Below are positions 1 through 54,612 of a stretch of 54,612 nt of DNA, piece by piece. The notes under the pieces were generated by a model. The model was given only the letters and a program-made list of their open reading frames with translations. It was not told where the DNA came from and searched no databases. The position numbers and the translations under genes are program-made. The stretch covers positions 1 through 54,612 of the forward strand of contig NZ_JAEUXI010000008.1 in the NCBI RefSeq assembly GCF_016775005.1, read 5' to 3'. Positions within the stretch are counted from its first letter, which is position 1. Each line of letters begins with the position of its first letter. This DNA is from Streptococcus suis (GTDB taxonomy: Bacteria > Bacillota > Bacilli > Lactobacillales > Streptococcaceae).

Positions 1-188
1 CAAACCAAGCGCCTAAACAGGTAGCCTTGCCAGCAGCTAGCTTACCAACCAGTCAAAAAGAAAGCAGTAAGTCTGATAGCAAAACACTTCCAAACACAGG
101 AAGTTACAGCTCAGTTGCCCTTTCGATGATTGGTGGCATGACGCTTCTTTCTAGTCTAGGTCTAGTCGGACGCCGACGCAAAAAATAA
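1..188 (+). CDS. C-terminal fragment of an LPXTG cell-wall-anchored protein
   Basis: Only the last 61 codons are present, because the gene enters from outside the window. The reading frame begins at position 3 and ends at TAA 186-188. A Ser/Lys/Pro-rich wall-spanning stretch leads to a sortase A motif LPNTG (codons from about 96), a hydrophobic helix of about 18 residues and a basic tail GRRRKK. This is the standard order of a sortase substrate: the protein is cleaved between Thr and Gly and joined to peptidoglycan. The functional part of the protein lies upstream, so its role cannot be read here. A strong terminator follows. Confidence 0.9.
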   Translation, partial: NQAPKQVALPAASLPTSQKESSKSDSKTLPNTGSYSSVALSMIGGMTLLSSLGLVGRRRKK

Positions 189-220
189 GCTTTAGGAATT
201 TCCTAGCTTGAAAAAAACAA

Positions 221-250
221 ACCTCTCTGAATGGATTCAGAGAGGTTTTT
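221..250 (+). terminator. Rho-independent terminator of the LPXTG gene
   Basis: An 11-bp stem (CCTCTCTGAAT pairing with ATTCAGAGAGG, 2-nt loop) is followed by TTTTT. It lies 33 bases after the stop codon. The A-run on its 5' side means it could also act on the minus strand, for transcripts leaving the feo operon. Confidence 0.85.
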
Positions 251-333
251 GCTTGGTAAATGCTTGATAATCTAGCAACTAGCAGAAGTTACGAAACATC
301 TACAGGCTTGCTGAACTAAAAGCAGAGATAGCC

Positions 334-486
334 TTAGTCTTGGGAATGAGGTTTCGACTCTTTCATGGCTTCTTTGATGGAGCAGCTACAAGAGCAGTCC
401 GAACACGCGCCTTTTTTTCTGAAAATACTGATAAGGGAGACCACGAATAGTAGGAAAATTAGACTAGCTAAGATAAGTGTCGGCAT
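334..486 (-). CDS. FeoB-associated Cys-rich membrane peptide
   Basis: This 50-residue protein has one N-terminal transmembrane helix (about residues 3-22), then a basic patch FRKKGA and a cysteine cluster CSDCSCSCS (residues 28-36), and ends with a polar tail. Small proteins of this design, one helix plus a Cys-rich cytosolic tail, are known as FeoB-associated Cys-rich membrane proteins and sit downstream of feoB in many Firmicutes. They probably play the role FeoC has elsewhere, perhaps binding iron or an Fe-S cluster; that role is inferred. The start ATG (486-484) lies inside the 3' end of feoB (19-nt overlap), so translation is probably coupled. The GGAG in the end of feoB upstream can serve as ribosome binding site. 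Confidence 0.85.
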   Translation of the reverse strand: MPTLILASLIFLLFVVSLISIFRKKGACSDCSCSCSIKEAMKESKPHSQD

Positions 487-2630
487 GAAGCATCTCCTTT
501 CGGCATGGAATGAACAGTAAGATGGGGAACTTGTTCTTGTGGTCTTCGAAAGAGGAAGAATAATAGAAGTGCAAGGATGGCAAGGGCGAGGTAGCTAGCC
601 AGACTAAGAGGCTCTTGATAGAGTAGAACCTGCCCAAACTGAAAGATAACAAAGCTGATTAAGTATGCCAACCCTGTTTGATAACCGATGGCAATCCAGG
701 TCCATTTTGCCTGGCCCATTTCACGATGGATGGCACCAATTGCTGCAAAACAGGGAGCACATAGGAGGTTGAAGACAAGGAAGGAGTAGGCGGAAAGGGC
801 TGTGTAGTCCGCCTGTAAATTGGTCCACAAATCAGGATTAGATTCGCTGGTTTCACCAAGTCGGTACAGAACACCAAAGGTAGAAATCACAGTCTCTTTG
901 GCAAGCAACCCTGTTAGAGCGGCGATGCTGGCTCGCCAATTTCCAAAGCCCAAAGGGGAAAATAGCGGAGCGAGCAGATTGCCAAGACTAGCTAAGATGC
1001 TGGCTTCTGTCTCTACTGATTCTAAGGACCAATTATAGGAACTGGTAAACCAGATGAAGAGATTGGTCACAAAAATAATACTTCCTGCACGCTTGATAAA
1101 ACTCCATGCTTTTGAAGAAGCATAGCGTACAGTATTGAGCAGGACAGGCAGATGGTAGTTGGGAAGCTCCATGATAAAAGGACTAGCTTGACCGCTCAAC
1201 TGTTTGGTCTTTTTGAGACCGATTCCTGAGAGAATAATCGCTCCCATTCCAAGAAAATAGGCAGATGGTGCAATCCATGGATTGTTTGGAAAGAAGGCAC
1301 CTGCTACTAGTGAAATAATAGGTAGTTTGGCAGAGCAGGGCATAAAGGTTGCGGTCATGATGGTGATTTTTCGGTCAGCCTCATTTTCTATGGTCCGACT
1401 TGCCATGACCCCTGGCACCCCGCACCCGGTAGAAATGAGCATGGGAATGAAGGATTTGCCTGAAAGACCAAAGCGTCGAAACAATCGGTCCATGACAAAG
1501 GCAACACGACTCATGTAGCCTATGTCTTCTAACAAGCCCAGACAGAAGAAGAGGACGAAAATCTGTGGGACAAAGCCCAGAATGGCCCCGCAGCCTGCCA
1601 CTATCCCATCCAAAACCAAGGCTTGAAGCCACTCCTCAATTCCCCAAGTTGTTAGACCAGCCTGCACCCAGTTGGGGACAAGTTCACCAAAGAGAATATC
1701 GTTGACCCAGTCGGTTCCCATAGTACCAATGGTTTGGATTGAGAAAAAGTAAACTAGCCACATGACCAAGGCGAAGATAGGCAGTCCCAACCAGCGGTTG
1801 GTCACGACTTGGTCGATGCGATCAGAAAGAGCTGCAATAGTTTCACCCTGGCTTTGAACGGCAGTAGCCATCCTTTCAATAGCCTGATAGCGTTGATTGA
1901 TTACGATAGCATCGATTTCATCCTGATAGATTTTTTCGAGGATGGAGGCAATTTCTTGGATAATGGTGACAGCCTCTTCTGGTAAGTCCAATTGGTCCAT
2001 GACCAGCGCATCACCTTCAAGGCAACGCAGGGCGTAGAAGCGTTTGTGGCGCTCCGAGAGCGAATCAGGTAGCACCTCTTGGACTTGAACCACAGCAGCT
2101 TCTAGCTGAGGATCATATTCTGGGAAAAAGAGAGAGGATTGGGCAGATATTGGCTGACGGAGGGCCTTGACTAGCTGTGTAAGCCCCGTTTTTTTCAGGG
2201 CAGAAATAGCCACCACTGGGTGTCCCAGGAGGTGAGAAAGGTGGTCAATTTGGATGCTTTTTCCAGCTGCCACTAGCTGATCGTTCATATTTAGGGCAAT
2301 GACCATAGGCAGTCCCAACTCTACTAATTGAAGAGTGAGGTAGAGATTGCGCTCGAGATTGGTCGCATCCAGAACATTTAAGATCATATCAGGCTGGTCT
2401 TGTAAGAGATAGTGGCGTGCCACAGTTTCATCAGGACTGTAAGGAGAAAGGGAGTAAATGCCTGGTAAATCTTGGAGGAGGATTTCCTTATCTTGTTTGA
2501 GCCAGCCCGATTTTTTTTCAACCGTGACACCAGGCCAATTCCCCACCCGTTGGTTAGAGCCAGTCAATTGGTTGAAGAGACTGGTTTTACCGCTGTTTGG
2601 ATTGCCGATTAAGGCGATTTCTTTTTTCAT
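468..2630 (-). CDS. feoB: Ferrous iron transporter FeoB
   Basis: A GTP-gated Fe(II) permease of the cytoplasmic membrane, 720 residues and full length for the family. The N-terminal G domain shows the P-loop GNPNSGKTS (residues 9-17), the G2 region NWPGVT, G3 DLPG (54-57) and a G4-like NMND. A helical GDI-like linker precedes a polytopic membrane domain from about residue 280. The two Gate regions carry the expected cysteines, for example STGCGVPG and LLCAPCFAAIGAI. The start overlaps the feoA stop by 4 nt (ATGA), which implies coupled translation. The gene belongs to a three-gene minus-strand operon with feoA and a small Cys-rich peptide. No adjacent iron regulator is visible. Confidence 0.97.
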   Translation of the reverse strand: MKKEIALIGNPNSGKTSLFNQLTGSNQRVGNWPGVTVEKKSGWLKQDKEILLQDLPGIYSLSPYSPDETVARHYLLQDQPDMILNVLDATNLERNLYLTLQLVELGLPMVIALNMNDQLVAAGKSIQIDHLSHLLGHPVVAISALKKTGLTQLVKALRQPISAQSSLFFPEYDPQLEAAVVQVQEVLPDSLSERHKRFYALRCLEGDALVMDQLDLPEEAVTIIQEIASILEKIYQDEIDAIVINQRYQAIERMATAVQSQGETIAALSDRIDQVVTNRWLGLPIFALVMWLVYFFSIQTIGTMGTDWVNDILFGELVPNWVQAGLTTWGIEEWLQALVLDGIVAGCGAILGFVPQIFVLFFCLGLLEDIGYMSRVAFVMDRLFRRFGLSGKSFIPMLISTGCGVPGVMASRTIENEADRKITIMTATFMPCSAKLPIISLVAGAFFPNNPWIAPSAYFLGMGAIILSGIGLKKTKQLSGQASPFIMELPNYHLPVLLNTVRYASSKAWSFIKRAGSIIFVTNLFIWFTSSYNWSLESVETEASILASLGNLLAPLFSPLGFGNWRASIAALTGLLAKETVISTFGVLYRLGETSESNPDLWTNLQADYTALSAYSFLVFNLLCAPCFAAIGAIHREMGQAKWTWIAIGYQTGLAYLISFVIFQFGQVLLYQEPLSLASYLALAILALLLFFLFRRPQEQVPHLTVHSMPKGDASCRHLS

Positions 2631-3100
2631 TCAAAAACCTCATCTTGTAGGGAGACAAAGAGAAGCTGGGCTTCTGACTTACGCAGACTGAGTTGATAAC
2701 CACGAATGGTAATTTCAAGAGGGTCCCCTAAAGGCGCCAGTTTTTTAAGATAGATTGCTGTTCCTTTGGTCAATCCCATGTCCATCAAGCGTCTCTTAAG
2801 GGCACCAGTTGCACAGATTTGCTCCAAAACAACCTGACTACCTATGGCAACCTGAGAGAGAGGGATGAGTTTTTTTTGGCTGGGGCTGGCCACCAAGTCC
2901 ATCCCCTCCATCAAATCCTTGTCCAAAGCCAAACGGCTAGCCTTGACTTGCACAATGATATTGGCCTTAGTCTTGGAAATAATCCGAATATCCTGTCCCA
3001 CTAGAAAACCCAGTTGTTGCAGGTGTTTACTGAGGCTATCCGGGAAATGCATGCCCACTAGCCGATAGGATGAGCCAACTTGTAAGTCTGTAAAATCCAT
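2627..3100 (-). CDS. feoA: FeoA-type protein with two FeoA domains
   Basis: A cytosolic partner of FeoB built on SH3-like folds. Canonical FeoA proteins have about 75-90 residues; this one has 157 and reads as two FeoA domains in tandem. The C-terminal half (about 78-150) is the typical domain, with ATGALKRRLMDMGL and a closing ITIRGYQLSLR. The N-terminal half (about 1-75) is a divergent copy with HLQQLGFLVGQ. ATG 3100-3098 is preceded by AAAGGAATG. A sigma-A promoter lies directly upstream (3135-3163). Whether both domains contact FeoB, or one has become regulatory, cannot be told from sequence. Confidence 0.93.
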   Translation of the reverse strand: MDFTDLQVGSSYRLVGMHFPDSLSKHLQQLGFLVGQDIRIISKTKANIIVQVKASRLALDKDLMEGMDLVASPSQKKLIPLSQVAIGSQVVLEQICATGALKRRLMDMGLTKGTAIYLKKLAPLGDPLEITIRGYQLSLRKSEAQLLFVSLQDEVFE

Positions 3101-3134
3101 CGTTTCATTCCTTTTCTGTCACTAAACTATGTTC

Positions 3135-3163
3135 ATTATATCACAAACCATTAAAAATGTCAG
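3135..3163 (-). promoter_or_regulatory. Promoter of the feoA-feoB operon
   Basis: On the minus strand, -35 CTGACA (3163-3158) and -10 TATAAT (3140-3135) are separated by 17 bp. The -10 ends about 34 bp before the feoA ATG. I did not recognise a convincing Fur or PerR palindrome overlapping it. Confidence 0.75.
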
Positions 3164-3215
3164 AAAATTCTAGGATAAACTGGCAACTTTCTATTGAAAA
3201 TATCTGAATTGGGTA

Positions 3216-3245
3216 TTGACAAGTCTGAATATGATTTGTTAGAAT
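3216..3245 (+). promoter_or_regulatory. Promoter of tRNA-Thr
   Basis: TTGACA (3216-3221) and TAGAAT (3240-3245) are separated by 18 bp, and the -10 ends 11 bp before the mature tRNA 5' end. Confidence 0.75.
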
Positions 3246-3256
3246 ATAAAAGTACT

Positions 3257-3329
3257 GCTGGTTTAGCTCAGTCGGTAGAGCGCATCCATGGTAAGGATGA
3301 GGTCGCCGGTTCAATCCCGGCAACTAGCA
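3257..3329 (+). tRNA. tRNA-Thr (anticodon GGU)
   Basis: 73 nt with a complete cloverleaf. The acceptor stem is GCTGGTT/AACTAGC with one G-U pair, followed by discriminator A; CCA is not encoded. The D arm is GCTC/GAGC. The anticodon stem CATCC/GGATG encloses the loop ATGGTAA, giving anticodon GGT, which reads ACC and ACU. The T arm GCCGG/CCGGC carries TTCAATC. It stands alone between its own promoter and terminator. Confidence 0.96.
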
Positions 3330-3341
3330 TAGTATAACGTC

Positions 3342-3368
3342 AAAACCCCTTGCTAAACAAGGGGTTTT
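3342..3368 (+). terminator. Terminator after tRNA-Thr
   Basis: AAAACCCCTTG and CAAGGGGTTTT form an 11-bp stem around a 5-nt loop, ending in a T-run. About 160 further bases (3371-3530) up to the next promoter show no gene. Confidence 0.9.
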
Positions 3369-3533
3369 GTTTTTATTTTACCAAGCAGTTTTCCAGAAAT
3401 TTAAAAAAATATTCCTCTTGATGTAGCTGATGGATGGTTCCTATTTAGCAAAGGCAGAAAGTTGGTCGGATGTGAGCGAATGAGTGTTGAGATAGTTTGA
3501 TAAAACAAAGTTTTCTAAAAATGGAAAAATAGC

Positions 3534-3561
3534 TTGACAGATGGTTTCAGTATGTTAGAAT
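3534..3561 (+). promoter_or_regulatory. Promoter of the satAB leader transcript
   Basis: TTGACA (3534-3539) and TAGAAT (3556-3561) lie 16 bp apart. Transcription would begin near 3568, giving a leader of roughly 250 nt before satA. Confidence 0.7.
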
Positions 3562-3585
3562 AGGGGCAAGGTAATAACTAGAAAT

Positions 3586-3728
3586 GAAAGGAGAACATCA
3601 TGAATACATTCGTAAGTTTGACAACTACTGTATTACATTACCAGACTCTCCTTTCTAAGCCAAGACCTTAGTTTCTTTTTGTGGACTTGAGGGGCCCGGG
3701 ACGGAGTGTATTCTGTCTCGGCTTTTTT
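3586..3728 (+). promoter_or_regulatory. Putative transcription attenuator upstream of satA
   Basis: Three competing pairings can be drawn. (1) GAAAGGAGA (3586-3594) is perfectly complementary to TCTCCTTTC (3647-3655) at the end of the leader ORF. (2) Terminator: CCGGGACGGA (3696-3705) with TCTGTCTCGG (3712-3721), 10 pairs including three G-U, followed by six T. (3) Antiterminator: AAGCCAAGAC (3657-3666) with GTCTCGGCTT (3715-3724), 9 of 10 pairs, which uses the terminator's 3' arm. A ribosome paused at the leader stop codon would mask 3657-3666 and favour termination. Poor or stalled translation would free it and allow readthrough. A further complement of the same strand occurs at 3733-3744 with one bulge. 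Confidence 0.65.
3600..3671 (+). CDS. Leader peptide of the satAB operon
   Basis: A 23-codon ORF beginning MNTFVSLTTTVLHYQ and ending SKPRP, with ATG at 3600 and TAG at 3669-3671. A strong Shine-Dalgarno sequence (AAAGGAGA, 3587-3594) sits 5 nt before the ATG. The peptide is unlikely to be functional in itself; its translation is probably what matters. Its 3' part contains both a perfect complement of its own ribosome binding site and the strand that can compete with the downstream terminator. It resembles leaders that control antibiotic-inducible ABC genes. The mechanism is inferred. Confidence 0.7.
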   Translation: MNTFVSLTTTVLHYQTLLSKPRP

Positions 3729-3817
3729 GTGTGTCTTGGGCTTATTTATTTGAGGGTTGCAAGGCTTGGGACTAGGACATTCTTGGTGAAGAAAGGATAA
3801 AAGGAGAAGGAGATTAT

Positions 3818-5548
3818 ATGTTTCGACTAATTTTTGACTATGTCAAGCAGCACAAGTGGCTCTACTTGCTGGTTGCTGTGACTTTGATTATTTACGATGC
3901 CACGCTTTTGGTGCCGACTCAGATTATTCAGCGTATGGTGGATACCTTGACCAGTCAGGGCTTGACAGAGTCCCGCTTGGTCCAAGATATGACCCTGCTT
4001 TTCTTGGTGACCTTGCTCAACTATGCTATGGCTTTTATCTGGCACCTCAAGCTCTTTCAGGCTTCGGTCAATTTCAAGTTTGAGATGCAGCAGCGGGCCT
4101 TTCGTAAAATGGTGGTTATGCGGACCCCTTTCTATGAAAAATTCCGCTCAGGCGACATCATGACCCGCTTTTCAACGGACGTGGACGGCCTTATGGAAAT
4201 GGTGGGCTACGGCCTCATGATTGTGGTCTATGCAGGTGGTATGCTGGCCTTCATCATCCCGACCATGTTCTTGATTGACTGGAAGATTTCCTTCTGGGCG
4301 ATTTTGCCCATGCTGGCCATGACGGTTTGTATCTTCTTTATCGGTCGCAAACAGGACCAGGCTATTGAGGAAAACCGTGAGGCTGTTGCGGCCCTCAATA
4401 CCGAAGTCTTGGAAGTAGTCGAGGGCATTCGCGTGACCAGAGCTTATAGCAAAAAGGCTAGTCAGGAGGCTAAGTTCCAAGAAAAGACTAGACGACTGGC
4501 CCAAGGTGGTAACCGCATCACCTCCCTCCAGTCCCTCTACAATCCGCTAGCCACGGTCTTTCTGGCCCTGTCCAATGCGGCGGTCCTCCTCTTAGGAGCC
4601 CAGGCCCTGCAAAATGGAGACCTCAGTCTTGGTCAGGTCATCGCCCTCCAGCTCTATGTCAGCTCTCTCCTTGAGCCCTTCTGGACCCTGGCCGACTTCA
4701 TCCTGGTTTATCAGACAGGCAAGACCTCCTTTGAGAAGTTGCAGGAACTCATCGACACAGGGGACGACTTGGAGGTGGACGGCTCTAGTTCAATAGCAGA
4801 GCTGGCTAGCATTTCCTTCAAGAATTATAGCTTTAGCTATCCACAGGCAGAACGGGCTAGCATTTCAGACATTAACTGGACCCTGACGGCAGGTCAGACA
4901 GTTGGTATCGTTGGAAAGACCGGCTCAGGCAAGACCACCTTGGTCCGTCAGCTGCTCCGTCAGTATCCAGTCGGCCAGGGAGAATTTGTCATCAACGGTC
5001 AACCTATTTTAGAGATAGAACGTGCTTCAATCGAGGAAAAAATCGGCTACGTTCCCCAAGAGCATATCCTCTTTTCCAAGTCTGTGGGCGAAAACATTGC
5101 TTTGGGCAAGCTGGATAGCAGTCCTGAGGAAATCCAGCAAGCCATTGCCACAGCAGCCTTTACCAAGGACTTGGAGCGGATGAGTGACGGACTGGATACC
5201 ATGATTGGTGAGCGGGGGGTGTCCATTTCTGGCGGTCAGAAGCAACGGATTTCCATTGCCCGTGCTTTCCTGCGAGAGCCAGACTTGCTGATCCTAGACG
5301 ATTCTCTGTCGGCAGTCGATGCTCGGACAGAACGCCAGATTATCCAAAACATTCAAAAAGAGCGTGCGGGCAAGACTAATGTCATCGTGACTCACCGCCT
5401 GTCTGCTGTCAACCATGCGGACTGGGTGCTGGTTTTAGATGAGGGGCGGATCGTCGAGGAAGGGCGGCCGGCCGACTTGCTTGCACAAGAGGGCTGGTAC
5501 TATGAACAATACCAACGCCAACAAAGTCAGGAAGGAGGGGAAGAATGA
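3818..5548 (+). CDS. satA: Heterodimeric ABC multidrug exporter subunit SatA (PatA-like)
   Basis: An ABC half-transporter of 576 residues: a six-helix type I exporter domain (about 1-310) followed by a nucleotide-binding domain. The Walker A motif GKTGSGKT lies at about 369-376, the signature ISGGQKQR near 469, Walker B LLILDD near 490, and the H-loop THRLS follows. The catalytic Glu after Walker B is Asp (LDDSLSAVD), which marks this as the degenerate-site subunit of an asymmetric pair. It matches the SatA/PatA family, which with its partner exports fluoroquinolones and dyes in S. suis and S. pneumoniae. The start follows AAAAGGAGAAGGAG. The stop overlaps satB by 4 nt (ATGA). Expression appears to be set by the upstream attenuator. 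The symbol is not to be confused with sialic acid transporter genes sometimes also called satABC. Confidence 0.9.
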   Translation: MFRLIFDYVKQHKWLYLLVAVTLIIYDATLLVPTQIIQRMVDTLTSQGLTESRLVQDMTLLFLVTLLNYAMAFIWHLKLFQASVNFKFEMQQRAFRKMVVMRTPFYEKFRSGDIMTRFSTDVDGLMEMVGYGLMIVVYAGGMLAFIIPTMFLIDWKISFWAILPMLAMTVCIFFIGRKQDQAIEENREAVAALNTEVLEVVEGIRVTRAYSKKASQEAKFQEKTRRLAQGGNRITSLQSLYNPLATVFLALSNAAVLLLGAQALQNGDLSLGQVIALQLYVSSLLEPFWTLADFILVYQTGKTSFEKLQELIDTGDDLEVDGSSSIAELASISFKNYSFSYPQAERASISDINWTLTAGQTVGIVGKTGSGKTTLVRQLLRQYPVGQGEFVINGQPILEIERASIEEKIGYVPQEHILFSKSVGENIALGKLDSSPEEIQQAIATAAFTKDLERMSDGLDTMIGERGVSISGGQKQRISIARAFLREPDLLILDDSLSAVDARTERQIIQNIQKERAGKTNVIVTHRLSAVNHADWVLVLDEGRIVEEGRPADLLAQEGWYYEQYQRQQSQEGGEE

Positions 5549-7284
5549 GCGTTATCGGTTATTTATTAAAAGAAATCAAGCGGGTCAAGTGGCTCTTTCT
5601 GGCGGCGGTGGCTGTCTATCTGCTAGCCTCTACCCTGGTCCGCTTTGCTCCCCTGATCTTGCAGGGCTTGATTGACGGGCCTCTGACAGCAATCAGTAAG
5701 GGAACGACCTTGGATCAGGCTGTCTTTCTGAGGGAATTGGGCGTATATATGCTCATGAATGCCTTTGGTGCCCTTGGTTTTTATGCTTCTATGCGTCTGC
5801 TCATGTTCTGTGCCAACGGTATTGCGGAGCAGTTACGGAATCGGGCCTATGATGTCATGCAGCGGCTGCCGATTTCCTACTTTGATGACAAGCCAGCGGG
5901 TAAGATTGCCACACGGATTGTCAATGATACGGAGACCTTGCGGACCCAGTTTTATGGGACCTTGGTCTATGCTTTTAACAACATTGTCCGCCTGATCTTC
6001 ACCTATGGCATTCTTTTCTATATGAATGCGACCTTGGGCTTTGTCCTTCTCGTGCTGATTCCCCTCTATATCGGGATTCAGTATGCCTATAAGAAGATGA
6101 CCGACAAGCCGATGAAGGACTTCTATGATGCCAGAAGTGATGTCAATACCCAGGTCAATGAAACCATGAACGGTGCCAGCCTGATTCAGCTTTTTGGTCA
6201 GGAACAGCGGGTTATGGAGGAGTTTGAAGCGACGGCAGACAAGATGCGGCGGGCGGACAACAAGATTATCTGGGCCCAGTCCATTGCGACTTGGAACTTG
6301 ACCGAGTTCTTGAAATATCTGGTCATCACAGGGATTTTGACCATTGTGGGCTACCAATTCCTCAAGGGTCAGTTGGACCTGTCGCCTGGTCGTCTCTTCG
6401 TTTATATCAACTATATTGAAGGGGTCTTTATCGCCCTCGGTGCCCTCGTTCAGCAATTCCCCAACCTCCTGCGTTCCTTAGAAACAGGTAAGCGGGTCAA
6501 GGGCCTCTTGGAAGAAGCAACAGAGACAGATAGCAGTGCTGAGCTGACAGTGACAGACGGTCAGGTGGTCTTTGACCAGGTCACCTTTGCCTATGAAGTT
6601 GGTAAGCCTATTCTCAAGGACATTGTCATTCAGGCAGACAAGGGGGAAACCATTGCCCTGGTCGGCCACACAGGCTCTGGCAAGTCGTCCATTATGAACC
6701 TGCTCTATCGTTTCTACGATCCCCAAGAAGGTCGGGTTTTGATTGACGGGAAAAACATCCGTGACTATTCAAGGGAAAGCCTGCGTAGTCACATGGGGAT
6801 TGTCCTACAAGATCCGTATCTCTTCACCGGCACAATCGCCAGCAACGTAGCCATGAACGAGGAAGAAGCGGATAGGGAGAAGATTGCCCAGTCGCTTGAA
6901 AAAGTTGGTGCAGGACCCATGCTGGCTCGATTAGAAAAAGGCATGGATGAGCCCGTTGTCGAAAAAGGTGCATCCTTCTCTAGCGGTGAGCGGCAGTTGA
7001 TTGCCTTTGCCCGCACCCTTTACTCCGATCCAAAAATCTTGATACTGGATGAGGCGACTTCTCATATCGATACGGAGACAGAAGAGATCATCCAACACGC
7101 TATGGAAGTGGTCAAGGAAGGGCGGACCACCTTTATCATCGCCCACCGCCTCTCTACCATTCAAAACGCAGATCAGATTTTGGTCTTGGACCAAGGACGC
7201 ATCATCGAACGTGGCAGACATGAGGACCTGATTGAGCAGGGCGGTGTCTATGCCCAGATGCATGACATACAATCTAGGGTTTAG
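5545..7284 (+). CDS. satB: Heterodimeric ABC multidrug exporter subunit SatB (PatB-like)
   Basis: The 579-residue partner of SatA with the same order: membrane domain about 1-320, then an ATPase domain. Walker A is GHTGSGKSS, Walker B is ILILDEATSHID with the catalytic Glu present, and the H-loop is AHRLS. The signature motif is FSSGERQ rather than LSGGQ. In the SatA-SatB dimer this degenerate signature would face the Asp-containing site of SatA, leaving one good and one poor ATP site, as in BmrCD and PatAB. The ATG overlaps the satA stop, and GGAGGGGAAG supplies the ribosome binding site. No terminator with a clear stem was found directly after it. Confidence 0.9.
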   Translation: MSVIGYLLKEIKRVKWLFLAAVAVYLLASTLVRFAPLILQGLIDGPLTAISKGTTLDQAVFLRELGVYMLMNAFGALGFYASMRLLMFCANGIAEQLRNRAYDVMQRLPISYFDDKPAGKIATRIVNDTETLRTQFYGTLVYAFNNIVRLIFTYGILFYMNATLGFVLLVLIPLYIGIQYAYKKMTDKPMKDFYDARSDVNTQVNETMNGASLIQLFGQEQRVMEEFEATADKMRRADNKIIWAQSIATWNLTEFLKYLVITGILTIVGYQFLKGQLDLSPGRLFVYINYIEGVFIALGALVQQFPNLLRSLETGKRVKGLLEEATETDSSAELTVTDGQVVFDQVTFAYEVGKPILKDIVIQADKGETIALVGHTGSGKSSIMNLLYRFYDPQEGRVLIDGKNIRDYSRESLRSHMGIVLQDPYLFTGTIASNVAMNEEEADREKIAQSLEKVGAGPMLARLEKGMDEPVVEKGASFSSGERQLIAFARTLYSDPKILILDEATSHIDTETEEIIQHAMEVVKEGRTTFIIAHRLSTIQNADQILVLDQGRIIERGRHEDLIEQGGVYAQMHDIQSRV

Positions 7285-7378
7285 GAAACAATAAATTATA
7301 GTTTTTCTTTATTGGAATGATAGTTAAAATATATTAGCAAACCTTTTAGAGGTATGATAGGATAGTGCTATATCATGG

Positions 7379-7397
7379 AAGTCATGATTGATGACTT
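7379..7397. repeat. Inverted repeat upstream of the AhpD-like gene
   Basis: AAGTCAT and ATGACTT are separated by 5 bp and lie 30 bp before the start codon. It could be an operator or a 5' UTR hairpin; no family could be assigned. Confidence 0.4.
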
Positions 7398-7427
7398 GAT
7401 GTAAAAAAGCATGAAATGGAGTTTCCT

Positions 7428-7985
7428 ATGACACAAGCAATTTTCCCTATTCATACCTTGGACACTGTTAGACCTGATTTGAGAGAAAATTTGGAAACGG
7501 TCAAGAAAAATAATGGCGGCTACATTCCAAACCTAATTGGACTTCTGGCTAATTCTCCAGCCGCTTTGGAAACTTATCAGACTGTCGGAGGAATTAACCG
7601 CCGCAACAGCCTGACACCGACTGAACGTGAAGTTGTGCAAATCACAGCAGCGGTTGCTAATGGATGTGGCTTCTGTGTAGCGGGGCATACAGCCATCTCT
7701 ATCAAGCAAATTAAAATGCCTGATGAGATTTTACAGGCTCTCCGTCAAGGGACGCCGATTGACACGGATGAAAAATTGGATACCCTAGCTCATTTTACAC
7801 TAGCGGTAATTCAAGAAAAAGGTAAGGTTGGGGACCAGTTGCTCGAGGAATTCTTCCAAGCTGGCTATACAGCTGAGAGTGCCTTGGATGTGGTACTTGG
7901 TGTGAGCCTAGCGACTTTGTGTAATTATGCCAATAATTTAATTAATACACCGATTAATCCAGAATTGCAACCATATGCGTTATAA
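7428..7985 (+). CDS. Carboxymuconolactone decarboxylase/AhpD-like protein
   Basis: A 185-residue all-helical protein of the AhpD-like superfamily. The active-site signature is visible: a Glu (TPTEREVVQ), then CGFCVAGHTA, which contains the CxxC pair and the downstream His of the peroxidase proton relay. Relatives reduce peroxides or act as thiol-dependent carriers; the substrate here is unknown. The in-frame ATG at 7416 has no ribosome binding site, whereas ATG 7428 sits 6 nt after GGAG (7418-7421), so the protein should begin MTQAIFP. It is monocistronic, with an inverted repeat before it and a terminator after it. Confidence 0.85.
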   Translation: MTQAIFPIHTLDTVRPDLRENLETVKKNNGGYIPNLIGLLANSPAALETYQTVGGINRRNSLTPTEREVVQITAAVANGCGFCVAGHTAISIKQIKMPDEILQALRQGTPIDTDEKLDTLAHFTLAVIQEKGKVGDQLLEEFFQAGYTAESALDVVLGVSLATLCNYANNLINTPINPELQPYAL

Positions 7986-8004
7986 GGTACTGTATTGAAA
8001 AAAA

Positions 8005-8035
8005 ATCAGTTAGACTTAGCTCTGACTGATTTTTT
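8005..8035 (+). terminator. Terminator after the AhpD-like gene
   Basis: ATCAGTTAGA (8005-8014) pairs with TCTGACTGAT (8021-8030), 10 pairs with one G-U, followed by a T-run. Confidence 0.85.
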
Positions 8036-8044
8036 ATTGCTGTA

Positions 8045-8090
8045 AAACTAGTTCCGAAAAATCGTCTGAATTCTGAAACTAGTTTCAGAA
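8045..8090. promoter_or_regulatory. Candidate NanR operator: phased palindromes
   Basis: A perfect 20-bp palindrome TTCTGAAACTAGTTTCAGAA occupies 8071-8090. Its core AAACTAGTT recurs exactly 31 bp upstream (8045-8053 against 8076-8084), about three helical turns, within a less symmetric copy. The pair lies 53-98 bp before the -35 of the nan promoter. The likely ligand is the RpiR-family regulator encoded at 16131-16937. That link is inferred from position. Confidence 0.55.
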
Positions 8091-8142
8091 AAGTTAGTAT
8101 ATAAAGTTTTTTGGAAATTACATTCTAAATTGAAAATAAGTC

Positions 8143-8170
8143 TTGAAAAAATTAGATAATACAATATAAT
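8143..8170 (+). promoter_or_regulatory. Promoter of the sialic acid (nan) operon
   Basis: TTGAAA (8143-8148) and TATAAT (8165-8170) lie 16 bp apart. The predicted start of transcription falls inside the cre site at 8177-8190. Confidence 0.8.
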
Positions 8171-8176
8171 AATTAA

Positions 8177-8190
8177 TGTAAGCGCTATCT
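8177..8190 (+). promoter_or_regulatory. CcpA cre site
   Basis: TGTAAGCGCTATCT matches the consensus TGWAANCGNTNWCA at 13 of 14 positions. It covers the transcription start region, the usual position for carbon catabolite repression. Confidence 0.8.
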
Positions 8191-8226
8191 TTGACTGTTG
8201 CAACACAAATAAAAAGGAGTGAAAGA

Positions 8227-8925
8227 ATGACAAAGATCAGCAAGGAAGAATTAAAGAAACAAATTAAAAACGGTATTATTGTTTCCTGTCAAGCCTTGCC
8301 AGGCGAGCCTCTCTATCGAGAAGAAGGTGGTGTCATCCCCCTCTTGGTACGAGCAGCAGAAGAAGCAGGTGCGGTTGGTATTCGGGCCAACAGTGTGCGA
8401 GATATCCAGGAGATAAAAGAAGTAACCCAGTTGCCGATTATTGGCATTATCAAGCGGGACTATCCGCCTCAGGAGCCTTTTATCACCGCAACGATGAAGG
8501 AAATCGATGAACTGGCAGCCCTAGACATTGCGGTTATCGCCTTGGATTGTACCAAACGTGAGCGCTATGATGGCTTGGAGATTCAAGACTTCATTCATCA
8601 AATTCGAGAAAAATATCCAGACCAACTTTTCATGGCAGACATCTCTACCTATGAAGAAGGCTTAGTAGCCCATGAAGCTGGAATTGATTTTGTTGGGACG
8701 ACCTTGTCAGGCTACACCTCATACAGCCGTCAGGAAGCAGGTCCAGATGTTGAGCTGATTGACCAGCTCGTTAAAAAAGGAATTGATGTCATTGCGGAAG
8801 GGAAGATTCATTATCCAGCAGAAGCAAGACTTATCAATGATTTAGGGGTGGCTGGGATTGTCGTCGGTGGTGCGATCACCCGTCCTAAAGAAATCGCTGA
8901 GCGTTTCATTCGTGCCCTCGATTGA
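8227..8925 (+). CDS. nanE: N-acetylmannosamine-6-phosphate 2-epimerase NanE
   Basis: A TIM-barrel enzyme of 232 residues that converts ManNAc-6-P to GlcNAc-6-P, the last specific step of sialic acid catabolism. Family hallmarks are the N-terminal [20 protein letters not shown], the central LDCTKRER with the catalytic Lys, and the phosphate-binding [14 protein letters not shown] near the C-terminus. The start ATG 8227 follows AAAAAGGAG; an upstream in-frame start at 8191 would lie on the promoter and is rejected. It is the first gene of the nan operon and is followed by 77 bases holding a small hairpin (TTCCC/GGGAA, 8963-8976). Confidence 0.95.
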
Positions 8926-9002
8926 TCAACAGTTATCCCTACTTTAATGTGGTATCAAATCATTCCCAATCGGGAAACAAAAAAAGAAAAAGGAGAAGAA
9001 TG

Positions 9003-10316
9003 ATGAAAAAAATCATCCATTCATTGTTGGCAGGTGCTGCAGTTCTATCGCTGGCAGCTTGTGGATCAAGCTCTAGTGACTCGACTGCAACGTCTTCATC
9101 TGAGGCTGCAAGCACAGAGAAGACAGAGATTACATGGTGGGCCTTCCCAGTCTTCACTCAAGAAAATACAGAAGATGGTGTTGGTACCTATGAGCAAAAA
9201 ATTATTGCTGCTTTTGAGGAAGCAAACCCAGATATCACTGTAAAACTCGAAACCATCGACTTTACATCTGGTCCTGAAAAAATTACAACCGCTATTGAAG
9301 CAGGAACTGCTCCAGATGTCCTCTTTGACGCACCAGGCCGTATCATCACTTACGGAAAAAATGGTAAATTGGCTGAGTTGAATGACCTCTTCACAGATGA
9401 TTTTGTCAAAGATGTAGCCAACCAAAACATTATCCAAGCATCTAAAGCTGGTGATACTGCCTATATGTACCCACTCAGCTCTGCACCTTTCTACATGGCC
9501 TTTAACAAAGCGATGTTGAAAGATGCAGGTGTTCTTGATCTTGTCAAAGATGGCTGGACAACTGACGACTTTGAAAAAGTTATCAAAGCTTTGAAAGACA
9601 AGGGTTATAACCCTGGTTCCCTCTTCTCTAACGGTCAAGGTGGCGACCAAGGTACTCGTGCCTTCTTGGCAAACCTCTACAGCGGAAGCATCACCGATGA
9701 AGGTGTAACCAAATATACAACTGATTCAGAGCAAATGATCAAAGCCTTGGATAAGGCAGCTGGCTGGATTAAAGACGGCTACATGATGAATGGTTCACAA
9801 TATGCAGGTGGCGACGACATCCAAAACTTTGCAAATGGCCAAACATCTTACACCATCCTTTGGGGCCCTGCGCAAAATGGTATCCAAGGACAATTGTTAG
9901 AAGCATCTAAAGTAGAAGTGCTTGAAGTACCATTCCCATCTGAAGATGGTAAAGCAGCCCTTGAGTACCTTGTAAACGGATTTGCAGTCTTCAACAATGG
10001 CGACGAAGCACGCGTAGCGGCAGCTAAGAAATTCATCCAGTTCATTGCAGATGATACTGAATGGGGTCCTAAGAACGTTGTTCGTACAGGTGCCTTCCCA
10101 GTTCGCACATCATTTGGAGCACTCTATGATGATGAGCGTATGGCAATGATTGAAGAGTGGACTCAATACTACTCTCCATACTACAACACCATTGACGGTT
10201 TTGCTGAAATGAGAACACTTTGGTTCCCAATGTTGCAAGCTGTATCAAATGGCGAAAAAGAAGCTGAGCCTGCTTTGAAAGAATTTACAGAGCAAGCAAA
10301 TGCAACCATTAAATAA
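9003..10316 (+). CDS. Sialic acid ABC transporter, substrate-binding lipoprotein
   Basis: An extracellular solute-binding protein of family 1 (437 residues). A signal peptide is followed by lipobox LAAC with Cys20, then a Ser/Thr-rich tether and the two-lobed binding domain, which starts at about [10 protein letters not shown]. With the two permeases downstream it forms a carbohydrate-uptake (CUT1) ABC importer; the position in the nan operon points to N-acetylneuraminate as substrate. Two ATGs in a row exist (9000 and 9003); 9003 has the better 7-nt spacing from AGGAG. No ATPase gene is present, so a shared MsmK-type ATPase encoded elsewhere must energise it. A strong hairpin follows. Confidence 0.92.
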
Positions 10317-10328
10317 TTAAAGAATTTG

Positions 10329-10376
10329 ATGCTCCTTTTCACCGTCAAAATAATGGATGTCGAAAGGGAGCATTTT
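10329..10376 (+). terminator. Intercistronic hairpin between binding protein and permeases
   Basis: ATGCTCCTTTTC (10329-10340) pairs with GAAAGGGAGCAT (10362-10373), 12 pairs with one G-U, then TTTTC. The U-run is short, so partial termination or 3' end stabilisation is likely. Either would give more binding protein than membrane subunits. Confidence 0.65.
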
Positions 10377-10401
10377 CTGTTCAGAATTAGAGGTGTTCAT
10401 C

Positions 10402-11289
10402 GTGAGGATTAATAAAATTAGAATGCGGGAGACCATTGTGTCCTACACATTTTTGGCCCCAATTCTGGTCTTCTTTACTATCTTTGTCCTAGCACCAATG
10501 ATCATGGGATTCGTCACTAGTTTCTTCAACTACACTATGACAGATTTCACCTTCGTTGGATTGGATAACTACATTCGGATGTTCAATGATCCGATTTTCA
10601 TCAAGTCCCTGATCAATACAGTCATCATTGTAGTTGGCTCAGTGCCAGTCGTGGTCTTGTTCTCTGTTTTTATCGCTTCTCAAACCTATGAGAAAAATGT
10701 GATTGCGCGTTCCTTCTATCGGGCGGTCTTCTTCCTCCCAGTAGTTACAGGTTCGGTTGCCGTTACAGTCGTGTGGAAATGGATCTATGATCCCCTATCT
10801 GGTATCTTGAACTTTGTCCTGAAATCAGGTGGTGTTATCGAGCAAAACATCAGCTGGCTTGGGGACAAACAGTGGGCCTTGTTAGCCATTATTATCATCT
10901 TGTTGACAACATCAGTTGGTCAGCCGATTATTCTATATATAGCAGCTATGGGAAATATTGATAATTCCCTAGTGGAAGCAGCGCGTGTAGATGGGGCGAC
11001 AGAGAACCAGGTCTTCTGGAAAATCAAGTGGCCTAGTCTCTTGCCAACAACCCTTTACATTGCGATTATTACAACCATCAACTCCTTCCAATGTTTTGCC
11101 TTGATTCAGCTCTTGACCTCTGGTGGGCCAAACTATTCAACGTCAACCCTCATGTACTACTTGTATGAAAAGGCCTTTAAACTATCGGAGTATGGTTATG
11201 CCAATACCATGGGTGTCTTCTTGGCAGTCATGATTGCATTGATTTCCTTTGCCCAGTTTAAGATTTTGGGCAACGATGTAGAATATTAG
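10402..11289 (+). CDS. Sialic acid ABC transporter, permease 1
   Basis: A MalF-type inner membrane subunit with about six helices (295 residues). The cytoplasmic EAA loop that docks the ATPase is seen as EAARVDGATENQVFWKI. A GTG start at 10402, 6 nt after GAGGTG, is preferred. The in-frame ATG at 10357 lies in the upstream hairpin and lacks a ribosome binding site. It pairs with the permease encoded 13 bp downstream. Confidence 0.92.
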   Translation: MRINKIRMRETIVSYTFLAPILVFFTIFVLAPMIMGFVTSFFNYTMTDFTFVGLDNYIRMFNDPIFIKSLINTVIIVVGSVPVVVLFSVFIASQTYEKNVIARSFYRAVFFLPVVTGSVAVTVVWKWIYDPLSGILNFVLKSGGVIEQNISWLGDKQWALLAIIIILLTTSVGQPIILYIAAMGNIDNSLVEAARVDGATENQVFWKIKWPSLLPTTLYIAIITTINSFQCFALIQLLTSGGPNYSTSTLMYYLYEKAFKLSEYGYANTMGVFLAVMIALISFAQFKILGNDVEY

Positions 11290-11302
11290 AAAGGAGGAGG
11301 CT

Positions 11303-12133
11303 ATGAAGAAGAAACCAATTTCTATCTTTTCGATTTTGACAACCATCATCTTGCTCCTCTTGACCATTCTATTCATTTTCCCATTTTATTGGATTATGAC
11401 GGGGGCATTCAAATCCCAACCGCATACAATTGTCATTCCACCGCAATGGTGGCCAACTCAGCCAACGCTTGAAAACTTCACCAAATTGACCGTTCAAAAC
11501 CCTGCTTGGCAGTGGTTGGGGAACTCAGTCTTTATTTCACTAGCAACCATGGTCTTAGTTTGTTCAACATCTTCTCTAGCAGGTTATGTCTTAGCTAAGA
11601 AACGATTCTATGGCCAGCGGATTTTATTCTCAATCTTTATTGCAGCCATGGCTTTGCCTAAACAGGTTGTCTTGGTTCCGCTGGTACGGATTATCAACTT
11701 CATGGGCATTCACGATACCTTGGCAGCGGTTATCCTGCCACTAGTTGGTTGGCCATTCGGTGTTTTCTTGATGAAACAATTCTCTGAAAATATCCCAACA
11801 GAGCTCTTGGAATCTGCGAAGATTGACGGTTGTGGTGAAGTATCAACCTTCTGGAATGTTGCTTTCCCAATCGTAAAACCTGGTTTTGCAGCCCTGGCCA
11901 TCTTTACGTTTATCAACTCTTGGAATGACTACTTCATGCAGTTGGTTATGTTGACATCACGTCAGAATTTGACCATTTCGCTGGGTGTTGCAACCATGCA
12001 GGCTGAGATGGCGACCAACTATGGAGTCATCATGGCGGGTGCAGCCCTTGCTGCGGTGCCAATTGTTACAGTCTTCCTTGTCTTCCAGAAATCCTTTACG
12101 CAAGGTATTACCATGGGTGCGGTGAAGGGTTAG
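11303..12133 (+). CDS. Sialic acid ABC transporter, permease 2
   Basis: A MalG-type permease of 276 residues with six predicted helices. The EAA-type loop reads ESAKIDGCGEVSTFW, and the C-terminus QKSFTQGITMGAVKG is typical of CUT1 permeases. ATG 11303 follows AAAGGAGGAGG. It completes the membrane channel with the preceding permease. No ATP-binding subunit gene is present in the island. Confidence 0.93.
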   Translation: MKKKPISIFSILTTIILLLLTILFIFPFYWIMTGAFKSQPHTIVIPPQWWPTQPTLENFTKLTVQNPAWQWLGNSVFISLATMVLVCSTSSLAGYVLAKKRFYGQRILFSIFIAAMALPKQVVLVPLVRIINFMGIHDTLAAVILPLVGWPFGVFLMKQFSENIPTELLESAKIDGCGEVSTFWNVAFPIVKPGFAALAIFTFINSWNDYFMQLVMLTSRQNLTISLGVATMQAEMATNYGVIMAGAALAAVPIVTVFLVFQKSFTQGITMGAVKG

Positions 12134-12162
12134 GAAAACCGAAGAGTGAATGGAGAAAGCCT

Positions 12163-12612
12163 ATGATTTATGATCGAATCGATCAAGCCCTGCGCTACAA
12201 AGGATTAGATCCAAATTTGGATATGGCCTTGGAGCGATTGGCGGAAGGTGGTTTTGACCAATTAGTAGCAGGGCGGCATGATTGTCAAGGAGACCAGGTG
12301 TTTTTCTTTCTTCAGGACAATCAGTTAGCCTTAGAATCTAGCCCGATTTTTGAATACCACAAGCGCTATGCAGATTTGCATGTGATTTTGGAGGGGAGTG
12401 AAAAAATATCTTATTCTTCTGAAGAAGCGCTTGATCCAACCTTTAAAGAAGAGGGAGATATCGGTTTTACTGTTGTTGAAGACAGGGTGGATTTCATCTT
12501 GAATGGTCATCATTTTCTCCTGTGTTTTCCACAGGAACTACATCAACCCAATCAATTTATGGGTCAGGGCCAAGAGGTCAAAAAATTAGTGTTTAAAATT
12601 TTAATGAAGTAA
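12163..12612 (+). CDS. YhcH/YjgK/YiaL family protein, likely sialic acid anomerase NanQ
   Basis: A 149-residue cupin-like protein of the DUF386 family. The conserved EYHKRYADLHVILEGSEKI stretch holds the metal-binding Glu and His residues, and the C-terminal LCFPQELHQPN contributes more. E. coli NanQ (YhcH) opens or anomerises N-acetylneuraminate for the lyase. Placement between the transporter and nanA fits that function. Assignment at family level is firm; the exact reaction is inferred from context. Confidence 0.85.
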   Translation: MIYDRIDQALRYKGLDPNLDMALERLAEGGFDQLVAGRHDCQGDQVFFFLQDNQLALESSPIFEYHKRYADLHVILEGSEKISYSSEEALDPTFKEEGDIGFTVVEDRVDFILNGHHFLLCFPQELHQPNQFMGQGQEVKKLVFKILMK

Positions 12613-12629
12613 GTAAAAGGAGCTCGGTC

Positions 12630-13259
12630 ATGCACAAACAGGTTCAAACAGCATGGAAATCTTTATTTGATGTGGAACATCCAGTCTGGCAGTTGGCTGA
12701 AAAGGTATGGACTGTTCTAGTCTTGAACCTGCTGTTTGTCCTGACGGCTCTTCCAATTGTTACCTTTGGGATTGCCCAAATCAGCCTAGTTGCCAGTCTC
12801 AATCAGTTGAGACTGGAGGGGAAGATTGCTGCTGTCCAGACATTTATGAGCCATGCCAAAACCAAGTGGAAACAAGGGTTATTGCTTGGTGGGATGGACC
12901 TGGCTTTGCTTTTCTTTAGTCTCGGTGATTTCTATCTGGTTCGGGACATGCAAGCACCAGTTTTCGAAGTCTTTAAAGTCATCTGTGTTGCAGTGTTTGT
13001 TTTCAGTCGCCTGCTCTTTCTCTATGCCTATCCTTTGGCTGTGGAAATGAATCGGTCTCTGAAAGAAATCTTGGTGCATGCTGGCTTGCTGGTTGGGGTC
13101 CGTCTATCCTTGACTCTGTTAGTTGTTCTGGTTCAAGTTATTCTGGTCCTTCTGGCTTTGTGGTCTGGATTTAGTCTCTTGCTGGTCCTATCCTTATTGG
13201 CAACCATTGGCTATGCTGGTTTACTATATCTCTTCTTACTTGCTTTGCATAAAAAATAG
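12630..13259 (+). CDS. DUF624 (YesL-like) membrane protein
   Basis: A 209-residue integral membrane protein with about five helices. It opens with a short amphipathic segment, then PVWQLAEKVWTVLVLNLLFVLTALPIVTFG, quoted here only to mark helix 1. It belongs to the YesL/DUF624 family, often found with CUT1 sugar importers and sialic acid or rhamnogalacturonan loci, but without a known biochemical role. The start follows AAAAGGAG. It might assist assembly or gating of the importer; this is a guess from context. Confidence 0.8.
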   Translation: MHKQVQTAWKSLFDVEHPVWQLAEKVWTVLVLNLLFVLTALPIVTFGIAQISLVASLNQLRLEGKIAAVQTFMSHAKTKWKQGLLLGGMDLALLFFSLGDFYLVRDMQAPVFEVFKVICVAVFVFSRLLFLYAYPLAVEMNRSLKEILVHAGLLVGVRLSLTLLVVLVQVILVLLALWSGFSLLLVLSLLATIGYAGLLYLFLLALHKK

Positions 13260-13278
13260 TTGAATGAAAGGTTTTTGA

Positions 13279-14199
13279 ATGAAAAACTTAGAAAAATATC
13301 ATGGAATCATCCCAGCGTTTTATGCTTGTTATGATGAAAATGGAGAAATCTCTTCGGAACGTGTTCGGGCTTTGACTCAGTATTTCATTGACAAGGGAGT
13401 TCAAGGGCTTTATGTCAATGGTTCGTCTGGTGAATGCATTTACCAAAGTGTGGCAGATCGCAAGCAAATTCTTGAAGCGGTTATGGAGGTTGCCAAGGGC
13501 AAATTGACCATCATTAACCATGTGGCCTGCAATAATTTGAAGGACAGTTTGGAACTAGCGCGCCATTCGGAAGAATTGGGTGTCGATGCTATTGCAGCTA
13601 TTCCACCGATCTATTTCCGTTTGCCTGAGTACAGCATCGCTGCTTATTGGAACGGCATTAGTGCAGCTGCACCAAATACAGATTTCATCATCTACAACAT
13701 TCCGCAACTGGCAGGTGTGGCTTTGACGCCTAGTCTGTACAAGGAAATGTTGAAAAATCCACGAGTGGTAGGGGTGAAGAATTCTTCTATGCCAGTTCAG
13801 GATATTGATACCTTTGTTAGTCTAGGTGGTGAAGATTATGTGGTCTTCAATGGTCCAGATGAGCAATTTCTCGGCGGTCGCCTCATGGGGGCTAAAGGAG
13901 GAATTGGTGGTACCTATGGCTCAATGCCAGAACTCTTCCTACGGCTCAATCAGTTGATCGCTGACAAGGACTTGGAAACAGCCCGTCAATTACAGGCAAC
14001 CATTAATACTATCATTGGTAAATTGGTGTCTGGTCATGGTCATATGTATGCTGTCATCAAGGAAGTTATCCGTATCAATGATGGCTTGGACATTGGCTCT
14101 GTTCGGGAACCTCTAACTGCCTTAACAGAAGCAGACCTTTCCATCGCTCAAGAAGCAGCTCAGTTGATTCGGGATGCCAAGGAAAGATTTGGTGCCTAG
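13279..14199 (+). CDS. nanA: N-acetylneuraminate lyase NanA
   Basis: A class I aldolase of the DapA/NAL family, 306 residues, cleaving Neu5Ac to ManNAc and pyruvate in the cytosol. The family motifs are GSSGE (substrate carboxylate loop, near residue 48), YNIP with the catalytic Tyr139, and the Schiff-base Lys167 in GVKNSS. The spacing agrees with E. coli NanA (Tyr137, Lys165). The start is preceded by GAAAGG. It is 9 nt upstream of nanK, so the two are cotranscribed. Confidence 0.95.
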   Translation: MKNLEKYHGIIPAFYACYDENGEISSERVRALTQYFIDKGVQGLYVNGSSGECIYQSVADRKQILEAVMEVAKGKLTIINHVACNNLKDSLELARHSEELGVDAIAAIPPIYFRLPEYSIAAYWNGISAAAPNTDFIIYNIPQLAGVALTPSLYKEMLKNPRVVGVKNSSMPVQDIDTFVSLGGEDYVVFNGPDEQFLGGRLMGAKGGIGGTYGSMPELFLRLNQLIADKDLETARQLQATINTIIGKLVSGHGHMYAVIKEVIRINDGLDIGSVREPLTALTEADLSIAQEAAQLIRDAKERFGA

Positions 14200-14208
14200 G
14201 AGGTGTCT

Positions 14209-15099
14209 ATGAAAACCTATCTTGCTATTGATATCGGCGGAACCCAGATAAAATATGGCCGCCTAGATGCAGCAGGTCAGATTCTAGAAAGTTACAAGAT
14301 GGATACGGAAGCTCACAAGGGCGGTGCCCATATCCTTGCGACAGTCAAAAATCTAGTAGCAAACTTTCATGCCCAATCCCCACTTTCAGGTGTAGCCATT
14401 TCCTCAGCAGGGATGGTCGATCCTGATAAGGGAGAGATTTTCTATTCGGGACCGCAGATTCCAAACTATGCTGGAACCCAATTCAAGTCTGAAATTGAAA
14501 CAAGTTTCGGACTTCCTTGTGAGATTGAAAATGATGTTAACTGTGCAGGATTGGCAGAAGGGATTTCAGGCGCTGGTCAAGGTAGTCGGATTTCCATTTG
14601 CTTGACCATTGGAACGGGCATTGGTGGCTGCTTGCTGGTGGACGGTCAAATCTTCCACGGATTTAGCAATTCGGCCTGTGAGGTCGGCTACCTTCATCTT
14701 TCTGATGGCGCCTTCCAAGACCTGGCTTCAACGACGGCTCTTGTCCAAGAAGTGGCTCGCCTGCATGGTCAGAATCCGGCAGACTGGAACGGCTATAAGA
14801 TTTTCCAAGAAGCCAAGGCTGGAGATGCCCACTGTATTGCGGCTATTGACCGCATGGTCAACTATCTCGGCCAAGGCATTGCCAACATCTGCTATGTAGC
14901 CAATCCAGAAGTAGTTATTCTTGGTGGTGGCATTATGGCGCAAAAGGATTATCTCTTTGAGAAAATCCAGGCAGCCCTTAAAGAAAACTTGGTTTCTAGC
15001 CTAGCAGACAAGACCAGACTTGCCTTTGCAGAGCATGAGAATGCAGCTGGCATGCTGGGTGCATTTTATCACTTCCAACAAAAACAAGGTCTGAGATAG
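14209..15099 (+). CDS. nanK: N-acetylmannosamine kinase NanK (ROK family)
   Basis: A sugar kinase of 296 residues that phosphorylates ManNAc to ManNAc-6-P. The ATP-binding IDIGGTQIKYG is at the N-terminus, and GTGIGGCLLVDG follows near the middle. The zinc-binding CxCGxxGC cluster found in many ROK proteins is absent; the equivalent region reads HLSDGAFQDLAST, so it belongs to the zinc-free subgroup. A GTG at 14203 is in frame but overlaps the ribosome binding site AGGAGG (14198-14203). ATG 14209 is the logical start. Confidence 0.93.
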   Translation: MKTYLAIDIGGTQIKYGRLDAAGQILESYKMDTEAHKGGAHILATVKNLVANFHAQSPLSGVAISSAGMVDPDKGEIFYSGPQIPNYAGTQFKSEIETSFGLPCEIENDVNCAGLAEGISGAGQGSRISICLTIGTGIGGCLLVDGQIFHGFSNSACEVGYLHLSDGAFQDLASTTALVQEVARLHGQNPADWNGYKIFQEAKAGDAHCIAAIDRMVNYLGQGIANICYVANPEVVILGGGIMAQKDYLFEKIQAALKENLVSSLADKTRLAFAEHENAAGMLGAFYHFQQKQGLR

Positions 15100-15107
15100 G
15101 TGGAGCT

Positions 15108-16076
15108 ATGATTGATACAATGTCTCTGCAGGAGATGCAGGACTACCGAGGTCGCCATGAGGTGCCAGAAGATTTTGATCAATTTTGGCGGGCTGAAAAA
15201 GAAAAGCTAGAAGGCTTGCCTGTTCATCAATTTGTGGACAAGGAGTGTGGCCTGGATCAGGTAACTTGTTCTAGCTTATGGTTTGAAGGGACCAATGGTT
15301 CCAAGGTATTTGCTAAATGCCTCTTTCCCAAGTCTAATCAGTCTGTTCCCGTTCTCTTTTACTTTCATGGTTACCAAGGACAAGGTCCTGATTGGACAGA
15401 GTTACTCAAGTTTGTCGCAGCGGGATTTGGAGTTGTTGCCATGGATGTTCGAGGTCAGGCGGGGCATTCTCAAGACCACGGTCGCTTTGATGGGATGACT
15501 GTCAAAGGCCAGGTTATTCGTGGGATGTTGCAGGGTCCTGACCACCTCTTTTACAAGGATGTTTACTTGGATGTTTATCAACTGGTGGAAATTATTGCCA
15601 GCCTTGACTTTGTGGACAAGAAGCGTCTGGTTTCTTACGGAGGATCCCAAGGCGGAGCCTTGGCCTTGGTTGCGGCAGCTCTCAACCAACGGATTGGAAA
15701 AACGGTGGCTATCTACCCATTCCTTTCCGATTTTAAACGGGTGTTGGAACTAGGAAACACTAGCGAGGCCTATGATGAACTCTTCCGATATTTCAAGTTT
15801 TCTGATCCATTTCACGAGACAGAAGATGCAGTTTTACAGACCTTGTCTTATATCGATGTGAAAAACTTGGCGCATTTGATTTCCTGTCCTGTTGCTATGG
15901 TGACAGGCTTGGAGGACAGTGTCTGCCCACCTTCTACTCAATTTGCCATTTACAACCGACTTGCAGGTCCAAGAGAAATGAAAATCATGCCTGACTATGG
16001 TCATGATGCCATGCATGTGAAAGTCAATGACTATGTCTTTGATTACTTACTTGGAACGCAGTTTTTTACAGATTAG
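15108..16076 (+). CDS. Acetylesterase of the AXE1/cephalosporin-C deacetylase family
   Basis: An alpha/beta hydrolase of 322 residues with no signal peptide. The nucleophile is Ser180 in YGGSQGG, the acid probably Asp270 (TGLED), and the His is His299 (YGHD). An oxyanion/lid motif FHGYQGQGPDW precedes them. Pneumococcal relatives near the nan locus (EstA) remove O-acetyl groups from sialic acid. The last position in the nan operon suggests de-O-acetylation of imported sialic acids so that NanA can act. It ends the operon before a strong bidirectional terminator. Confidence 0.85.
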   Translation: MIDTMSLQEMQDYRGRHEVPEDFDQFWRAEKEKLEGLPVHQFVDKECGLDQVTCSSLWFEGTNGSKVFAKCLFPKSNQSVPVLFYFHGYQGQGPDWTELLKFVAAGFGVVAMDVRGQAGHSQDHGRFDGMTVKGQVIRGMLQGPDHLFYKDVYLDVYQLVEIIASLDFVDKKRLVSYGGSQGGALALVAAALNQRIGKTVAIYPFLSDFKRVLELGNTSEAYDELFRYFKFSDPFHETEDAVLQTLSYIDVKNLAHLISCPVAMVTGLEDSVCPPSTQFAIYNRLAGPREMKIMPDYGHDAMHVKVNDYVFDYLLGTQFFTD

Positions 16077-16089
16077 CCAACTTCTCCTA

Positions 16090-16133
16090 AAAAAATTCCC
16101 GGCTCATCAGATGATGAGTCGGGGATTTTTTTA
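16090..16133. terminator. Bidirectional terminator between the nan operon and nanR
   Basis: ATTCCCGGCTCATCA pairs with TGATGAGTCGGGGAT (15 pairs, two of them G-U), flanked by an A-run and a T-run. It serves both convergent transcripts. Confidence 0.9.
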
Positions 16134-16937
16134 TTCAACAATCGTATGCTGGAAAATGGTTTCTTTTTTATCCTTGTCCATAGCATGAAAGTAGGCATAG
16201 AGGATGTCAAGCATGATGAGGAGCGGAACTTGGGGGGAAATACGGTTGCCGTAATTAAGGTGCCGAACGGAAGCAACCGGAATTTGTTCGATAGGAGGAT
16301 CCATCTTGACTGCCTGGGAGGTAAGGAGGGCAGTGGGGACTCCTTTTTGGGCAGCAATCCGGAGATTGTCAATGATTTCATCTGTTTGACCAGAAAGGGA
16401 CAAGCCAATCACTAGACAAGATGGGTCTAAAATATTGGTAGTCCATTTGAGATTGTTGCTATCTGTCACAGCATCACAAACCACTCCCAAGCGCATAAAA
16501 CGTGTCTTGGTTTCCATAGCAACCAAGCCAGAGCTACCGATTCCGTAAAAATAAACCCGTTTGCTCTTGTCAATCAGAGTCGCAATTTCTTCCAATCGGT
16601 CCTCATCTACCAGGCTATTGGTGAGGTGGAGGATTTCCTCATAGTCTATCAAGACTCGCTTGGTGAGGCTTCGTTGGATATGTTCAAAGTTTTCCACAAG
16701 GTATTGCTGATTGTTTTGGTATTCAAAGACGAATTCACGGTAGCCTGAAAAACCGCATTTTTTTGCAAAGCGGGTTAGGGCAGAAGCAGAGACATGAAGG
16801 TCCCTACGGACTTTTTCCAAGGAAAGATCAGGGCTTTCTTCGAGGCTGATAAAATAGGAAGCAATCATCTTTTCAAGCTTGGTCATGCTGTCGAGTTTGC
16901 TTTCAATTAATGAACTGATGTGCTGGTGGTTGGACAA
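16131..16937 (-). CDS. nanR: RpiR-family transcriptional regulator (NanR)
   Basis: 268 residues: an N-terminal winged HTH of the RpiR type (SASALTRFAKKCGFSGY is the recognition region) and a C-terminal SIS domain (about 120-250; VYFYGIGSSGLVA) that binds a phosphosugar, probably ManNAc-6-P or GlcNAc-6-P. It is the expected controller of the nan operon, which it faces. The longer frame starts at TTG 16946, immediately after AAGGAG with no spacing. The next TTG at 16937 has a 9-nt spacing and is preferred; no ATG start exists. Its last codons overlap the shared terminator. Confidence 0.85.
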   Translation of the reverse strand: MSNHQHISSLIESKLDSMTKLEKMIASYFISLEESPDLSLEKVRRDLHVSASALTRFAKKCGFSGYREFVFEYQNNQQYLVENFEHIQRSLTKRVLIDYEEILHLTNSLVDEDRLEEIATLIDKSKRVYFYGIGSSGLVAMETKTRFMRLGVVCDAVTDSNNLKWTTNILDPSCLVIGLSLSGQTDEIIDNLRIAAQKGVPTALLTSQAVKMDPPIEQIPVASVRHLNYGNRISPQVPLLIMLDILYAYFHAMDKDKKETIFQHTIVE

Positions 16938-16955
16938 ATCCCTCAACTCCTTCTG

Positions 16956-16967
16956 TTAGTATACTAA
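16956..16967 (-). promoter_or_regulatory. -10 region of nanR inside a 12-bp palindrome
   Basis: TTAGTATACTAA is perfectly palindromic and contains TATACT (16963-16958 on the minus strand), 5-6 bp before AGAAGGAG. That spacing makes the mRNA leader very short. The -35 is weak. Confidence 0.5.
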
Positions 16968-17035
16968 AAGTCTACCATAAATTTCGAGGATTGCCTATGT
17001 GCTGGTGGAGCATTTCGCCTCTTTTTGGTAATTTG

Positions 17036-17044
17036 TGTTATAAT
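17036..17044 (+). promoter_or_regulatory. Extended -10 promoter of ybeY-dgkA-era
   Basis: TGTTATAAT is a perfect TGn-TATAAT extended -10, with no good -35, 25 bp before the ybeY ATG. Confidence 0.65.
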
Positions 17045-17068
17045 AGAGCCAGAAAGTAGGGTGACGCA

Positions 17069-17566
17069 ATGTTTATCGAAATGACGGATGAGACGGGTCA
17101 AGTATCCGCTGAGATGCAAGAACAGATTCAAGACTTGCTCCAATACGCCGCTAAAAAAATCGGAAAAGAAAATAAGGAAATGGCTGTGACTTTTGTGGAT
17201 AACGCGCGTGTTCATGAGGTCAACTTGGAATACCGTGGGATTGATCGCCCAACTGATGTGGTCAGCCTTGAGTATAAGCCTGAAAATGAGATTTTCTTCG
17301 ATGAAGAAGACTTATTGGATGATCCTGATTTGGCTGAAATGATGGAAGACTTTGATGCTTATATCGGTGAGTTATTCATTTCCATTGAAAAGGCGCAAGA
17401 ACAGGCTGCTGATTACGGCCATAGTTTTGAGCGGGAAATGGGCTTTTTGGCAGTACATGGTTTTCTGCATATCAATGGCTATGATCACTATACGCCAGAA
17501 GAAGAAGCAGAAATGTTTGGTTTGCAAGAAGAAATTTTAACAGCTTATGGACTTACAAGAGAATAA
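17069..17566 (+). CDS. ybeY: Endoribonuclease YbeY
   Basis: A single-domain zinc endoribonuclease (165 residues) for 16S rRNA 3' end maturation and ribosome quality control. The diagnostic [11 protein letters not shown] lies at residues 130-140, giving zinc ligands His130, His134 and His140. The central [18 protein letters not shown] is the family's conserved strand-helix segment. Length and termini match other streptococcal YbeY proteins. The 3' end overlaps dgkA by 20 nt. Confidence 0.96.
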
Positions 17567-17948
17567 ATCACAGAAAAAATGGAAGAATCGGGACTTGGTG
17601 GCCAGTTTAGAATTCGCTACAACCGGTCTGTTTACGGCATTCAAGGAAGAAAGAAACATGCGCAAACATCTTGTGTCCGCTGTTTTGGTCATCCTTGCCG
17701 GTCTGATTTTCCAGGTTTCCATTACGGAGTGGCTCTTTTTACTCCTCAGTGTCTGCCTGGTTATCGCATTTGAAATCGTCAACTCCGCCATTGAAAATGT
17801 AGTGGACTTGGCTTCGGACTATCATTTTTCCATGTTGGCAAAAAATGCTAAGGACATGGCGGCTGGGGCTGTTTTGTTTGTGTCAGGTTTTGCTGTTATA
17901 GTTGGATTGTTGATTTTTCTTCCCAAAATTTGGGAATTGATTTTTTAA
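17547..17948 (+). CDS. dgkA: Diacylglycerol/undecaprenol kinase DgkA
   Basis: A small trimeric membrane kinase (133 residues) with three transmembrane helices. The conserved [14 protein letters not shown] holds the catalytic Glu and metal-binding residues, and [13 protein letters not shown] is the N-terminal amphipathic part. In streptococci this enzyme prefers undecaprenol and supports cell-wall lipid recycling and acid tolerance. It starts inside ybeY and lacks a clear Shine-Dalgarno sequence, so translation is probably coupled. era follows 17 nt later. Confidence 0.93.
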
Positions 17949-17965
17949 AGAGTTAAGGAGAAATC

Positions 17966-18865
17966 ATGGCATTTAAGTCAGGATTTGTGGCGATTTTAGG
18001 TCGTCCAAACGTTGGGAAATCAACCTTTCTCAACTATGTAATGGGGCAAAAAATTGCCATCATGAGCGATAAGGCTCAAACAACCCGTAACAAGATTATG
18101 GGGATTTATACGACTGAAGAAGAGCAGATTGTCTTCATTGACACACCAGGAATCCACAAGCCAAAGACAGCTTTGGGGGATTTCATGGTGGAGTCTGCTT
18201 ACAGCACTCTTCGTGAAGTGGATACGGTCCTCTTTATGGTGCCAGCCGATGAGAAGCGAGGCAAGGGTGACGACATGATTATGGAACGCCTTAAACAGGC
18301 CAAGGTTCCAGTCATTTTAGTGGTTAACAAGATTGACAAGGTCCATCCAGACCAGCTTTTGGAACAGATTGATGATTTCCGTCAACAGATGGACTTCAAG
18401 GAAATTGTGCCAATTTCTGCTACCCAAGGGAACAATGTCAACCGACTCATGGAAATTCTTAAAGAAAATCTAGATGAAGGTTTCCAATATTTCCCTGCGG
18501 ACCAAATCACTGACCACCCAGAACGTTTCTTGGTATCTGAGATGATTCGGGAGAAGGTTTTGCACCTGACTCGTGAGGAAATTCCGCACTCTGTTGCCGT
18601 TGTCATCGAGTCCATGAAACGCGATGAATTTACCGAAAAGGTCCATATCCGAGCGACGATTATGGTTGAGCGTGATAGCCAGAAAGGCATCATCATAGGC
18701 AAGCAAGGAGCCATGCTCAAGAAAATTGGCTCCATGGCCCGTCGTGATATTGAATTGATGTTGGGCGACAAAGTCTTCCTCGAAACCTGGGTCAAGGTCA
18801 AGAAAAACTGGCGAGACAAAAAACTCGACCTCGCCGACTTTGGCTATAATGAGAAAGAGTATTAG
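17966..18865 (+). CDS. era: GTPase Era
   Basis: A 299-residue Ras-like GTPase of 30S assembly. G1 GRPNVGKST lies at about residues 11-19, G3 is DTPG, G4 is NKID, and a C-terminal KH domain ([15 protein letters not shown]) binds the 3' end of 16S rRNA near the anti-SD sequence. Order and spacing after dgkA are conserved in streptococci. AAGGAG precedes ATG 17966. The gene is followed by 1.3 kb of repeats instead of the usual close neighbour. Confidence 0.97.
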
Positions 18866-19297
18866 AGCCTGGGGATAGGCTCTAATAGCCCGCCGATCTA
18901 AAAACAAGAAAGAGGCGGTACAACGTCCAGGGGACGTGTTCGACGTTTCTCACATCATTCGACCATAATGATGTGAGAAACTAGTAAGTCGCCTAGGCAA
19001 TTCTGCTGAGAATTGCCGTAAGTTGAGTAGCTTTTCAAAGCACTCAACTTTGGCGAGTTGAACCCGAGCCTAGAAATTAGAGAGCGAGGAAGGTCCGGGG
19101 GAGTGAAACAGTCTGTGAATAGACTGTTTCAGCTGGTCACCTAGAAATGTGAAAGTGACCATTTGAAAACCCGAGCCAAGAAATTGAAAAGCGAGGTAGT
19201 CCGGGGGATAGGCTGTCTAAGTCAATCACTTAGAAATAGTTAGCAGAAAAGCCGAAAGGCTTTTACTGCGTTATGGAGAAATCTTTTTAGTAAACAA
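18866..19297. repeat. Mosaic of short palindromes with conserved linkers
   Basis: No gene is visible. Perfect or near-perfect stems follow one another: GAGCCT/AGGCTC at 18867; a 15-bp stem 18945-18959/18967-18981; GGCAATTCT/AGAATTGCC (18996-19004/19009-19017); AAGTTGAGT/ACTCAACTT (from 19020); an 11-bp stem from 19104; GGTCAC/GTGACC (19135/19155); AAAAGCC/GGCTTTT near 19246. The linker CCCGAGCC-AGAAAT with a following AAGCGAGG occurs at 19063 and 19170 and is the same as that in the 51-bp tandem array at 37.3 kb. The first stem may serve as the era terminator. Confidence 0.7.
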
Positions 19298-19445
19298 GAA
19301 AGGAAAGCCGGTTAGGTGATGGAATTGAACACGCCTACGACTCTTTGAAAAAAGACAACCGTGACCTAGGTGCCTAAGCACCGTCGGTCAGGTTTCTATT
19401 TGCTTTGTAATTTTATTAGAAAGGACGAGTGTTAGCGTACTTGAA
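19298..19445 (+). repeat. Direct repeat copy A (97-nt core plus 51-nt tail)
   Basis: The first of three copies of a 97-nt core (19298-19394), followed by a tail shared with copy B (to 19445). The core folds on paper into three hairpins: TAGGTG/CGCCTA, then TCTTT-GAAA-AAAGA with a GNRA loop, then an arm AACC-TGACC-GGTGC closed by 4 nt. A frame through the core is interrupted here by TAA, but is open in copies B and C. Confidence 0.75.
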
Positions 19446-19472
19446 AAGGTGGTTTGTTGCACTATTTAAGGC

Positions 19473-19713
19473 TAGTGTCAACATCTCAGCACAGTGGTTG
19501 ATTGGCAGATTTGTTCGTGCTCACACTCCAAATCTGGCCTATACTAAGGAAGCGAACCCTGTTCGCACTATTTCCAACCTCCAAAGGTTCCCCAAACCTT
19601 TGGAGCTGTGTGGGGGTGGGAGTAAAATAGTCCAGTGGACTATTTTAGCCCGAACTTAGATTTAAGGATATGAGGTAAGTTCTTCTAGGATTGTTCAAGT
19701 TCTTTCCCTCTCC
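19473..19713 (+). repeat. S. suis-type modular intergenic repeat, copy 1
   Basis: It shares a skeleton with 47963-48305 and, inverted, with 23253-23420. The skeleton runs: CAGTGGTTGATTG, a CAGATTTG...CCAAATCTG stem, CAAAGGTTCCCCAAACCTTTG, then a GGGGGTGGGAGT module, AAAATAGTCCA/TGGACTATTTT (19624-19646) and a CTTTCCCTCTCCC end. Many arms are palindromic. No gene is visible; the frame 19429-19659 is only the translated repeat. Confidence 0.75.
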
Positions 19714-19714
19714 C

Positions 19715-19950
19715 AAATAGATAGAGCTCCTTGTATGCAAGTCACACAGCGTCGCTCTCCTTTTATCTTGTTATCATTATTTAGAAAGGAAAGCCGGTTA
19801 GGTGTTGTAATTGAACTCGCCTACGACTCTTTGAAAAAAGATAACCGTGACCTAGGTGCCGAAGCACCGTCGGTCAGGTTACTATTTGCTTTGTAATTTT
19901 ATTAGAAAGGACGAGTGTTAGCGTACTTGAACCCGAGCTAAAAGCTCGGA
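19715..19950 (+). repeat. 236-bp tandem unit carrying repeat copy B
   Basis: The unit starts AAATAGATAGAGCTCC and recurs from 19951 with only scattered substitutions. It contains core copy B (19784-19880, again exactly 97 nt) and the tail to 19931. An ORF of about 50 codons from ATG 19735 spans the core; coding status is doubtful. Confidence 0.8.
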
Positions 19951-20116
19951 AAATAGATAGAGCTCCTTGTGTGCAAGTCACACAGCGTCGCTCTCCTTTT
20001 ATCTTGTTATCATTATTTAGAAAGGAAAGCCGATTAGGTGATGGAATTGAACACGCCTACGACTCTTTGAAAAAAGACAACCGTGACCTAGGTGTCGAAG
20101 CACCGTCGGTCAGGTT
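19951..20116 (+). repeat. Partial second tandem unit carrying repeat copy C
   Basis: It repeats 19715-19880 and carries core copy C (20020-20116). The tail present in copies A and B breaks off within about 7 nt, and the sequence then passes into the mutM upstream region. A frame from 19971 to 20156 is open across it but most likely reflects the repeat. Confidence 0.8.
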
Positions 20117-20157
20117 ACTATTTTTCTGTGAGTCGCTTAACGGCTCAGTATCTTAGT

Positions 20158-20985
20158 ATGCCCGAATTGCCTGAGGTTGAGACGGTTCGTCGTGGTTTGA
20201 ATCGGTTGGTCAAGGGAAAGGTCATCGAAAAGGTCGAGGTGACCTATGCTCCTATGGTTAAGACTGGTATGGATACCTTCTGTCAGGACTTGATTGGTCA
20301 GGAGATTTTAGATGTGGATCGGCGTGGCAAGTATCTCTTGATTTACCTGACGGACCATGTCCTCATTTCTCATTTGCGGATGGAAGGTAAGTACAATTTC
20401 TTTCCTGACCAGGTGCCTGCCAACAAACATTTCCATGCCTTTTTTACTTTCACGGACGGCTCGACCTTGGTTTATCAGGATGTCCGCAAGTTTGGCACAA
20501 TGGAACTGCTGGGAATGGCAGATGTGGATGCCTATTTTATCAGTCGAAAAATTGGACCTGAGCCGACGGAGGAAGATTTTGACTTAGAAGAATTTGCCAA
20601 AAAGTTAGCTAAGTCGAAAAAACCTATTAAGTCACATCTTTTGGACCAGTCTTTGGTGGCTGGTTTGGGAAATATCTATGTCGATGAGGCTCTGTTTAGA
20701 GCACAAGTTCATCCTGCTCAAGCAAGTAATCAGCTATCGGCAGAGCAGGTGGCAGACCTCCGTCAAGCCACCATAGAAGTCCTGCAACTGGGTATCGAAA
20801 AAGGTGGCTCAACCATTCGGACCTACAAAAATGCTTTGGGCATGGACGGGACCATGCAGGATTATTTACAAGTTTATGGAAAGACAGGGCAGGCCTGTCC
20901 CCGTTGCCAGACAGAGATTGTCAAAATCCAGCTGGGCGGCCGGGGGACACATTTCTGTCCTCAGTGTCAGGTGAAACATGACTAA
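20158..20985 (+). CDS. mutM: Formamidopyrimidine-DNA glycosylase MutM (Fpg)
   Basis: A base excision repair enzyme (275 residues) removing 8-oxoguanine and FaPy, with AP-lyase activity. The start must be ATG 20158, because the mature N-terminus PELPEVETV carries the catalytic Pro and Glu; the upstream frame is repeat-derived. The helix-two-turn-helix follows ([17 protein letters not shown]), and a C-terminal zinc finger with CPRC and CPQC ends the protein. No Shine-Dalgarno sequence is visible; a small hairpin GAGTCG/CGGCTC lies 10-30 nt before the ATG. It overlaps coaE by 8 nt. Confidence 0.95.
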
Positions 20986-21580
20986 AGTTATCGGATTAAC
21001 AGGCGGTATCGCTTCAGGAAAATCAACGGTTACAGCTTTTTTGCGAGAACAGGGCTATCCAGTCATCGATGCGGATGCGGTCGTGCATGAATTGCAGGCC
21101 AAGGGCGGTAAACTCTACCAAATCCTACTGGAAGAGTTCGGTCAGGACATCTTGTCAGCAGACGGGAACTTGGATAGAGCCAAGCTGGGTCAGGCTGTTT
21201 TTGCGGATAGCAAACTGCGGGCTCGTCTGTCTGACCTACAGGACCAGATTATCAGGCAAGAATTGCTGGCCAGAAGGGACGCCCTCAAGCAGACTGATCC
21301 AGTGGTTTTCATGGATATCCCCCTGCTCTACGAGGCTGATTATAGCGGAGAGGTGGATGAAGTCTGGCTGGTCTATGTCGATAGAGCGCAGCAGTTGGAA
21401 CGGCTCATGAAACGAAATAGCTTAGCTGTTCAAGATGCGGAAAATCGGCTGGAAGCTCAGCTTTCTTTAGAGGAAAAACGGTCGCAAGCCCAGGTGGTTA
21501 TTGACAATAGCGGTGCGGTTGAGGCGACCTTAGCACAGGTTGCGCAACTTTTGGAGGAAATGAAAGATGGACGAGGCTAG
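20978..21580 (+). CDS. coaE: Dephospho-CoA kinase CoaE
   Basis: This enzyme (200 residues) phosphorylates dephospho-CoA in the last step of CoA synthesis. The P-loop [13 protein letters not shown] is at the N-terminus, [11 protein letters not shown] binds substrate, and MDIPLLYE and [12 protein letters not shown] are family segments. It overlaps mutM upstream and smrA downstream (14 nt), so the block is one transcription unit. Confidence 0.95.
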
Positions 21581-22772
21581 TCATTACTGGCAGCGAAATT
21601 TGAAGGTAGCTTGGTTGGGCAACTTCTTAACGGGTGTCAGCTTTACCTTGGTCATGCCCTTTATCTCGGTCTTTGTCGAGGAGTTGGGAGTGGGAGCAGG
21701 TCAGGTGGAATACTATGCAGGGCTGGCGGTGTCGGCCAATGCCTTGGCAGCAGCAGTCATGGCACCAATCTGGGGAAGTTTGGCAGACCGCTATGGACGT
21801 AAGCCCATGATGGTAAGAGCGGCCTTTGCCATGATTTTTACCATGGGTGGTATGGCCTTTGTGCCCAATGTTTTTTGGTTGATTGTGCTGCGTGTTCTGA
21901 ACGGAATGTTTACAGGTTATATTCCTAATGCAACGGCCTTGATTGCCAGTCAGGTACCTAAGGACAAGACAGGCTATGCTCTGGGAACCTTGTCAACGGG
22001 TGCGGTTGCTGGAAACTTGATTGGCCCAACGCTGGGAGGGATTCTGGCGGAAATGGTTGGTGTGCATACGGTCTTTCTTTTAGTCGGCTTGCTCTATGCC
22101 TTAGTGGTTGTGCTGACTGTTTTCTACATTCGAGAGGATTTCACTCCTGTCAAGAAAGAAGAGGCCCTGTCGGTCAAGGAGGTCTTTGCACAGGTCAAAG
22201 ATAGGCAGATGTTGGTTGGACTCTTTGTGACCTCGATGGTCATCATCGCAGCGGCTCAGGCTGTGGTGCCAATTTTGACCCTCTATGTACGGCATTTGGG
22301 ACAGACGGACAATCTCCTTTTTGTAGCTGGATTTATCATTTCCTTGCCTGGTATGGCATCGCTAGTGACATCAGGATATCTTGGGAAAATAGGTGATAAG
22401 ATTGGTAATCATAGACTATTGCTAATGGCCTTGGTCTATAGCCTGCTCATCAACGTCCTCTGTGTTTTTGCTCAAAATCCCTTCCAACTTGGTCTTTTGC
22501 GGTTCCTCTATGGATTTGGAACAGGGGCCCTATTGCCTTCGGTCAATTCCCTTTTGACAAAGCTGACGCCTAAGGAGGGGATTTCCAGGATATTTTCTTA
22601 TAATCAGATTTTTAACAATATGGGGTCTGTTATCGGGCCCATGCTTGGATCAAGTGTAGCAGCTCAACTGGGTTATGATTGGGTATTTTATTTGTCCAGT
22701 GGCCTTGTCCTCTTCAATCTGGTTTGGTCTGTCATCAATTTTAGAAACTATTTGAAAGTAAGGGAGATCTAG
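21567..22772 (+). CDS. smrA: MFS multidrug efflux protein SmrA (PmrA homologue)
   Basis: A major facilitator with 12 predicted helices (401 residues). The A-motif [13 protein letters not shown] sits between helices 2 and 3, and a degenerate copy [10 protein letters not shown] between helices 8 and 9. The position between coaE and rpmG is that of pneumococcal pmrA, whose product contributes to norfloxacin efflux. In S. suis the homologue has been called SmrA and was reported not to be the main fluoroquinolone pump, SatAB being so. Both candidates occur in this window. Confidence 0.9.
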
Positions 22773-22921
22773 TGAGAGTTAAAATCAATTTGCAATGTTC
22801 GGAGTGTGGTAGTAAAAATTACCTGACTAGTAAGAACTCCAAAACCCATCCAGGAAAGATAGAAGTCCTTAAATACTGCCCAAAGGAGAGAAAAGTAACC
22901 CTTCATATTGAAACTAAATAG
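22772..22921 (+). CDS. rpmG: 50S ribosomal protein L33
   Basis: 49 residues, starting GTG 22772, which shares one base with the smrA stop. AGGGAG lies upstream. The sequence [20 protein letters not shown] and [11 protein letters not shown] are L33 hallmarks. The first zinc half-site CSEC is intact; the second has only one Cys (YCPK), so zinc binding is probably lost or weakened. The 3' end overlaps the -35 of the secG promoter. Confidence 0.93.
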
Positions 22922-22936
22922 TTTTTATGGTATAAT
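22908..22936 (+). promoter_or_regulatory. Promoter of secG
   Basis: TTGAAA (22908-22913), a 17-bp spacer and TATAAT (22931-22936) with an upstream TG. It overlaps the end of rpmG and gives secG its own start of transcription. Confidence 0.8.
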
Positions 22937-22967
22937 GGCAGAAGTTATTGAAGAAAGAGAAAAAAAT

Positions 22968-23207
22968 ATGTATCAAGTATTATTAGCCATTCTTTTGATT
23001 TTATCTGTTATTTTGATTGCGGTGATTTTTATTCAGCCAGCAAAAAACCAGTCTAGCAACGTTTTTGATGCTGGGACAGGTGCACTATTTGAACGTTCTA
23101 AGGCGCGTGGTTTCGAAGCAGTGATGCAACGTATTACCGCTATTCTGGTAGCAATTTGGATGTTAGTTGCCCTAGCCTTGGTTGTTATTTCAAGTACAGG
23201 TATGTAA
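22968..23207 (+). CDS. secG: Protein translocase subunit SecG
   Basis: A 79-residue membrane protein with two helices that assists SecYEG translocation. Family features are the N-terminal helix, the loop KNQSSNVFDAGTGALFERSKARG and helix two near the C-terminus. ATG 22968 is chosen because an upstream in-frame start at 22908 lies on the promoter; AAGAAAGAGA provides a weak ribosome binding site. A terminator follows, so rnr is separated. Confidence 0.9.
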   Translation: MYQVLLAILLILSVILIAVIFIQPAKNQSSNVFDAGTGALFERSKARGFEAVMQRITAILVAIWMLVALALVVISSTGM

Positions 23208-23217
23208 GATAAAAAAA

Positions 23218-23252
23218 GACTGGGAACTTGTTCTTGGTCTATTTTTTTGGGA
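23218..23252 (+). terminator. Terminator after secG
   Basis: AGACTGGGAAC and GTTCTTGGTCT form 11 pairs (three G-U) around 2 nt, followed by a run of seven T. Confidence 0.8.
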
Positions 23253-23420
23253 GTGGGCCAGAACTCGACAAATGCAAAGGAGTTCGTCTGCCCACCCCCG
23301 CACAGTTGATTAGATCAGATTTGGAGTGTGAAACACGTACAAATCTGTCAATCAACCACTGCGTCTTGATGATGACGCAAACTAAGAGAAATAGTGCTAG
23401 GTTTTTATCCTGCACTCTGG
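23253..23420 (-). repeat. S. suis-type modular intergenic repeat, inverted copy
   Basis: Read on the minus strand it shows the same skeleton as 19473-19713: CAGTGGTTGATTG, CAGATTTG...CCAAATCTG, GCGGGGGTGGG and a final GGCCCACTCCC. The inserted palindromes differ (for example TGCGTC/GACGCA). It fills the space before rnr. AGTGC/GCACT (23393-23416) forms another hairpin. Confidence 0.7.
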
Positions 23421-23430
23421 TAATTACAAC

Positions 23431-25800
23431 ATGAAAAACGAAATTATTAACTATATTAAAGAAGTTGGTCCTGTGACCATGGACCAGCTGGCAGATCAGT
23501 TTGGAGCCAGTTCTGCTAAGAGCTTCACAGACTTGGTCAAGCTGGTTTCTAGCATGGAAGGCAGTCGTCAACTTGTCTTTGACAATGCTGGGCGGATTGC
23601 TCTTCCAGCTCCAAAAATCTCCAAAAACAAGGTGACCTTGCAGGGCATTTTTCGTGCCCACAAGTCAGGCTTTGGCTTTGTCACCATTGACGAGGAGGAA
23701 GATGATCTCTTTGTCAGTCGTGACGATGTTAATTTTGCCATTGAGGGCGACCGAGTGGAAGTGGCTATCAAGAAAGTAGCGGACAGGCTCAAGGGGACGG
23801 CTGCGGAAGCGGAAGTCATTGATATTTTGGAACATAGCCTGAAAACTGCGGTAGGCTTGATCATTTTTGACGAAGATAAACCAGAATATGCAGGCTATAT
23901 CAAGTCTAAAAATCAGAAAATCGCTCAGAAGATTTACATCAAGAAGTCACCTCTGGTATTGACCGGAACGGAAATCCTCAAAGTCGACATTGAAGCCTAT
24001 CCCAACAAGAAACGGGACCACTTTGTTGCGACCATTCGGGACGTGGTGGGCCACAAGGACGATGTGGGCATCGATGTCTTGGAAGTTTTGGAATCCATGG
24101 ACATTGTGTCGGAATTCCCTGATGAAGTCTTGGCGGAGGCCAATCGGGTGCCAGAAAGTCCGTCTGAGAAGGACTTTGAAGGACGCTTGGACCTGCGAGA
24201 TGAAATCATCTTCACTATTGACGGTGCTGATGCTAAGGACTTGGACGATGCGGTCCATATCAAGCAACTCAAGAATGGCAATCTGGAACTGGGTGTTCAT
24301 ATCGCTGATGTCAGCTATTATGTGACCGAAGGCTCTGCCTTGGACCAGGAAGCTGTCAAGCGTGGGACTTCTGTCTATGTGACCGACCGTGTGGTGCCGA
24401 TGCTGCCAGAACGCCTGTCAAACGGTATCTGTTCCCTTAATCCAAATGTGGATCGCCTGACCCAGTCGGCTATTATGGAAATTGACCGTAAGGGCAAGGT
24501 CGTCAAGCACTGGATTGGCCAGACGGTCATCAAAACCACCTTCCGTATGACCTATTCCGATGTCAATGATATGATTGCGGGCAACCAGGAAAAGTTGGAC
24601 AAATACAAGGCAATCGTGCCAAGTGTGGACCTCATGGTCAAACTCCATAAAACCCTGGAAACCATGCGGTACAAGCGTGGGGCTCTCAACTTTGATACAG
24701 CTGAAGCCAAAATCATCGTCAACAAGGACGGTCTGCCAGTCGATATTCAACTGCGCCAGCGAGGCATTGCCGAGCGGATGATTGAGTCCTTCATGCTGGC
24801 GGCCAATGAGTGCGTTGCCGAGCATTTTGCCAAGTTGGAACTGCCTTTCATCTATCGGATCCACGAGGAGCCTAAGTCAGACAAGTTGCAGAAGTTCATC
24901 GACTATGCGACCAGCTTTGGTCTGACGGTCTACGGTACGGCTAGCTCTATTAGTCAGGATGCCCTTCAGGATCTCATGGAGCGGGTCAAGGATGAACCCT
25001 ATGCGGATGTCCTCAATATGATGTTGCTCCGTTCCATGCAGCAGGCACGCTACTCGGAGCACAACCACGGCCACTACGGACTGGGTGCGGAGTTTTACAC
25101 CCACTTCACCAGTCCTATCCGCCGCTATCCTGACCTGCTGGTTCACCGTATGGTGCGGGAATATGGTCACAATCCTGCGGAAAAAGCAGAGCATTTTGAG
25201 CAGGTCATTCCTGAGCTTGCCAAGTCTTCGTCCAGTTTAGAACGCCGTGCCATTGAGGCAGAGCGGGAAGTCGAAGCCATGAAGAAGGCAGAGTTCATGC
25301 AAGAATTTGTTGGGCAAGAGTTTGACGGTGTCGTGTCTAGCGTGGTCAAGTTTGGACTCTTTGTAGAGTTGCCAAATACGGTTGAAGGTCTGATCCATGT
25401 CACCAACCTCAACGAATACTACCAGTTCCACGAGCGGACTCTGACCTTGCAGGGTGAGAAATCTGGTCGGGTCTTCCGTGTCGGTCAGCCAATCCGTATC
25501 AAACTAACGCGGGCGGACAAGATGACAGGGGAAATCGATTTTGCCCACGTGCCGTCCGAGCTGGATATCGTAGAAAAGGCTTTGAAAGCCAAGCGGAGAA
25601 CTGCTAGTCACTCTAACCGTGACCGCGATGATCGGTCAGGGCGAGGACGGGGCAAGCACCACAAACAAGAAGCTGCTGGTCGCGACAGCGGACGTCACAA
25701 GTCTGGAAAAGACCACAAGTCAAAAAGTGGCAAAAAAGACAAGAAAAAGAAACCATTTTACAAAGAAGTGGCTAAAAAGAACAAGAAGAAAAGGAGATAG
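23431..25800 (+). CDS. rnr: Ribonuclease R
   Basis: A processive 3'-5' exoribonuclease (789 residues) of the RNB family that degrades structured RNA and takes part in tmRNA-linked mRNA decay. Domains in order: N-terminal helix-turn-helix (1-60), cold-shock domains (about 70-220), the RNB catalytic core with [15 protein letters not shown] near residues 264-278 holding the metal-binding Asp residues, an S1 domain (about 630-710), and a Lys/Arg/His-rich tail. smpB follows within 2 nt, the classical pairing. No good Shine-Dalgarno precedes ATG 23431, where a repeat has inserted. Confidence 0.95.
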
Positions 25801-25802
25801 GC

Positions 25803-26270
25803 ATGGCCAAGGGTGAGGGCAATGTGATTGCACAGAATAAAAAGGCCCGCCACGACTATACCATTGTCGATACAGTGGAGGCGGGGATGGTCCTGACGGG
25901 GACGGAGATTAAGTCTATTCGTGCGGGGCGGATCAACCTTAAGGACGGCTTTGCCCAGATCAAGCAGGGTGAGGCTTGGTTGGTCAATGTCCATATCGCT
26001 CCCTATGATGAGGGCAATATCTGGAACCAGGAGCCGACGCGGACCCGCAAACTGCTCTTGCGGAAGAAGCAGATCGAGTCCTTGGGCAATGAAGTCAAGG
26101 GAACAGGGATGACTCTGGTGCCCCTCAAGGTCTATATCAAGGACGGCTTTGCCAAGGTTTTGATTGGACTTGCTAAAGGGAAGCACGATTACGATAAGCG
26201 AGAGTCCATCAAACGCCGTGAGCAAGACCGCGATATTAAGCGGACCATGAAGGCAATCAATAGTCGCTAA
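25803..26270 (+). CDS. smpB: tmRNA-binding protein SmpB
   Basis: An OB-fold protein (155 residues) that brings tmRNA to stalled ribosomes. [28 protein letters not shown] and the C-terminal basic helix [14 protein letters not shown] are characteristic. Its ribosome binding site AAGGAG lies within the last codons of rnr. The tmRNA gene itself is not in the window. Confidence 0.96.
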
Positions 26271-26294
26271 GACTGGGAGAAATCCTGGTCTTTT
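26270..26294 (+). terminator. Terminator after smpB
   Basis: AGACTGG and CCTGGTCT form a short stem with G-U pairs, followed by TTTT, just after the stop codon. Confidence 0.6.
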
Positions 26295-26310
26295 CTGTTA
26301 TCGGAAAACA

Positions 26311-26399
26311 AAATCCCAGCAGTCTGATGAACCGCACCTCATAAGTTAGATTTTTTCATTCTAACTTTTGGGGTGCGGTTCATGGACTGTCTGGGGTTT
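26311..26399. terminator. Long hairpin between convergent smpB and adh
   Basis: Two arms of about 40 nt: AAATCCCAG/CTGGGGTTT outside, ATGAACCGCACC/GGTGCGGTTCAT (12 perfect pairs), and AGTTAGA/TCTAACT at the tip around a T-rich loop. It is larger than a simple terminator and may be a small palindromic repeat doing this job for both strands. Confidence 0.65.
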
Positions 26400-26408
26400 A
26401 TTTTTATT

Positions 26409-27476
26409 TTAATCCACCGTCACCATGGCTTTAATCGTTTTACGGTTGGCCATGTCTTTGTAGGCTTGGTCGATATTGTCTAGGCTGTAAGTTTGGGTGA
26501 AAACTCGACCTGGATTAATCTGTCCTTTGAGAACAGCATCGAGCAGAATGTCTTTGACATAGGTTGTGACAGAGGCCGCTCCGCCACCGATGATAATGTT
26601 AGTAGAGAAGGTGGAGCCGAGGGCGTGGTTGCTGTAATGCGGTACGCCGACAAAACCGATGCGACCGCCATTGTGAAGGACGCCGAGGGCTTGGTCGATA
26701 GATGCTTCTGTTCCGACACATTCGAGAGCAGCATCCGCTCCACCACCTAGGATTTCACGAACTTTGGCAATGCCTTCCTCGCCACGTTCTGCTACGATGG
26801 CAGTAGCACCAGATTCCAAAGCCATTTGCTGACGGTCTGCGTGGCGGCTCATCATGATAATCTGAGAAGCTCCGCGCATTTTTGCAGCAATAACGGCACA
26901 TTGACCAACCGCTCCGTCACCGATGACGACGACCTTGTCGCCTGGTTTGACATCTGCTACGCGTGCTGCGTGGTAGCCAGTTGGCATAACATCTGCCAAT
27001 GTTAGAAGAGATTTAATCATGCCTTCTGAGTAGTCGCTTGGCTGACCAGGAACTTTGACTAGGGCCCAATTACCATAGTGGAAACGGATGTACTGTGATT
27101 GGTAGTTGTTACCAAAGTTTTGGTAGCCTGGGTGGTTGTCACAGGTACCGTCAAAGCCTGTACGACAGGCATCGCAATGACCGCAACCGTGGGTAAAGGG
27201 AACAATCACAAAGTCACCAGGAACAAGGGTTGTAATGTCTTCACCGACCGCCTCAACGATTCCGATTGCTTCATGACCGGAGTTGACATCACCATGTTCG
27301 TGGGGAACATTTTCATCATAACGCCAGAGGTCTGAGCCACAGACACAGGCCCGTACGACCTTGATAATGACATCATCCTTAGCTTGAAGGCTTGGTTTTT
27401 CGATTTCTGTAACGGTCATCTTACCGGCTTTTTCATAAATAGCTGCTTTCATATTTAACACATTTTTACTTTGCAA
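26409..27476 (-). CDS. Zinc-dependent alcohol dehydrogenase
   Basis: A medium-chain dehydrogenase/reductase of 355 residues. The catalytic zinc site is shown by CVCGSDLW and GHEA, and the structural zinc site by CGHCDACRTGFDGTC. The NAD(P)-binding fold carries VVIGDGAVGQCA. It oxidises or reduces an alcohol/aldehyde pair; the MerR-type promoter suggests aldehyde stress. TTG 27476 is preferred as start, because AAAGGA lies 7 nt upstream, while ATG 27452 has no ribosome binding site; the extra residues are MQSKNVLN. Monocistronic, ending at the large hairpin. Confidence 0.88.
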   Translation of the reverse strand: MQSKNVLNMKAAIYEKAGKMTVTEIEKPSLQAKDDVIIKVVRACVCGSDLWRYDENVPHEHGDVNSGHEAIGIVEAVGEDITTLVPGDFVIVPFTHGCGHCDACRTGFDGTCDNHPGYQNFGNNYQSQYIRFHYGNWALVKVPGQPSDYSEGMIKSLLTLADVMPTGYHAARVADVKPGDKVVVIGDGAVGQCAVIAAKMRGASQIIMMSRHADRQQMALESGATAIVAERGEEGIAKVREILGGGADAALECVGTEASIDQALGVLHNGGRIGFVGVPHYSNHALGSTFSTNIIIGGGAASVTTYVKDILLDAVLKGQINPGRVFTQTYSLDNIDQAYKDMANRKTIKAMVTVD

Positions 27477-27505
27477 GTAAATATCCTTTCTGATTGATAT
27501 GAAAT

Positions 27506-27536
27506 ATTATACACCTTAGAGTTCACTCCAAGTCAA
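27506..27536 (-). promoter_or_regulatory. MerR-type promoter and operator of adh
   Basis: On the minus strand, TTGACT (27536-27531) and TATAAT (27511-27506) are separated by 19 bp, the overlong spacing remodelled by MerR-family activators. Centred in the spacer is the dyad CTTGGAGT-GA-ACTCTAAG (27532-27515), one mismatch from perfect. This closely resembles AdhR/NmlR operators. The regulator gene is not in the window. Confidence 0.8.
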
Positions 27537-27549
27537 GTAAAAATAGGTT

Positions 27550-27578
27550 TGATTGGGAGATTTCTTTGTGATAGACTA
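27550..27578 (+). promoter_or_regulatory. Probable promoter of tehB
   Basis: TTGATT (27550-27555), 17 bp, TAGACT (27573-27578), divergent from the adh promoter and 14 bp away from its -35. Confidence 0.55.
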
Positions 27579-27605
27579 AGGAGAGTAGAAAGATGAGGAG
27601 AGAAT

Positions 27606-28463
27606 ATGACAGTTTTAGTTCCTTACAAACGCATGCCGAATTGGAACCAGAAGACAGTTCCCAAAGAATTTTTGAACAGACACACGACTAAGCCTGCAAC
27701 CTGGGCCAAATTGCGTGTGGTAAAAGGACAGGTTCGCTTTGAATTTCTTTCGGAGCTAGATGAGATTTTGTCTAGTTTTGTCTATGGTCCAGCAGATGAT
27801 ATCCCTTTTGTGGAACCAGAGGTTTGGCATCGAGTAGCCTTATTGACAGAAGATACGGAATTTTTCCTGGAATTTTTCTGTCAACCAGAGGATTTTTTTG
27901 CTAAAAAATACAACCTGAGTCGAACGCACTCAGAGGTTTTAGAAGCTTTGACAATGATTGAGCCATGCAAGGTCTTGGACTTGGGTTCTGGTCGGGGGCG
28001 AAATAGTCTCTATCTGGCCCAAAGAGGTTTTGAGGTGATTGCGGTAGATAAGGATGAGCAAAGTCTTCAAATCTTACATCATATAAAGGAGATGGAGGAT
28101 TTGGACTTGCAAGCTGGGACCTATGACATCAACTCAGCCAGTCTAGAGCAGGACTACGATTGGATTATCTCAACGGTGGTCTTTATGTTCTTGGAGCGGG
28201 ATCGGGTGCCAGCCATTATCCGCAATATGCAGGAACAGACACGGCCGGGTGGCTATAACTTGATTGTGGCGGCTATGGATACGGAAGATGCACCCTGTCC
28301 GATGAATTTTTCCTTTACTTTCGGCGAAGGTGAGTTGAAGGAATACTATCGTGACTGGGAATTGGTCAAGTATAATGAAGATTTTGGTCAACTCCATAAG
28401 CGTGATGAAGATGGTAATTTCCTCAAGATGCGGTTTGCGACCATGCTAGCAAGGAAGAAGTAG
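27606..28463 (+). CDS. tehB: SAM-dependent methyltransferase TehB with N-terminal TehB-like domain
   Basis: 285 residues. The N-terminal part (about 1-95, DUF1971 type: [27 protein letters not shown]) is a cupin-like domain, and the C-terminal part is a Rossmann methyltransferase with motif [13 protein letters not shown] and the acidic VIAVDKDE. TehB proteins methylate tellurite or selenite in vitro and give resistance when overproduced; the natural substrate is not settled. GAGGAGAG precedes the ATG. A compact terminator follows. Confidence 0.9.
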
Positions 28464-28483
28464 AGGGAAACCTCTCTTTTTTA
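28462..28483 (+). terminator. Terminator after tehB
   Basis: AGAGG-GAAA-CCTCT followed by a T-run, overlapping the stop codon. Confidence 0.75.
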
Positions 28484-28496
28484 AAAAACAAATTCG

Positions 28497-28540
28497 TTTA
28501 CAAATGTAGTCAAAATGTGTATAATAGGATTACAGATGTA
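28497..28540 (+). promoter_or_regulatory. copA promoter with two CopY boxes
   Basis: TTTACA (28497-28502), 17 bp, TATAAT (28520-28525). Cop boxes TACAAATGTA (28499-28508) and TACAGATGTA (28531-28540) both match TACANNTGTA exactly. They cover the -35 and the start of transcription, so a CopY repressor bound there would block RNA polymerase until copper releases it. Confidence 0.9.
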
Positions 28541-28555
28541 GTCAAAGGAGAAACT

Positions 28556-31006
28556 ATGCAAAAAGAAAGTGTCAGAATAGCAGGAATGACCTGTGCTTCC
28601 TGTGCCATGACAGTTGAAAAAGCTGTCGGGAAATTGACAGGAATCGAAGAAGCCAGTGTCAATCTGGCAACGGAAAAACTAAGTGTCAGCTATAATCCAG
28701 ACCTTCTCAGCTTGGCAGAGATTGAGGCGGCGGTGGAAAAGGCTGGATATAGTATGGTCCGCAATCTTGTGACGGAAACCTATGCTATTGAAGGCATGAC
28801 CTGTGCCTCCTGTGCCATGACGGTTGAAAAGGCCCTGGGAAAACTGGCCGGTGTAGAAGAAGTAGCGGTTAATCTGGCGACAGAAAAGGCAAGCCTCACC
28901 TATGACAAGGACCGCCTGAGTGCAAGAGAAATCCTATCAGCAGTTGAAAAGTCAGGCTACAAGGCTATCAAGCCAGAAGTTAAGGCAGAAACAGACCTGA
29001 GAGACAGGCAGGGGGACAAGATTGCCAGCCTCTGGACTCGCTTTATCTGGTCGGCAGTCTTTACTCTTCCACTGCTCTATATTGCTATGGGGCCTATGGT
29101 GAATTTGCCTTTACCCCAGTGGTTGCATGAGCCCATGACTTTTGCCTTGGCTCAACTATTCTTGCTCCTACCGATTGTTTATCTTGGACGGAGTTTCTTT
29201 ACCAAGGGCTTTCAGACCCTGCTAGCAGGTCATCCCAATATGGACTCTCTGATTGCCCTGGGTACCAGCTCTGCTATTGCCCAAGGCCTCATCATGCTGG
29301 TCCTTATCGCTCAAGATGCAGTCGATATGACGCATGGTGGACATCCCGAACTTTACTTTGAGTCGGGGGCGGTCATCCTGACCCTGATTACGCTGGGCAA
29401 GTATCTGGAGGCAGTGTCTAAGGGGAGAACGTCCGAGGCCATTAAGCACCTCATGGACTTGGCACCCAAGACGGCTCAGGTCCTGCGAAATGGGGAGGAA
29501 GTCCAGGTGGCCTTAGAAGATGTGGTGGTGGGCGATATTGTCGTCGTCCGACCAGGTGAAAAAATTGCGGTGGACGGTGTTGTGGTCGAGGGACAATCGA
29601 CTGTCGATGAGTCCATGCTGACAGGAGAGAGTCTGCCCATCAGCAAGTCCGTCGGGGATCAGGTGGTCGGAGCCTCCCTCAATAAGACCGGTGCCTTTCG
29701 CTTCAAGGTGACCCGCGTGGGTCAGGATACCAGTCTGGCTCAGATTATCCAGCTGGTCGAGGCGGCTCAAGGCTCCAAGGCACCCATTGCCAAGCTAGCT
29801 GATCAAGTGTCAGCTGTCTTTGTGCCTATTGTCATGGGGCTTGCGGCCCTCTCAGGTCTGGCTTGGCTGGTCCTAGGTCAGCACTCCTGGATTTTCTCCC
29901 TCTCCATTACCATTTCGGTCTTGGTTATCGCCTGTCCTTGTGCACTGGGTTTGGCGACGCCAACGGCTATCATGGTCGGGACTGGCAAGGGGGCGGAGAA
30001 CGGCGTCCTCTTCAAGTCAGGTCAGGCACTGGAAATCCTGCCCAAGATTGAGGTCATGGTCTTTGACAAGACCGGTACCATTACCCAAGGGCAGCCCCAG
30101 GTGACCGACCTGATTGCTTTCACTGACCAGACGGATCAGGAACTGCTTCAGCTGGCAGCCAGCAGTGAGCAGGATTCGGAGCATCCGCTGGGTCAGGCCA
30201 TTCTGGATGCCGCCAAGGAGGCTGGTCTAGAACTCTTGCCTACGACCAACTTCCAGGCCCATGCCGGTAAGGGCTTGTCAGTGACCATAGCAGAGCGGAC
30301 CATTTACTTTGGCAATGCCAAGCTGATGCAGGATGCAGGTGTCGATGTGGCAGTTGCCAGCCAGCAGGCAGAGCGACTAGCCAGTCAGGGCAAGACTCCC
30401 ATGTATCTAGCAGAAGCAGGTCAGCTTTTGGCCCTCATCGCCGTAGCTGATACCGTAAAAGAAACCAGTGGCCAGGCTATCGCCAAACTGCGTCAGCAAG
30501 GTGTGGAAGTGGTCATGCTGACAGGGGATAATGAAAAAACGGCCCAAGCCATTGCCAAGGAAGTCGGGATTGACCGCGTGATTAGCGATGTCCTGCCAGA
30601 AGACAAGGCCCGTCAGGTCCAAATCTTGCAGGCAGAAGGCAAGCGAGTAGCTATGGTTGGTGACGGTATCAATGACGCACCAGCTTTGGCACAGGCAGAC
30701 TTGGGACTGGCCATTGGCTCTGGTACTGATGTAGCTATTGAATCAGCAGATGTGGTCTTGATGCGGAGTGACTTGTTGGACCTACCGCGAGCCTTGACAC
30801 TTAGTCGAGCAACCATGCGGACCATTAAACAAAATCTCTTCTGGGCCTTTGCCTACAATGTTTTGGGCATTCCAGTTGCCATGGGACTACTGCACTTGTT
30901 TGGCGGTCCCCTGCTCAATCCTATGCTAGCAGGAGCAGCCATGAGCTTGAGTTCAGTATCCGTCCTCTTAAACGCTCTGCGATTGAAAAGTATTAAACCG
31001 ATTTAG
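28556..31006 (+). CDS. copA: Copper-exporting P1B-type ATPase CopA
   Basis: 816 residues. Two N-terminal heavy-metal domains each carry GMTCASC (near residues 11 and 82), followed by eight membrane helices. The intramembrane CPC is at 460-462, phosphorylation motif DKTGT at 504-508 and hinge GDGINDAP near 702-709. These mark a Cu(I) exporter. ATG 28556 follows AAAGGAG; an upstream frame start lies on the promoter. Neither copY nor copZ adjoins, although the promoter has CopY boxes. Confidence 0.95.
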
Positions 31007-31036
31007 AAATACCAGTCAAAAAACTGGTATTTTTGT
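31007..31036 (+). terminator. Terminator after copA
   Basis: AAATACCAGT and ACTGGTATTT form a perfect 10-bp stem with a 6-nt loop, then TTT. Confidence 0.9.
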
Positions 31037-31081
31037 TCCTAAACGCTTACAATAGATATATTAAGTGCAAGGGAGATGTTT

Positions 31082-31567
31082 ATGACAACTTTTATTGGAA
31101 AACCAGTGACCTTGGTAGGTCCACGTTTGCAGGTGGGTGATGTGGCCCCTGATTTTGTTCTCATGGCAAATGACTTGAGCCTGAAAAGTTTGAAGGACTT
31201 TGGCAAGCAAACCAAAGTGATCAGTGTGGTACCTTCTATTGACACAGGGATTTGCGATACCCAGACCCGTCGTTTCAATCAGGAACTGGCTGACCGTGAC
31301 AATACAGTTGTCGTGACGATTTCAGCAGACCTACCTTTTGCCCAAAAACGCTGGTGCGGTGCTGCAGGTCTGGAAGACGCTGTCACCCTGTCTGATTACT
31401 ATGATCATGCCTTTGGTAAATCCTATGGTCTGCTCATGCGAGAGTGGAATTTGCTGGCGCGTGCGGTCTTTGTCCTCAATGCCGACAATGAAATCACCTA
31501 TGTAGAATACCTGGACAATGTCAACGAACATCCCGACTATGATGCGGCTTTAGAAGCTGTTAAATAA
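31082..31567 (+). CDS. tpx: Thiol peroxidase Tpx
   Basis: An atypical 2-Cys peroxiredoxin (161 residues) reducing hydrogen peroxide and alkyl hydroperoxides with thioredoxin. The peroxidatic Cys58 lies in [12 protein letters not shown] and the resolving Cys92 in [11 protein letters not shown] 31082 has AAGGGA at good distance; ATG 31076 is too close to it. It is common in catalase-negative streptococci. It has its own terminator. Confidence 0.95.
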
Positions 31568-31573
31568 AGATAG

Positions 31574-31602
31574 AACGGTGCCTGAAAAGGTATCGTTTTT
31601 TT
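31574..31602 (+). terminator. Terminator after tpx
   Basis: AACGGTGCCT and AGGTATCGTT (10 pairs, two G-U) with loop GAAA, then a T-run. Confidence 0.85.
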
Positions 31603-31608
31603 GCTTTC

Positions 31609-31634
31609 AAAAAGCCACCCTATTCAGAGTGGCT
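31609..31634 (-). terminator. Probable minus-strand terminator
   Basis: AGCCAC/GTGGCT with a following T-run when read on the minus strand. It would suit the membrane protein gene at 31963-32670, from which it is now separated by the MITE-like element. Confidence 0.5.
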
Positions 31635-31642
31635 ACACATTT

Positions 31643-31903
31643 ATACTCTTCGAAAATCAAAATCAGACGTTGTTGACTTGATTTGATGAGTGAAAGGCTC
31701 CAGTGGAGCCTTTCAGCCTGTTACCTTGAAACAAAATAGTAACAGGGTTCTATCTGCATAAGTAGAAACGAACTACGTTCGCCTATTTCCAACCTCCAAA
31801 GGTTCCCCAAACCTTTTGTAGCGAACTTTGTTCGCTTTATTTCCAACCACCAAAGGTTCCCCAAACCTTTGGTGCTAGTCTGTTTTCGATTTTCATTGAG
31901 TAT
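31643..31903. mobile_element. MITE-like element with terminal inverted repeats
   Basis: 261 bp bounded by 25-bp imperfect inverted ends that agree at 20 positions (31643-31667 and 31879-31903), starting ATACTC and ending GAGTAT. The inside holds GAAAGGCTCCA/TGGAGCCTTTC (from 31691) and two copies of a CCAAAGGTTCCCCAAACCTTT module also present at 19.57 kb. It has no coding capacity. It is comparable in build to the RUP elements of pneumococcus; an IS transposase elsewhere would be needed for movement. It occupies most of the gap between tpx and the next gene. Confidence 0.65.
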
Positions 31904-31962
31904 TACTGACGCTCGATGGTCAGGCTAATCTTGACGATCGGTTTGCCTGGCGTCCGCTTAGT

Positions 31963-32670
31963 TCACCAGTCTTTTATGTGGAAATAGCTGAGCAGGGCAA
32001 GCAGGATTGGGTAGGCAGTTGACCAGACACTGATAAGTGTATGGAGTTTTGAGACTTGGAGCACCAGTGATTCCTTGGTTGCCAAAAGGATGCTCTTATC
32101 ACGAATGTAGTCTTTGATGCTGTCAAGTAAGGTTTCCACATCACCAATTTTCGTCAGAGTAGTTTCAGCGACCAAGGTCTGAATGTCCGTCCCAATCGCC
32201 TGAACATCCAGTTCTTGTAGGGATAGGACATTTTTCCATAAGTCCAGTCCAGTCGAGAGACTAGTCACAAAACCAAAGACAATTAAGCCGATTGAGCCCC
32301 AGAACAAGAGGCGGTATCCCCAAAGAATGAGCTTGTTAACCTTGCCATCCATGATCTTGAAGGCCTTGATGAGCTTGCCGGTTAAGAAGTAGAAGAGAAT
32401 GATTTCGACCAGGCAGATGAGGACCATGTCAAGTAGGAGCAGGATTGCCCGACGCAACCATCCCTGGATTAGCTGGTCTTGAATCAGATCGCTGATGTTT
32501 TCTAGGTCTAGTTGGAAGAGGCCTTGAATAAGCTTGTTTAAAAATGGTACTTGGAAGAAGAAAATCAACCAAGACAGAGTCAGATAGATGGAACTCCAAA
32601 CAAATGGAGATAGGGATAATTTTTCACTTTTTAATGACTTTCTTATGCTAACGTTTGCAAACCAAGGCAT
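31963..32670 (-). CDS. Unknown polytopic membrane protein
   Basis: I do not recognise this family. About 235 residues with hydrophobic helices near residues 30-48, 75-105 and 125-150 and at the C-terminus, and a polar, probably extracellular, loop of about 70 residues between the last two. The start is unclear. The longest frame begins at TTG 32697, but that triplet is part of a good -35 (TTGAAA), and ATG 32670 overlaps the matching -10. No Shine-Dalgarno sequence is seen before either. A cre-like sequence lies just inside the gene. It stands alone, divergent from the next gene. Confidence 0.65.
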   Translation of the reverse strand: MPWFANVSIRKSLKSEKLSLSPFVWSSIYLTLSWLIFFFQVPFLNKLIQGLFQLDLENISDLIQDQLIQGWLRRAILLLLDMVLICLVEIILFYFLTGKLIKAFKIMDGKVNKLILWGYRLLFWGSIGLIVFGFVTSLSTGLDLWKNVLSLQELDVQAIGTDIQTLVAETTLTKIGDVETLLDSIKDYIRDKSILLATKESLVLQVSKLHTLISVWSTAYPILLALLSYFHIKDW

Positions 32671-32697
32671 TGTATCATAGGGGCTTAGAAATTTCAA
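32646..32697 (-). promoter_or_regulatory. Promoter-like and cre-like sequences at the 5' end of the membrane protein gene
   Basis: Minus strand: TTGAAA (32697-32692), 17 bp, TACAAT (32674-32669), then TGCAAACGTTAGCA (32659-32646), 12 of 14 matches to the cre consensus. If this promoter is real, translation must start further downstream than either annotated start, or the mRNA is leaderless. Confidence 0.45.
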
Positions 32698-32718
32698 GAA
32701 AAGCAGACTGTATTTTGC

Positions 32719-32747
32719 TTGAATATTGTTGGTGAATTTGATATACT
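32719..32747 (+). promoter_or_regulatory. Promoter of the 111-residue gene
   Basis: TTGAAT (32719-32724), 17 bp, TATACT (32742-32747), 30 bp before the ATG. Confidence 0.65.
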
Positions 32748-32777
32748 GAGTACATTAACACAATAGGAGGGTCTTTT

Positions 32778-33113
32778 ATGGAAAAGACAAAAATCATTCA
32801 AGACAGTTTGGCCCTCATTCAAGAATTGGATCGGGCCTTTCAAACAGAAAAAATAGGAACGGCAGATGAGCAGCGGTTCCAGCATAATCTGACGGAAACG
32901 ATAAGCATTTTGTCGGGAATCGAGACGGTCACCAATAAAGAACTAATTGCGATTGAAAAATTCTACCGTGCGACCAGTTTTTTAGTTGGTCTAGGTGATG
33001 TGCGTTTGAGCCAAGAATGTCGACAAGCTTGGAAGGCCTTTGATCGCTACTACTACCAAACGATCAGAGAAGAATTGAAGCTCTATGGTGGCTCTGCTAT
33101 TGCCCAAGTATAA
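32778..33113 (+). CDS. Hypothetical small helical protein
   Basis: I do not recognise this 111-residue protein. It is predicted to be helical throughout and soluble, with no signal peptide, Cys cluster or nucleotide-binding motif. It ends with aromatic residues FDRYYYQTIREELKLYGG. AGGAGG lies 7 nt before the ATG, so translation is likely strong. It has its own promoter and a terminator (33121-33146) that separates it from the ABC transporter downstream. Confidence 0.75.
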   Translation: MEKTKIIQDSLALIQELDRAFQTEKIGTADEQRFQHNLTETISILSGIETVTNKELIAIEKFYRATSFLVGLGDVRLSQECRQAWKAFDRYYYQTIREELKLYGGSAIAQV

Positions 33114-33120
33114 AAGATGT

Positions 33121-33146
33121 AAGAGGGGGTGAGAAACCCTCTTTTA
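33121..33146 (+). terminator. Terminator after the 111-residue gene
   Basis: AAGAGGG (33121-33127) pairs with CCCTCTT (33137-33143), loop of 9, then TTTT. Confidence 0.75.
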
Positions 33147-33155
33147 TGCTATAAT
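33147..33155 (+). promoter_or_regulatory. Extended -10 promoter of the ABC transporter operon
   Basis: TGC-TATAAT immediately after the preceding terminator and 25 bp before ATG 33180. No clear -35. Confidence 0.6.
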
Positions 33156-33179
33156 AATCCTAGAAAAGAGAGGTGTGCC

Positions 33180-33881
33180 ATGTCCTATATCCAAGTCAAT
33201 CAGTCTTCGAAATATTACCGCATGGGTGATGCGACCATTGTGGCCAATGACAGCGTGTCCTTTGAGATTGAAAAGGGGGAGCTGGTCATCATTCTTGGCT
33301 CATCTGGTGCGGGCAAGTCCACCCTACTCAATATCTTGGGAGGTATGGACAGCAATGATGAGGGGGAAGTCTGGGTTGAAGGTGTGGACATTGCTAAGCT
33401 GTCCAGCAATGAACTGACCAACTATCGCCGAGACGATGTGGGCTTTGTTTTCCAGTTTTATAATTTGGTTGCCAATTTGACTGCCAAGGAAAATGTAGAA
33501 CTGGCAGCAGAAATCGTCAAGGATGCCATGGATGCCGAAGAAGTCTTGAAACAAGTCGGGCTTGGTCACCGCCTCCATAATTTCCCTGCCCAGCTTTCTG
33601 GTGGAGAGCAGCAGCGGGTTTCTATTGCCAGAGCAGTTGCCAAAAAGCCTAAAATCCTCCTCTGCGACGAGCCAACAGGTGCCTTGGACTACCAAACTGG
33701 CAAGCAGGTCTTGAAAATCCTGCAGGATATGTCTAGAAAAAATGGTGCTACCGTCATTATCGTGACCCACAATAGCGCCCTGGCTCCCATTGCAGACCGA
33801 GTGATTCGGATGCGGGATGCCCGTGTGCATTCAGTTGAGCTCAATCTAGCACCGCAGGACATTGCCAGTCTGGAATACTAG
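33180..33881 (+). CDS. ABC transporter ATP-binding protein (MacB/LolD type)
   Basis: 233 residues. Walker [11 protein letters not shown]-loop, signature LSGGEQQR, Walker [13 protein letters not shown] and H-loop VTHN are all intact. Family resemblance is to the ATPases of FtsX-type (MacB/LolCDE/BceA) systems, which drive conformational work across the membrane. ATG 33180 follows GAGAGGTG; the longer frame from 33129 crosses the promoter. The permease gene starts 9 nt after its stop. Confidence 0.93.
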
Positions 33882-33890
33882 GAGGAGCCT

Positions 33891-36800
33891 ATGAAGCAAA
33901 AAATCTACTGGAAAGATGTAGGTCAGGCCCTCCTGTCTTCCAAGGGACGTTTCCTCTCCATTTTCAATCTGATGATGATTGGAGCCATTGCTCTTATTGG
34001 ACTGAAAGTCACTTCGCCTAATATGGAAAAAACGGCCCAGGTCTATCTGGAACAGGCTCAGACCATGGATTTGGCGGTCATGTCAGACATGGGCTTGGAT
34101 GAGGCGGACATAGCAGAGCTGGAAACCATTGAGGGGGCTCAGCTAGAAATGGGCTTCTTCAAAGATGTGACCCTAGACAGCGACCAGCAAGCCGTTCGAG
34201 TTTTTTCAAAACCAAGTACAATCTCCCTCTACCAAGTCCAGTCAGGTCACCTTCCCCAATCAGATGATGAAATCGCCCTCTCACCTTCTTTGGCTAAGGG
34301 CTACAAACTGGGGGATCAGGTCAAGCTGACCGAGCCAGATAGGAATGGGACAGTCTTGACCAAGACCAGTTTTACCCTGGTCGGTATCGTCACCTCGCCA
34401 GAAATCTGGGACAATGTCACTATGGGGCTGGCTTCCAGTGGCAATGGTCAGCTGGCTGGCTATGCTTTAGTAGAGCCTTCCGTCTTTGACTCCGAGGTCT
34501 ATATGATTGCCCGCCTGTCCTACGATGATTTGGACGACCTCGCCTACTACCAAGACAGCTATGAAGCTAAGGTCGCCAGCTATCAGCAGGAGCTGGACAA
34601 GTTCTTGGCGGATAATGGACAAGATCGTCTGGCTCGTATCCAAGCCCAAGGACAGGAAGAGATTGCGATAGGTCAGGAGGAATTAGACACAGTTAAGGAT
34701 GACCTAGCAGCTGGAGCTGCTCAGTTGGAAAAAAGCAGAGCAGACATCCAGTCAGGCCAGGAGCAGTTGGAAGAAGCTCGCATCCAGCTACAAGAAAAAG
34801 AAGTCGAATTAGCTCAGGCAAAGTATACCTTGGACCAGACAAAGGAAAGTCTTAACCAGACCAAGTCTCGATTAGATACAAGCCTTGCTGAATTAGAGCG
34901 ATCAAGGGCCTTCTTAGAAGCCAGCAAAGCAGAGCTCGATCAAGCAGCAAGCGAGTTAGAGCAAGCCAAATCCATTCTGGCATCCAAACAGACTGAACTT
35001 GACCAATGGGCTAGCAAAATCAATCAAGTGCAAGCAGACTGGTTCCAAAAACAGGAAAGTTTGAAGCAAATTATTTCCCAAACATTGGGCCCAAGTCAGT
35101 CTTTAGCGGACTATCCAGATTTACTAGCCCAGCAGACCAGCTTGGACCAGGTCAAGGCTGGTATTGACCAAGAACTTCAAGCCTATAATCAGGCCCAGTC
35201 GGACTATCAGGCAGCAAGAAAGCTACTGCAAGAAAAAGAAACAAAGTACCAGACAGGTTTACAAGATTATCAAACAGGTTTGACTCACTACCAAACAGGT
35301 CGCAGTAAATATGATGAAGGCTTAGCTCAATACCAAGCAGGACTTGCCCAATATGAAGTAGGCTTAGCCCAATATCAAGCAGGTCAAGAACAGCTGACAG
35401 CAGGTAAAAACCAGTTAAAGGTCGAATCGGCTCATATTTCCCAAGCGGAGAGCCAACTAGCTCAGGCCCAGTCAGACTTTGACAAGCAAAAAGCAACAGC
35501 AGAAACAGAAATTACCCAAGCCCAAACAGATCTCAGCCAAGCCCAGTCTGAATTAAAGAGTCTAGAAGAACCTATCTACCAGACCTACACCCGCTCGACC
35601 CTGCCAGGTGGAGAAGGCTACACTACCTACAAGAATGCCACTGGCAGTATCGCAGCAGTTGGCAACATCTTTCCAGTCGTACTCTATCTGGTCGCAGCCC
35701 TCGTCACCTTCACCACCATGACCCGCTTCGTTGACGAAGAACGGACTAGAGCAGGTCTTTTCAAGGCTCTAGGCTACACCGACCGCCAGATTATGACCAA
35801 GTTCGTCCTCTACGGACTAGGGGCTGGTCTAGCTGGGACACTGGTAGGCATTCTGGCTGGGAACTTCATCCTCTCGCCCATGATTGCTGCCATTATCACT
35901 GAAAGTACCGTTATCGGCGATGCCCAGCTTCACTTTTATCCCATCTGGATTCTGCTGGCTCTGGTCTTTGCCCTGCTCTCTGCGGTCCTGCCAGCCTATC
36001 TGGTCGCCCGCAAGGAACTCAAAGAAAAGCCTGCCAGCCTCCTCCTTCCCAAACCTCCCGTTCAAGGCTCCACTATTCTCTTGGAAAGACTGCCCTTCAT
36101 CTGGAACCGTCTCAGCTTCACCCACAAGGTGACCGCCCGTAACATCTTTCGCTACAAGAAGCGGATGTTCATGACCATTTTTGGCGTGGCGGGTTCCGTC
36201 GCCCTCCTCTTTGGCGGTCTAGGCATTCGCTCCTCCATATCAGGCGTGGTGGACAGGCAGTTTGGCGACATCATGCAGTACGATATGATTGTGGTGGACA
36301 ATAGCAGAGCTTCTGAGGCAGAAAAGAAAGTAGTTGACGACATTCTCACTTCTCAGTCAGTTGCCTCCTACCTCCCTATCGCCTATGAGCAGCTGACAGA
36401 AGAGATAGACGGGCTCAATCAAGCCTTAACAATCAGTCTTTTAGTCACCGAGAAAATGGACCTGTCCGACTATATCCAACTCCGTCAGGCAGGGAGTGGC
36501 GACCTCTTAAGCCTGACAGATACAGGCATTATCCTGTCTAAGAAATTAGCCAGTCTTTATGGTGTCAGAGCAGGGGATAGTCTGACCTTGACCATTGACC
36601 AGCAGCCAGTCACGGTCAAGGTAGCAGGAGTATCAGAACTTTACGCAGGTCATTTTATCTACATGACTGCTGCTTATTATGAGGAAGTAACAGGGCAGGC
36701 CCATCAAGCCAATGCCAGCTTGGTTAAGGTCTTACAGTCTTCTACCAGCCAGAGTCAAGACTTAGCAGCTCAGCTATTGTCCCAAAAAGGCGTCGCAGCC

Positions 36801-37253
36801 CTGGTGCAAAATCGCTCCTTGATTGCCATGCTGGAGACGGTGGCCAGCTCCCTCCAGTCTATTATGATTATTCTGGTGGTCCTGTCCATTCTGCTGGGCT
36901 TGGTCATTCTTTATAATCTGACCAATATCAATGTGGCGGAGCGGATTCGGGAGCTGTCGACCATTAAGGTGCTGGGCTTCCATAACCGCGAGGTGACCCT
37001 TTATATCTATCGTGAAACCATAGTCCTGTCGCTGATTGGCGTAGTGCTGGGACTGGGCGGCGGCATCCTCCTCCACCGAGTCTTGCTGGAGATGATCGGT
37101 TCCAACTCTATTATCTTCAATCCCCAGGTTAGTCTGGAAGTCTATCTGATTCCAATCCTAGCAATCGCAGCTATCCTGACGGGTCTGGGCTGGTATGTCA
37201 ACCGCAGCTTGCGCAAGGTGGATATGCTTGAAGCCCTAAAGTCAGTTGATTAA
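33891..37253 (+). CDS. Large FtsX-type ABC permease with extracellular coiled coil
   Basis: 1120 residues, the partner of the preceding ATPase. Layout: helix 1 (about 20-42); an extracellular domain of over 500 residues, of which about 254-560 is Gln/Glu/Ala-rich coiled coil; an FtsX block with three helices (about 587-707); a second extracellular domain (about 760-985); a final FtsX block with three helices (about 987-1105). Inside the coiled coil, about residues 453-510 consist of consecutive 7-residue units of the form YQxGxxx. Such permeases act in mechanotransmission, lipid or peptide handling or hydrolase control; the substrate here is unknown. Confidence 0.9.
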   Translation: MKQKIYWKDVGQALLSSKGRFLSIFNLMMIGAIALIGLKVTSPNMEKTAQVYLEQAQTMDLAVMSDMGLDEADIAELETIEGAQLEMGFFKDVTLDSDQQAVRVFSKPSTISLYQVQSGHLPQSDDEIALSPSLAKGYKLGDQVKLTEPDRNGTVLTKTSFTLVGIVTSPEIWDNVTMGLASSGNGQLAGYALVEPSVFDSEVYMIARLSYDDLDDLAYYQDSYEAKVASYQQELDKFLADNGQDRLARIQAQGQEEIAIGQEELDTVKDDLAAGAAQLEKSRADIQSGQEQLEEARIQLQEKEVELAQAKYTLDQTKESLNQTKSRLDTSLAELERSRAFLEASKAELDQAASELEQAKSILASKQTELDQWASKINQVQADWFQKQESLKQIISQTLGPSQSLADYPDLLAQQTSLDQVKAGIDQELQAYNQAQSDYQAARKLLQEKETKYQTGLQDYQTGLTHYQTGRSKYDEGLAQYQAGLAQYEVGLAQYQAGQEQLTAGKNQLKVESAHISQAESQLAQAQSDFDKQKATAETEITQAQTDLSQAQSELKSLEEPIYQTYTRSTLPGGEGYTTYKNATGSIAAVGNIFPVVLYLVAALVTFTTMTRFVDEERTRAGLFKALGYTDRQIMTKFVLYGLGAGLAGTLVGILAGNFILSPMIAAIITESTVIGDAQLHFYPIWILLALVFALLSAVLPAYLVARKELKEKPASLLLPKPPVQGSTILLERLPFIWNRLSFTHKVTARNIFRYKKRMFMTIFGVAGSVALLFGGLGIRSSISGVVDRQFGDIMQYDMIVVDNSRASEAEKKVVDDILTSQSVASYLPIAYEQLTEEIDGLNQALTISLLVTEKMDLSDYIQLRQAGSGDLLSLTDTGIILSKKLASLYGVRAGDSLTLTIDQQPVTVKVAGVSELYAGHFIYMTAAYYEEVTGQAHQANASLVKVLQSSTSQSQDLAAQLLSQKGVAALVQNRSLIAMLETVASSLQSIMIILVVLSILLGLVILYNLTNINVAERIRELSTIKVLGFHNREVTLYIYRETIVLSLIGVVLGLGGGILLHRVLLEMIGSNSIIFNPQVSLEVYLIPILAIAAILTGLGWYVNRSLRKVDMLEALKSVD

Positions 37254-37480
37254 AACAGCCTGGGGATAGGCTGTTTTAACCCGAGCCTAGAAATGGGAAA
37301 GCGAGGCAGCCTGGGGATAGGCTGTTTTAACCCGAGCCTAGAAATGGGAAAGCGAGGCAGCCTGGGGATAGGCTGTTTTAACCCGAGCCTAGAAATGGGA
37401 AAGCGAGGCAGCCTGGGGATAGGCTGTTTTAACCCAAGCCTAGAAATGGGAAAGTTAGGCAGCCTTGGGATGGGCTGACT
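37252..37480 (+). repeat. 51-bp tandem array grown from an operon terminator
   Basis: The first unit contains the perfect terminator AAAACAGCCT/AGGCTGTTTT (37253-37278). Then come 51-bp units with identical or nearly identical sequence, at period starts 37311, 37362, 37413 and a decayed one at 37464. Each later unit keeps CAGCCT/AGGCTG and the linker CCCGAGCC-AGAAATGGGAAAGCGAGG. Because 51 is divisible by three, both strands read open here; neither frame looks like a real gene. No spacers, so not CRISPR. Confidence 0.9.
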
Positions 37481-37580
37481 AATCAACATAGCGATAGATA
37501 TCAGAAGTTCTGAATAAGTTTCCAATGGTCCTAGAAATGTCTACAAGTCAAGATTCAAATTGAGCATTAGATCCAAGAAG

Positions 37581-37609
37581 AATCACCCCAAATGTGGGTG
37601 ATTTTTTTG
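37581..37609 (+). terminator. Terminator before the M26 protease gene
   Basis: AATCACCC (37581-37588) pairs with GGGTGATT (37596-37603), then a T-run. A likely -10 TATAAT of the following gene lies at 37662-37667; its -35 is poor. Confidence 0.8.
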
Positions 37610-37692
37610 TTGAGAATTCAAGAAATTGCTTGAGTTTTTAAGTTAAAACATGTAAAATTAGTATAATGATATACTGTAAAAAGGAGGACAAT

Positions 37693-40600
37693 ATGGGTCC
37701 ACATCCATCCAAAGAAAAGGTCCAGCGCTTCTCGTTTCGGAAGTCGTCTTGGGGCCTTGTTTCTGCTACGGTTGCCTGCTTGTTTATGGCAAGTCCATTC
37801 CTACCTCACCCGAGCGTCACTGCCCAAGGTAGTGAGGTTCAAGTAGACTACCGCTATGTAACGGAAGCAGAGCTAACCAGTCAAGAGAAGAAACTGGTGA
37901 CAGAATCCTTACCAGGCTTGGCTAAGGAAGGAGATAGGGTTTACTACCTCATCTATCGTCCAACAGCCCAAAGCCTACCAAAGACTGGACAGAATGGTTT
38001 ACTTGCCAGCGGATTGGTCCTGGCAGGAGCCAGCCTCTTGGTCTATGCGGTAAAAACAGGGCGCAATGGCAAGAAGGCCTTGTTAGGCTTCTTTATCTTA
38101 ACAGCGACAGGTGCGGTAGCAGTGTCGCCATCTGGGCTTGCTATTACTAACCAGATTCTTTCCCATTACAACCAAACTTTATCTGTCAGTCAGGGTCAAG
38201 AATTGCCAAAACCATTGGAGATTGCTGGATATAGCTATTTAGGTTACATAGAAGAGGAAGTAGCGTCACCATCAACTGGGCAGTCTGTGGAAAACTCGGC
38301 AAAAGATGTAGTACTACCAGAAAAAGAGGGTCAGACTGAGGAAGCAGTGCTACCACAAGAAACAGCTTCAACTCCTGGTCAAGAGACTGGGGAAGTGGTG
38401 CTTGAAGAGGAGCAACCAACGACTCCGACAGAAGAAAAACAGGAAACCAAGCCTGAAACCACTCCGTCAGTACCACCGGTTTTACCAGTAGAAAAACCAG
38501 CGGATGAGCCTGTGGGCATCGAACCAGATCCATCTAAGGTAGAGGATGTAGTGGAGGAAATTCCTGCCCAACCTGTGGGCACTGAGAATCAGCAGCTTCC
38601 TCCTGTCGCAGGAGACCAGACAAGTCCTGACACCAGTGGTACGGAAGGGGCTCCAGACACAGCTCAAGAACTGCCCGTAGAAAAACCAGTTGATGAACCT
38701 GTGGGCATCGAACCAGATCCATCCAAAGTAGAGGATGTGGTGGAAGAAACTCCTAGCCAACCAGCTACAACAGAGACTAGCCCGAGTCAACCAGAGTCAA
38801 CGACTCCAATTCCAGTGCCAGGAGAGGTTGTTCAACCTGTTCAACCAGAAACGACAGAGACCCCACCTGTCCCAGAGGTGCCAAAACCAGCGCCAGAGGA
38901 AGAAACTCCTCCAGTTCAGCCAGTGGATCCAGGAACGGTTACTGAACCAGTTGAGCCAGACCAGCCAGTCGTTGGTGAAATTTCACCGAGTCAACCTGCC
39001 AATCCAGTTGCTGAAGCAGAACCTGTTTATTCCAAGCCGGACAAGTCGATTTACCATTCGAAACCGAGCCTTGAAATAGTGGAAACGGAAACTAGTCGTT
39101 TGGAGTCTGTACCATTCACTATCGAGCTGGTACAGGATACTAGCCTTCCAGCTGGTCAACGCCGGACCCAACGTCAAGGTGTCAACGGTCAACAACGGAT
39201 CCGCACTAAAATTTACACCGTAAATGGTCAAGAAATCAAGCGTCAAGACCTAGCACCAGAATTGGTAACCGCTCCAACCAAGCAGATTGACCTTGTAGGA
39301 ACAGGTGTTTTGACCGTTCCAAGTTTAACCATTACAGAAGTTCGACCAGATGCACTTGGAAGAGATGCAGACCTGCATTTTTCTCTGACAGACAGTAGTT
39401 CCACCTTCCGTTCTGCCAAGGCTTTCATCTATAAAAATGGTCAAAAAGTAAAAGAGGTTGTCATTACAGACCCGAGTCAGGCTGTTACAGTGATGGGCTT
39501 GGAACACTTTACCGATTATCAAGTGCGGACAGAGATTACCTATGACATTGGTCAAGGTAATCAGACCAAGCTAGAAGAAGCAACCAAGAACTTTATCCTT
39601 GAACTCAAGAAAATTGAAATCAAAGATGTCGATACAGTTGAATTATACGGTGTAGAAGATCGTCGTTATCGTCGTTATTTGTCACTTTCTGATCGACCAG
39701 AGCGGCCAGAAGATTACTTTGTGAAAATCAAGTCCGACCGCTTCAAGGAAATCCTCTTGCCAATCGCGTCTATCGAAGAGGTCACAGTTGATGGACAGGA
39801 GAAATTCAAACTAACCGCCAATTTGGATCAGTTGGTTCAAGATAGTCAAACTGGCTACCAAGAAAACTTTAGCTTCTTTATTGACAAGGTACCAACTAGT
39901 CAAGCAGGGATTTACACCTCCTTCAAGACCTTGTTGACAGCCATGCAGAACAACCGCAACGGGCATTTTATCATTGGTGCAGATTTGACTGCAGATGAAG
40001 TGCAATTGGATGCAGGTGCAACAGCTTATCTGGCAGGAGAATTTAAAGGTAGTCTGACAGCGGAACATAATGGTAAAAAATATGCCATCCATCATCTAAC
40101 CAATCCATTGTTTGATACCCTGAGTGGAGCAACTATTCAAAAATTGGACCTAGTAGATGTGAAAATTAAGTCAGAGCAAGACCGTGTAGGAGCTCTGGCA
40201 AAATCAGCAGTTAATACAAGTTTGACTGACGTAGCAGTTCAAGGGTCGATTACGGCGGCTGCCAACATCGGTGGTTTGGTCTATGAAGCAAGTGCAGGTA
40301 GCACTCTTCAAAATACCAGCTTCGAAGGAAGTATTACAGCCACCAATCCAGCTGTTGCCTTATCCAATGTCGGTGGTCTTGTCGGTCATTTGACAGGAAA
40401 TAGTAGCCAAATTCGTCAGTCTAAAGCTGTAGTTGATTTAACAGTTGCATCATCAAATCCATCCCACAGAACAGGTGGTTTGGTCGGTATGGTGACGGAT
40501 CGGGCACTCATTGAAAAAGCCTTTGTTCAAGGCAAGGTAACCAATTTTGGCAATAGTGGGCAAACAGGAGGAATCATTGGCTCAACCTGGAGCAATGGTC

Positions 40601-43494
40601 GAGCCCAGGATCTGCTAGCAGATGTAGTCGTGACAAATGGTAACCTGGTTCATGGGGATACCAATCATGTTCAAGCTAGCATTCCAAGAGCAGCAGTGAC
40701 TAGCCAATCCAAGGGTCGTACAGATCAATGGACTAGTATTTTACAAGGTTCAGAATTCACGAACCGTTTGACAAGCTATGGCATTTCTGCGACAACGTCT
40801 GATAGCCAAGTCAAGCATGAAGGTAACAAGTACAGTGTAGATTACCGCCGTTTGTCCAAGGCTGACAGCAACAAGGCAGTTGCTTATGCAAACTTGGAAA
40901 AACTCATGCCATTCTACAACAAGGAGTACATCCTTGAGATGGCAAAATACCTGCCAGCCAACCACAAACTCAATAGTAGCCTATTGGTGGATGTGGTGCC
41001 AATGGTTGGTGAACAGGTTGTGACCGATTTGAACAGTCAAAAAACAGCTATCAACCGCCTCATGTTGCATTTTGCAGATAAGAGTGTAGCCTATGAAACC
41101 CTACGCTTTAAGCAAGATTTTGCCAATAGACAGATTGCTGAATACCAGCTAGGCAATACAGGGCTCATCTATACCCCGGAATCCTTCCTGTCTGCCTTTA
41201 CCAAGCCACTTTCCCAGTTGATCAACGAATTGAGCCGTGTTAGCTTCCAATCCGATGCAGTACGCAGAGTGCTGGGAACAGATCGGACATCAGTCAGCGT
41301 GACGACCAAGCCAGAAGATGACAATTCCTCACGCTGGGCTATGGATTTGGGTGTCAAGCAGACGGATGAACAACGACCGCTATGGGCCTTGTATTTGGAA
41401 GATAGCTTCAACCAGGTACAGTCCAGCATCGGAGAGCAATTGCGGAAGCTTTTGAGTTCGGACAAGGCCATAAACTCTGTCGGGCTCTCGGTTGAAAATT
41501 ATGTGGTGGATAAGATTTCTAGAAATAAAGAAGCTCTCTTGCTTGGCTTAGCCTACCTAAACCGTTGGTATGACATCAATTACGACAAACTCAACATTAA
41601 AGATTTGTCCATTTTTAAGTTAGATTTCTTTGGAAATACAGAAGCTTCTGCCCTCGATACCATCATCGCCCTAGGACAGTCAGGCTATGATAACCTGAGA
41701 CCTAAAAATAACGTGACGACCTTTGCAGGTTTCTTGGCTGACGCCAAAGCACAGCTGGACCTCTTTACCTACCTTGAATCCTATCGCCAACTCTTCTTAC
41801 CAGGCTTGTCCAATAATGATTGGTTCAAACAGACTACTCGAGCTAAGATTGAAGAAGTGGAATCAGGCATTGATGAAGTTGCTCAATTGCAACGAAATGC
41901 GGAAAAACACAGCAAGTACAATCTTGGTGTATATGACCGCATCACCAATCCAAAATGGCAGTACCGAAACATGGTCCTCCCACTTCTGACCATGAAGGAC
42001 CCAAGTGTCTATGTCCTATCAACTATGTCCACCCTTTCCTTTGGAGCCTTTGAACGCTACCACAATGACTCTATGGACAAGGAGATGACCGTTGAGGAAT
42101 ACATGAATCAGAAAGTCGCTCAGGCAGGCCGTTGGCAGGCAAATTACTTTGACTTCTGGTACCGCGTTTTAGACAGGGAAAATAGAGAAAAACTCTTCCA
42201 AAGCTTTATCAACTATGACGGCTTTAACTTCCAAACAAACGGAAAAGGTGTTGCTTGGACAAGATTGAAAGATACCCAGCATAAGTCTATCAAGGATTTC
42301 TTTGGACCAGTTGGAAAATGGTATGACTTCATGGGATCTGGTGCTTATGCAACAGGCATCTTTACCCACTTTGAAGTGGACCGAATTCTTGACCAGTATG
42401 GTAGTTCTATCTTCACCCACGAAATGGTCCACAACTTTGATGGCAATATCTATCTAATGGGCCACGGTCGCCGTGTTGGTGAAGGGGCGGAAGTCTTCTC
42501 CGAAGGCTTGTTGCAAAACCCAACCGCATTGAACTCTGCTATCTTGGGAATTAATACCATGTTCACAGGTGATTCCAATGCGACAGACCGCTTCCACACC
42601 GCCGATCCAACTAATCGCTTTAAGTCGGTAGAAGATTTGGAACAATACATGCGTGGTATGATGGATACGGTTTACTTCTTGGATTACCTGGAAGCTAACA
42701 GTGTGCTTAAGAAGGATGCTAAAGTCAAGCAGGATTGGTACCGCCAAATCGGAAACTGGTATGATCTAGACAAGGATCAGAAAGAAACAACTGCTTTGGC
42801 TGGAAATTCCATTCAACCACTGACAGATGAGGTTGCAAATCGCTTGCAATCAATCAGTGATTTGGTTGACAACAATATCATTAACCGTCGTGACTATTGG
42901 AATCAAGAAGATAAATTGGCACGGAATTCTTACTACACTATCAAACTATTCTCGCCGATTTATGCAGCCCTATCTAACGAATCAGGTGCACCGGGTGATA
43001 TCATGTTCAAACGGATGGCCTTTGAACTGCTGGCTGAAAAAGGCTATGTACACGGCTTTATTCCTTATGTAAGTAACCAATTGAGTCAAACGGCTGCTGA
43101 CAAGGGCTACAAGTATTTTGACTCTTGGTATGGAAGAGAAGTTGGTTTGGTAACGGATAAGATTGTCTTTGACCATGTTTTTGAAAAGGACGGTTACCAA
43201 GACTGGGCTTCCTTCAAGAAAGCTATGTACCAACGCCGAATCGATCAGAAAGATAAACTCATCGACATCACAATCGAATACAAGTTGGGAGACCGTTATT
43301 CATCTGAAAGAGTTCACATTCAAACCTTTGAACAACTAGAAAGTCTGATGAATGCTGCAGTAGATTATGACTATGCAAACCGTGAAAAAGTAGAAGCAGA
43401 TCCAAAACATAGCTGGGTCAACCTGCTCAAAGAACGTGTTTACAATGCCTTGCTACGGCAGACTAATGATTTCAGAACCTCTATTTTTGAATAG
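37693..43494 (+). CDS. M26-family zinc metalloprotease (IgA1 protease/Zmp type), cell-wall anchored
   Basis: 1933 residues. A signal peptide with a YSIRK-like FSFRKSSWGLVSA is followed by an unusual N-terminal sortase motif LPKTG (95-99) and two hydrophobic helices, as in other streptococcal IgA1 proteases. A Pro/Glu-rich stalk (about 190-450) holds two copies of EPVGIEPDPSKVEDVVEE. A G5 domain (about 465-545) and GLUG-type repeats (IGGLVYEA, VGGLVGHL, TGGLVGMV; about 850-940) follow. The catalytic domain has HEMVH (1576-1580) and the third zinc ligand Glu1600, the 24-residue spacing known for this family. Substrate (IgA1, mucin, or other) is not decidable. ATG 37693 follows AAAAAGGAGG. Confidence 0.93.
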   Translation: MGPHPSKEKVQRFSFRKSSWGLVSATVACLFMASPFLPHPSVTAQGSEVQVDYRYVTEAELTSQEKKLVTESLPGLAKEGDRVYYLIYRPTAQSLPKTGQNGLLASGLVLAGASLLVYAVKTGRNGKKALLGFFILTATGAVAVSPSGLAITNQILSHYNQTLSVSQGQELPKPLEIAGYSYLGYIEEEVASPSTGQSVENSAKDVVLPEKEGQTEEAVLPQETASTPGQETGEVVLEEEQPTTPTEEKQETKPETTPSVPPVLPVEKPADEPVGIEPDPSKVEDVVEEIPAQPVGTENQQLPPVAGDQTSPDTSGTEGAPDTAQELPVEKPVDEPVGIEPDPSKVEDVVEETPSQPATTETSPSQPESTTPIPVPGEVVQPVQPETTETPPVPEVPKPAPEEETPPVQPVDPGTVTEPVEPDQPVVGEISPSQPANPVAEAEPVYSKPDKSIYHSKPSLEIVETETSRLESVPFTIELVQDTSLPAGQRRTQRQGVNGQQRIRTKIYTVNGQEIKRQDLAPELVTAPTKQIDLVGTGVLTVPSLTITEVRPDALGRDADLHFSLTDSSSTFRSAKAFIYKNGQKVKEVVITDPSQAVTVMGLEHFTDYQVRTEITYDIGQGNQTKLEEATKNFILELKKIEIKDVDTVELYGVEDRRYRRYLSLSDRPERPEDYFVKIKSDRFKEILLPIASIEEVTVDGQEKFKLTANLDQLVQDSQTGYQENFSFFIDKVPTSQAGIYTSFKTLLTAMQNNRNGHFIIGADLTADEVQLDAGATAYLAGEFKGSLTAEHNGKKYAIHHLTNPLFDTLSGATIQKLDLVDVKIKSEQDRVGALAKSAVNTSLTDVAVQGSITAAANIGGLVYEASAGSTLQNTSFEGSITATNPAVALSNVGGLVGHLTGNSSQIRQSKAVVDLTVASSNPSHRTGGLVGMVTDRALIEKAFVQGKVTNFGNSGQTGGIIGSTWSNGRAQDLLADVVVTNGNLVHGDTNHVQASIPRAAVTSQSKGRTDQWTSILQGSEFTNRLTSYGISATTSDSQVKHEGNKYSVDYRRLSKADSNKAVAYANLEKLMPFYNKEYILEMAKYLPANHKLNSSLLVDVVPMVGEQVVTDLNSQKTAINRLMLHFADKSVAYETLRFKQDFANRQIAEYQLGNTGLIYTPESFLSAFTKPLSQLINELSRVSFQSDAVRRVLGTDRTSVSVTTKPEDDNSSRWAMDLGVKQTDEQRPLWALYLEDSFNQVQSSIGEQLRKLLSSDKAINSVGLSVENYVVDKISRNKEALLLGLAYLNRWYDINYDKLNIKDLSIFKLDFFGNTEASALDTIIALGQSGYDNLRPKNNVTTFAGFLADAKAQLDLFTYLESYRQLFLPGLSNNDWFKQTTRAKIEEVESGIDEVAQLQRNAEKHSKYNLGVYDRITNPKWQYRNMVLPLLTMKDPSVYVLSTMSTLSFGAFERYHNDSMDKEMTVEEYMNQKVAQAGRWQANYFDFWYRVLDRENREKLFQSFINYDGFNFQTNGKGVAWTRLKDTQHKSIKDFFGPVGKWYDFMGSGAYATGIFTHFEVDRILDQYGSSIFTHEMVHNFDGNIYLMGHGRRVGEGAEVFSEGLLQNPTALNSAILGINTMFTGDSNATDRFHTADPTNRFKSVEDLEQYMRGMMDTVYFLDYLEANSVLKKDAKVKQDWYRQIGNWYDLDKDQKETTALAGNSIQPLTDEVANRLQSISDLVDNNIINRRDYWNQEDKLARNSYYTIKLFSPIYAALSNESGAPGDIMFKRMAFELLAEKGYVHGFIPYVSNQLSQTAADKGYKYFDSWYGREVGLVTDKIVFDHVFEKDGYQDWASFKKAMYQRRIDQKDKLIDITIEYKLGDRYSSERVHIQTFEQLESLMNAAVDYDYANREKVEADPKHSWVNLLKERVYNALLRQTNDFRTSIFE

Positions 43495-43499
43495 GCAAG

Positions 43500-43526
43500 A
43501 GCATCTCCGCAAGGAGATGTTTTTGT
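43500..43526 (+). terminator. Terminator after the M26 protease gene
   Basis: GCATCTCC-GCAA-GGAGATGT with a following T-run. Confidence 0.85.
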
Positions 43527-43601
43527 CATAGACAAACCCATGCAAATTCGCAAGCTTTTTTGTGATTTTCAATTCAAAGCCAGCTGGATTATACCCATCC
43601 A

Positions 43602-43610
43602 TGCTATAAT
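43602..43610 (+). promoter_or_regulatory. Extended -10 promoter of polA
   Basis: TGC-TATAAT ends 6 bp before the polA ATG, so the expected transcription start coincides with the start codon. No Shine-Dalgarno sequence is present. Confidence 0.65.
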
Positions 43611-43616
43611 AGACCT

Positions 43617-46253
43617 ATGAAAAAAAATAAATTACTACTTATCGATGGCTCTTCGGTAGCCTTCCGTGCCTTCTTTGCACTTTATAACCAAATTGACCGC
43701 TTCAAGAATGCCAATGGTCTCCATACCAACGCCATTTACGGCTTCAACCTCATGCTGGACCACATGATGAAGCGGATTGAGCCGACCCACATCCTCGTGG
43801 CTTTTGACGCCGGCAAGACCACCTTCCGTACCGAGATGTACGCCGATTACAAGGCGGGCCGTGCCAAGACGCCCGACGAGTTCCGCGAACAGTTTCCTTT
43901 TATCCGTCAGATGCTGGATGCTATGGGGGTCAAGTACTATGAGCTAGCTCAGTACGAGGCAGACGATATTATCGGTACCTTGGACAAAATGGCAGAGCGG
44001 ACAGACATTCCTTTCGATGTGACCATTGTCAGCGGTGACAAGGACTTGATTCAGCTGACAGACGAAAATACCGTTGTCGAGATTTCCAAGAAAGGCGTTG
44101 CCGAATTCGAAGAATTTACCCCAGCCTACCTCATGGAAAAAATGGGTATCACTCCTGCTCAGTTTATCGACCTCAAGGCCCTCATGGGCGATAAGTCCGA
44201 TAACATCCCTGGCGTGACCAAAATCGGTGAAAAGACAGGTCTCAAACTCCTGATTGAACACGGGTCACTAGACGGCATTTACGAAAACATCGACAGCATG
44301 AAAGCGTCCAAGATGAAAGAAAACCTGATTGCGGATAGGGAACAGGCCTTCCTATCGCGCACTCTTGCCACCATTGATACCAATGCTCCTATTGAAATCG
44401 GACTGGATGACCTGATCTATGAAGGTCCCAAGGTAGAAGAACTCGGTCAATTCTACGATGACATGGGCTTCAAGCAGTTGCGGGCTCAGTTGGGAACTAG
44501 TGCTGAGGAAGAACTTCCTGCAGTCGAGTTTCAAACAGTCACCGAATTGACTGAGGACATGCTGCAGGCAGATCAATTTTTCTATTTTGAAATCTTGGGT
44601 GAAAACTACCACCGAGAAGACTTGGTAGGACTAGCTTGGGGAGACAAAGAACAGATTTATGTCGGAGGTCCAGAGCTGCTGGACAGTCCAATCTTGCGTG
44701 ATTTCCTAGAGAAGCAGACTATTAAGACCTATGACTTCAAGCGTGGAAAAGTCCTCCTAGCCCGTCACGGCTTGGATCTGCCATTGGCTAGCTTTGACAG
44801 CCGTCTGGCAAAGTACCTCCTGTCAACAGTCGAAGACAATGCCATCACCACTATTGCCAACCTTTATGGTCAAACTCGTTTAGTTCCCGACGAAGTAGTC
44901 TATGGCAAGGGTGCAAAATTGGCTCTCCCAGAACGAGCAGAATACTTCCCACATCTTGCCAACAAGCTACAGGTTCTTATCGAAACAGAAGCAGTCATGC
45001 TAGAAAAACTGGAAGAAAACCAGCAAGTTTCCCTTCTTTTTGACATGGAATTGCCCCTAGCAAATGTCCTAGCCAAGATGGAAATCACAGGCATCAAGGT
45101 TCAAAAAGAAACCTTGCAGACCATGCAGGCTGAAAATGAAGTCTTGATCGAACAGTTGACCAAGGAAATCTATGAATTGGCGGGTCAGGAGTTTAATATC
45201 AATTCGCCGAAACAACTGGGAACTATTCTTTTTGAAGACATGGGCTTGCCTTTGGAATACACCAAGAAAACCAAAACAGGCTACTCAACTGCAGTGGATG
45301 TTCTAGAACGCTTGGCCCCAATTGCCCCAGTCGTCTCCAAGATTTTGGACTACCGTCAGATTACCAAGCTCCAATCAACCTATGTGATTGGCTTGCAGGA
45401 TGCCATTTTAGAAGACGGCAAAATCCATACTCGTTATGTACAGGATTTGACTCAGACAGGTCGTCTGTCTTCTACAGATCCTAACCTGCAAAATATCCCT
45501 GTCCGATTGGAACAAGGTCGCTTGATTCGTAAGGCTTTTGTACCTTCGCTTGAAGACAGTGTTCTTCTGGCTTCGGATTATTCACAGATTGAATTGCGCG
45601 TCTTGGCGCATATTTCTCAAGATGAGCATTTGATTGAAGCCTTCAAACGAGGCGATGATATCCATACCTCTACAGCCATGCGGGTCTTCGGCATTGAAAA
45701 AGCAGAAGATGTGACAGCAAATGACCGCCGCAATGCCAAGGCAGTAAACTTTGGAGTGGTTTATGGTATCTCTGACTTTGGCTTGTCCAATAACTTGGGC
45801 ATTACCCGTAAGGAAGCCAAGGACTATATCGATACCTATTTTGAACGTTTCCCAGGTATCAAGAATTACATGGAAACCATCGTCCGTGAGGCACGAGATA
45901 AGGGCTTTGTAGAAACTATTTACAAACGTCGCCGTGAATTGCCAGAAATCAATTCCCGCAATTTCAATGTCCGAAATTTTGCCGAGCGAACAGCCATCAA
46001 CTCTCCTATCCAAGGATCAGCTGCTGATATCCTCAAGGTGGCCATGATTAACTTGGACAAGGCCATTGAAGAAGCAGGTTTGACAGCTCGCTTGCTCCTG
46101 CAAGTCCATGACGAAATTGTCTTGGAAGTGCCGAAAGCAGAATTGGAAACAGTAAAAGCCCTCGTTAAAGAAACCATGGAATCAGCCATCGCCTTGTCAG
46201 TCCCATTGATTGCCGATGAAAATGATGGCCAAACCTGGTATGAAGCAAAATAG
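43617..46253 (+). CDS. polA: DNA polymerase I
   Basis: 878 residues. An N-terminal 5' nuclease domain (1-290; FDAGKTTFRTE, YEADDIIGTL, GDKSDNIPGV) is followed by a 3'-5' exonuclease-like domain (about 300-470) whose catalytic acids are lost (FFYFEILGEN where active enzymes have DTE), so no proofreading is expected. The polymerase domain has motif A DYSQIELRVLAH near 655, motif B RRNAKAVNFGVVYG and motif C LLQVHDEIVLE near 832. It functions in Okazaki fragment processing and repair. The start lies only 6 bp after the -10, which suggests a leaderless message. Confidence 0.96.
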   Translation: MKKNKLLLIDGSSVAFRAFFALYNQIDRFKNANGLHTNAIYGFNLMLDHMMKRIEPTHILVAFDAGKTTFRTEMYADYKAGRAKTPDEFREQFPFIRQMLDAMGVKYYELAQYEADDIIGTLDKMAERTDIPFDVTIVSGDKDLIQLTDENTVVEISKKGVAEFEEFTPAYLMEKMGITPAQFIDLKALMGDKSDNIPGVTKIGEKTGLKLLIEHGSLDGIYENIDSMKASKMKENLIADREQAFLSRTLATIDTNAPIEIGLDDLIYEGPKVEELGQFYDDMGFKQLRAQLGTSAEEELPAVEFQTVTELTEDMLQADQFFYFEILGENYHREDLVGLAWGDKEQIYVGGPELLDSPILRDFLEKQTIKTYDFKRGKVLLARHGLDLPLASFDSRLAKYLLSTVEDNAITTIANLYGQTRLVPDEVVYGKGAKLALPERAEYFPHLANKLQVLIETEAVMLEKLEENQQVSLLFDMELPLANVLAKMEITGIKVQKETLQTMQAENEVLIEQLTKEIYELAGQEFNINSPKQLGTILFEDMGLPLEYTKKTKTGYSTAVDVLERLAPIAPVVSKILDYRQITKLQSTYVIGLQDAILEDGKIHTRYVQDLTQTGRLSSTDPNLQNIPVRLEQGRLIRKAFVPSLEDSVLLASDYSQIELRVLAHISQDEHLIEAFKRGDDIHTSTAMRVFGIEKAEDVTANDRRNAKAVNFGVVYGISDFGLSNNLGITRKEAKDYIDTYFERFPGIKNYMETIVREARDKGFVETIYKRRRELPEINSRNFNVRNFAERTAINSPIQGSAADILKVAMINLDKAIEEAGLTARLLLQVHDEIVLEVPKAELETVKALVKETMESAIALSVPLIADENDGQTWYEAK

Positions 46254-46287
46254 TCACTGAACAATGGAAGAAAAGGAAAGGAGTTCC

Positions 46288-47043
46288 ATGAAAAAAACGA
46301 TTTTAGCCCTAGGATTGACTAGTCTCCTCTTGGCTGCATGTGGGTCAACAGACAAAGCACCAGATGCGACAACTAGTTCAAGCAGCGAAGCCCTATCCAC
46401 GACTTTGCCGATTTTGGAAGAAAAGAAAGACACAACTAATGAAACTTTTGATGTCCTTGCCAATGCGGAATACCAAGTGGTCAATGAAAATCCCCCTGCA
46501 GATGAGACTCAAAAAGGGCATAAGCTTCTTTCAGCCAATAACTGGGTGGCAGAAAAAGATGAAAATGGTGAGATTATCTACCATTACCGTTACTATGATG
46601 TACCTGCAAGCTGGACAATTAGTCAGGAAAATACGGAAGATGAAACTTTGGCAGCCGTCTATGATGTCAAGGATGGTCAAAACCAATTTATCATCCAGCT
46701 TTATACTCTGAATGCCTTCCAGGCTTCTCCTTTAGATGGTGGAACCATTATGACAGACGACCAGTGGGCTGCTCGTATGACGGAAACCAACCATACCTTT
46801 ACAGAGACTGGCACTGTAACTATTCAAGGACAGGAATGGAAGGTTGGGCGTCAAATTCTAGCCGATAAGAAAGTGGGTCGAATCACTTTCTACCGTTTGG
46901 AAAATACTGGCGGATACGATGATTCCGTTGTGGTTGGTACGGTTGTCTATCCATTGGAAGCTGTCTATGATAGCGATCGAGCTGTCTTGAAGAAGACAAT
47001 CGGACAACTTAAGGATGTTCTTTATCAAGTTTCTAAAAAATAA
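46288..47043 (+). CDS. Putative lipoprotein of unknown function
   Basis: 251 residues. Signal peptide with lipobox LLAAC (Cys19), then a Ser/Thr-rich tether and a globular extracellular domain from about residue 60. That domain shows no motif I can name; it is acidic and without cysteine. ATG 46288 follows AAAGGAG; the frame could begin at ATG 46264, which has no ribosome binding site. It lies 34 nt after polA and 30 nt before a small membrane protein, and may share their transcript. Confidence 0.85.
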   Translation: MKKTILALGLTSLLLAACGSTDKAPDATTSSSSEALSTTLPILEEKKDTTNETFDVLANAEYQVVNENPPADETQKGHKLLSANNWVAEKDENGEIIYHYRYYDVPASWTISQENTEDETLAAVYDVKDGQNQFIIQLYTLNAFQASPLDGGTIMTDDQWAARMTETNHTFTETGTVTIQGQEWKVGRQILADKKVGRITFYRLENTGGYDDSVVVGTVVYPLEAVYDSDRAVLKKTIGQLKDVLYQVSKK

Positions 47044-47073
47044 GACCTGAAAACCAAAAGGAGTAAGCAGACG

Positions 47074-47346
47074 ATGAGCTGGTTGAAGACAAGAACCTTT
47101 GGAGAACAGTGGTGGTTGGGCTTTGCATCTTGTTTGTTAGGAATGATTCTAGCTTGGCTAACTAAGATCAATTATTTGGCAAACCTCGGCTGTGCCTCTT
47201 ATGCCATGTTGATGTTGGCTTTTCCAAAAATGCCCAATCGGACACGATTGACAGAGAGAGAAGAAAAGACCATTCGATTGGTTGCCATCCTTGCTCTATT
47301 GTTATTTCTATTTGTATTTCGATTTGATTTATCATATAACCGATAG
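47074..47346 (+). CDS. Small membrane protein of unknown function
   Basis: 90 residues with two or three hydrophobic helices (about 14-30, 33-50 and 68-85) and a basic loop MPNRTRLTEREEKT. AAAGGAG lies 10 nt before the ATG. No family recognised. Close spacing links it to the lipoprotein upstream. Confidence 0.75.
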   Translation: MSWLKTRTFGEQWWLGFASCLLGMILAWLTKINYLANLGCASYAMLMLAFPKMPNRTRLTEREEKTIRLVAILALLLFLFVFRFDLSYNR

Positions 47347-47509
47347 TCACAATTCTGCACTTCCATCTAAGACTAGTTTTTCAGCTACTCATCGTTAGTT
47401 TTTTCAAAATACAGTCAGTATTCCCACAAAAACCTGCCTTGATTAGTGAAGAACTGTCTCTTATATACAGCACCTCACTTGTAAATACAGGTTCGTAAAG
47501 GAGAAAACT

Positions 47510-47959
47510 ATGACCTATTCATTTCAAAATCCCAGTCAAGAAGTTATTTTCGATTATCTGAAAGAAGCGAAAACGATTGCCGTAGTAGGACTTTCCAGCC
47601 GTGAAGAAACAGCTGCCTATCGCGTGTCTAAGCTTATGCAAGAAGCGGGATATCAGATTATCCCAGTCAATCCAAGAGCAGTAGGTGAAACCATTCTCGG
47701 AGAAAAAGTTTATGCTAGCCTTTTGGATATTGACCAAGCTATCGATATTGTTGATGTCTTCCGCCGCTCTGAGTTTTTGGCAGATGTGGCGCGTGAGTTT
47801 GTCCAGACAGAAGCCAAGGTTTTTTGGGCGCAACTTGGTTTGGAAAGCCAAGAAGCAGAAGAACTCTTGCGTCAGGCTGGTCGCAATGACATTGTCATGA
47901 ATAAGTGTATTAAGATTGAGTACCTTGATATGCTGAAAGTATCCAATTCCACTTTGTAA
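47510..47959 (+). CDS. CoA-binding domain protein
   Basis: 149 residues, a single CoA_binding_2 Rossmann domain. TIAVVGLSSREETAAYRVSK holds the glycine-rich loop, and IIPVNPRAVGETILGEKVYASL and the C-terminal NDIVMNKCIKIEY are family-typical. Homologues bind CoA; the physiological role is not known. AAAGGAG precedes ATG 47510. The 163 bases upstream show no other gene. Confidence 0.88.
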   Translation: MTYSFQNPSQEVIFDYLKEAKTIAVVGLSSREETAAYRVSKLMQEAGYQIIPVNPRAVGETILGEKVYASLLDIDQAIDIVDVFRRSEFLADVAREFVQTEAKVFWAQLGLESQEAEELLRQAGRNDIVMNKCIKIEYLDMLKVSNSTL

Positions 47960-47962
47960 GAT

Positions 47963-48305
47963 AATTAGAGGCTGGGCAGAAAGTCCAGCCTCGCTTCTCA
48001 GAGTTCGTGTCAACATCTCAGCGCAGTGGTTGATTGGGTTTAACAGTCCAGTGGACTGTTAAAGGTTGGAGATAAGATTTGCGAAGCAAATCTCAGCAAT
48101 TCGTGCTTTGCACTCCAAATCTGACCTCTACGACTGATGCGAACAGAGTTCGCTTCATTTCCAAGCTCCAACAGTCACTACTCTGACTGTTGGAGCTGTG
48201 CGGGGGTGGGAGTAAAATAGTCCAGTGGACTATTTTAGCCCGAACCTACTGTTTGGAAGTGAGGAGAACTCTTTTTTAGACCAATCGAGTTCTTTCCCAC
48301 TCCCT
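47963..48305 (+). repeat. S. suis-type modular intergenic repeat, copy 3
   Basis: A longer version of the element at 19473-19713 with the same skeleton (CAGTGGTTGATTG, CCAAATCTG, GCGGGGGTGGGAGT, AAAATAGTCCA/TGGACTATTTT, GAGTTCTTTCCCACTCCC). Extra palindromes are inserted: TTTAACAGTCCA/TGGACTGTTAAA, AGATTTGC/GCAAATCT and GCTCCAACAGTCA/TGACTGTTGGAGC. No gene seen in 47960-48456. Confidence 0.75.
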
Positions 48306-48381
48306 TTCTTAATCAATTCTTAAAACATATTTAAATTAGCGATAATTGAAGATACATTACATGCATTGGAAACTTTCTGCA

Positions 48382-48390
48382 TGCTATAAT
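48382..48390 (+). promoter_or_regulatory. Extended -10 promoter of the FMN-binding protein gene
   Basis: TGC-TATAAT, 66 bp before ATG 48457. The -35 is not evident. Confidence 0.5.
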
Positions 48391-48456
48391 TGGAAATCAC
48401 TATTTGAAAACTTAATGAAAGAAATGGTGTTTTTCAATAAAGAAATGAGGTCTTAC

Positions 48457-49143
48457 ATGAAGAAAAAAATCACAGCCCTTGCTATCTCACATGTAGCATT
48501 CATCACAGCAGCATATAGCGGATTTTTACTCTTTTTCCAATCCAATAGCCAGGATGCTACAGGAACAAGTACCAGCCAGCAAACAAGCTCTTCAACAGCA
48601 ACTGCATCAACTGCATCAACATCAGCAGCAAGTAGCAGTGCAGCCAGCAGTTCTTCAGCAACAAGCACTCGTAGCCTGACAGACGGCACCTACACGGGTG
48701 CAGTGACTTCAACCAACCGTGGTGATTACCAAGTGCAAATCACCGTATCTGGTGGTGTGATGACGGATATCACTATCTTGGAATACCCAAGTGATAACCC
48801 AACTTCAGAGTCAATCAATGCCGATGCCCTCCCAACCTATGAAGCAGAAGCTTTGGAATCTCAATCAGCAGATGTCAATGCCATTTCAGGTGCGACAACT
48901 GAAGCAGCTCTGATTTATGGAGACCGATTTGAAAAATGGAGTCAAGAACGGGAACAGTTTAAGGTTTATCGCAAAATTGGTCCATTTGAAGAAAAAGAGA
49001 TTCTATCTAGCCTTCCCAATGACTTGACCGGTTTAACTGTCTTAGTAAGTGGACCACCTGCCATGGCCCGTTATTGGATGAAAAACCTGCAAAAAAATGG
49101 TGTACCAAAAGGCCAAATTTTTTACGAAGAATTTGGTTGGTAA
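48457..49143 (+). CDS. FMN-binding domain protein with reductase-like C-terminus
   Basis: 228 residues. An uncleaved signal anchor (1-27) is followed by a Ser/Thr/Ala linker (about 35-72) and an FMN_bind domain (about 73-155) with DVNAISGATT. SGAT (144-147) is the motif in which ApbE-type transferases join FMN to Thr, as in NqrC and extracellular electron transfer proteins. The C-terminal 60 residues resemble the end of ferredoxin-NADP reductase-like flavoproteins (VLVSGPPAMARYWMKNLQ, then GVPKGQIFYEEFGW), but the FAD-binding and most NAD-binding parts are missing. It may be an internal-deletion product of a membrane ferric reductase or a distinct chimera. ATG 48457 follows ATGAGG. Confidence 0.75.
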   Translation: MKKKITALAISHVAFITAAYSGFLLFFQSNSQDATGTSTSQQTSSSTATASTASTSAASSSAASSSSATSTRSLTDGTYTGAVTSTNRGDYQVQITVSGGVMTDITILEYPSDNPTSESINADALPTYEAEALESQSADVNAISGATTEAALIYGDRFEKWSQEREQFKVYRKIGPFEEKEILSSLPNDLTGLTVLVSGPPAMARYWMKNLQKNGVPKGQIFYEEFGW

Positions 49144-49176
49144 AAAAATACCTTGGCTAAGCCAAGGTATTTTTTT
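49143..49176. terminator. Bidirectional terminator
   Basis: AAATACCTTGGCT and AGCCAAGGTATTT form a long perfect stem flanked by A and T runs, shared with the convergent DUF975 gene. Confidence 0.9.
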
Positions 49177-50035
49177 CGATGAATTGAGAAAGGATGCTAT
49201 TGGTTTCAAGGATAGTCTGGTAGAAATGCCATTGACTTGCATAATAGTAAGGTAGCACATAAACGCCCACCATACCAAGGGTCAAGGAAATCAGGATAAA
49301 CCAGCCTACAAAGGAAAGGTCTAGCAAGAAGCGTTTGACCTTGTAACCACGCATGAATAAACGGGATTGTTTAAGCAGTTTTCTAGCACCCGTATAGTGA
49401 CCTTGGTCTAGTGCCTGAAAGAGTAGAATATCCACCAAGGAATAGGCATAATATTGGGGTAAATACAGGGCAAAACCAATCAAACTGAGAAAGAGGCCAC
49501 CAAAAAATCCAAGACCAAAGGTCGCAAGGACTGCGTCAGGAATCAATTCTGGCTGACTGATATTATTTGACACCATATAAAAGACAACAAAGACCGATGC
49601 GCCTATCAATAAGAAGCTACCAATCAAAAGTGGCAGACCCCAGAGAAAGAGGAAAAAGGTCTTGGTGAAATAGGTTGTGACAATCTTGCCAAACTCAGGA
49701 TGTTGAAAAATCGCCAAGCCATCCCTAAAGCCTGTTTGAGTCTTGCCCTTATACAAGATCTGAAAAAGGGTATAAGAGATGGACAGGTAGAGAAAGCTTA
49801 GTAGGATTCCAGAGAAAATCGGAAAACCAATGGAAGCCGAAAGGTATTGCCAAGTGGCACCATCTTGATTGGCAACCGCGACAATCGTTGCAGGATCCTG
49901 GCTACGTGAGCTGATAAATTGAATGGTTAAACCTAAGAAAACAGCCATAAGAGGCAAGAAAAAGATACCAGCCGTCTCTTGTAAAGTTTGGCGTGCCTTG
50001 GCACGAATACGTGTTAGGGAAAATAAACTGTGCAT
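49157..50035 (-). CDS. DUF975 family membrane protein
   Basis: 292 residues with about six helices. It begins IRAKARQTLQ, the amphipathic start common in DUF975 proteins, and has GLAIFQHPEFGKIV and ALDQGHYTGARKLLKQSRLFMRGYK in cytoplasmic loops, quoted as position markers. The function of the family is unknown. AGAAGGAGG precedes the ATG. Monocistronic and divergent from tgt. Confidence 0.85.
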   Translation of the reverse strand: MHSLFSLTRIRAKARQTLQETAGIFFLPLMAVFLGLTIQFISSRSQDPATIVAVANQDGATWQYLSASIGFPIFSGILLSFLYLSISYTLFQILYKGKTQTGFRDGLAIFQHPEFGKIVTTYFTKTFFLFLWGLPLLIGSFLLIGASVFVVFYMVSNNISQPELIPDAVLATFGLGFFGGLFLSLIGFALYLPQYYAYSLVDILLFQALDQGHYTGARKLLKQSRLFMRGYKVKRFLLDLSFVGWFILISLTLGMVGVYVLPYYYASQWHFYQTILETNSILSQFIEKNTLA

Positions 50036-50152
50036 AGAAGTCCTCCTTCTGACATTTTAGCATAGAATTTAGTGACAAGCTAGGCTTTTTTTGATAGACT
50101 GGAAATGCTTGCTGTGAACAGCAGAAAAAATTCCTAGGACTGTTTTTCCTAG

Positions 50153-51307
<1,155 letters not shown>

Positions 51308-51328
51308 TAGAAAAAAACTTTTCAACAG

Positions 51329-51358
51329 ACTTCCTCAATACTACTGAGGGAGTTTTTT
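51329..51358 (+). terminator. Terminator after tgt
   Basis: ACTTCCTCA pairs with TGAGGGAGT (one G-U), then TTTTTT. Confidence 0.85.
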
Positions 51359-51359
51359 A

Positions 51360-51850
51360 TTTGTAAATCTATTTTTTGTGTAAGCAAATCTAGAGAAAAA
51401 ACCAAATTACCAGACAAAATGACCAAAATGACCATCTAGAGAACGATTTCTTTTGGAATAAAAGATAGAAAAATCGAGAAAGTGGAAATATAGATGTGTT
51501 TTTTATCTGTAGTTTTTCTAAGAAATACGTTCATGATATTCAAGCTTATAGCATGAGCTACTTCATATAGGATAGAAAAAGCAAAATGTGGAATATGCAG
51601 GAAATATGCAAAAAATCTTAATATTTACTGTAAAAAAACTTATATATAGGAAAAAAGTATTGAAAAATCCAATAAATAAACAATATATAGATATGTGAAA
51701 TAAGAAAATTCCTTTTCAAAAAAATCGGATGAAAAAACAGAAAAATCGAATATAATTTCCAATTTTAAATACAAATGTTCAAAAAAGGAAAATTTTACCC
51801 GTTTTTTTGTCAAAAATATACACAGAAAAAACAAACAGTTTCGTGCCATT
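51360..51850. other. AT-rich gene-free region upstream of the MucBP adhesin
   Basis: About 490 bases with very high A+T and many A-tracts, a direct repeat AAAATGACC-AAAATGACC at about 51417-51434 and several GAAAAATCG-like words. No credible coding frame. It could be a curved regulatory region for the adhesin promoter. Confidence 0.55.
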
Positions 51851-51854
51851 TTTG

Positions 51855-51883
51855 TTGACGAATGAAAACATTGTAGCTATAAT
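51855..51883 (+). promoter_or_regulatory. Promoter of the MucBP adhesin gene
   Basis: TTGACG (51855-51860), 17 bp, TATAAT (51878-51883), 57 bp before ATG 51940. Confidence 0.8.
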
Positions 51884-51939
51884 TTTGAGTATGGACATAA
51901 CTCAGGTGTGTGTCTAAAAAAATATAGGGGAATTTTTAT

Positions 51940-54612
51940 ATGTTTAAAGATCAATCAAAAAAGATGATCAAGAAGCAGGAGTATTTCTCGTTGCGCAAAT
52001 TTAAGCGTGGACTTGCTTCTGTTACTGTAGGTGCGACGCTATTTATGGCAGGCGCAGCGGTGGAATCATTTATTGCACCGCAAGTAGTTGTTTATGCAGC
52101 GGAGGAAACTTATTCTGCAAATGGAAACTGGACATTTACAGATACGATTCCATCAGACAATCCAAATGTGAACCCACAAATGACAGAGTGGGCCTACACA
52201 CCACATACAACTGCTGAATCAACTATTACTGAACAAGATGGTTCAACTGTAACTGTAACTGCAACTATCACACCGACAAATGGTAATGAAGTTGGTGTCA
52301 GCTACCTAGTGCCTGGTGAGAACCAAGCAGCTTACAGCGCTACACCAGATATGTTGGCAGGAACTCCTGAACCTGCATCTATTCCAGCGATGGGGATTTA
52401 CCTTCAGCCATCACCTTCAACTCCAGCTGCGGATCTTTCTGAAAAACTGAACTATAGCGGTGAAGTTGAGAATGCTGAGTTGACGTTGACTTTTAGTGAA
52501 GAAGTAACTAACCCAATCATCGACCTTTCAGGTATCGGTGGTAGTGGTAAGGCAATTGTTGATGACGTCAATACAGGTCAAGTATTCCTTGCTAGAGGAT
52601 CGTTTAACAGCACCAATTTTAAACTTGTCACACCTGATGTTAAGTTAGAAAAATTAACAGGAACAAACTTGACAGTTACAGATACAACTATTAATGTAAC
52701 TGAAAAGAACACCTATGATAAAGCAGTCGTTGGTAACGATGATATGTATCTATGGAATTACCGTCTTCCTAACTTGGTACCGGCTGGTACTGGTTCAATC
52801 CGATTGGTAGGTACATTTAAACAAGTAACCTTCAAGCTTTATCACCAATCAACTCCATTTACAGAGTACTCAACAGAAACTTACAAAACTGACCCAGTAT
52901 TCTTCAATAGTACTAGCTATGGAGATGGTGTTAATGGTTTGAACAAATTCTGGACAGAAAAGGTTCAAGATGTAAGTGATTCAACAACAAACGCTGACCT
53001 TCTTCGTTTCTCAGTTCGTTTGAGTAATACCAAGTATGGTTCAGTTATCGTTAACTATGTTGATACTGAAGGTAATGTAATCGGAACTGAGTACAAAGAT
53101 ACAACTGACCAAGTTGTTGGAACTGAGTACAATACTGCAGTTGATACAGGAACAGCTGCATCAGATGCAACAACTGAGCGCCCAGCAGTAATTACCAAAG
53201 ACGGTAAGACGTACAAATTGGTTGCTAAAGAAACAACAGCAACAGTTGGTACAGTAAACGCTGACGGTAGCTTGGCTACAAATGGTACAAACTTTAGCTT
53301 CGGTACAGATGCAGTTTCTGGTACAGTTGCTGAAGGTACTAAATCAATCACTTATGTTTATGAAGAAGTGAAAGGTTCTGTTATCGTTGATTACGTTGAT
53401 ACTGAAGGAAACAAAATTGGTACACAATTTGTTGACACTGCTAACGTATCGCTTGGTACAGCATACAATACAGCAAACGATACAGGAACAAAAGCTTCAA
53501 CAGAAACTTCTGAGCGTCCATCAGTCATTACCAAAGACGGTAAGACATACAAGTTGGTTGCTCAAGGTACTTACACTGTCGGTACTGTTGGAACGGACGG
53601 AAACTTGACAGAGACAACTACTGATTGGGGTGTTGATGCTGCATCAGGCGAAGTTGCAGAAGGTACGAAGAAAGTGACTTATGTCTATGAAGAAGTTAAA
53701 ACTGGATCAGTCGTAGTTGACTACGTTGATACAGAAGGAAACGTTCTTCAAACACAATATGTTGATTCTCCGGAAGGTACCGCTGTTGGTACGGCATATA
53801 ACACTGAAGAAATCACAGGTACAACTGAAAAACCAGCAGTTATCGAAAAAAACGGAAAAACATATGAACTCGTTCCAGCAGGTACTTATACAGTTGGTAC
53901 AGTTGGTGAAGACAATAACCTTACTGAAACGTCAACATCATTTGGTGTAGCGCCAGTAACAGGTAAAGTTGCTGAAGGTGTAACAAAAATTACTTACGTC
54001 TATAAAGAAAAAGTTGAAACACCTAAGACAGGTAACGTTGTCATCACTTACGTTGACACAGAAGGTCTTGAGTTGAAGACAACTGTTAAAGATACAACTG
54101 ACGGCGAAGTTGGTTCAACTTACAACACCAAAGAATCAGCAGATGAGTACCCAGAAACAATCGAAAAAGATGGTGTAACCTACAAACGTGTTGTGGCAGG
54201 TACGCACACAGTTGGTGAAACAACAGAAGATGGTCGCTTGGTAAGTTCAGATGCGGCAGAAGGAACTGTTGAAGAAGGTACTAAGACAGTCACTTACGTA
54301 TACAAAAAAGTTGAAACACCAGTCGTTAAGACAGGTAACGTTGTTATCACTTACGTTGACACAGAAGGTCTTGAGTTGAAGACAACTGTTAAAGATACAA
54401 CTGACGGCGAAGTTGGTTCAACTTACAACACTAAAGAATCAGCAGATGAGTATCCAGAAACAATCGAAAAAGATGGCGTGACTTACAAACGTGTCGTTGC
54501 AGGTACGCACACAGTTGGTGAAACAACAGAAGATGGTCACTTGGTAAGTTCAGATGCGGCGGAAGGAACTGTTGAAGAAGGTACTAAGACAGTCACTTAC
54601 GTATACAAAAAA
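51940..54612 (+). CDS. YSIRK signal, MucBP-repeat surface protein (5' part)
   Basis: The frame is open for 891 codons and runs off the window. The signal peptide has the YSIRK-type YFSLRKFKRGLASVTVG motif, which directs secretion at the division septum, with a probable cleavage after VYAAE near residue 55. An N-terminal non-repeat region (about 56-366) is rich in Thr and Asn, like adhesin A-regions. Five MucBP-type modules begin near residues 367, 478, 588, 698 and 799, each opening VxYVDTEG and closing with TYVYK/E. Such proteins bind mucin or other glycans. An LPXTG end is expected beyond the window. AGGGGA precedes the ATG. Confidence 0.93.
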   Translation, partial: MFKDQSKKMIKKQEYFSLRKFKRGLASVTVGATLFMAGAAVESFIAPQVVVYAAEETYSANGNWTFTDTIPSDNPNVNPQMTEWAYTPHTTAESTITEQDGSTVTVTATITPTNGNEVGVSYLVPGENQAAYSATPDMLAGTPEPASIPAMGIYLQPSPSTPAADLSEKLNYSGEVENAELTLTFSEEVTNPIIDLSGIGGSGKAIVDDVNTGQVFLARGSFNSTNFKLVTPDVKLEKLTGTNLTVTDTTINVTEKNTYDKAVVGNDDMYLWNYRLPNLVPAGTGSIRLVGTFKQVTFKLYHQSTPFTEYSTETYKTDPVFFNSTSYGDGVNGLNKFWTEKVQDVSDSTTNADLLRFSVRLSNTKYGSVIVNYVDTEGNVIGTEYKDTTDQVVGTEYNTAVDTGTAASDATTERPAVITKDGKTYKLVAKETTATVGTVNADGSLATNGTNFSFGTDAVSGTVAEGTKSITYVYEEVKGSVIVDYVDTEGNKIGTQFVDTANVSLGTAYNTANDTGTKASTETSERPSVITKDGKTYKLVAQGTYTVGTVGTDGNLTETTTDWGVDAASGEVAEGTKKVTYVYEEVKTGSVVVDYVDTEGNVLQTQYVDSPEGTAVGTAYNTEEITGTTEKPAVIEKNGKTYELVPAGTYTVGTVGEDNNLTETSTSFGVAPVTGKVAEGVTKITYVYKEKVETPKTGNVVITYVDTEGLELKTTVKDTTDGEVGSTYNTKESADEYPETIEKDGVTYKRVVAGTHTVGETTEDGRLVSSDAAEGTVEEGTKTVTYVYKKVETPVVKTGNVVITYVDTEGLELKTTVKDTTDGEVGSTYNTKESADEYPETIEKDGVTYKRVVAGTHTVGETTEDGHLVSSDAAEGTVEEGTKTVTYVYKK
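54031..54612 (+). repeat. Near-identical 303-bp MucBP repeats
   Basis: The units beginning at 54031 and 54334 have a period of 303 bp (101 codons) and differ at only a few bases over the part visible, for example one Arg/His change near the end. The three earlier modules are much more diverged, so the last units are recently duplicated. Confidence 0.9.

Follow-up and report, generated by a model that had tools for sequence, protein, structure and literature searches.

What decides whether transcription passes from a short leader into the genes of an ABC exporter in Streptococcus suis? The question is raised by positions 3534–3817 of a contig of 54,612 nucleotides (NZ_JAEUXI010000008.1), the whole of which is referred to as the window. 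A first-pass annotation had named the exporter satAB, had pointed to the attenuator of pneumococcal patAB, and had placed before the exporter a ribosome-dependent attenuator in which a ribosome at the leader stop codon covers an antiterminator strand, with the result that active translation gives termination and impaired translation gives readthrough. Our reading of the same region differs in both the pump and the switch. From sequence comparison and predicted folds, the leader is probably a trp-like transcription attenuator which senses ribosomes held at the start of the leader and which controls a pump of the TetAB(46)/TrexAB type, with tetracycline as the likely inducer.

Among the literature matches listed, no title concerned the leader of TetAB(46) or TrexAB. 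The main text of the TrexAB paper (PMC12256430), which describes the pump and not the leader, contains no match for 'promoter', 'terminator' or 'induc'. The scheme proposed here would provide a testable mechanism for the regulation of a chromosomal tetracycline-type pump in animal and oral streptococci, a point which lies outside the scope of that paper.

Identity of the pump

The two halves of the pump are encoded by overlapping genes and give their best family scores with the A and B components of Tet(46) (Table 1). Neither half passes the curated Tet(46) models of NCBIfam, for which the cut-off is 1250, and as the scores fall below this value we call the pump Tet(46)-like and not Tet(46). 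The loci of S. australis and S. parasanguinis are approximately 61% identical to the window pump, and its best match in the PDB is YheI/BmrC, half of a Bacillus subtilis pump. In the excerpted text of PMC12256430, TrexA and TrexB share 55 and 59% identity with TetA(46) and TetB(46), respectively, homologs of 60–75% are given for S. suis and other species, and knockout of trexAB lowers the tetracycline MIC by 16- to 32-fold. Judged by sequence, the window pump is TetAB(46)/TrexAB-like, that is, of the same type as TetAB(46) of S. australis and TrexAB of S. dysgalactiae, and by analogy with these its substrate is presumably of the tetracycline type.

The pump named in the first-pass annotation lies elsewhere in the same genome. 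An excerpt of PMC9241815 describes satA of S. suis as lying behind the MarR gene satR, the two overlapping by eight bases. No MarR ORF that overlaps the pump gene is present directly 5′ of the window pump. On another contig a Pfam MarR ORF does overlap a pump gene (locus L050, contig G000:C14), by 14 bases when counted from the first ATG of the pump ORF and by eight when counted from the second. This MarR-linked pair (G000:C14, approximately 159.1–163.0 kb; L050:1044–3192) is separate from the window pump. For the comparison with PatA, the published patA leader oligonucleotide was used as the query; it matched 87 of 284 genomes, and two PatA loci in which 66 of the 74 oligonucleotide bases matched exactly were picked and their PatA fragments compared. 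Each fragment shares 64% identity with L050 and 26% with the window pump. The overlap and the PatA identity make it likely that L050 is the satRAB locus. With Tet(46) as the best family, the satRAB layout on another contig and only 26% identity to PatA, an assignment of the window pump to satAB/patAB is ruled out.

Organization of the leader region

Table 1. Features of the pump locus in the window
Feature	Position	Strand	Basis
Predicted promoter, TTGACA-16-TAGAAT, second hexamer preceded by TG	3534–3561	+	Matches to consensus, 11/12
Region 1, leader Shine–Dalgarno sequence (SD), GAAAGGAGA	3586–3594	+	GAAAGGAG in 97/99 streptococcal leaders
Leader ORF, 23 codons, peptide MNTFVSLTTTVLHYQTLLSKPRP, ending LLSKPRP-stop	3600–3671	+	ORF before 99/104 orthologs
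Region 2, putative switch strand (anti-SD), complementary to regions 1 and 3	3645–3656	+	Predicted pairs, swap tests
Predicted middle hairpin, takes in the T-rich stretch 3′ of the leader stop	3659–3695	+	Folds without a ribosome and with one at the start codon
Region 3, 5′ arm of the terminator with its loop, SD-like GGAG, putative partner of region 2	3698–3709	+	Predicted pairs, swap tests
Intrinsic terminator, stem 3696–3721 followed by the T run CTTTTTTG	3696–3727	+	Terminator swap test, z −14.9, 38 clusters
Pump half A, ABC exporter, TetA(46)/TrexA-like	3818–5548	+	Best family Tet(46) A, 852.7 bits
Pump half B, ABC exporter, TetB(46)/TrexB-like	5545–7284	+	Best family Tet(46) B, 811.6 bits

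As shown in Table 1, a predicted promoter, a short leader ORF with its own SD and an intrinsic terminator precede the pump genes, and the coordinates and letters given for these elements in the first-pass annotation hold. A scan of 2 kb returned six promoter-like sites, compared with 3.1 in shuffled sequences, and letters identical to those of the window promoter are found at L001, L003 and L086. In L002 the sequence 5′ of the SD looks unrelated to that of L001 and L003 and the leader from the SD onward is conserved, an arrangement that would fit a change of promoter.

The end of the leader does contain, as had been claimed, an exact complement of the SD: the 9 nt TCTCCTTTC at 3647–3655 match GAAAGGAGA throughout. 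Region 2 can also pair with region 3, through ten predicted pairs running from 3645:3709 to 3656:3698 with two mismatches, and this pairing (3645–3656 with 3698–3709) overlaps the 5′ arm of the terminator at 3696–3705. The second complementarity that had been pointed out, between AAGCCAAGAC (3657–3666) and GTCTCGGCTT in the terminator 3′ arm (3715–3724), is confirmed as letters at nine of ten positions. Since shuffling the leader codons 5000 times yields CTCCTTTC in 49 cases, and a match of at least 9/10 to the terminator 3′ arm arises in 39 of 5000 letter shuffles, the SD complement and the nine-of-ten pairing are each not strong on a single sequence.

A stretch of 12 nt that spans most of region 2, CTCCTTTCTAAG (3648–3659), is a piece of GGATCACCTCCTTTCTAAGG. 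The latter occurs once in this genome, and we take it to be the 3′ end of 16S rRNA together with its precursor. A search of the whole window against Rfam at the gathering threshold left the leader without a match; when E values of up to 1 were admitted over 3340–3900 there was nothing on 3560–3730, and the two sub-threshold matches were confined to 3340–3377.

Directly 3′ of the leader stop lies the T-rich stretch TTTCTTTTTGTGGACTT (3669–3690), which recurs slightly altered in the S. suis/acidominimus group of a MAFFT alignment of the leaders (alignment A1, in which the SD region is poorly aligned). This stretch may make RNA polymerase pause, in the manner of the NusG-type pause motif. The letters of the middle hairpin are resembled in the same group of the alignment.

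Conservation of the leader in Streptococcus

At a threshold of E ≤ 1e-140, orthologs of the pump were found in 104 of 284 Streptococcus genomes, and a regular-expression search of the upstream regions placed a leader ORF with an SD before 99 of them. The remaining five comprise one locus with zero upstream sequence (L091), one with 286 bases which was skipped (L102), one whose leader lies approximately 0.87 kb upstream, outside the reach of the expression (L100), and two which gave none (L175_G211 and L184_G110). Three loci were corrected by hand: the leader of L118_G283 was re-set, and for L110 and L111 the last candidate was chosen as terminator. The terminator of L186_G137 was kept as first called.

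The anti-SD of the 99 leaders reads CTCCTTTC in 67, CTCCAAT in 25 that form one group of close relatives, CTCCTTT in six and CTTCTTTC in one. The distance from the start of CTCC to the end of the stop codon is 24 nt in 50 leaders, 27 nt in 25, 33 nt in 13 and some other value in 11. A scan for the exact motif AAAGGAG-N40-70-CTCCTTTCTAA gave 50 places, spread over 49 of the 284 genomes, compared with none for the reversed-pattern control. When the coordinates were compared by hand with those of the pump, 42 of the 50 places lay no more than 1 kb upstream of it, seven lay elsewhere and one was on a contig without the pump. Many of the streptococcal leaders end in LLS followed by a variable residue, and the remainder of the peptide is not conserved.

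Several groups depart from the window in detail. In L092–L099 and L103–L110, which are of the S. suis type with pumps 82–86% identical, the distance from leader stop to terminator is approximately 122–127 nt, compared with 21 nt in the window group. The S. parasanguinis/australis group (L018–L034 and L037) has a second terminator-like hairpin after the first; its anti-SD is TTCTCCAATCTC, and the complementarity of this strand to GAGAAAGGAGAA is offset in register and interrupted by an internal loop. L006 and L009 have in common a repeat-like sequence between terminator and pump, and the same sequence is found in the opposite orientation 5′ of the pump in L013, on a contig in which no leader was seen.

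Strand-pairing tests

The 99 leaders were reduced to 38 clusters at 82% identity, and cognate strands were compared with strands swapped between clusters in 20,000 permutations; kinship is only partly corrected for in the resulting figures. Region 2 was taken as 16 nt on the 5′ side of CTCC and a further 8 nt, and region 3 as the terminator 5′ arm plus loop, and the two terminator arms served as the positive control (Table 1). Regions 2 and 3 pair better with their cognate partners (−9.22 kcal/mol) than with swapped ones (−8.23 kcal/mol), giving z of approximately −4.2 and p of 0.0001–0.0002 for the 38 clusters. The preference is retained on more divergent sets, with p values of 0.0001, 0.003 and 0.009 for 24, 11 and five clusters, respectively. 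The controls gave z values of +2.5 for region 2 against reversed region 3, +1.8 for reversed region 2 against region 3, −0.6 for the reverse complement and −0.8 to +1.0 for wrong partners. When region 2 was divided, the CTCCTTTC core alone gave z −2.2 and the upstream part alone z +0.4.

Pairing of the SD with the anti-SD (1:2) is strong in Streptococcus, with a mean of −12 kcal/mol. Its covariation within the genus is not significant (z −1.1, p 0.13) because the two strands are nearly invariant. The comparison of leaders across streptococci for covariation, which had been proposed as a check on the first-pass reading, was run as swap tests, and it supports the pairing of regions 2 and 3 while giving no support to the helix between 3657–3666 and 3715–3724 (z +0.71; see below).

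Predicted folds and the proposed switch

The folding of the leader was predicted for RNA in which region 3 has been made and region 4 has not, with assumed ribosome footprints masked and a helix counted as formed when it held at least four expected pairs. Without a ribosome, 1:2 formed in 36 of the 38 streptococcal representatives and 2:3 in ten. Masking of the SD and start codon by a ribosome reversed the result, giving 2:3 in all 38 and 1:2 in none. A ribosome around codon 5 gave 2:3 in 21 and 1:2 in 27, and one at the stop codon gave 2:3 in three and 1:2 in 18. For 29 leaders from outside the genus the folds gave 1:2 in 23 and 2:3 in two without a ribosome, 2:3 in only 19 when the ribosome sat at the start codon, and 2:3 in one and 1:2 in 19 when it sat at the stop.

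These predictions suggest the following switch, in which the SD is region 1, the anti-SD is region 2 and the arms of the terminator are regions 3 and 4. If no ribosome is loaded, 1:2 would form, region 3 would pair with the 3′ arm and transcription would end before the pump. A ribosome detained at the start codon and SD would cover region 1, leaving region 2 to form 2:3 once region 3 has been made; this pairing would take the 5′ arm of the terminator, and transcription would continue into the pump genes. Ribosomes that reach the stop codon would mask some of region 2, again leaving the terminator to form. Termination would therefore be the outcome of free translation and of no translation alike, and the pump would be opened only by a ribosome detained at the start of the leader. 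Tetracycline probably holds ribosomes near start codons. Because the pump belongs to the TetAB(46)/TrexAB type and tetracycline blocks ribosomes, this drug is the likely inducer. What the sequences show directly is the elements with their positions, their conservation and the pairing statistics; the cell states, the readthrough and the inducer are inferred.

The logic would be that of the E. coli trp-type attenuators, with the same four regions, the same alternatives 1:2, 2:3 and 3:4 and a ribosome which decides between them. In the trp type, however, region 1 is a run of regulatory codons, whereas in the window it is the leader's own SD, so the window leader would sense initiation or early elongation and not a given amino acid. 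The locus has the arrangement of a ribosome-mediated attenuator: a short ORF with an SD, predicted to be translated, lies 5′ of an intrinsic terminator and structural genes, and the predicted antiterminator uses a strand of the terminator and is mutually exclusive with it, although this feature is weak or absent in divergent non-streptococcal clusters. With a leader before nearly all of the streptococcal orthologs, a ribosome-dependent attenuator upstream of an efflux pump, as first proposed, is supported as a kind of mechanism. Two of its details change. Because the SD:anti-SD hairpin takes the antiterminator strand, an untranslated leader is predicted to terminate, and impaired translation would not give readthrough without limit. 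The SD:anti-SD pairing itself appears to be real; its description as an added, self-limiting layer is not supported, and it is better read as an anti-antiterminator at the core of the switch.

Another account would have a constitutive terminator set a low basal level of the pump, with the leader ORF and the SD:anti-SD pairing merely preventing wasteful translation. We consider this improbable. It is consistent with the fold of the full-length window leader, in which the terminator was obtained in every state tried, even with the start masked, and with the attenuator of patAB, which the excerpted text of PMC4319486 describes through terminator mutants, the inducing signal there being unknown. 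It leaves unexplained, however, both the cognate pairing of regions 2 and 3 and the frequent fixed distance of 24 nt between CTCC and the stop. As the terminator is more stable than 2:3 in the full-length RNA, the attenuator model favoured here needs 2:3 to form first, and timing must decide between the two.

Leaders outside Streptococcus

In an order-wide sample a relative of the pump (E ≤ 1e-130) was found in 121 of 395 genomes, 88 of which are outside Streptococcus. Upstream regions were taken for 40 of these 88 relatives, namely the best-scoring ones with G294 left out; 29 had a leader and a terminator, four had a leader without a called terminator and seven had none, one of the seven (L246) offering just 101 bases of sequence. 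The regular expression used here admitted some off-register leaders (for example L247 and L259), which were kept in the set. By sequence, related pumps from other Lactobacillales families appear to have comparable leaders before them.

The 1:2 pairing shows clear cognate preference in this set, with z values of −5.7 (29 leaders), −4.9 (25 clusters) and −4.5 (ten clusters), and of −5.0 for the streptococcal and other sets joined (21 clusters). An example of covariation is GGATGTC with GACATC in L256, and GATGTC behaves likewise in L257. For 2:3, wide windows gave z −4.0 for the 29 leaders, and narrower windows for regions 2 and 3, which yield the more conservative result, gave z −2.4 and p 0.012 for 25 clusters. 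The joined sets gave z −2.75 and p 0.0045 (21 clusters), and the preference is absent on the ten most divergent non-streptococcal clusters (z −0.19, p 0.42). The wrong-partner control of region 2 against the 3′ arm was borderline outside Streptococcus (z −1.7, p 0.049) and the others were null.

The bare pattern GAAAGGAG-N38-68-CTCCTTTC was found in 24 of the 395 genomes of the order, compared with five for the reversed control; being its own reverse complement, the motif is listed on both strands at each place. Outside Streptococcus it is not enriched (nine genomes versus five for the reversed control), so beyond the genus the argument is carried by the pairing tests and by the position before the pump. 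Inspection covered four of these nine genomes (G307, G321, G403 and G498, with G373, G423, G489, G551 and G576 left out), and in each of the four the match precedes a pump relative.

The motif is translated differently inside and outside the genus. It is read in frame 0 (LLS) in 65 of the 67 streptococcal leaders with CTCCTTTC, and in frame 1 (TPF, TPY and similar) in 17 of the 21 leaders with CTCCTT outside Streptococcus. As the motif is kept while its reading frame changes, selection appears to act on the RNA, and pairing of the RNA, not the leader peptide, appears to be the conserved property. For the same reason we set aside as very unlikely an arrest peptide, in which the LLS end would stall the ribosome late in the leader in the presence of drug, as in erm-type leaders. 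The recurrence of LLS and a variable residue at the end of many streptococcal leaders would fit such a peptide, but it is the nucleotides CTCCTT(TC) that are kept as the frame shifts to TPF/TPY in relatives, the other residues are not conserved and a ribosome at LLS would cover region 2, which favours termination.

Comparison with known attenuators and wider distribution

The window leader resembles that of bmrBCD in B. subtilis, in which a leader ORF and a terminator likewise precede a heterodimeric ABC exporter, and the two pumps are related. According to excerpts from PMC4191407, abolishing translation of the bmrB leader lowers expression, with more termination, and induction by lincomycin is lost in the start-codon mutant; the same is predicted for the window leader. 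The inducers given in these excerpts are chloramphenicol, erythromycin and lincomycin, with bmrC not induced by kanamycin or gentamicin, and tetracycline has no mention in the main text of that paper. Its authors, in the same excerpts, call the function of the bmrB anti-anti-terminator unclear. The switch proposed here suggests a role for that element and a reason for termination in untranslated leaders. The likeness has limits: bmrB is an ORF of 53 codons with the terminator inside it, whereas in the window the terminator follows the stop codon of a much shorter ORF (Table 1), and the window leader would therefore work like bmrB without being the same element. The anti-anti-terminator of bmrB was compared with regions 1 and 2 of the window, the SD and anti-SD, by description and not by sequence. 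The patAB attenuator of S. pneumoniae shares with the window a terminator before an ABC exporter, but the pump is different, a transcription start is predicted 67 bp before patA and no leader ORF is described in the excerpted text of PMC4319486.

The least probable of the alternatives, which we reject, is the one first proposed, in which AAGCCAAGAC pairs as antiterminator with the terminator 3′ arm, is covered by a ribosome at the stop and gives readthrough when the leader is untranslated: its nine-of-ten complementarity in the window, reached by few shuffles, and the same letters in L086 and L089 speak for it, but there is no cognate preference in any cluster set (z +0.71, +1.3, +1.2 and +1.5 for 38, 24, 11 and five streptococcal clusters; +2.0, +2.0 and +1.3 for 29 leaders, 25 clusters and ten clusters outside the genus; +1.5 for the sets joined), the cognate duplex amounts to only −2.7 kcal/mol in the L087 cluster versus −11.9 kcal/mol in the window, the expected number of pairs was zero in all five ribosome states in which the window leader was folded, and bmrB without translation terminates more (excerpts from PMC4191407).

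Beyond the single locus, we lean by a narrow preference towards a widespread, unnamed family of leader RNAs before exporters of the BmrCD/TetAB(46)/TrexAB type in the Lactobacillales and, by eye, in the wider Bacilli. In such leaders a copy of the 16S tail within a tiny ORF would be the switch strand, with ribosome, SD and terminator in competition, and a drug of the tetracycline type that holds ribosomes at the start would switch on its own pump. The SD:anti-SD pairing would then be the missing anti-antiterminator of the bmrB class.

In the wider Bacilli a pump relative (E ≤ 1e-125) was found in 52 of 151 genomes, and 25 loci were read by eye. At several of these, L285, L289 and L298 among them, the SD and its downstream complement seem to change together, for example as GGTAGGA/TCCTACC, and at some others no leader was evident. 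Such pairs hint that the SD:anti-SD element may have arisen before the order Lactobacillales.
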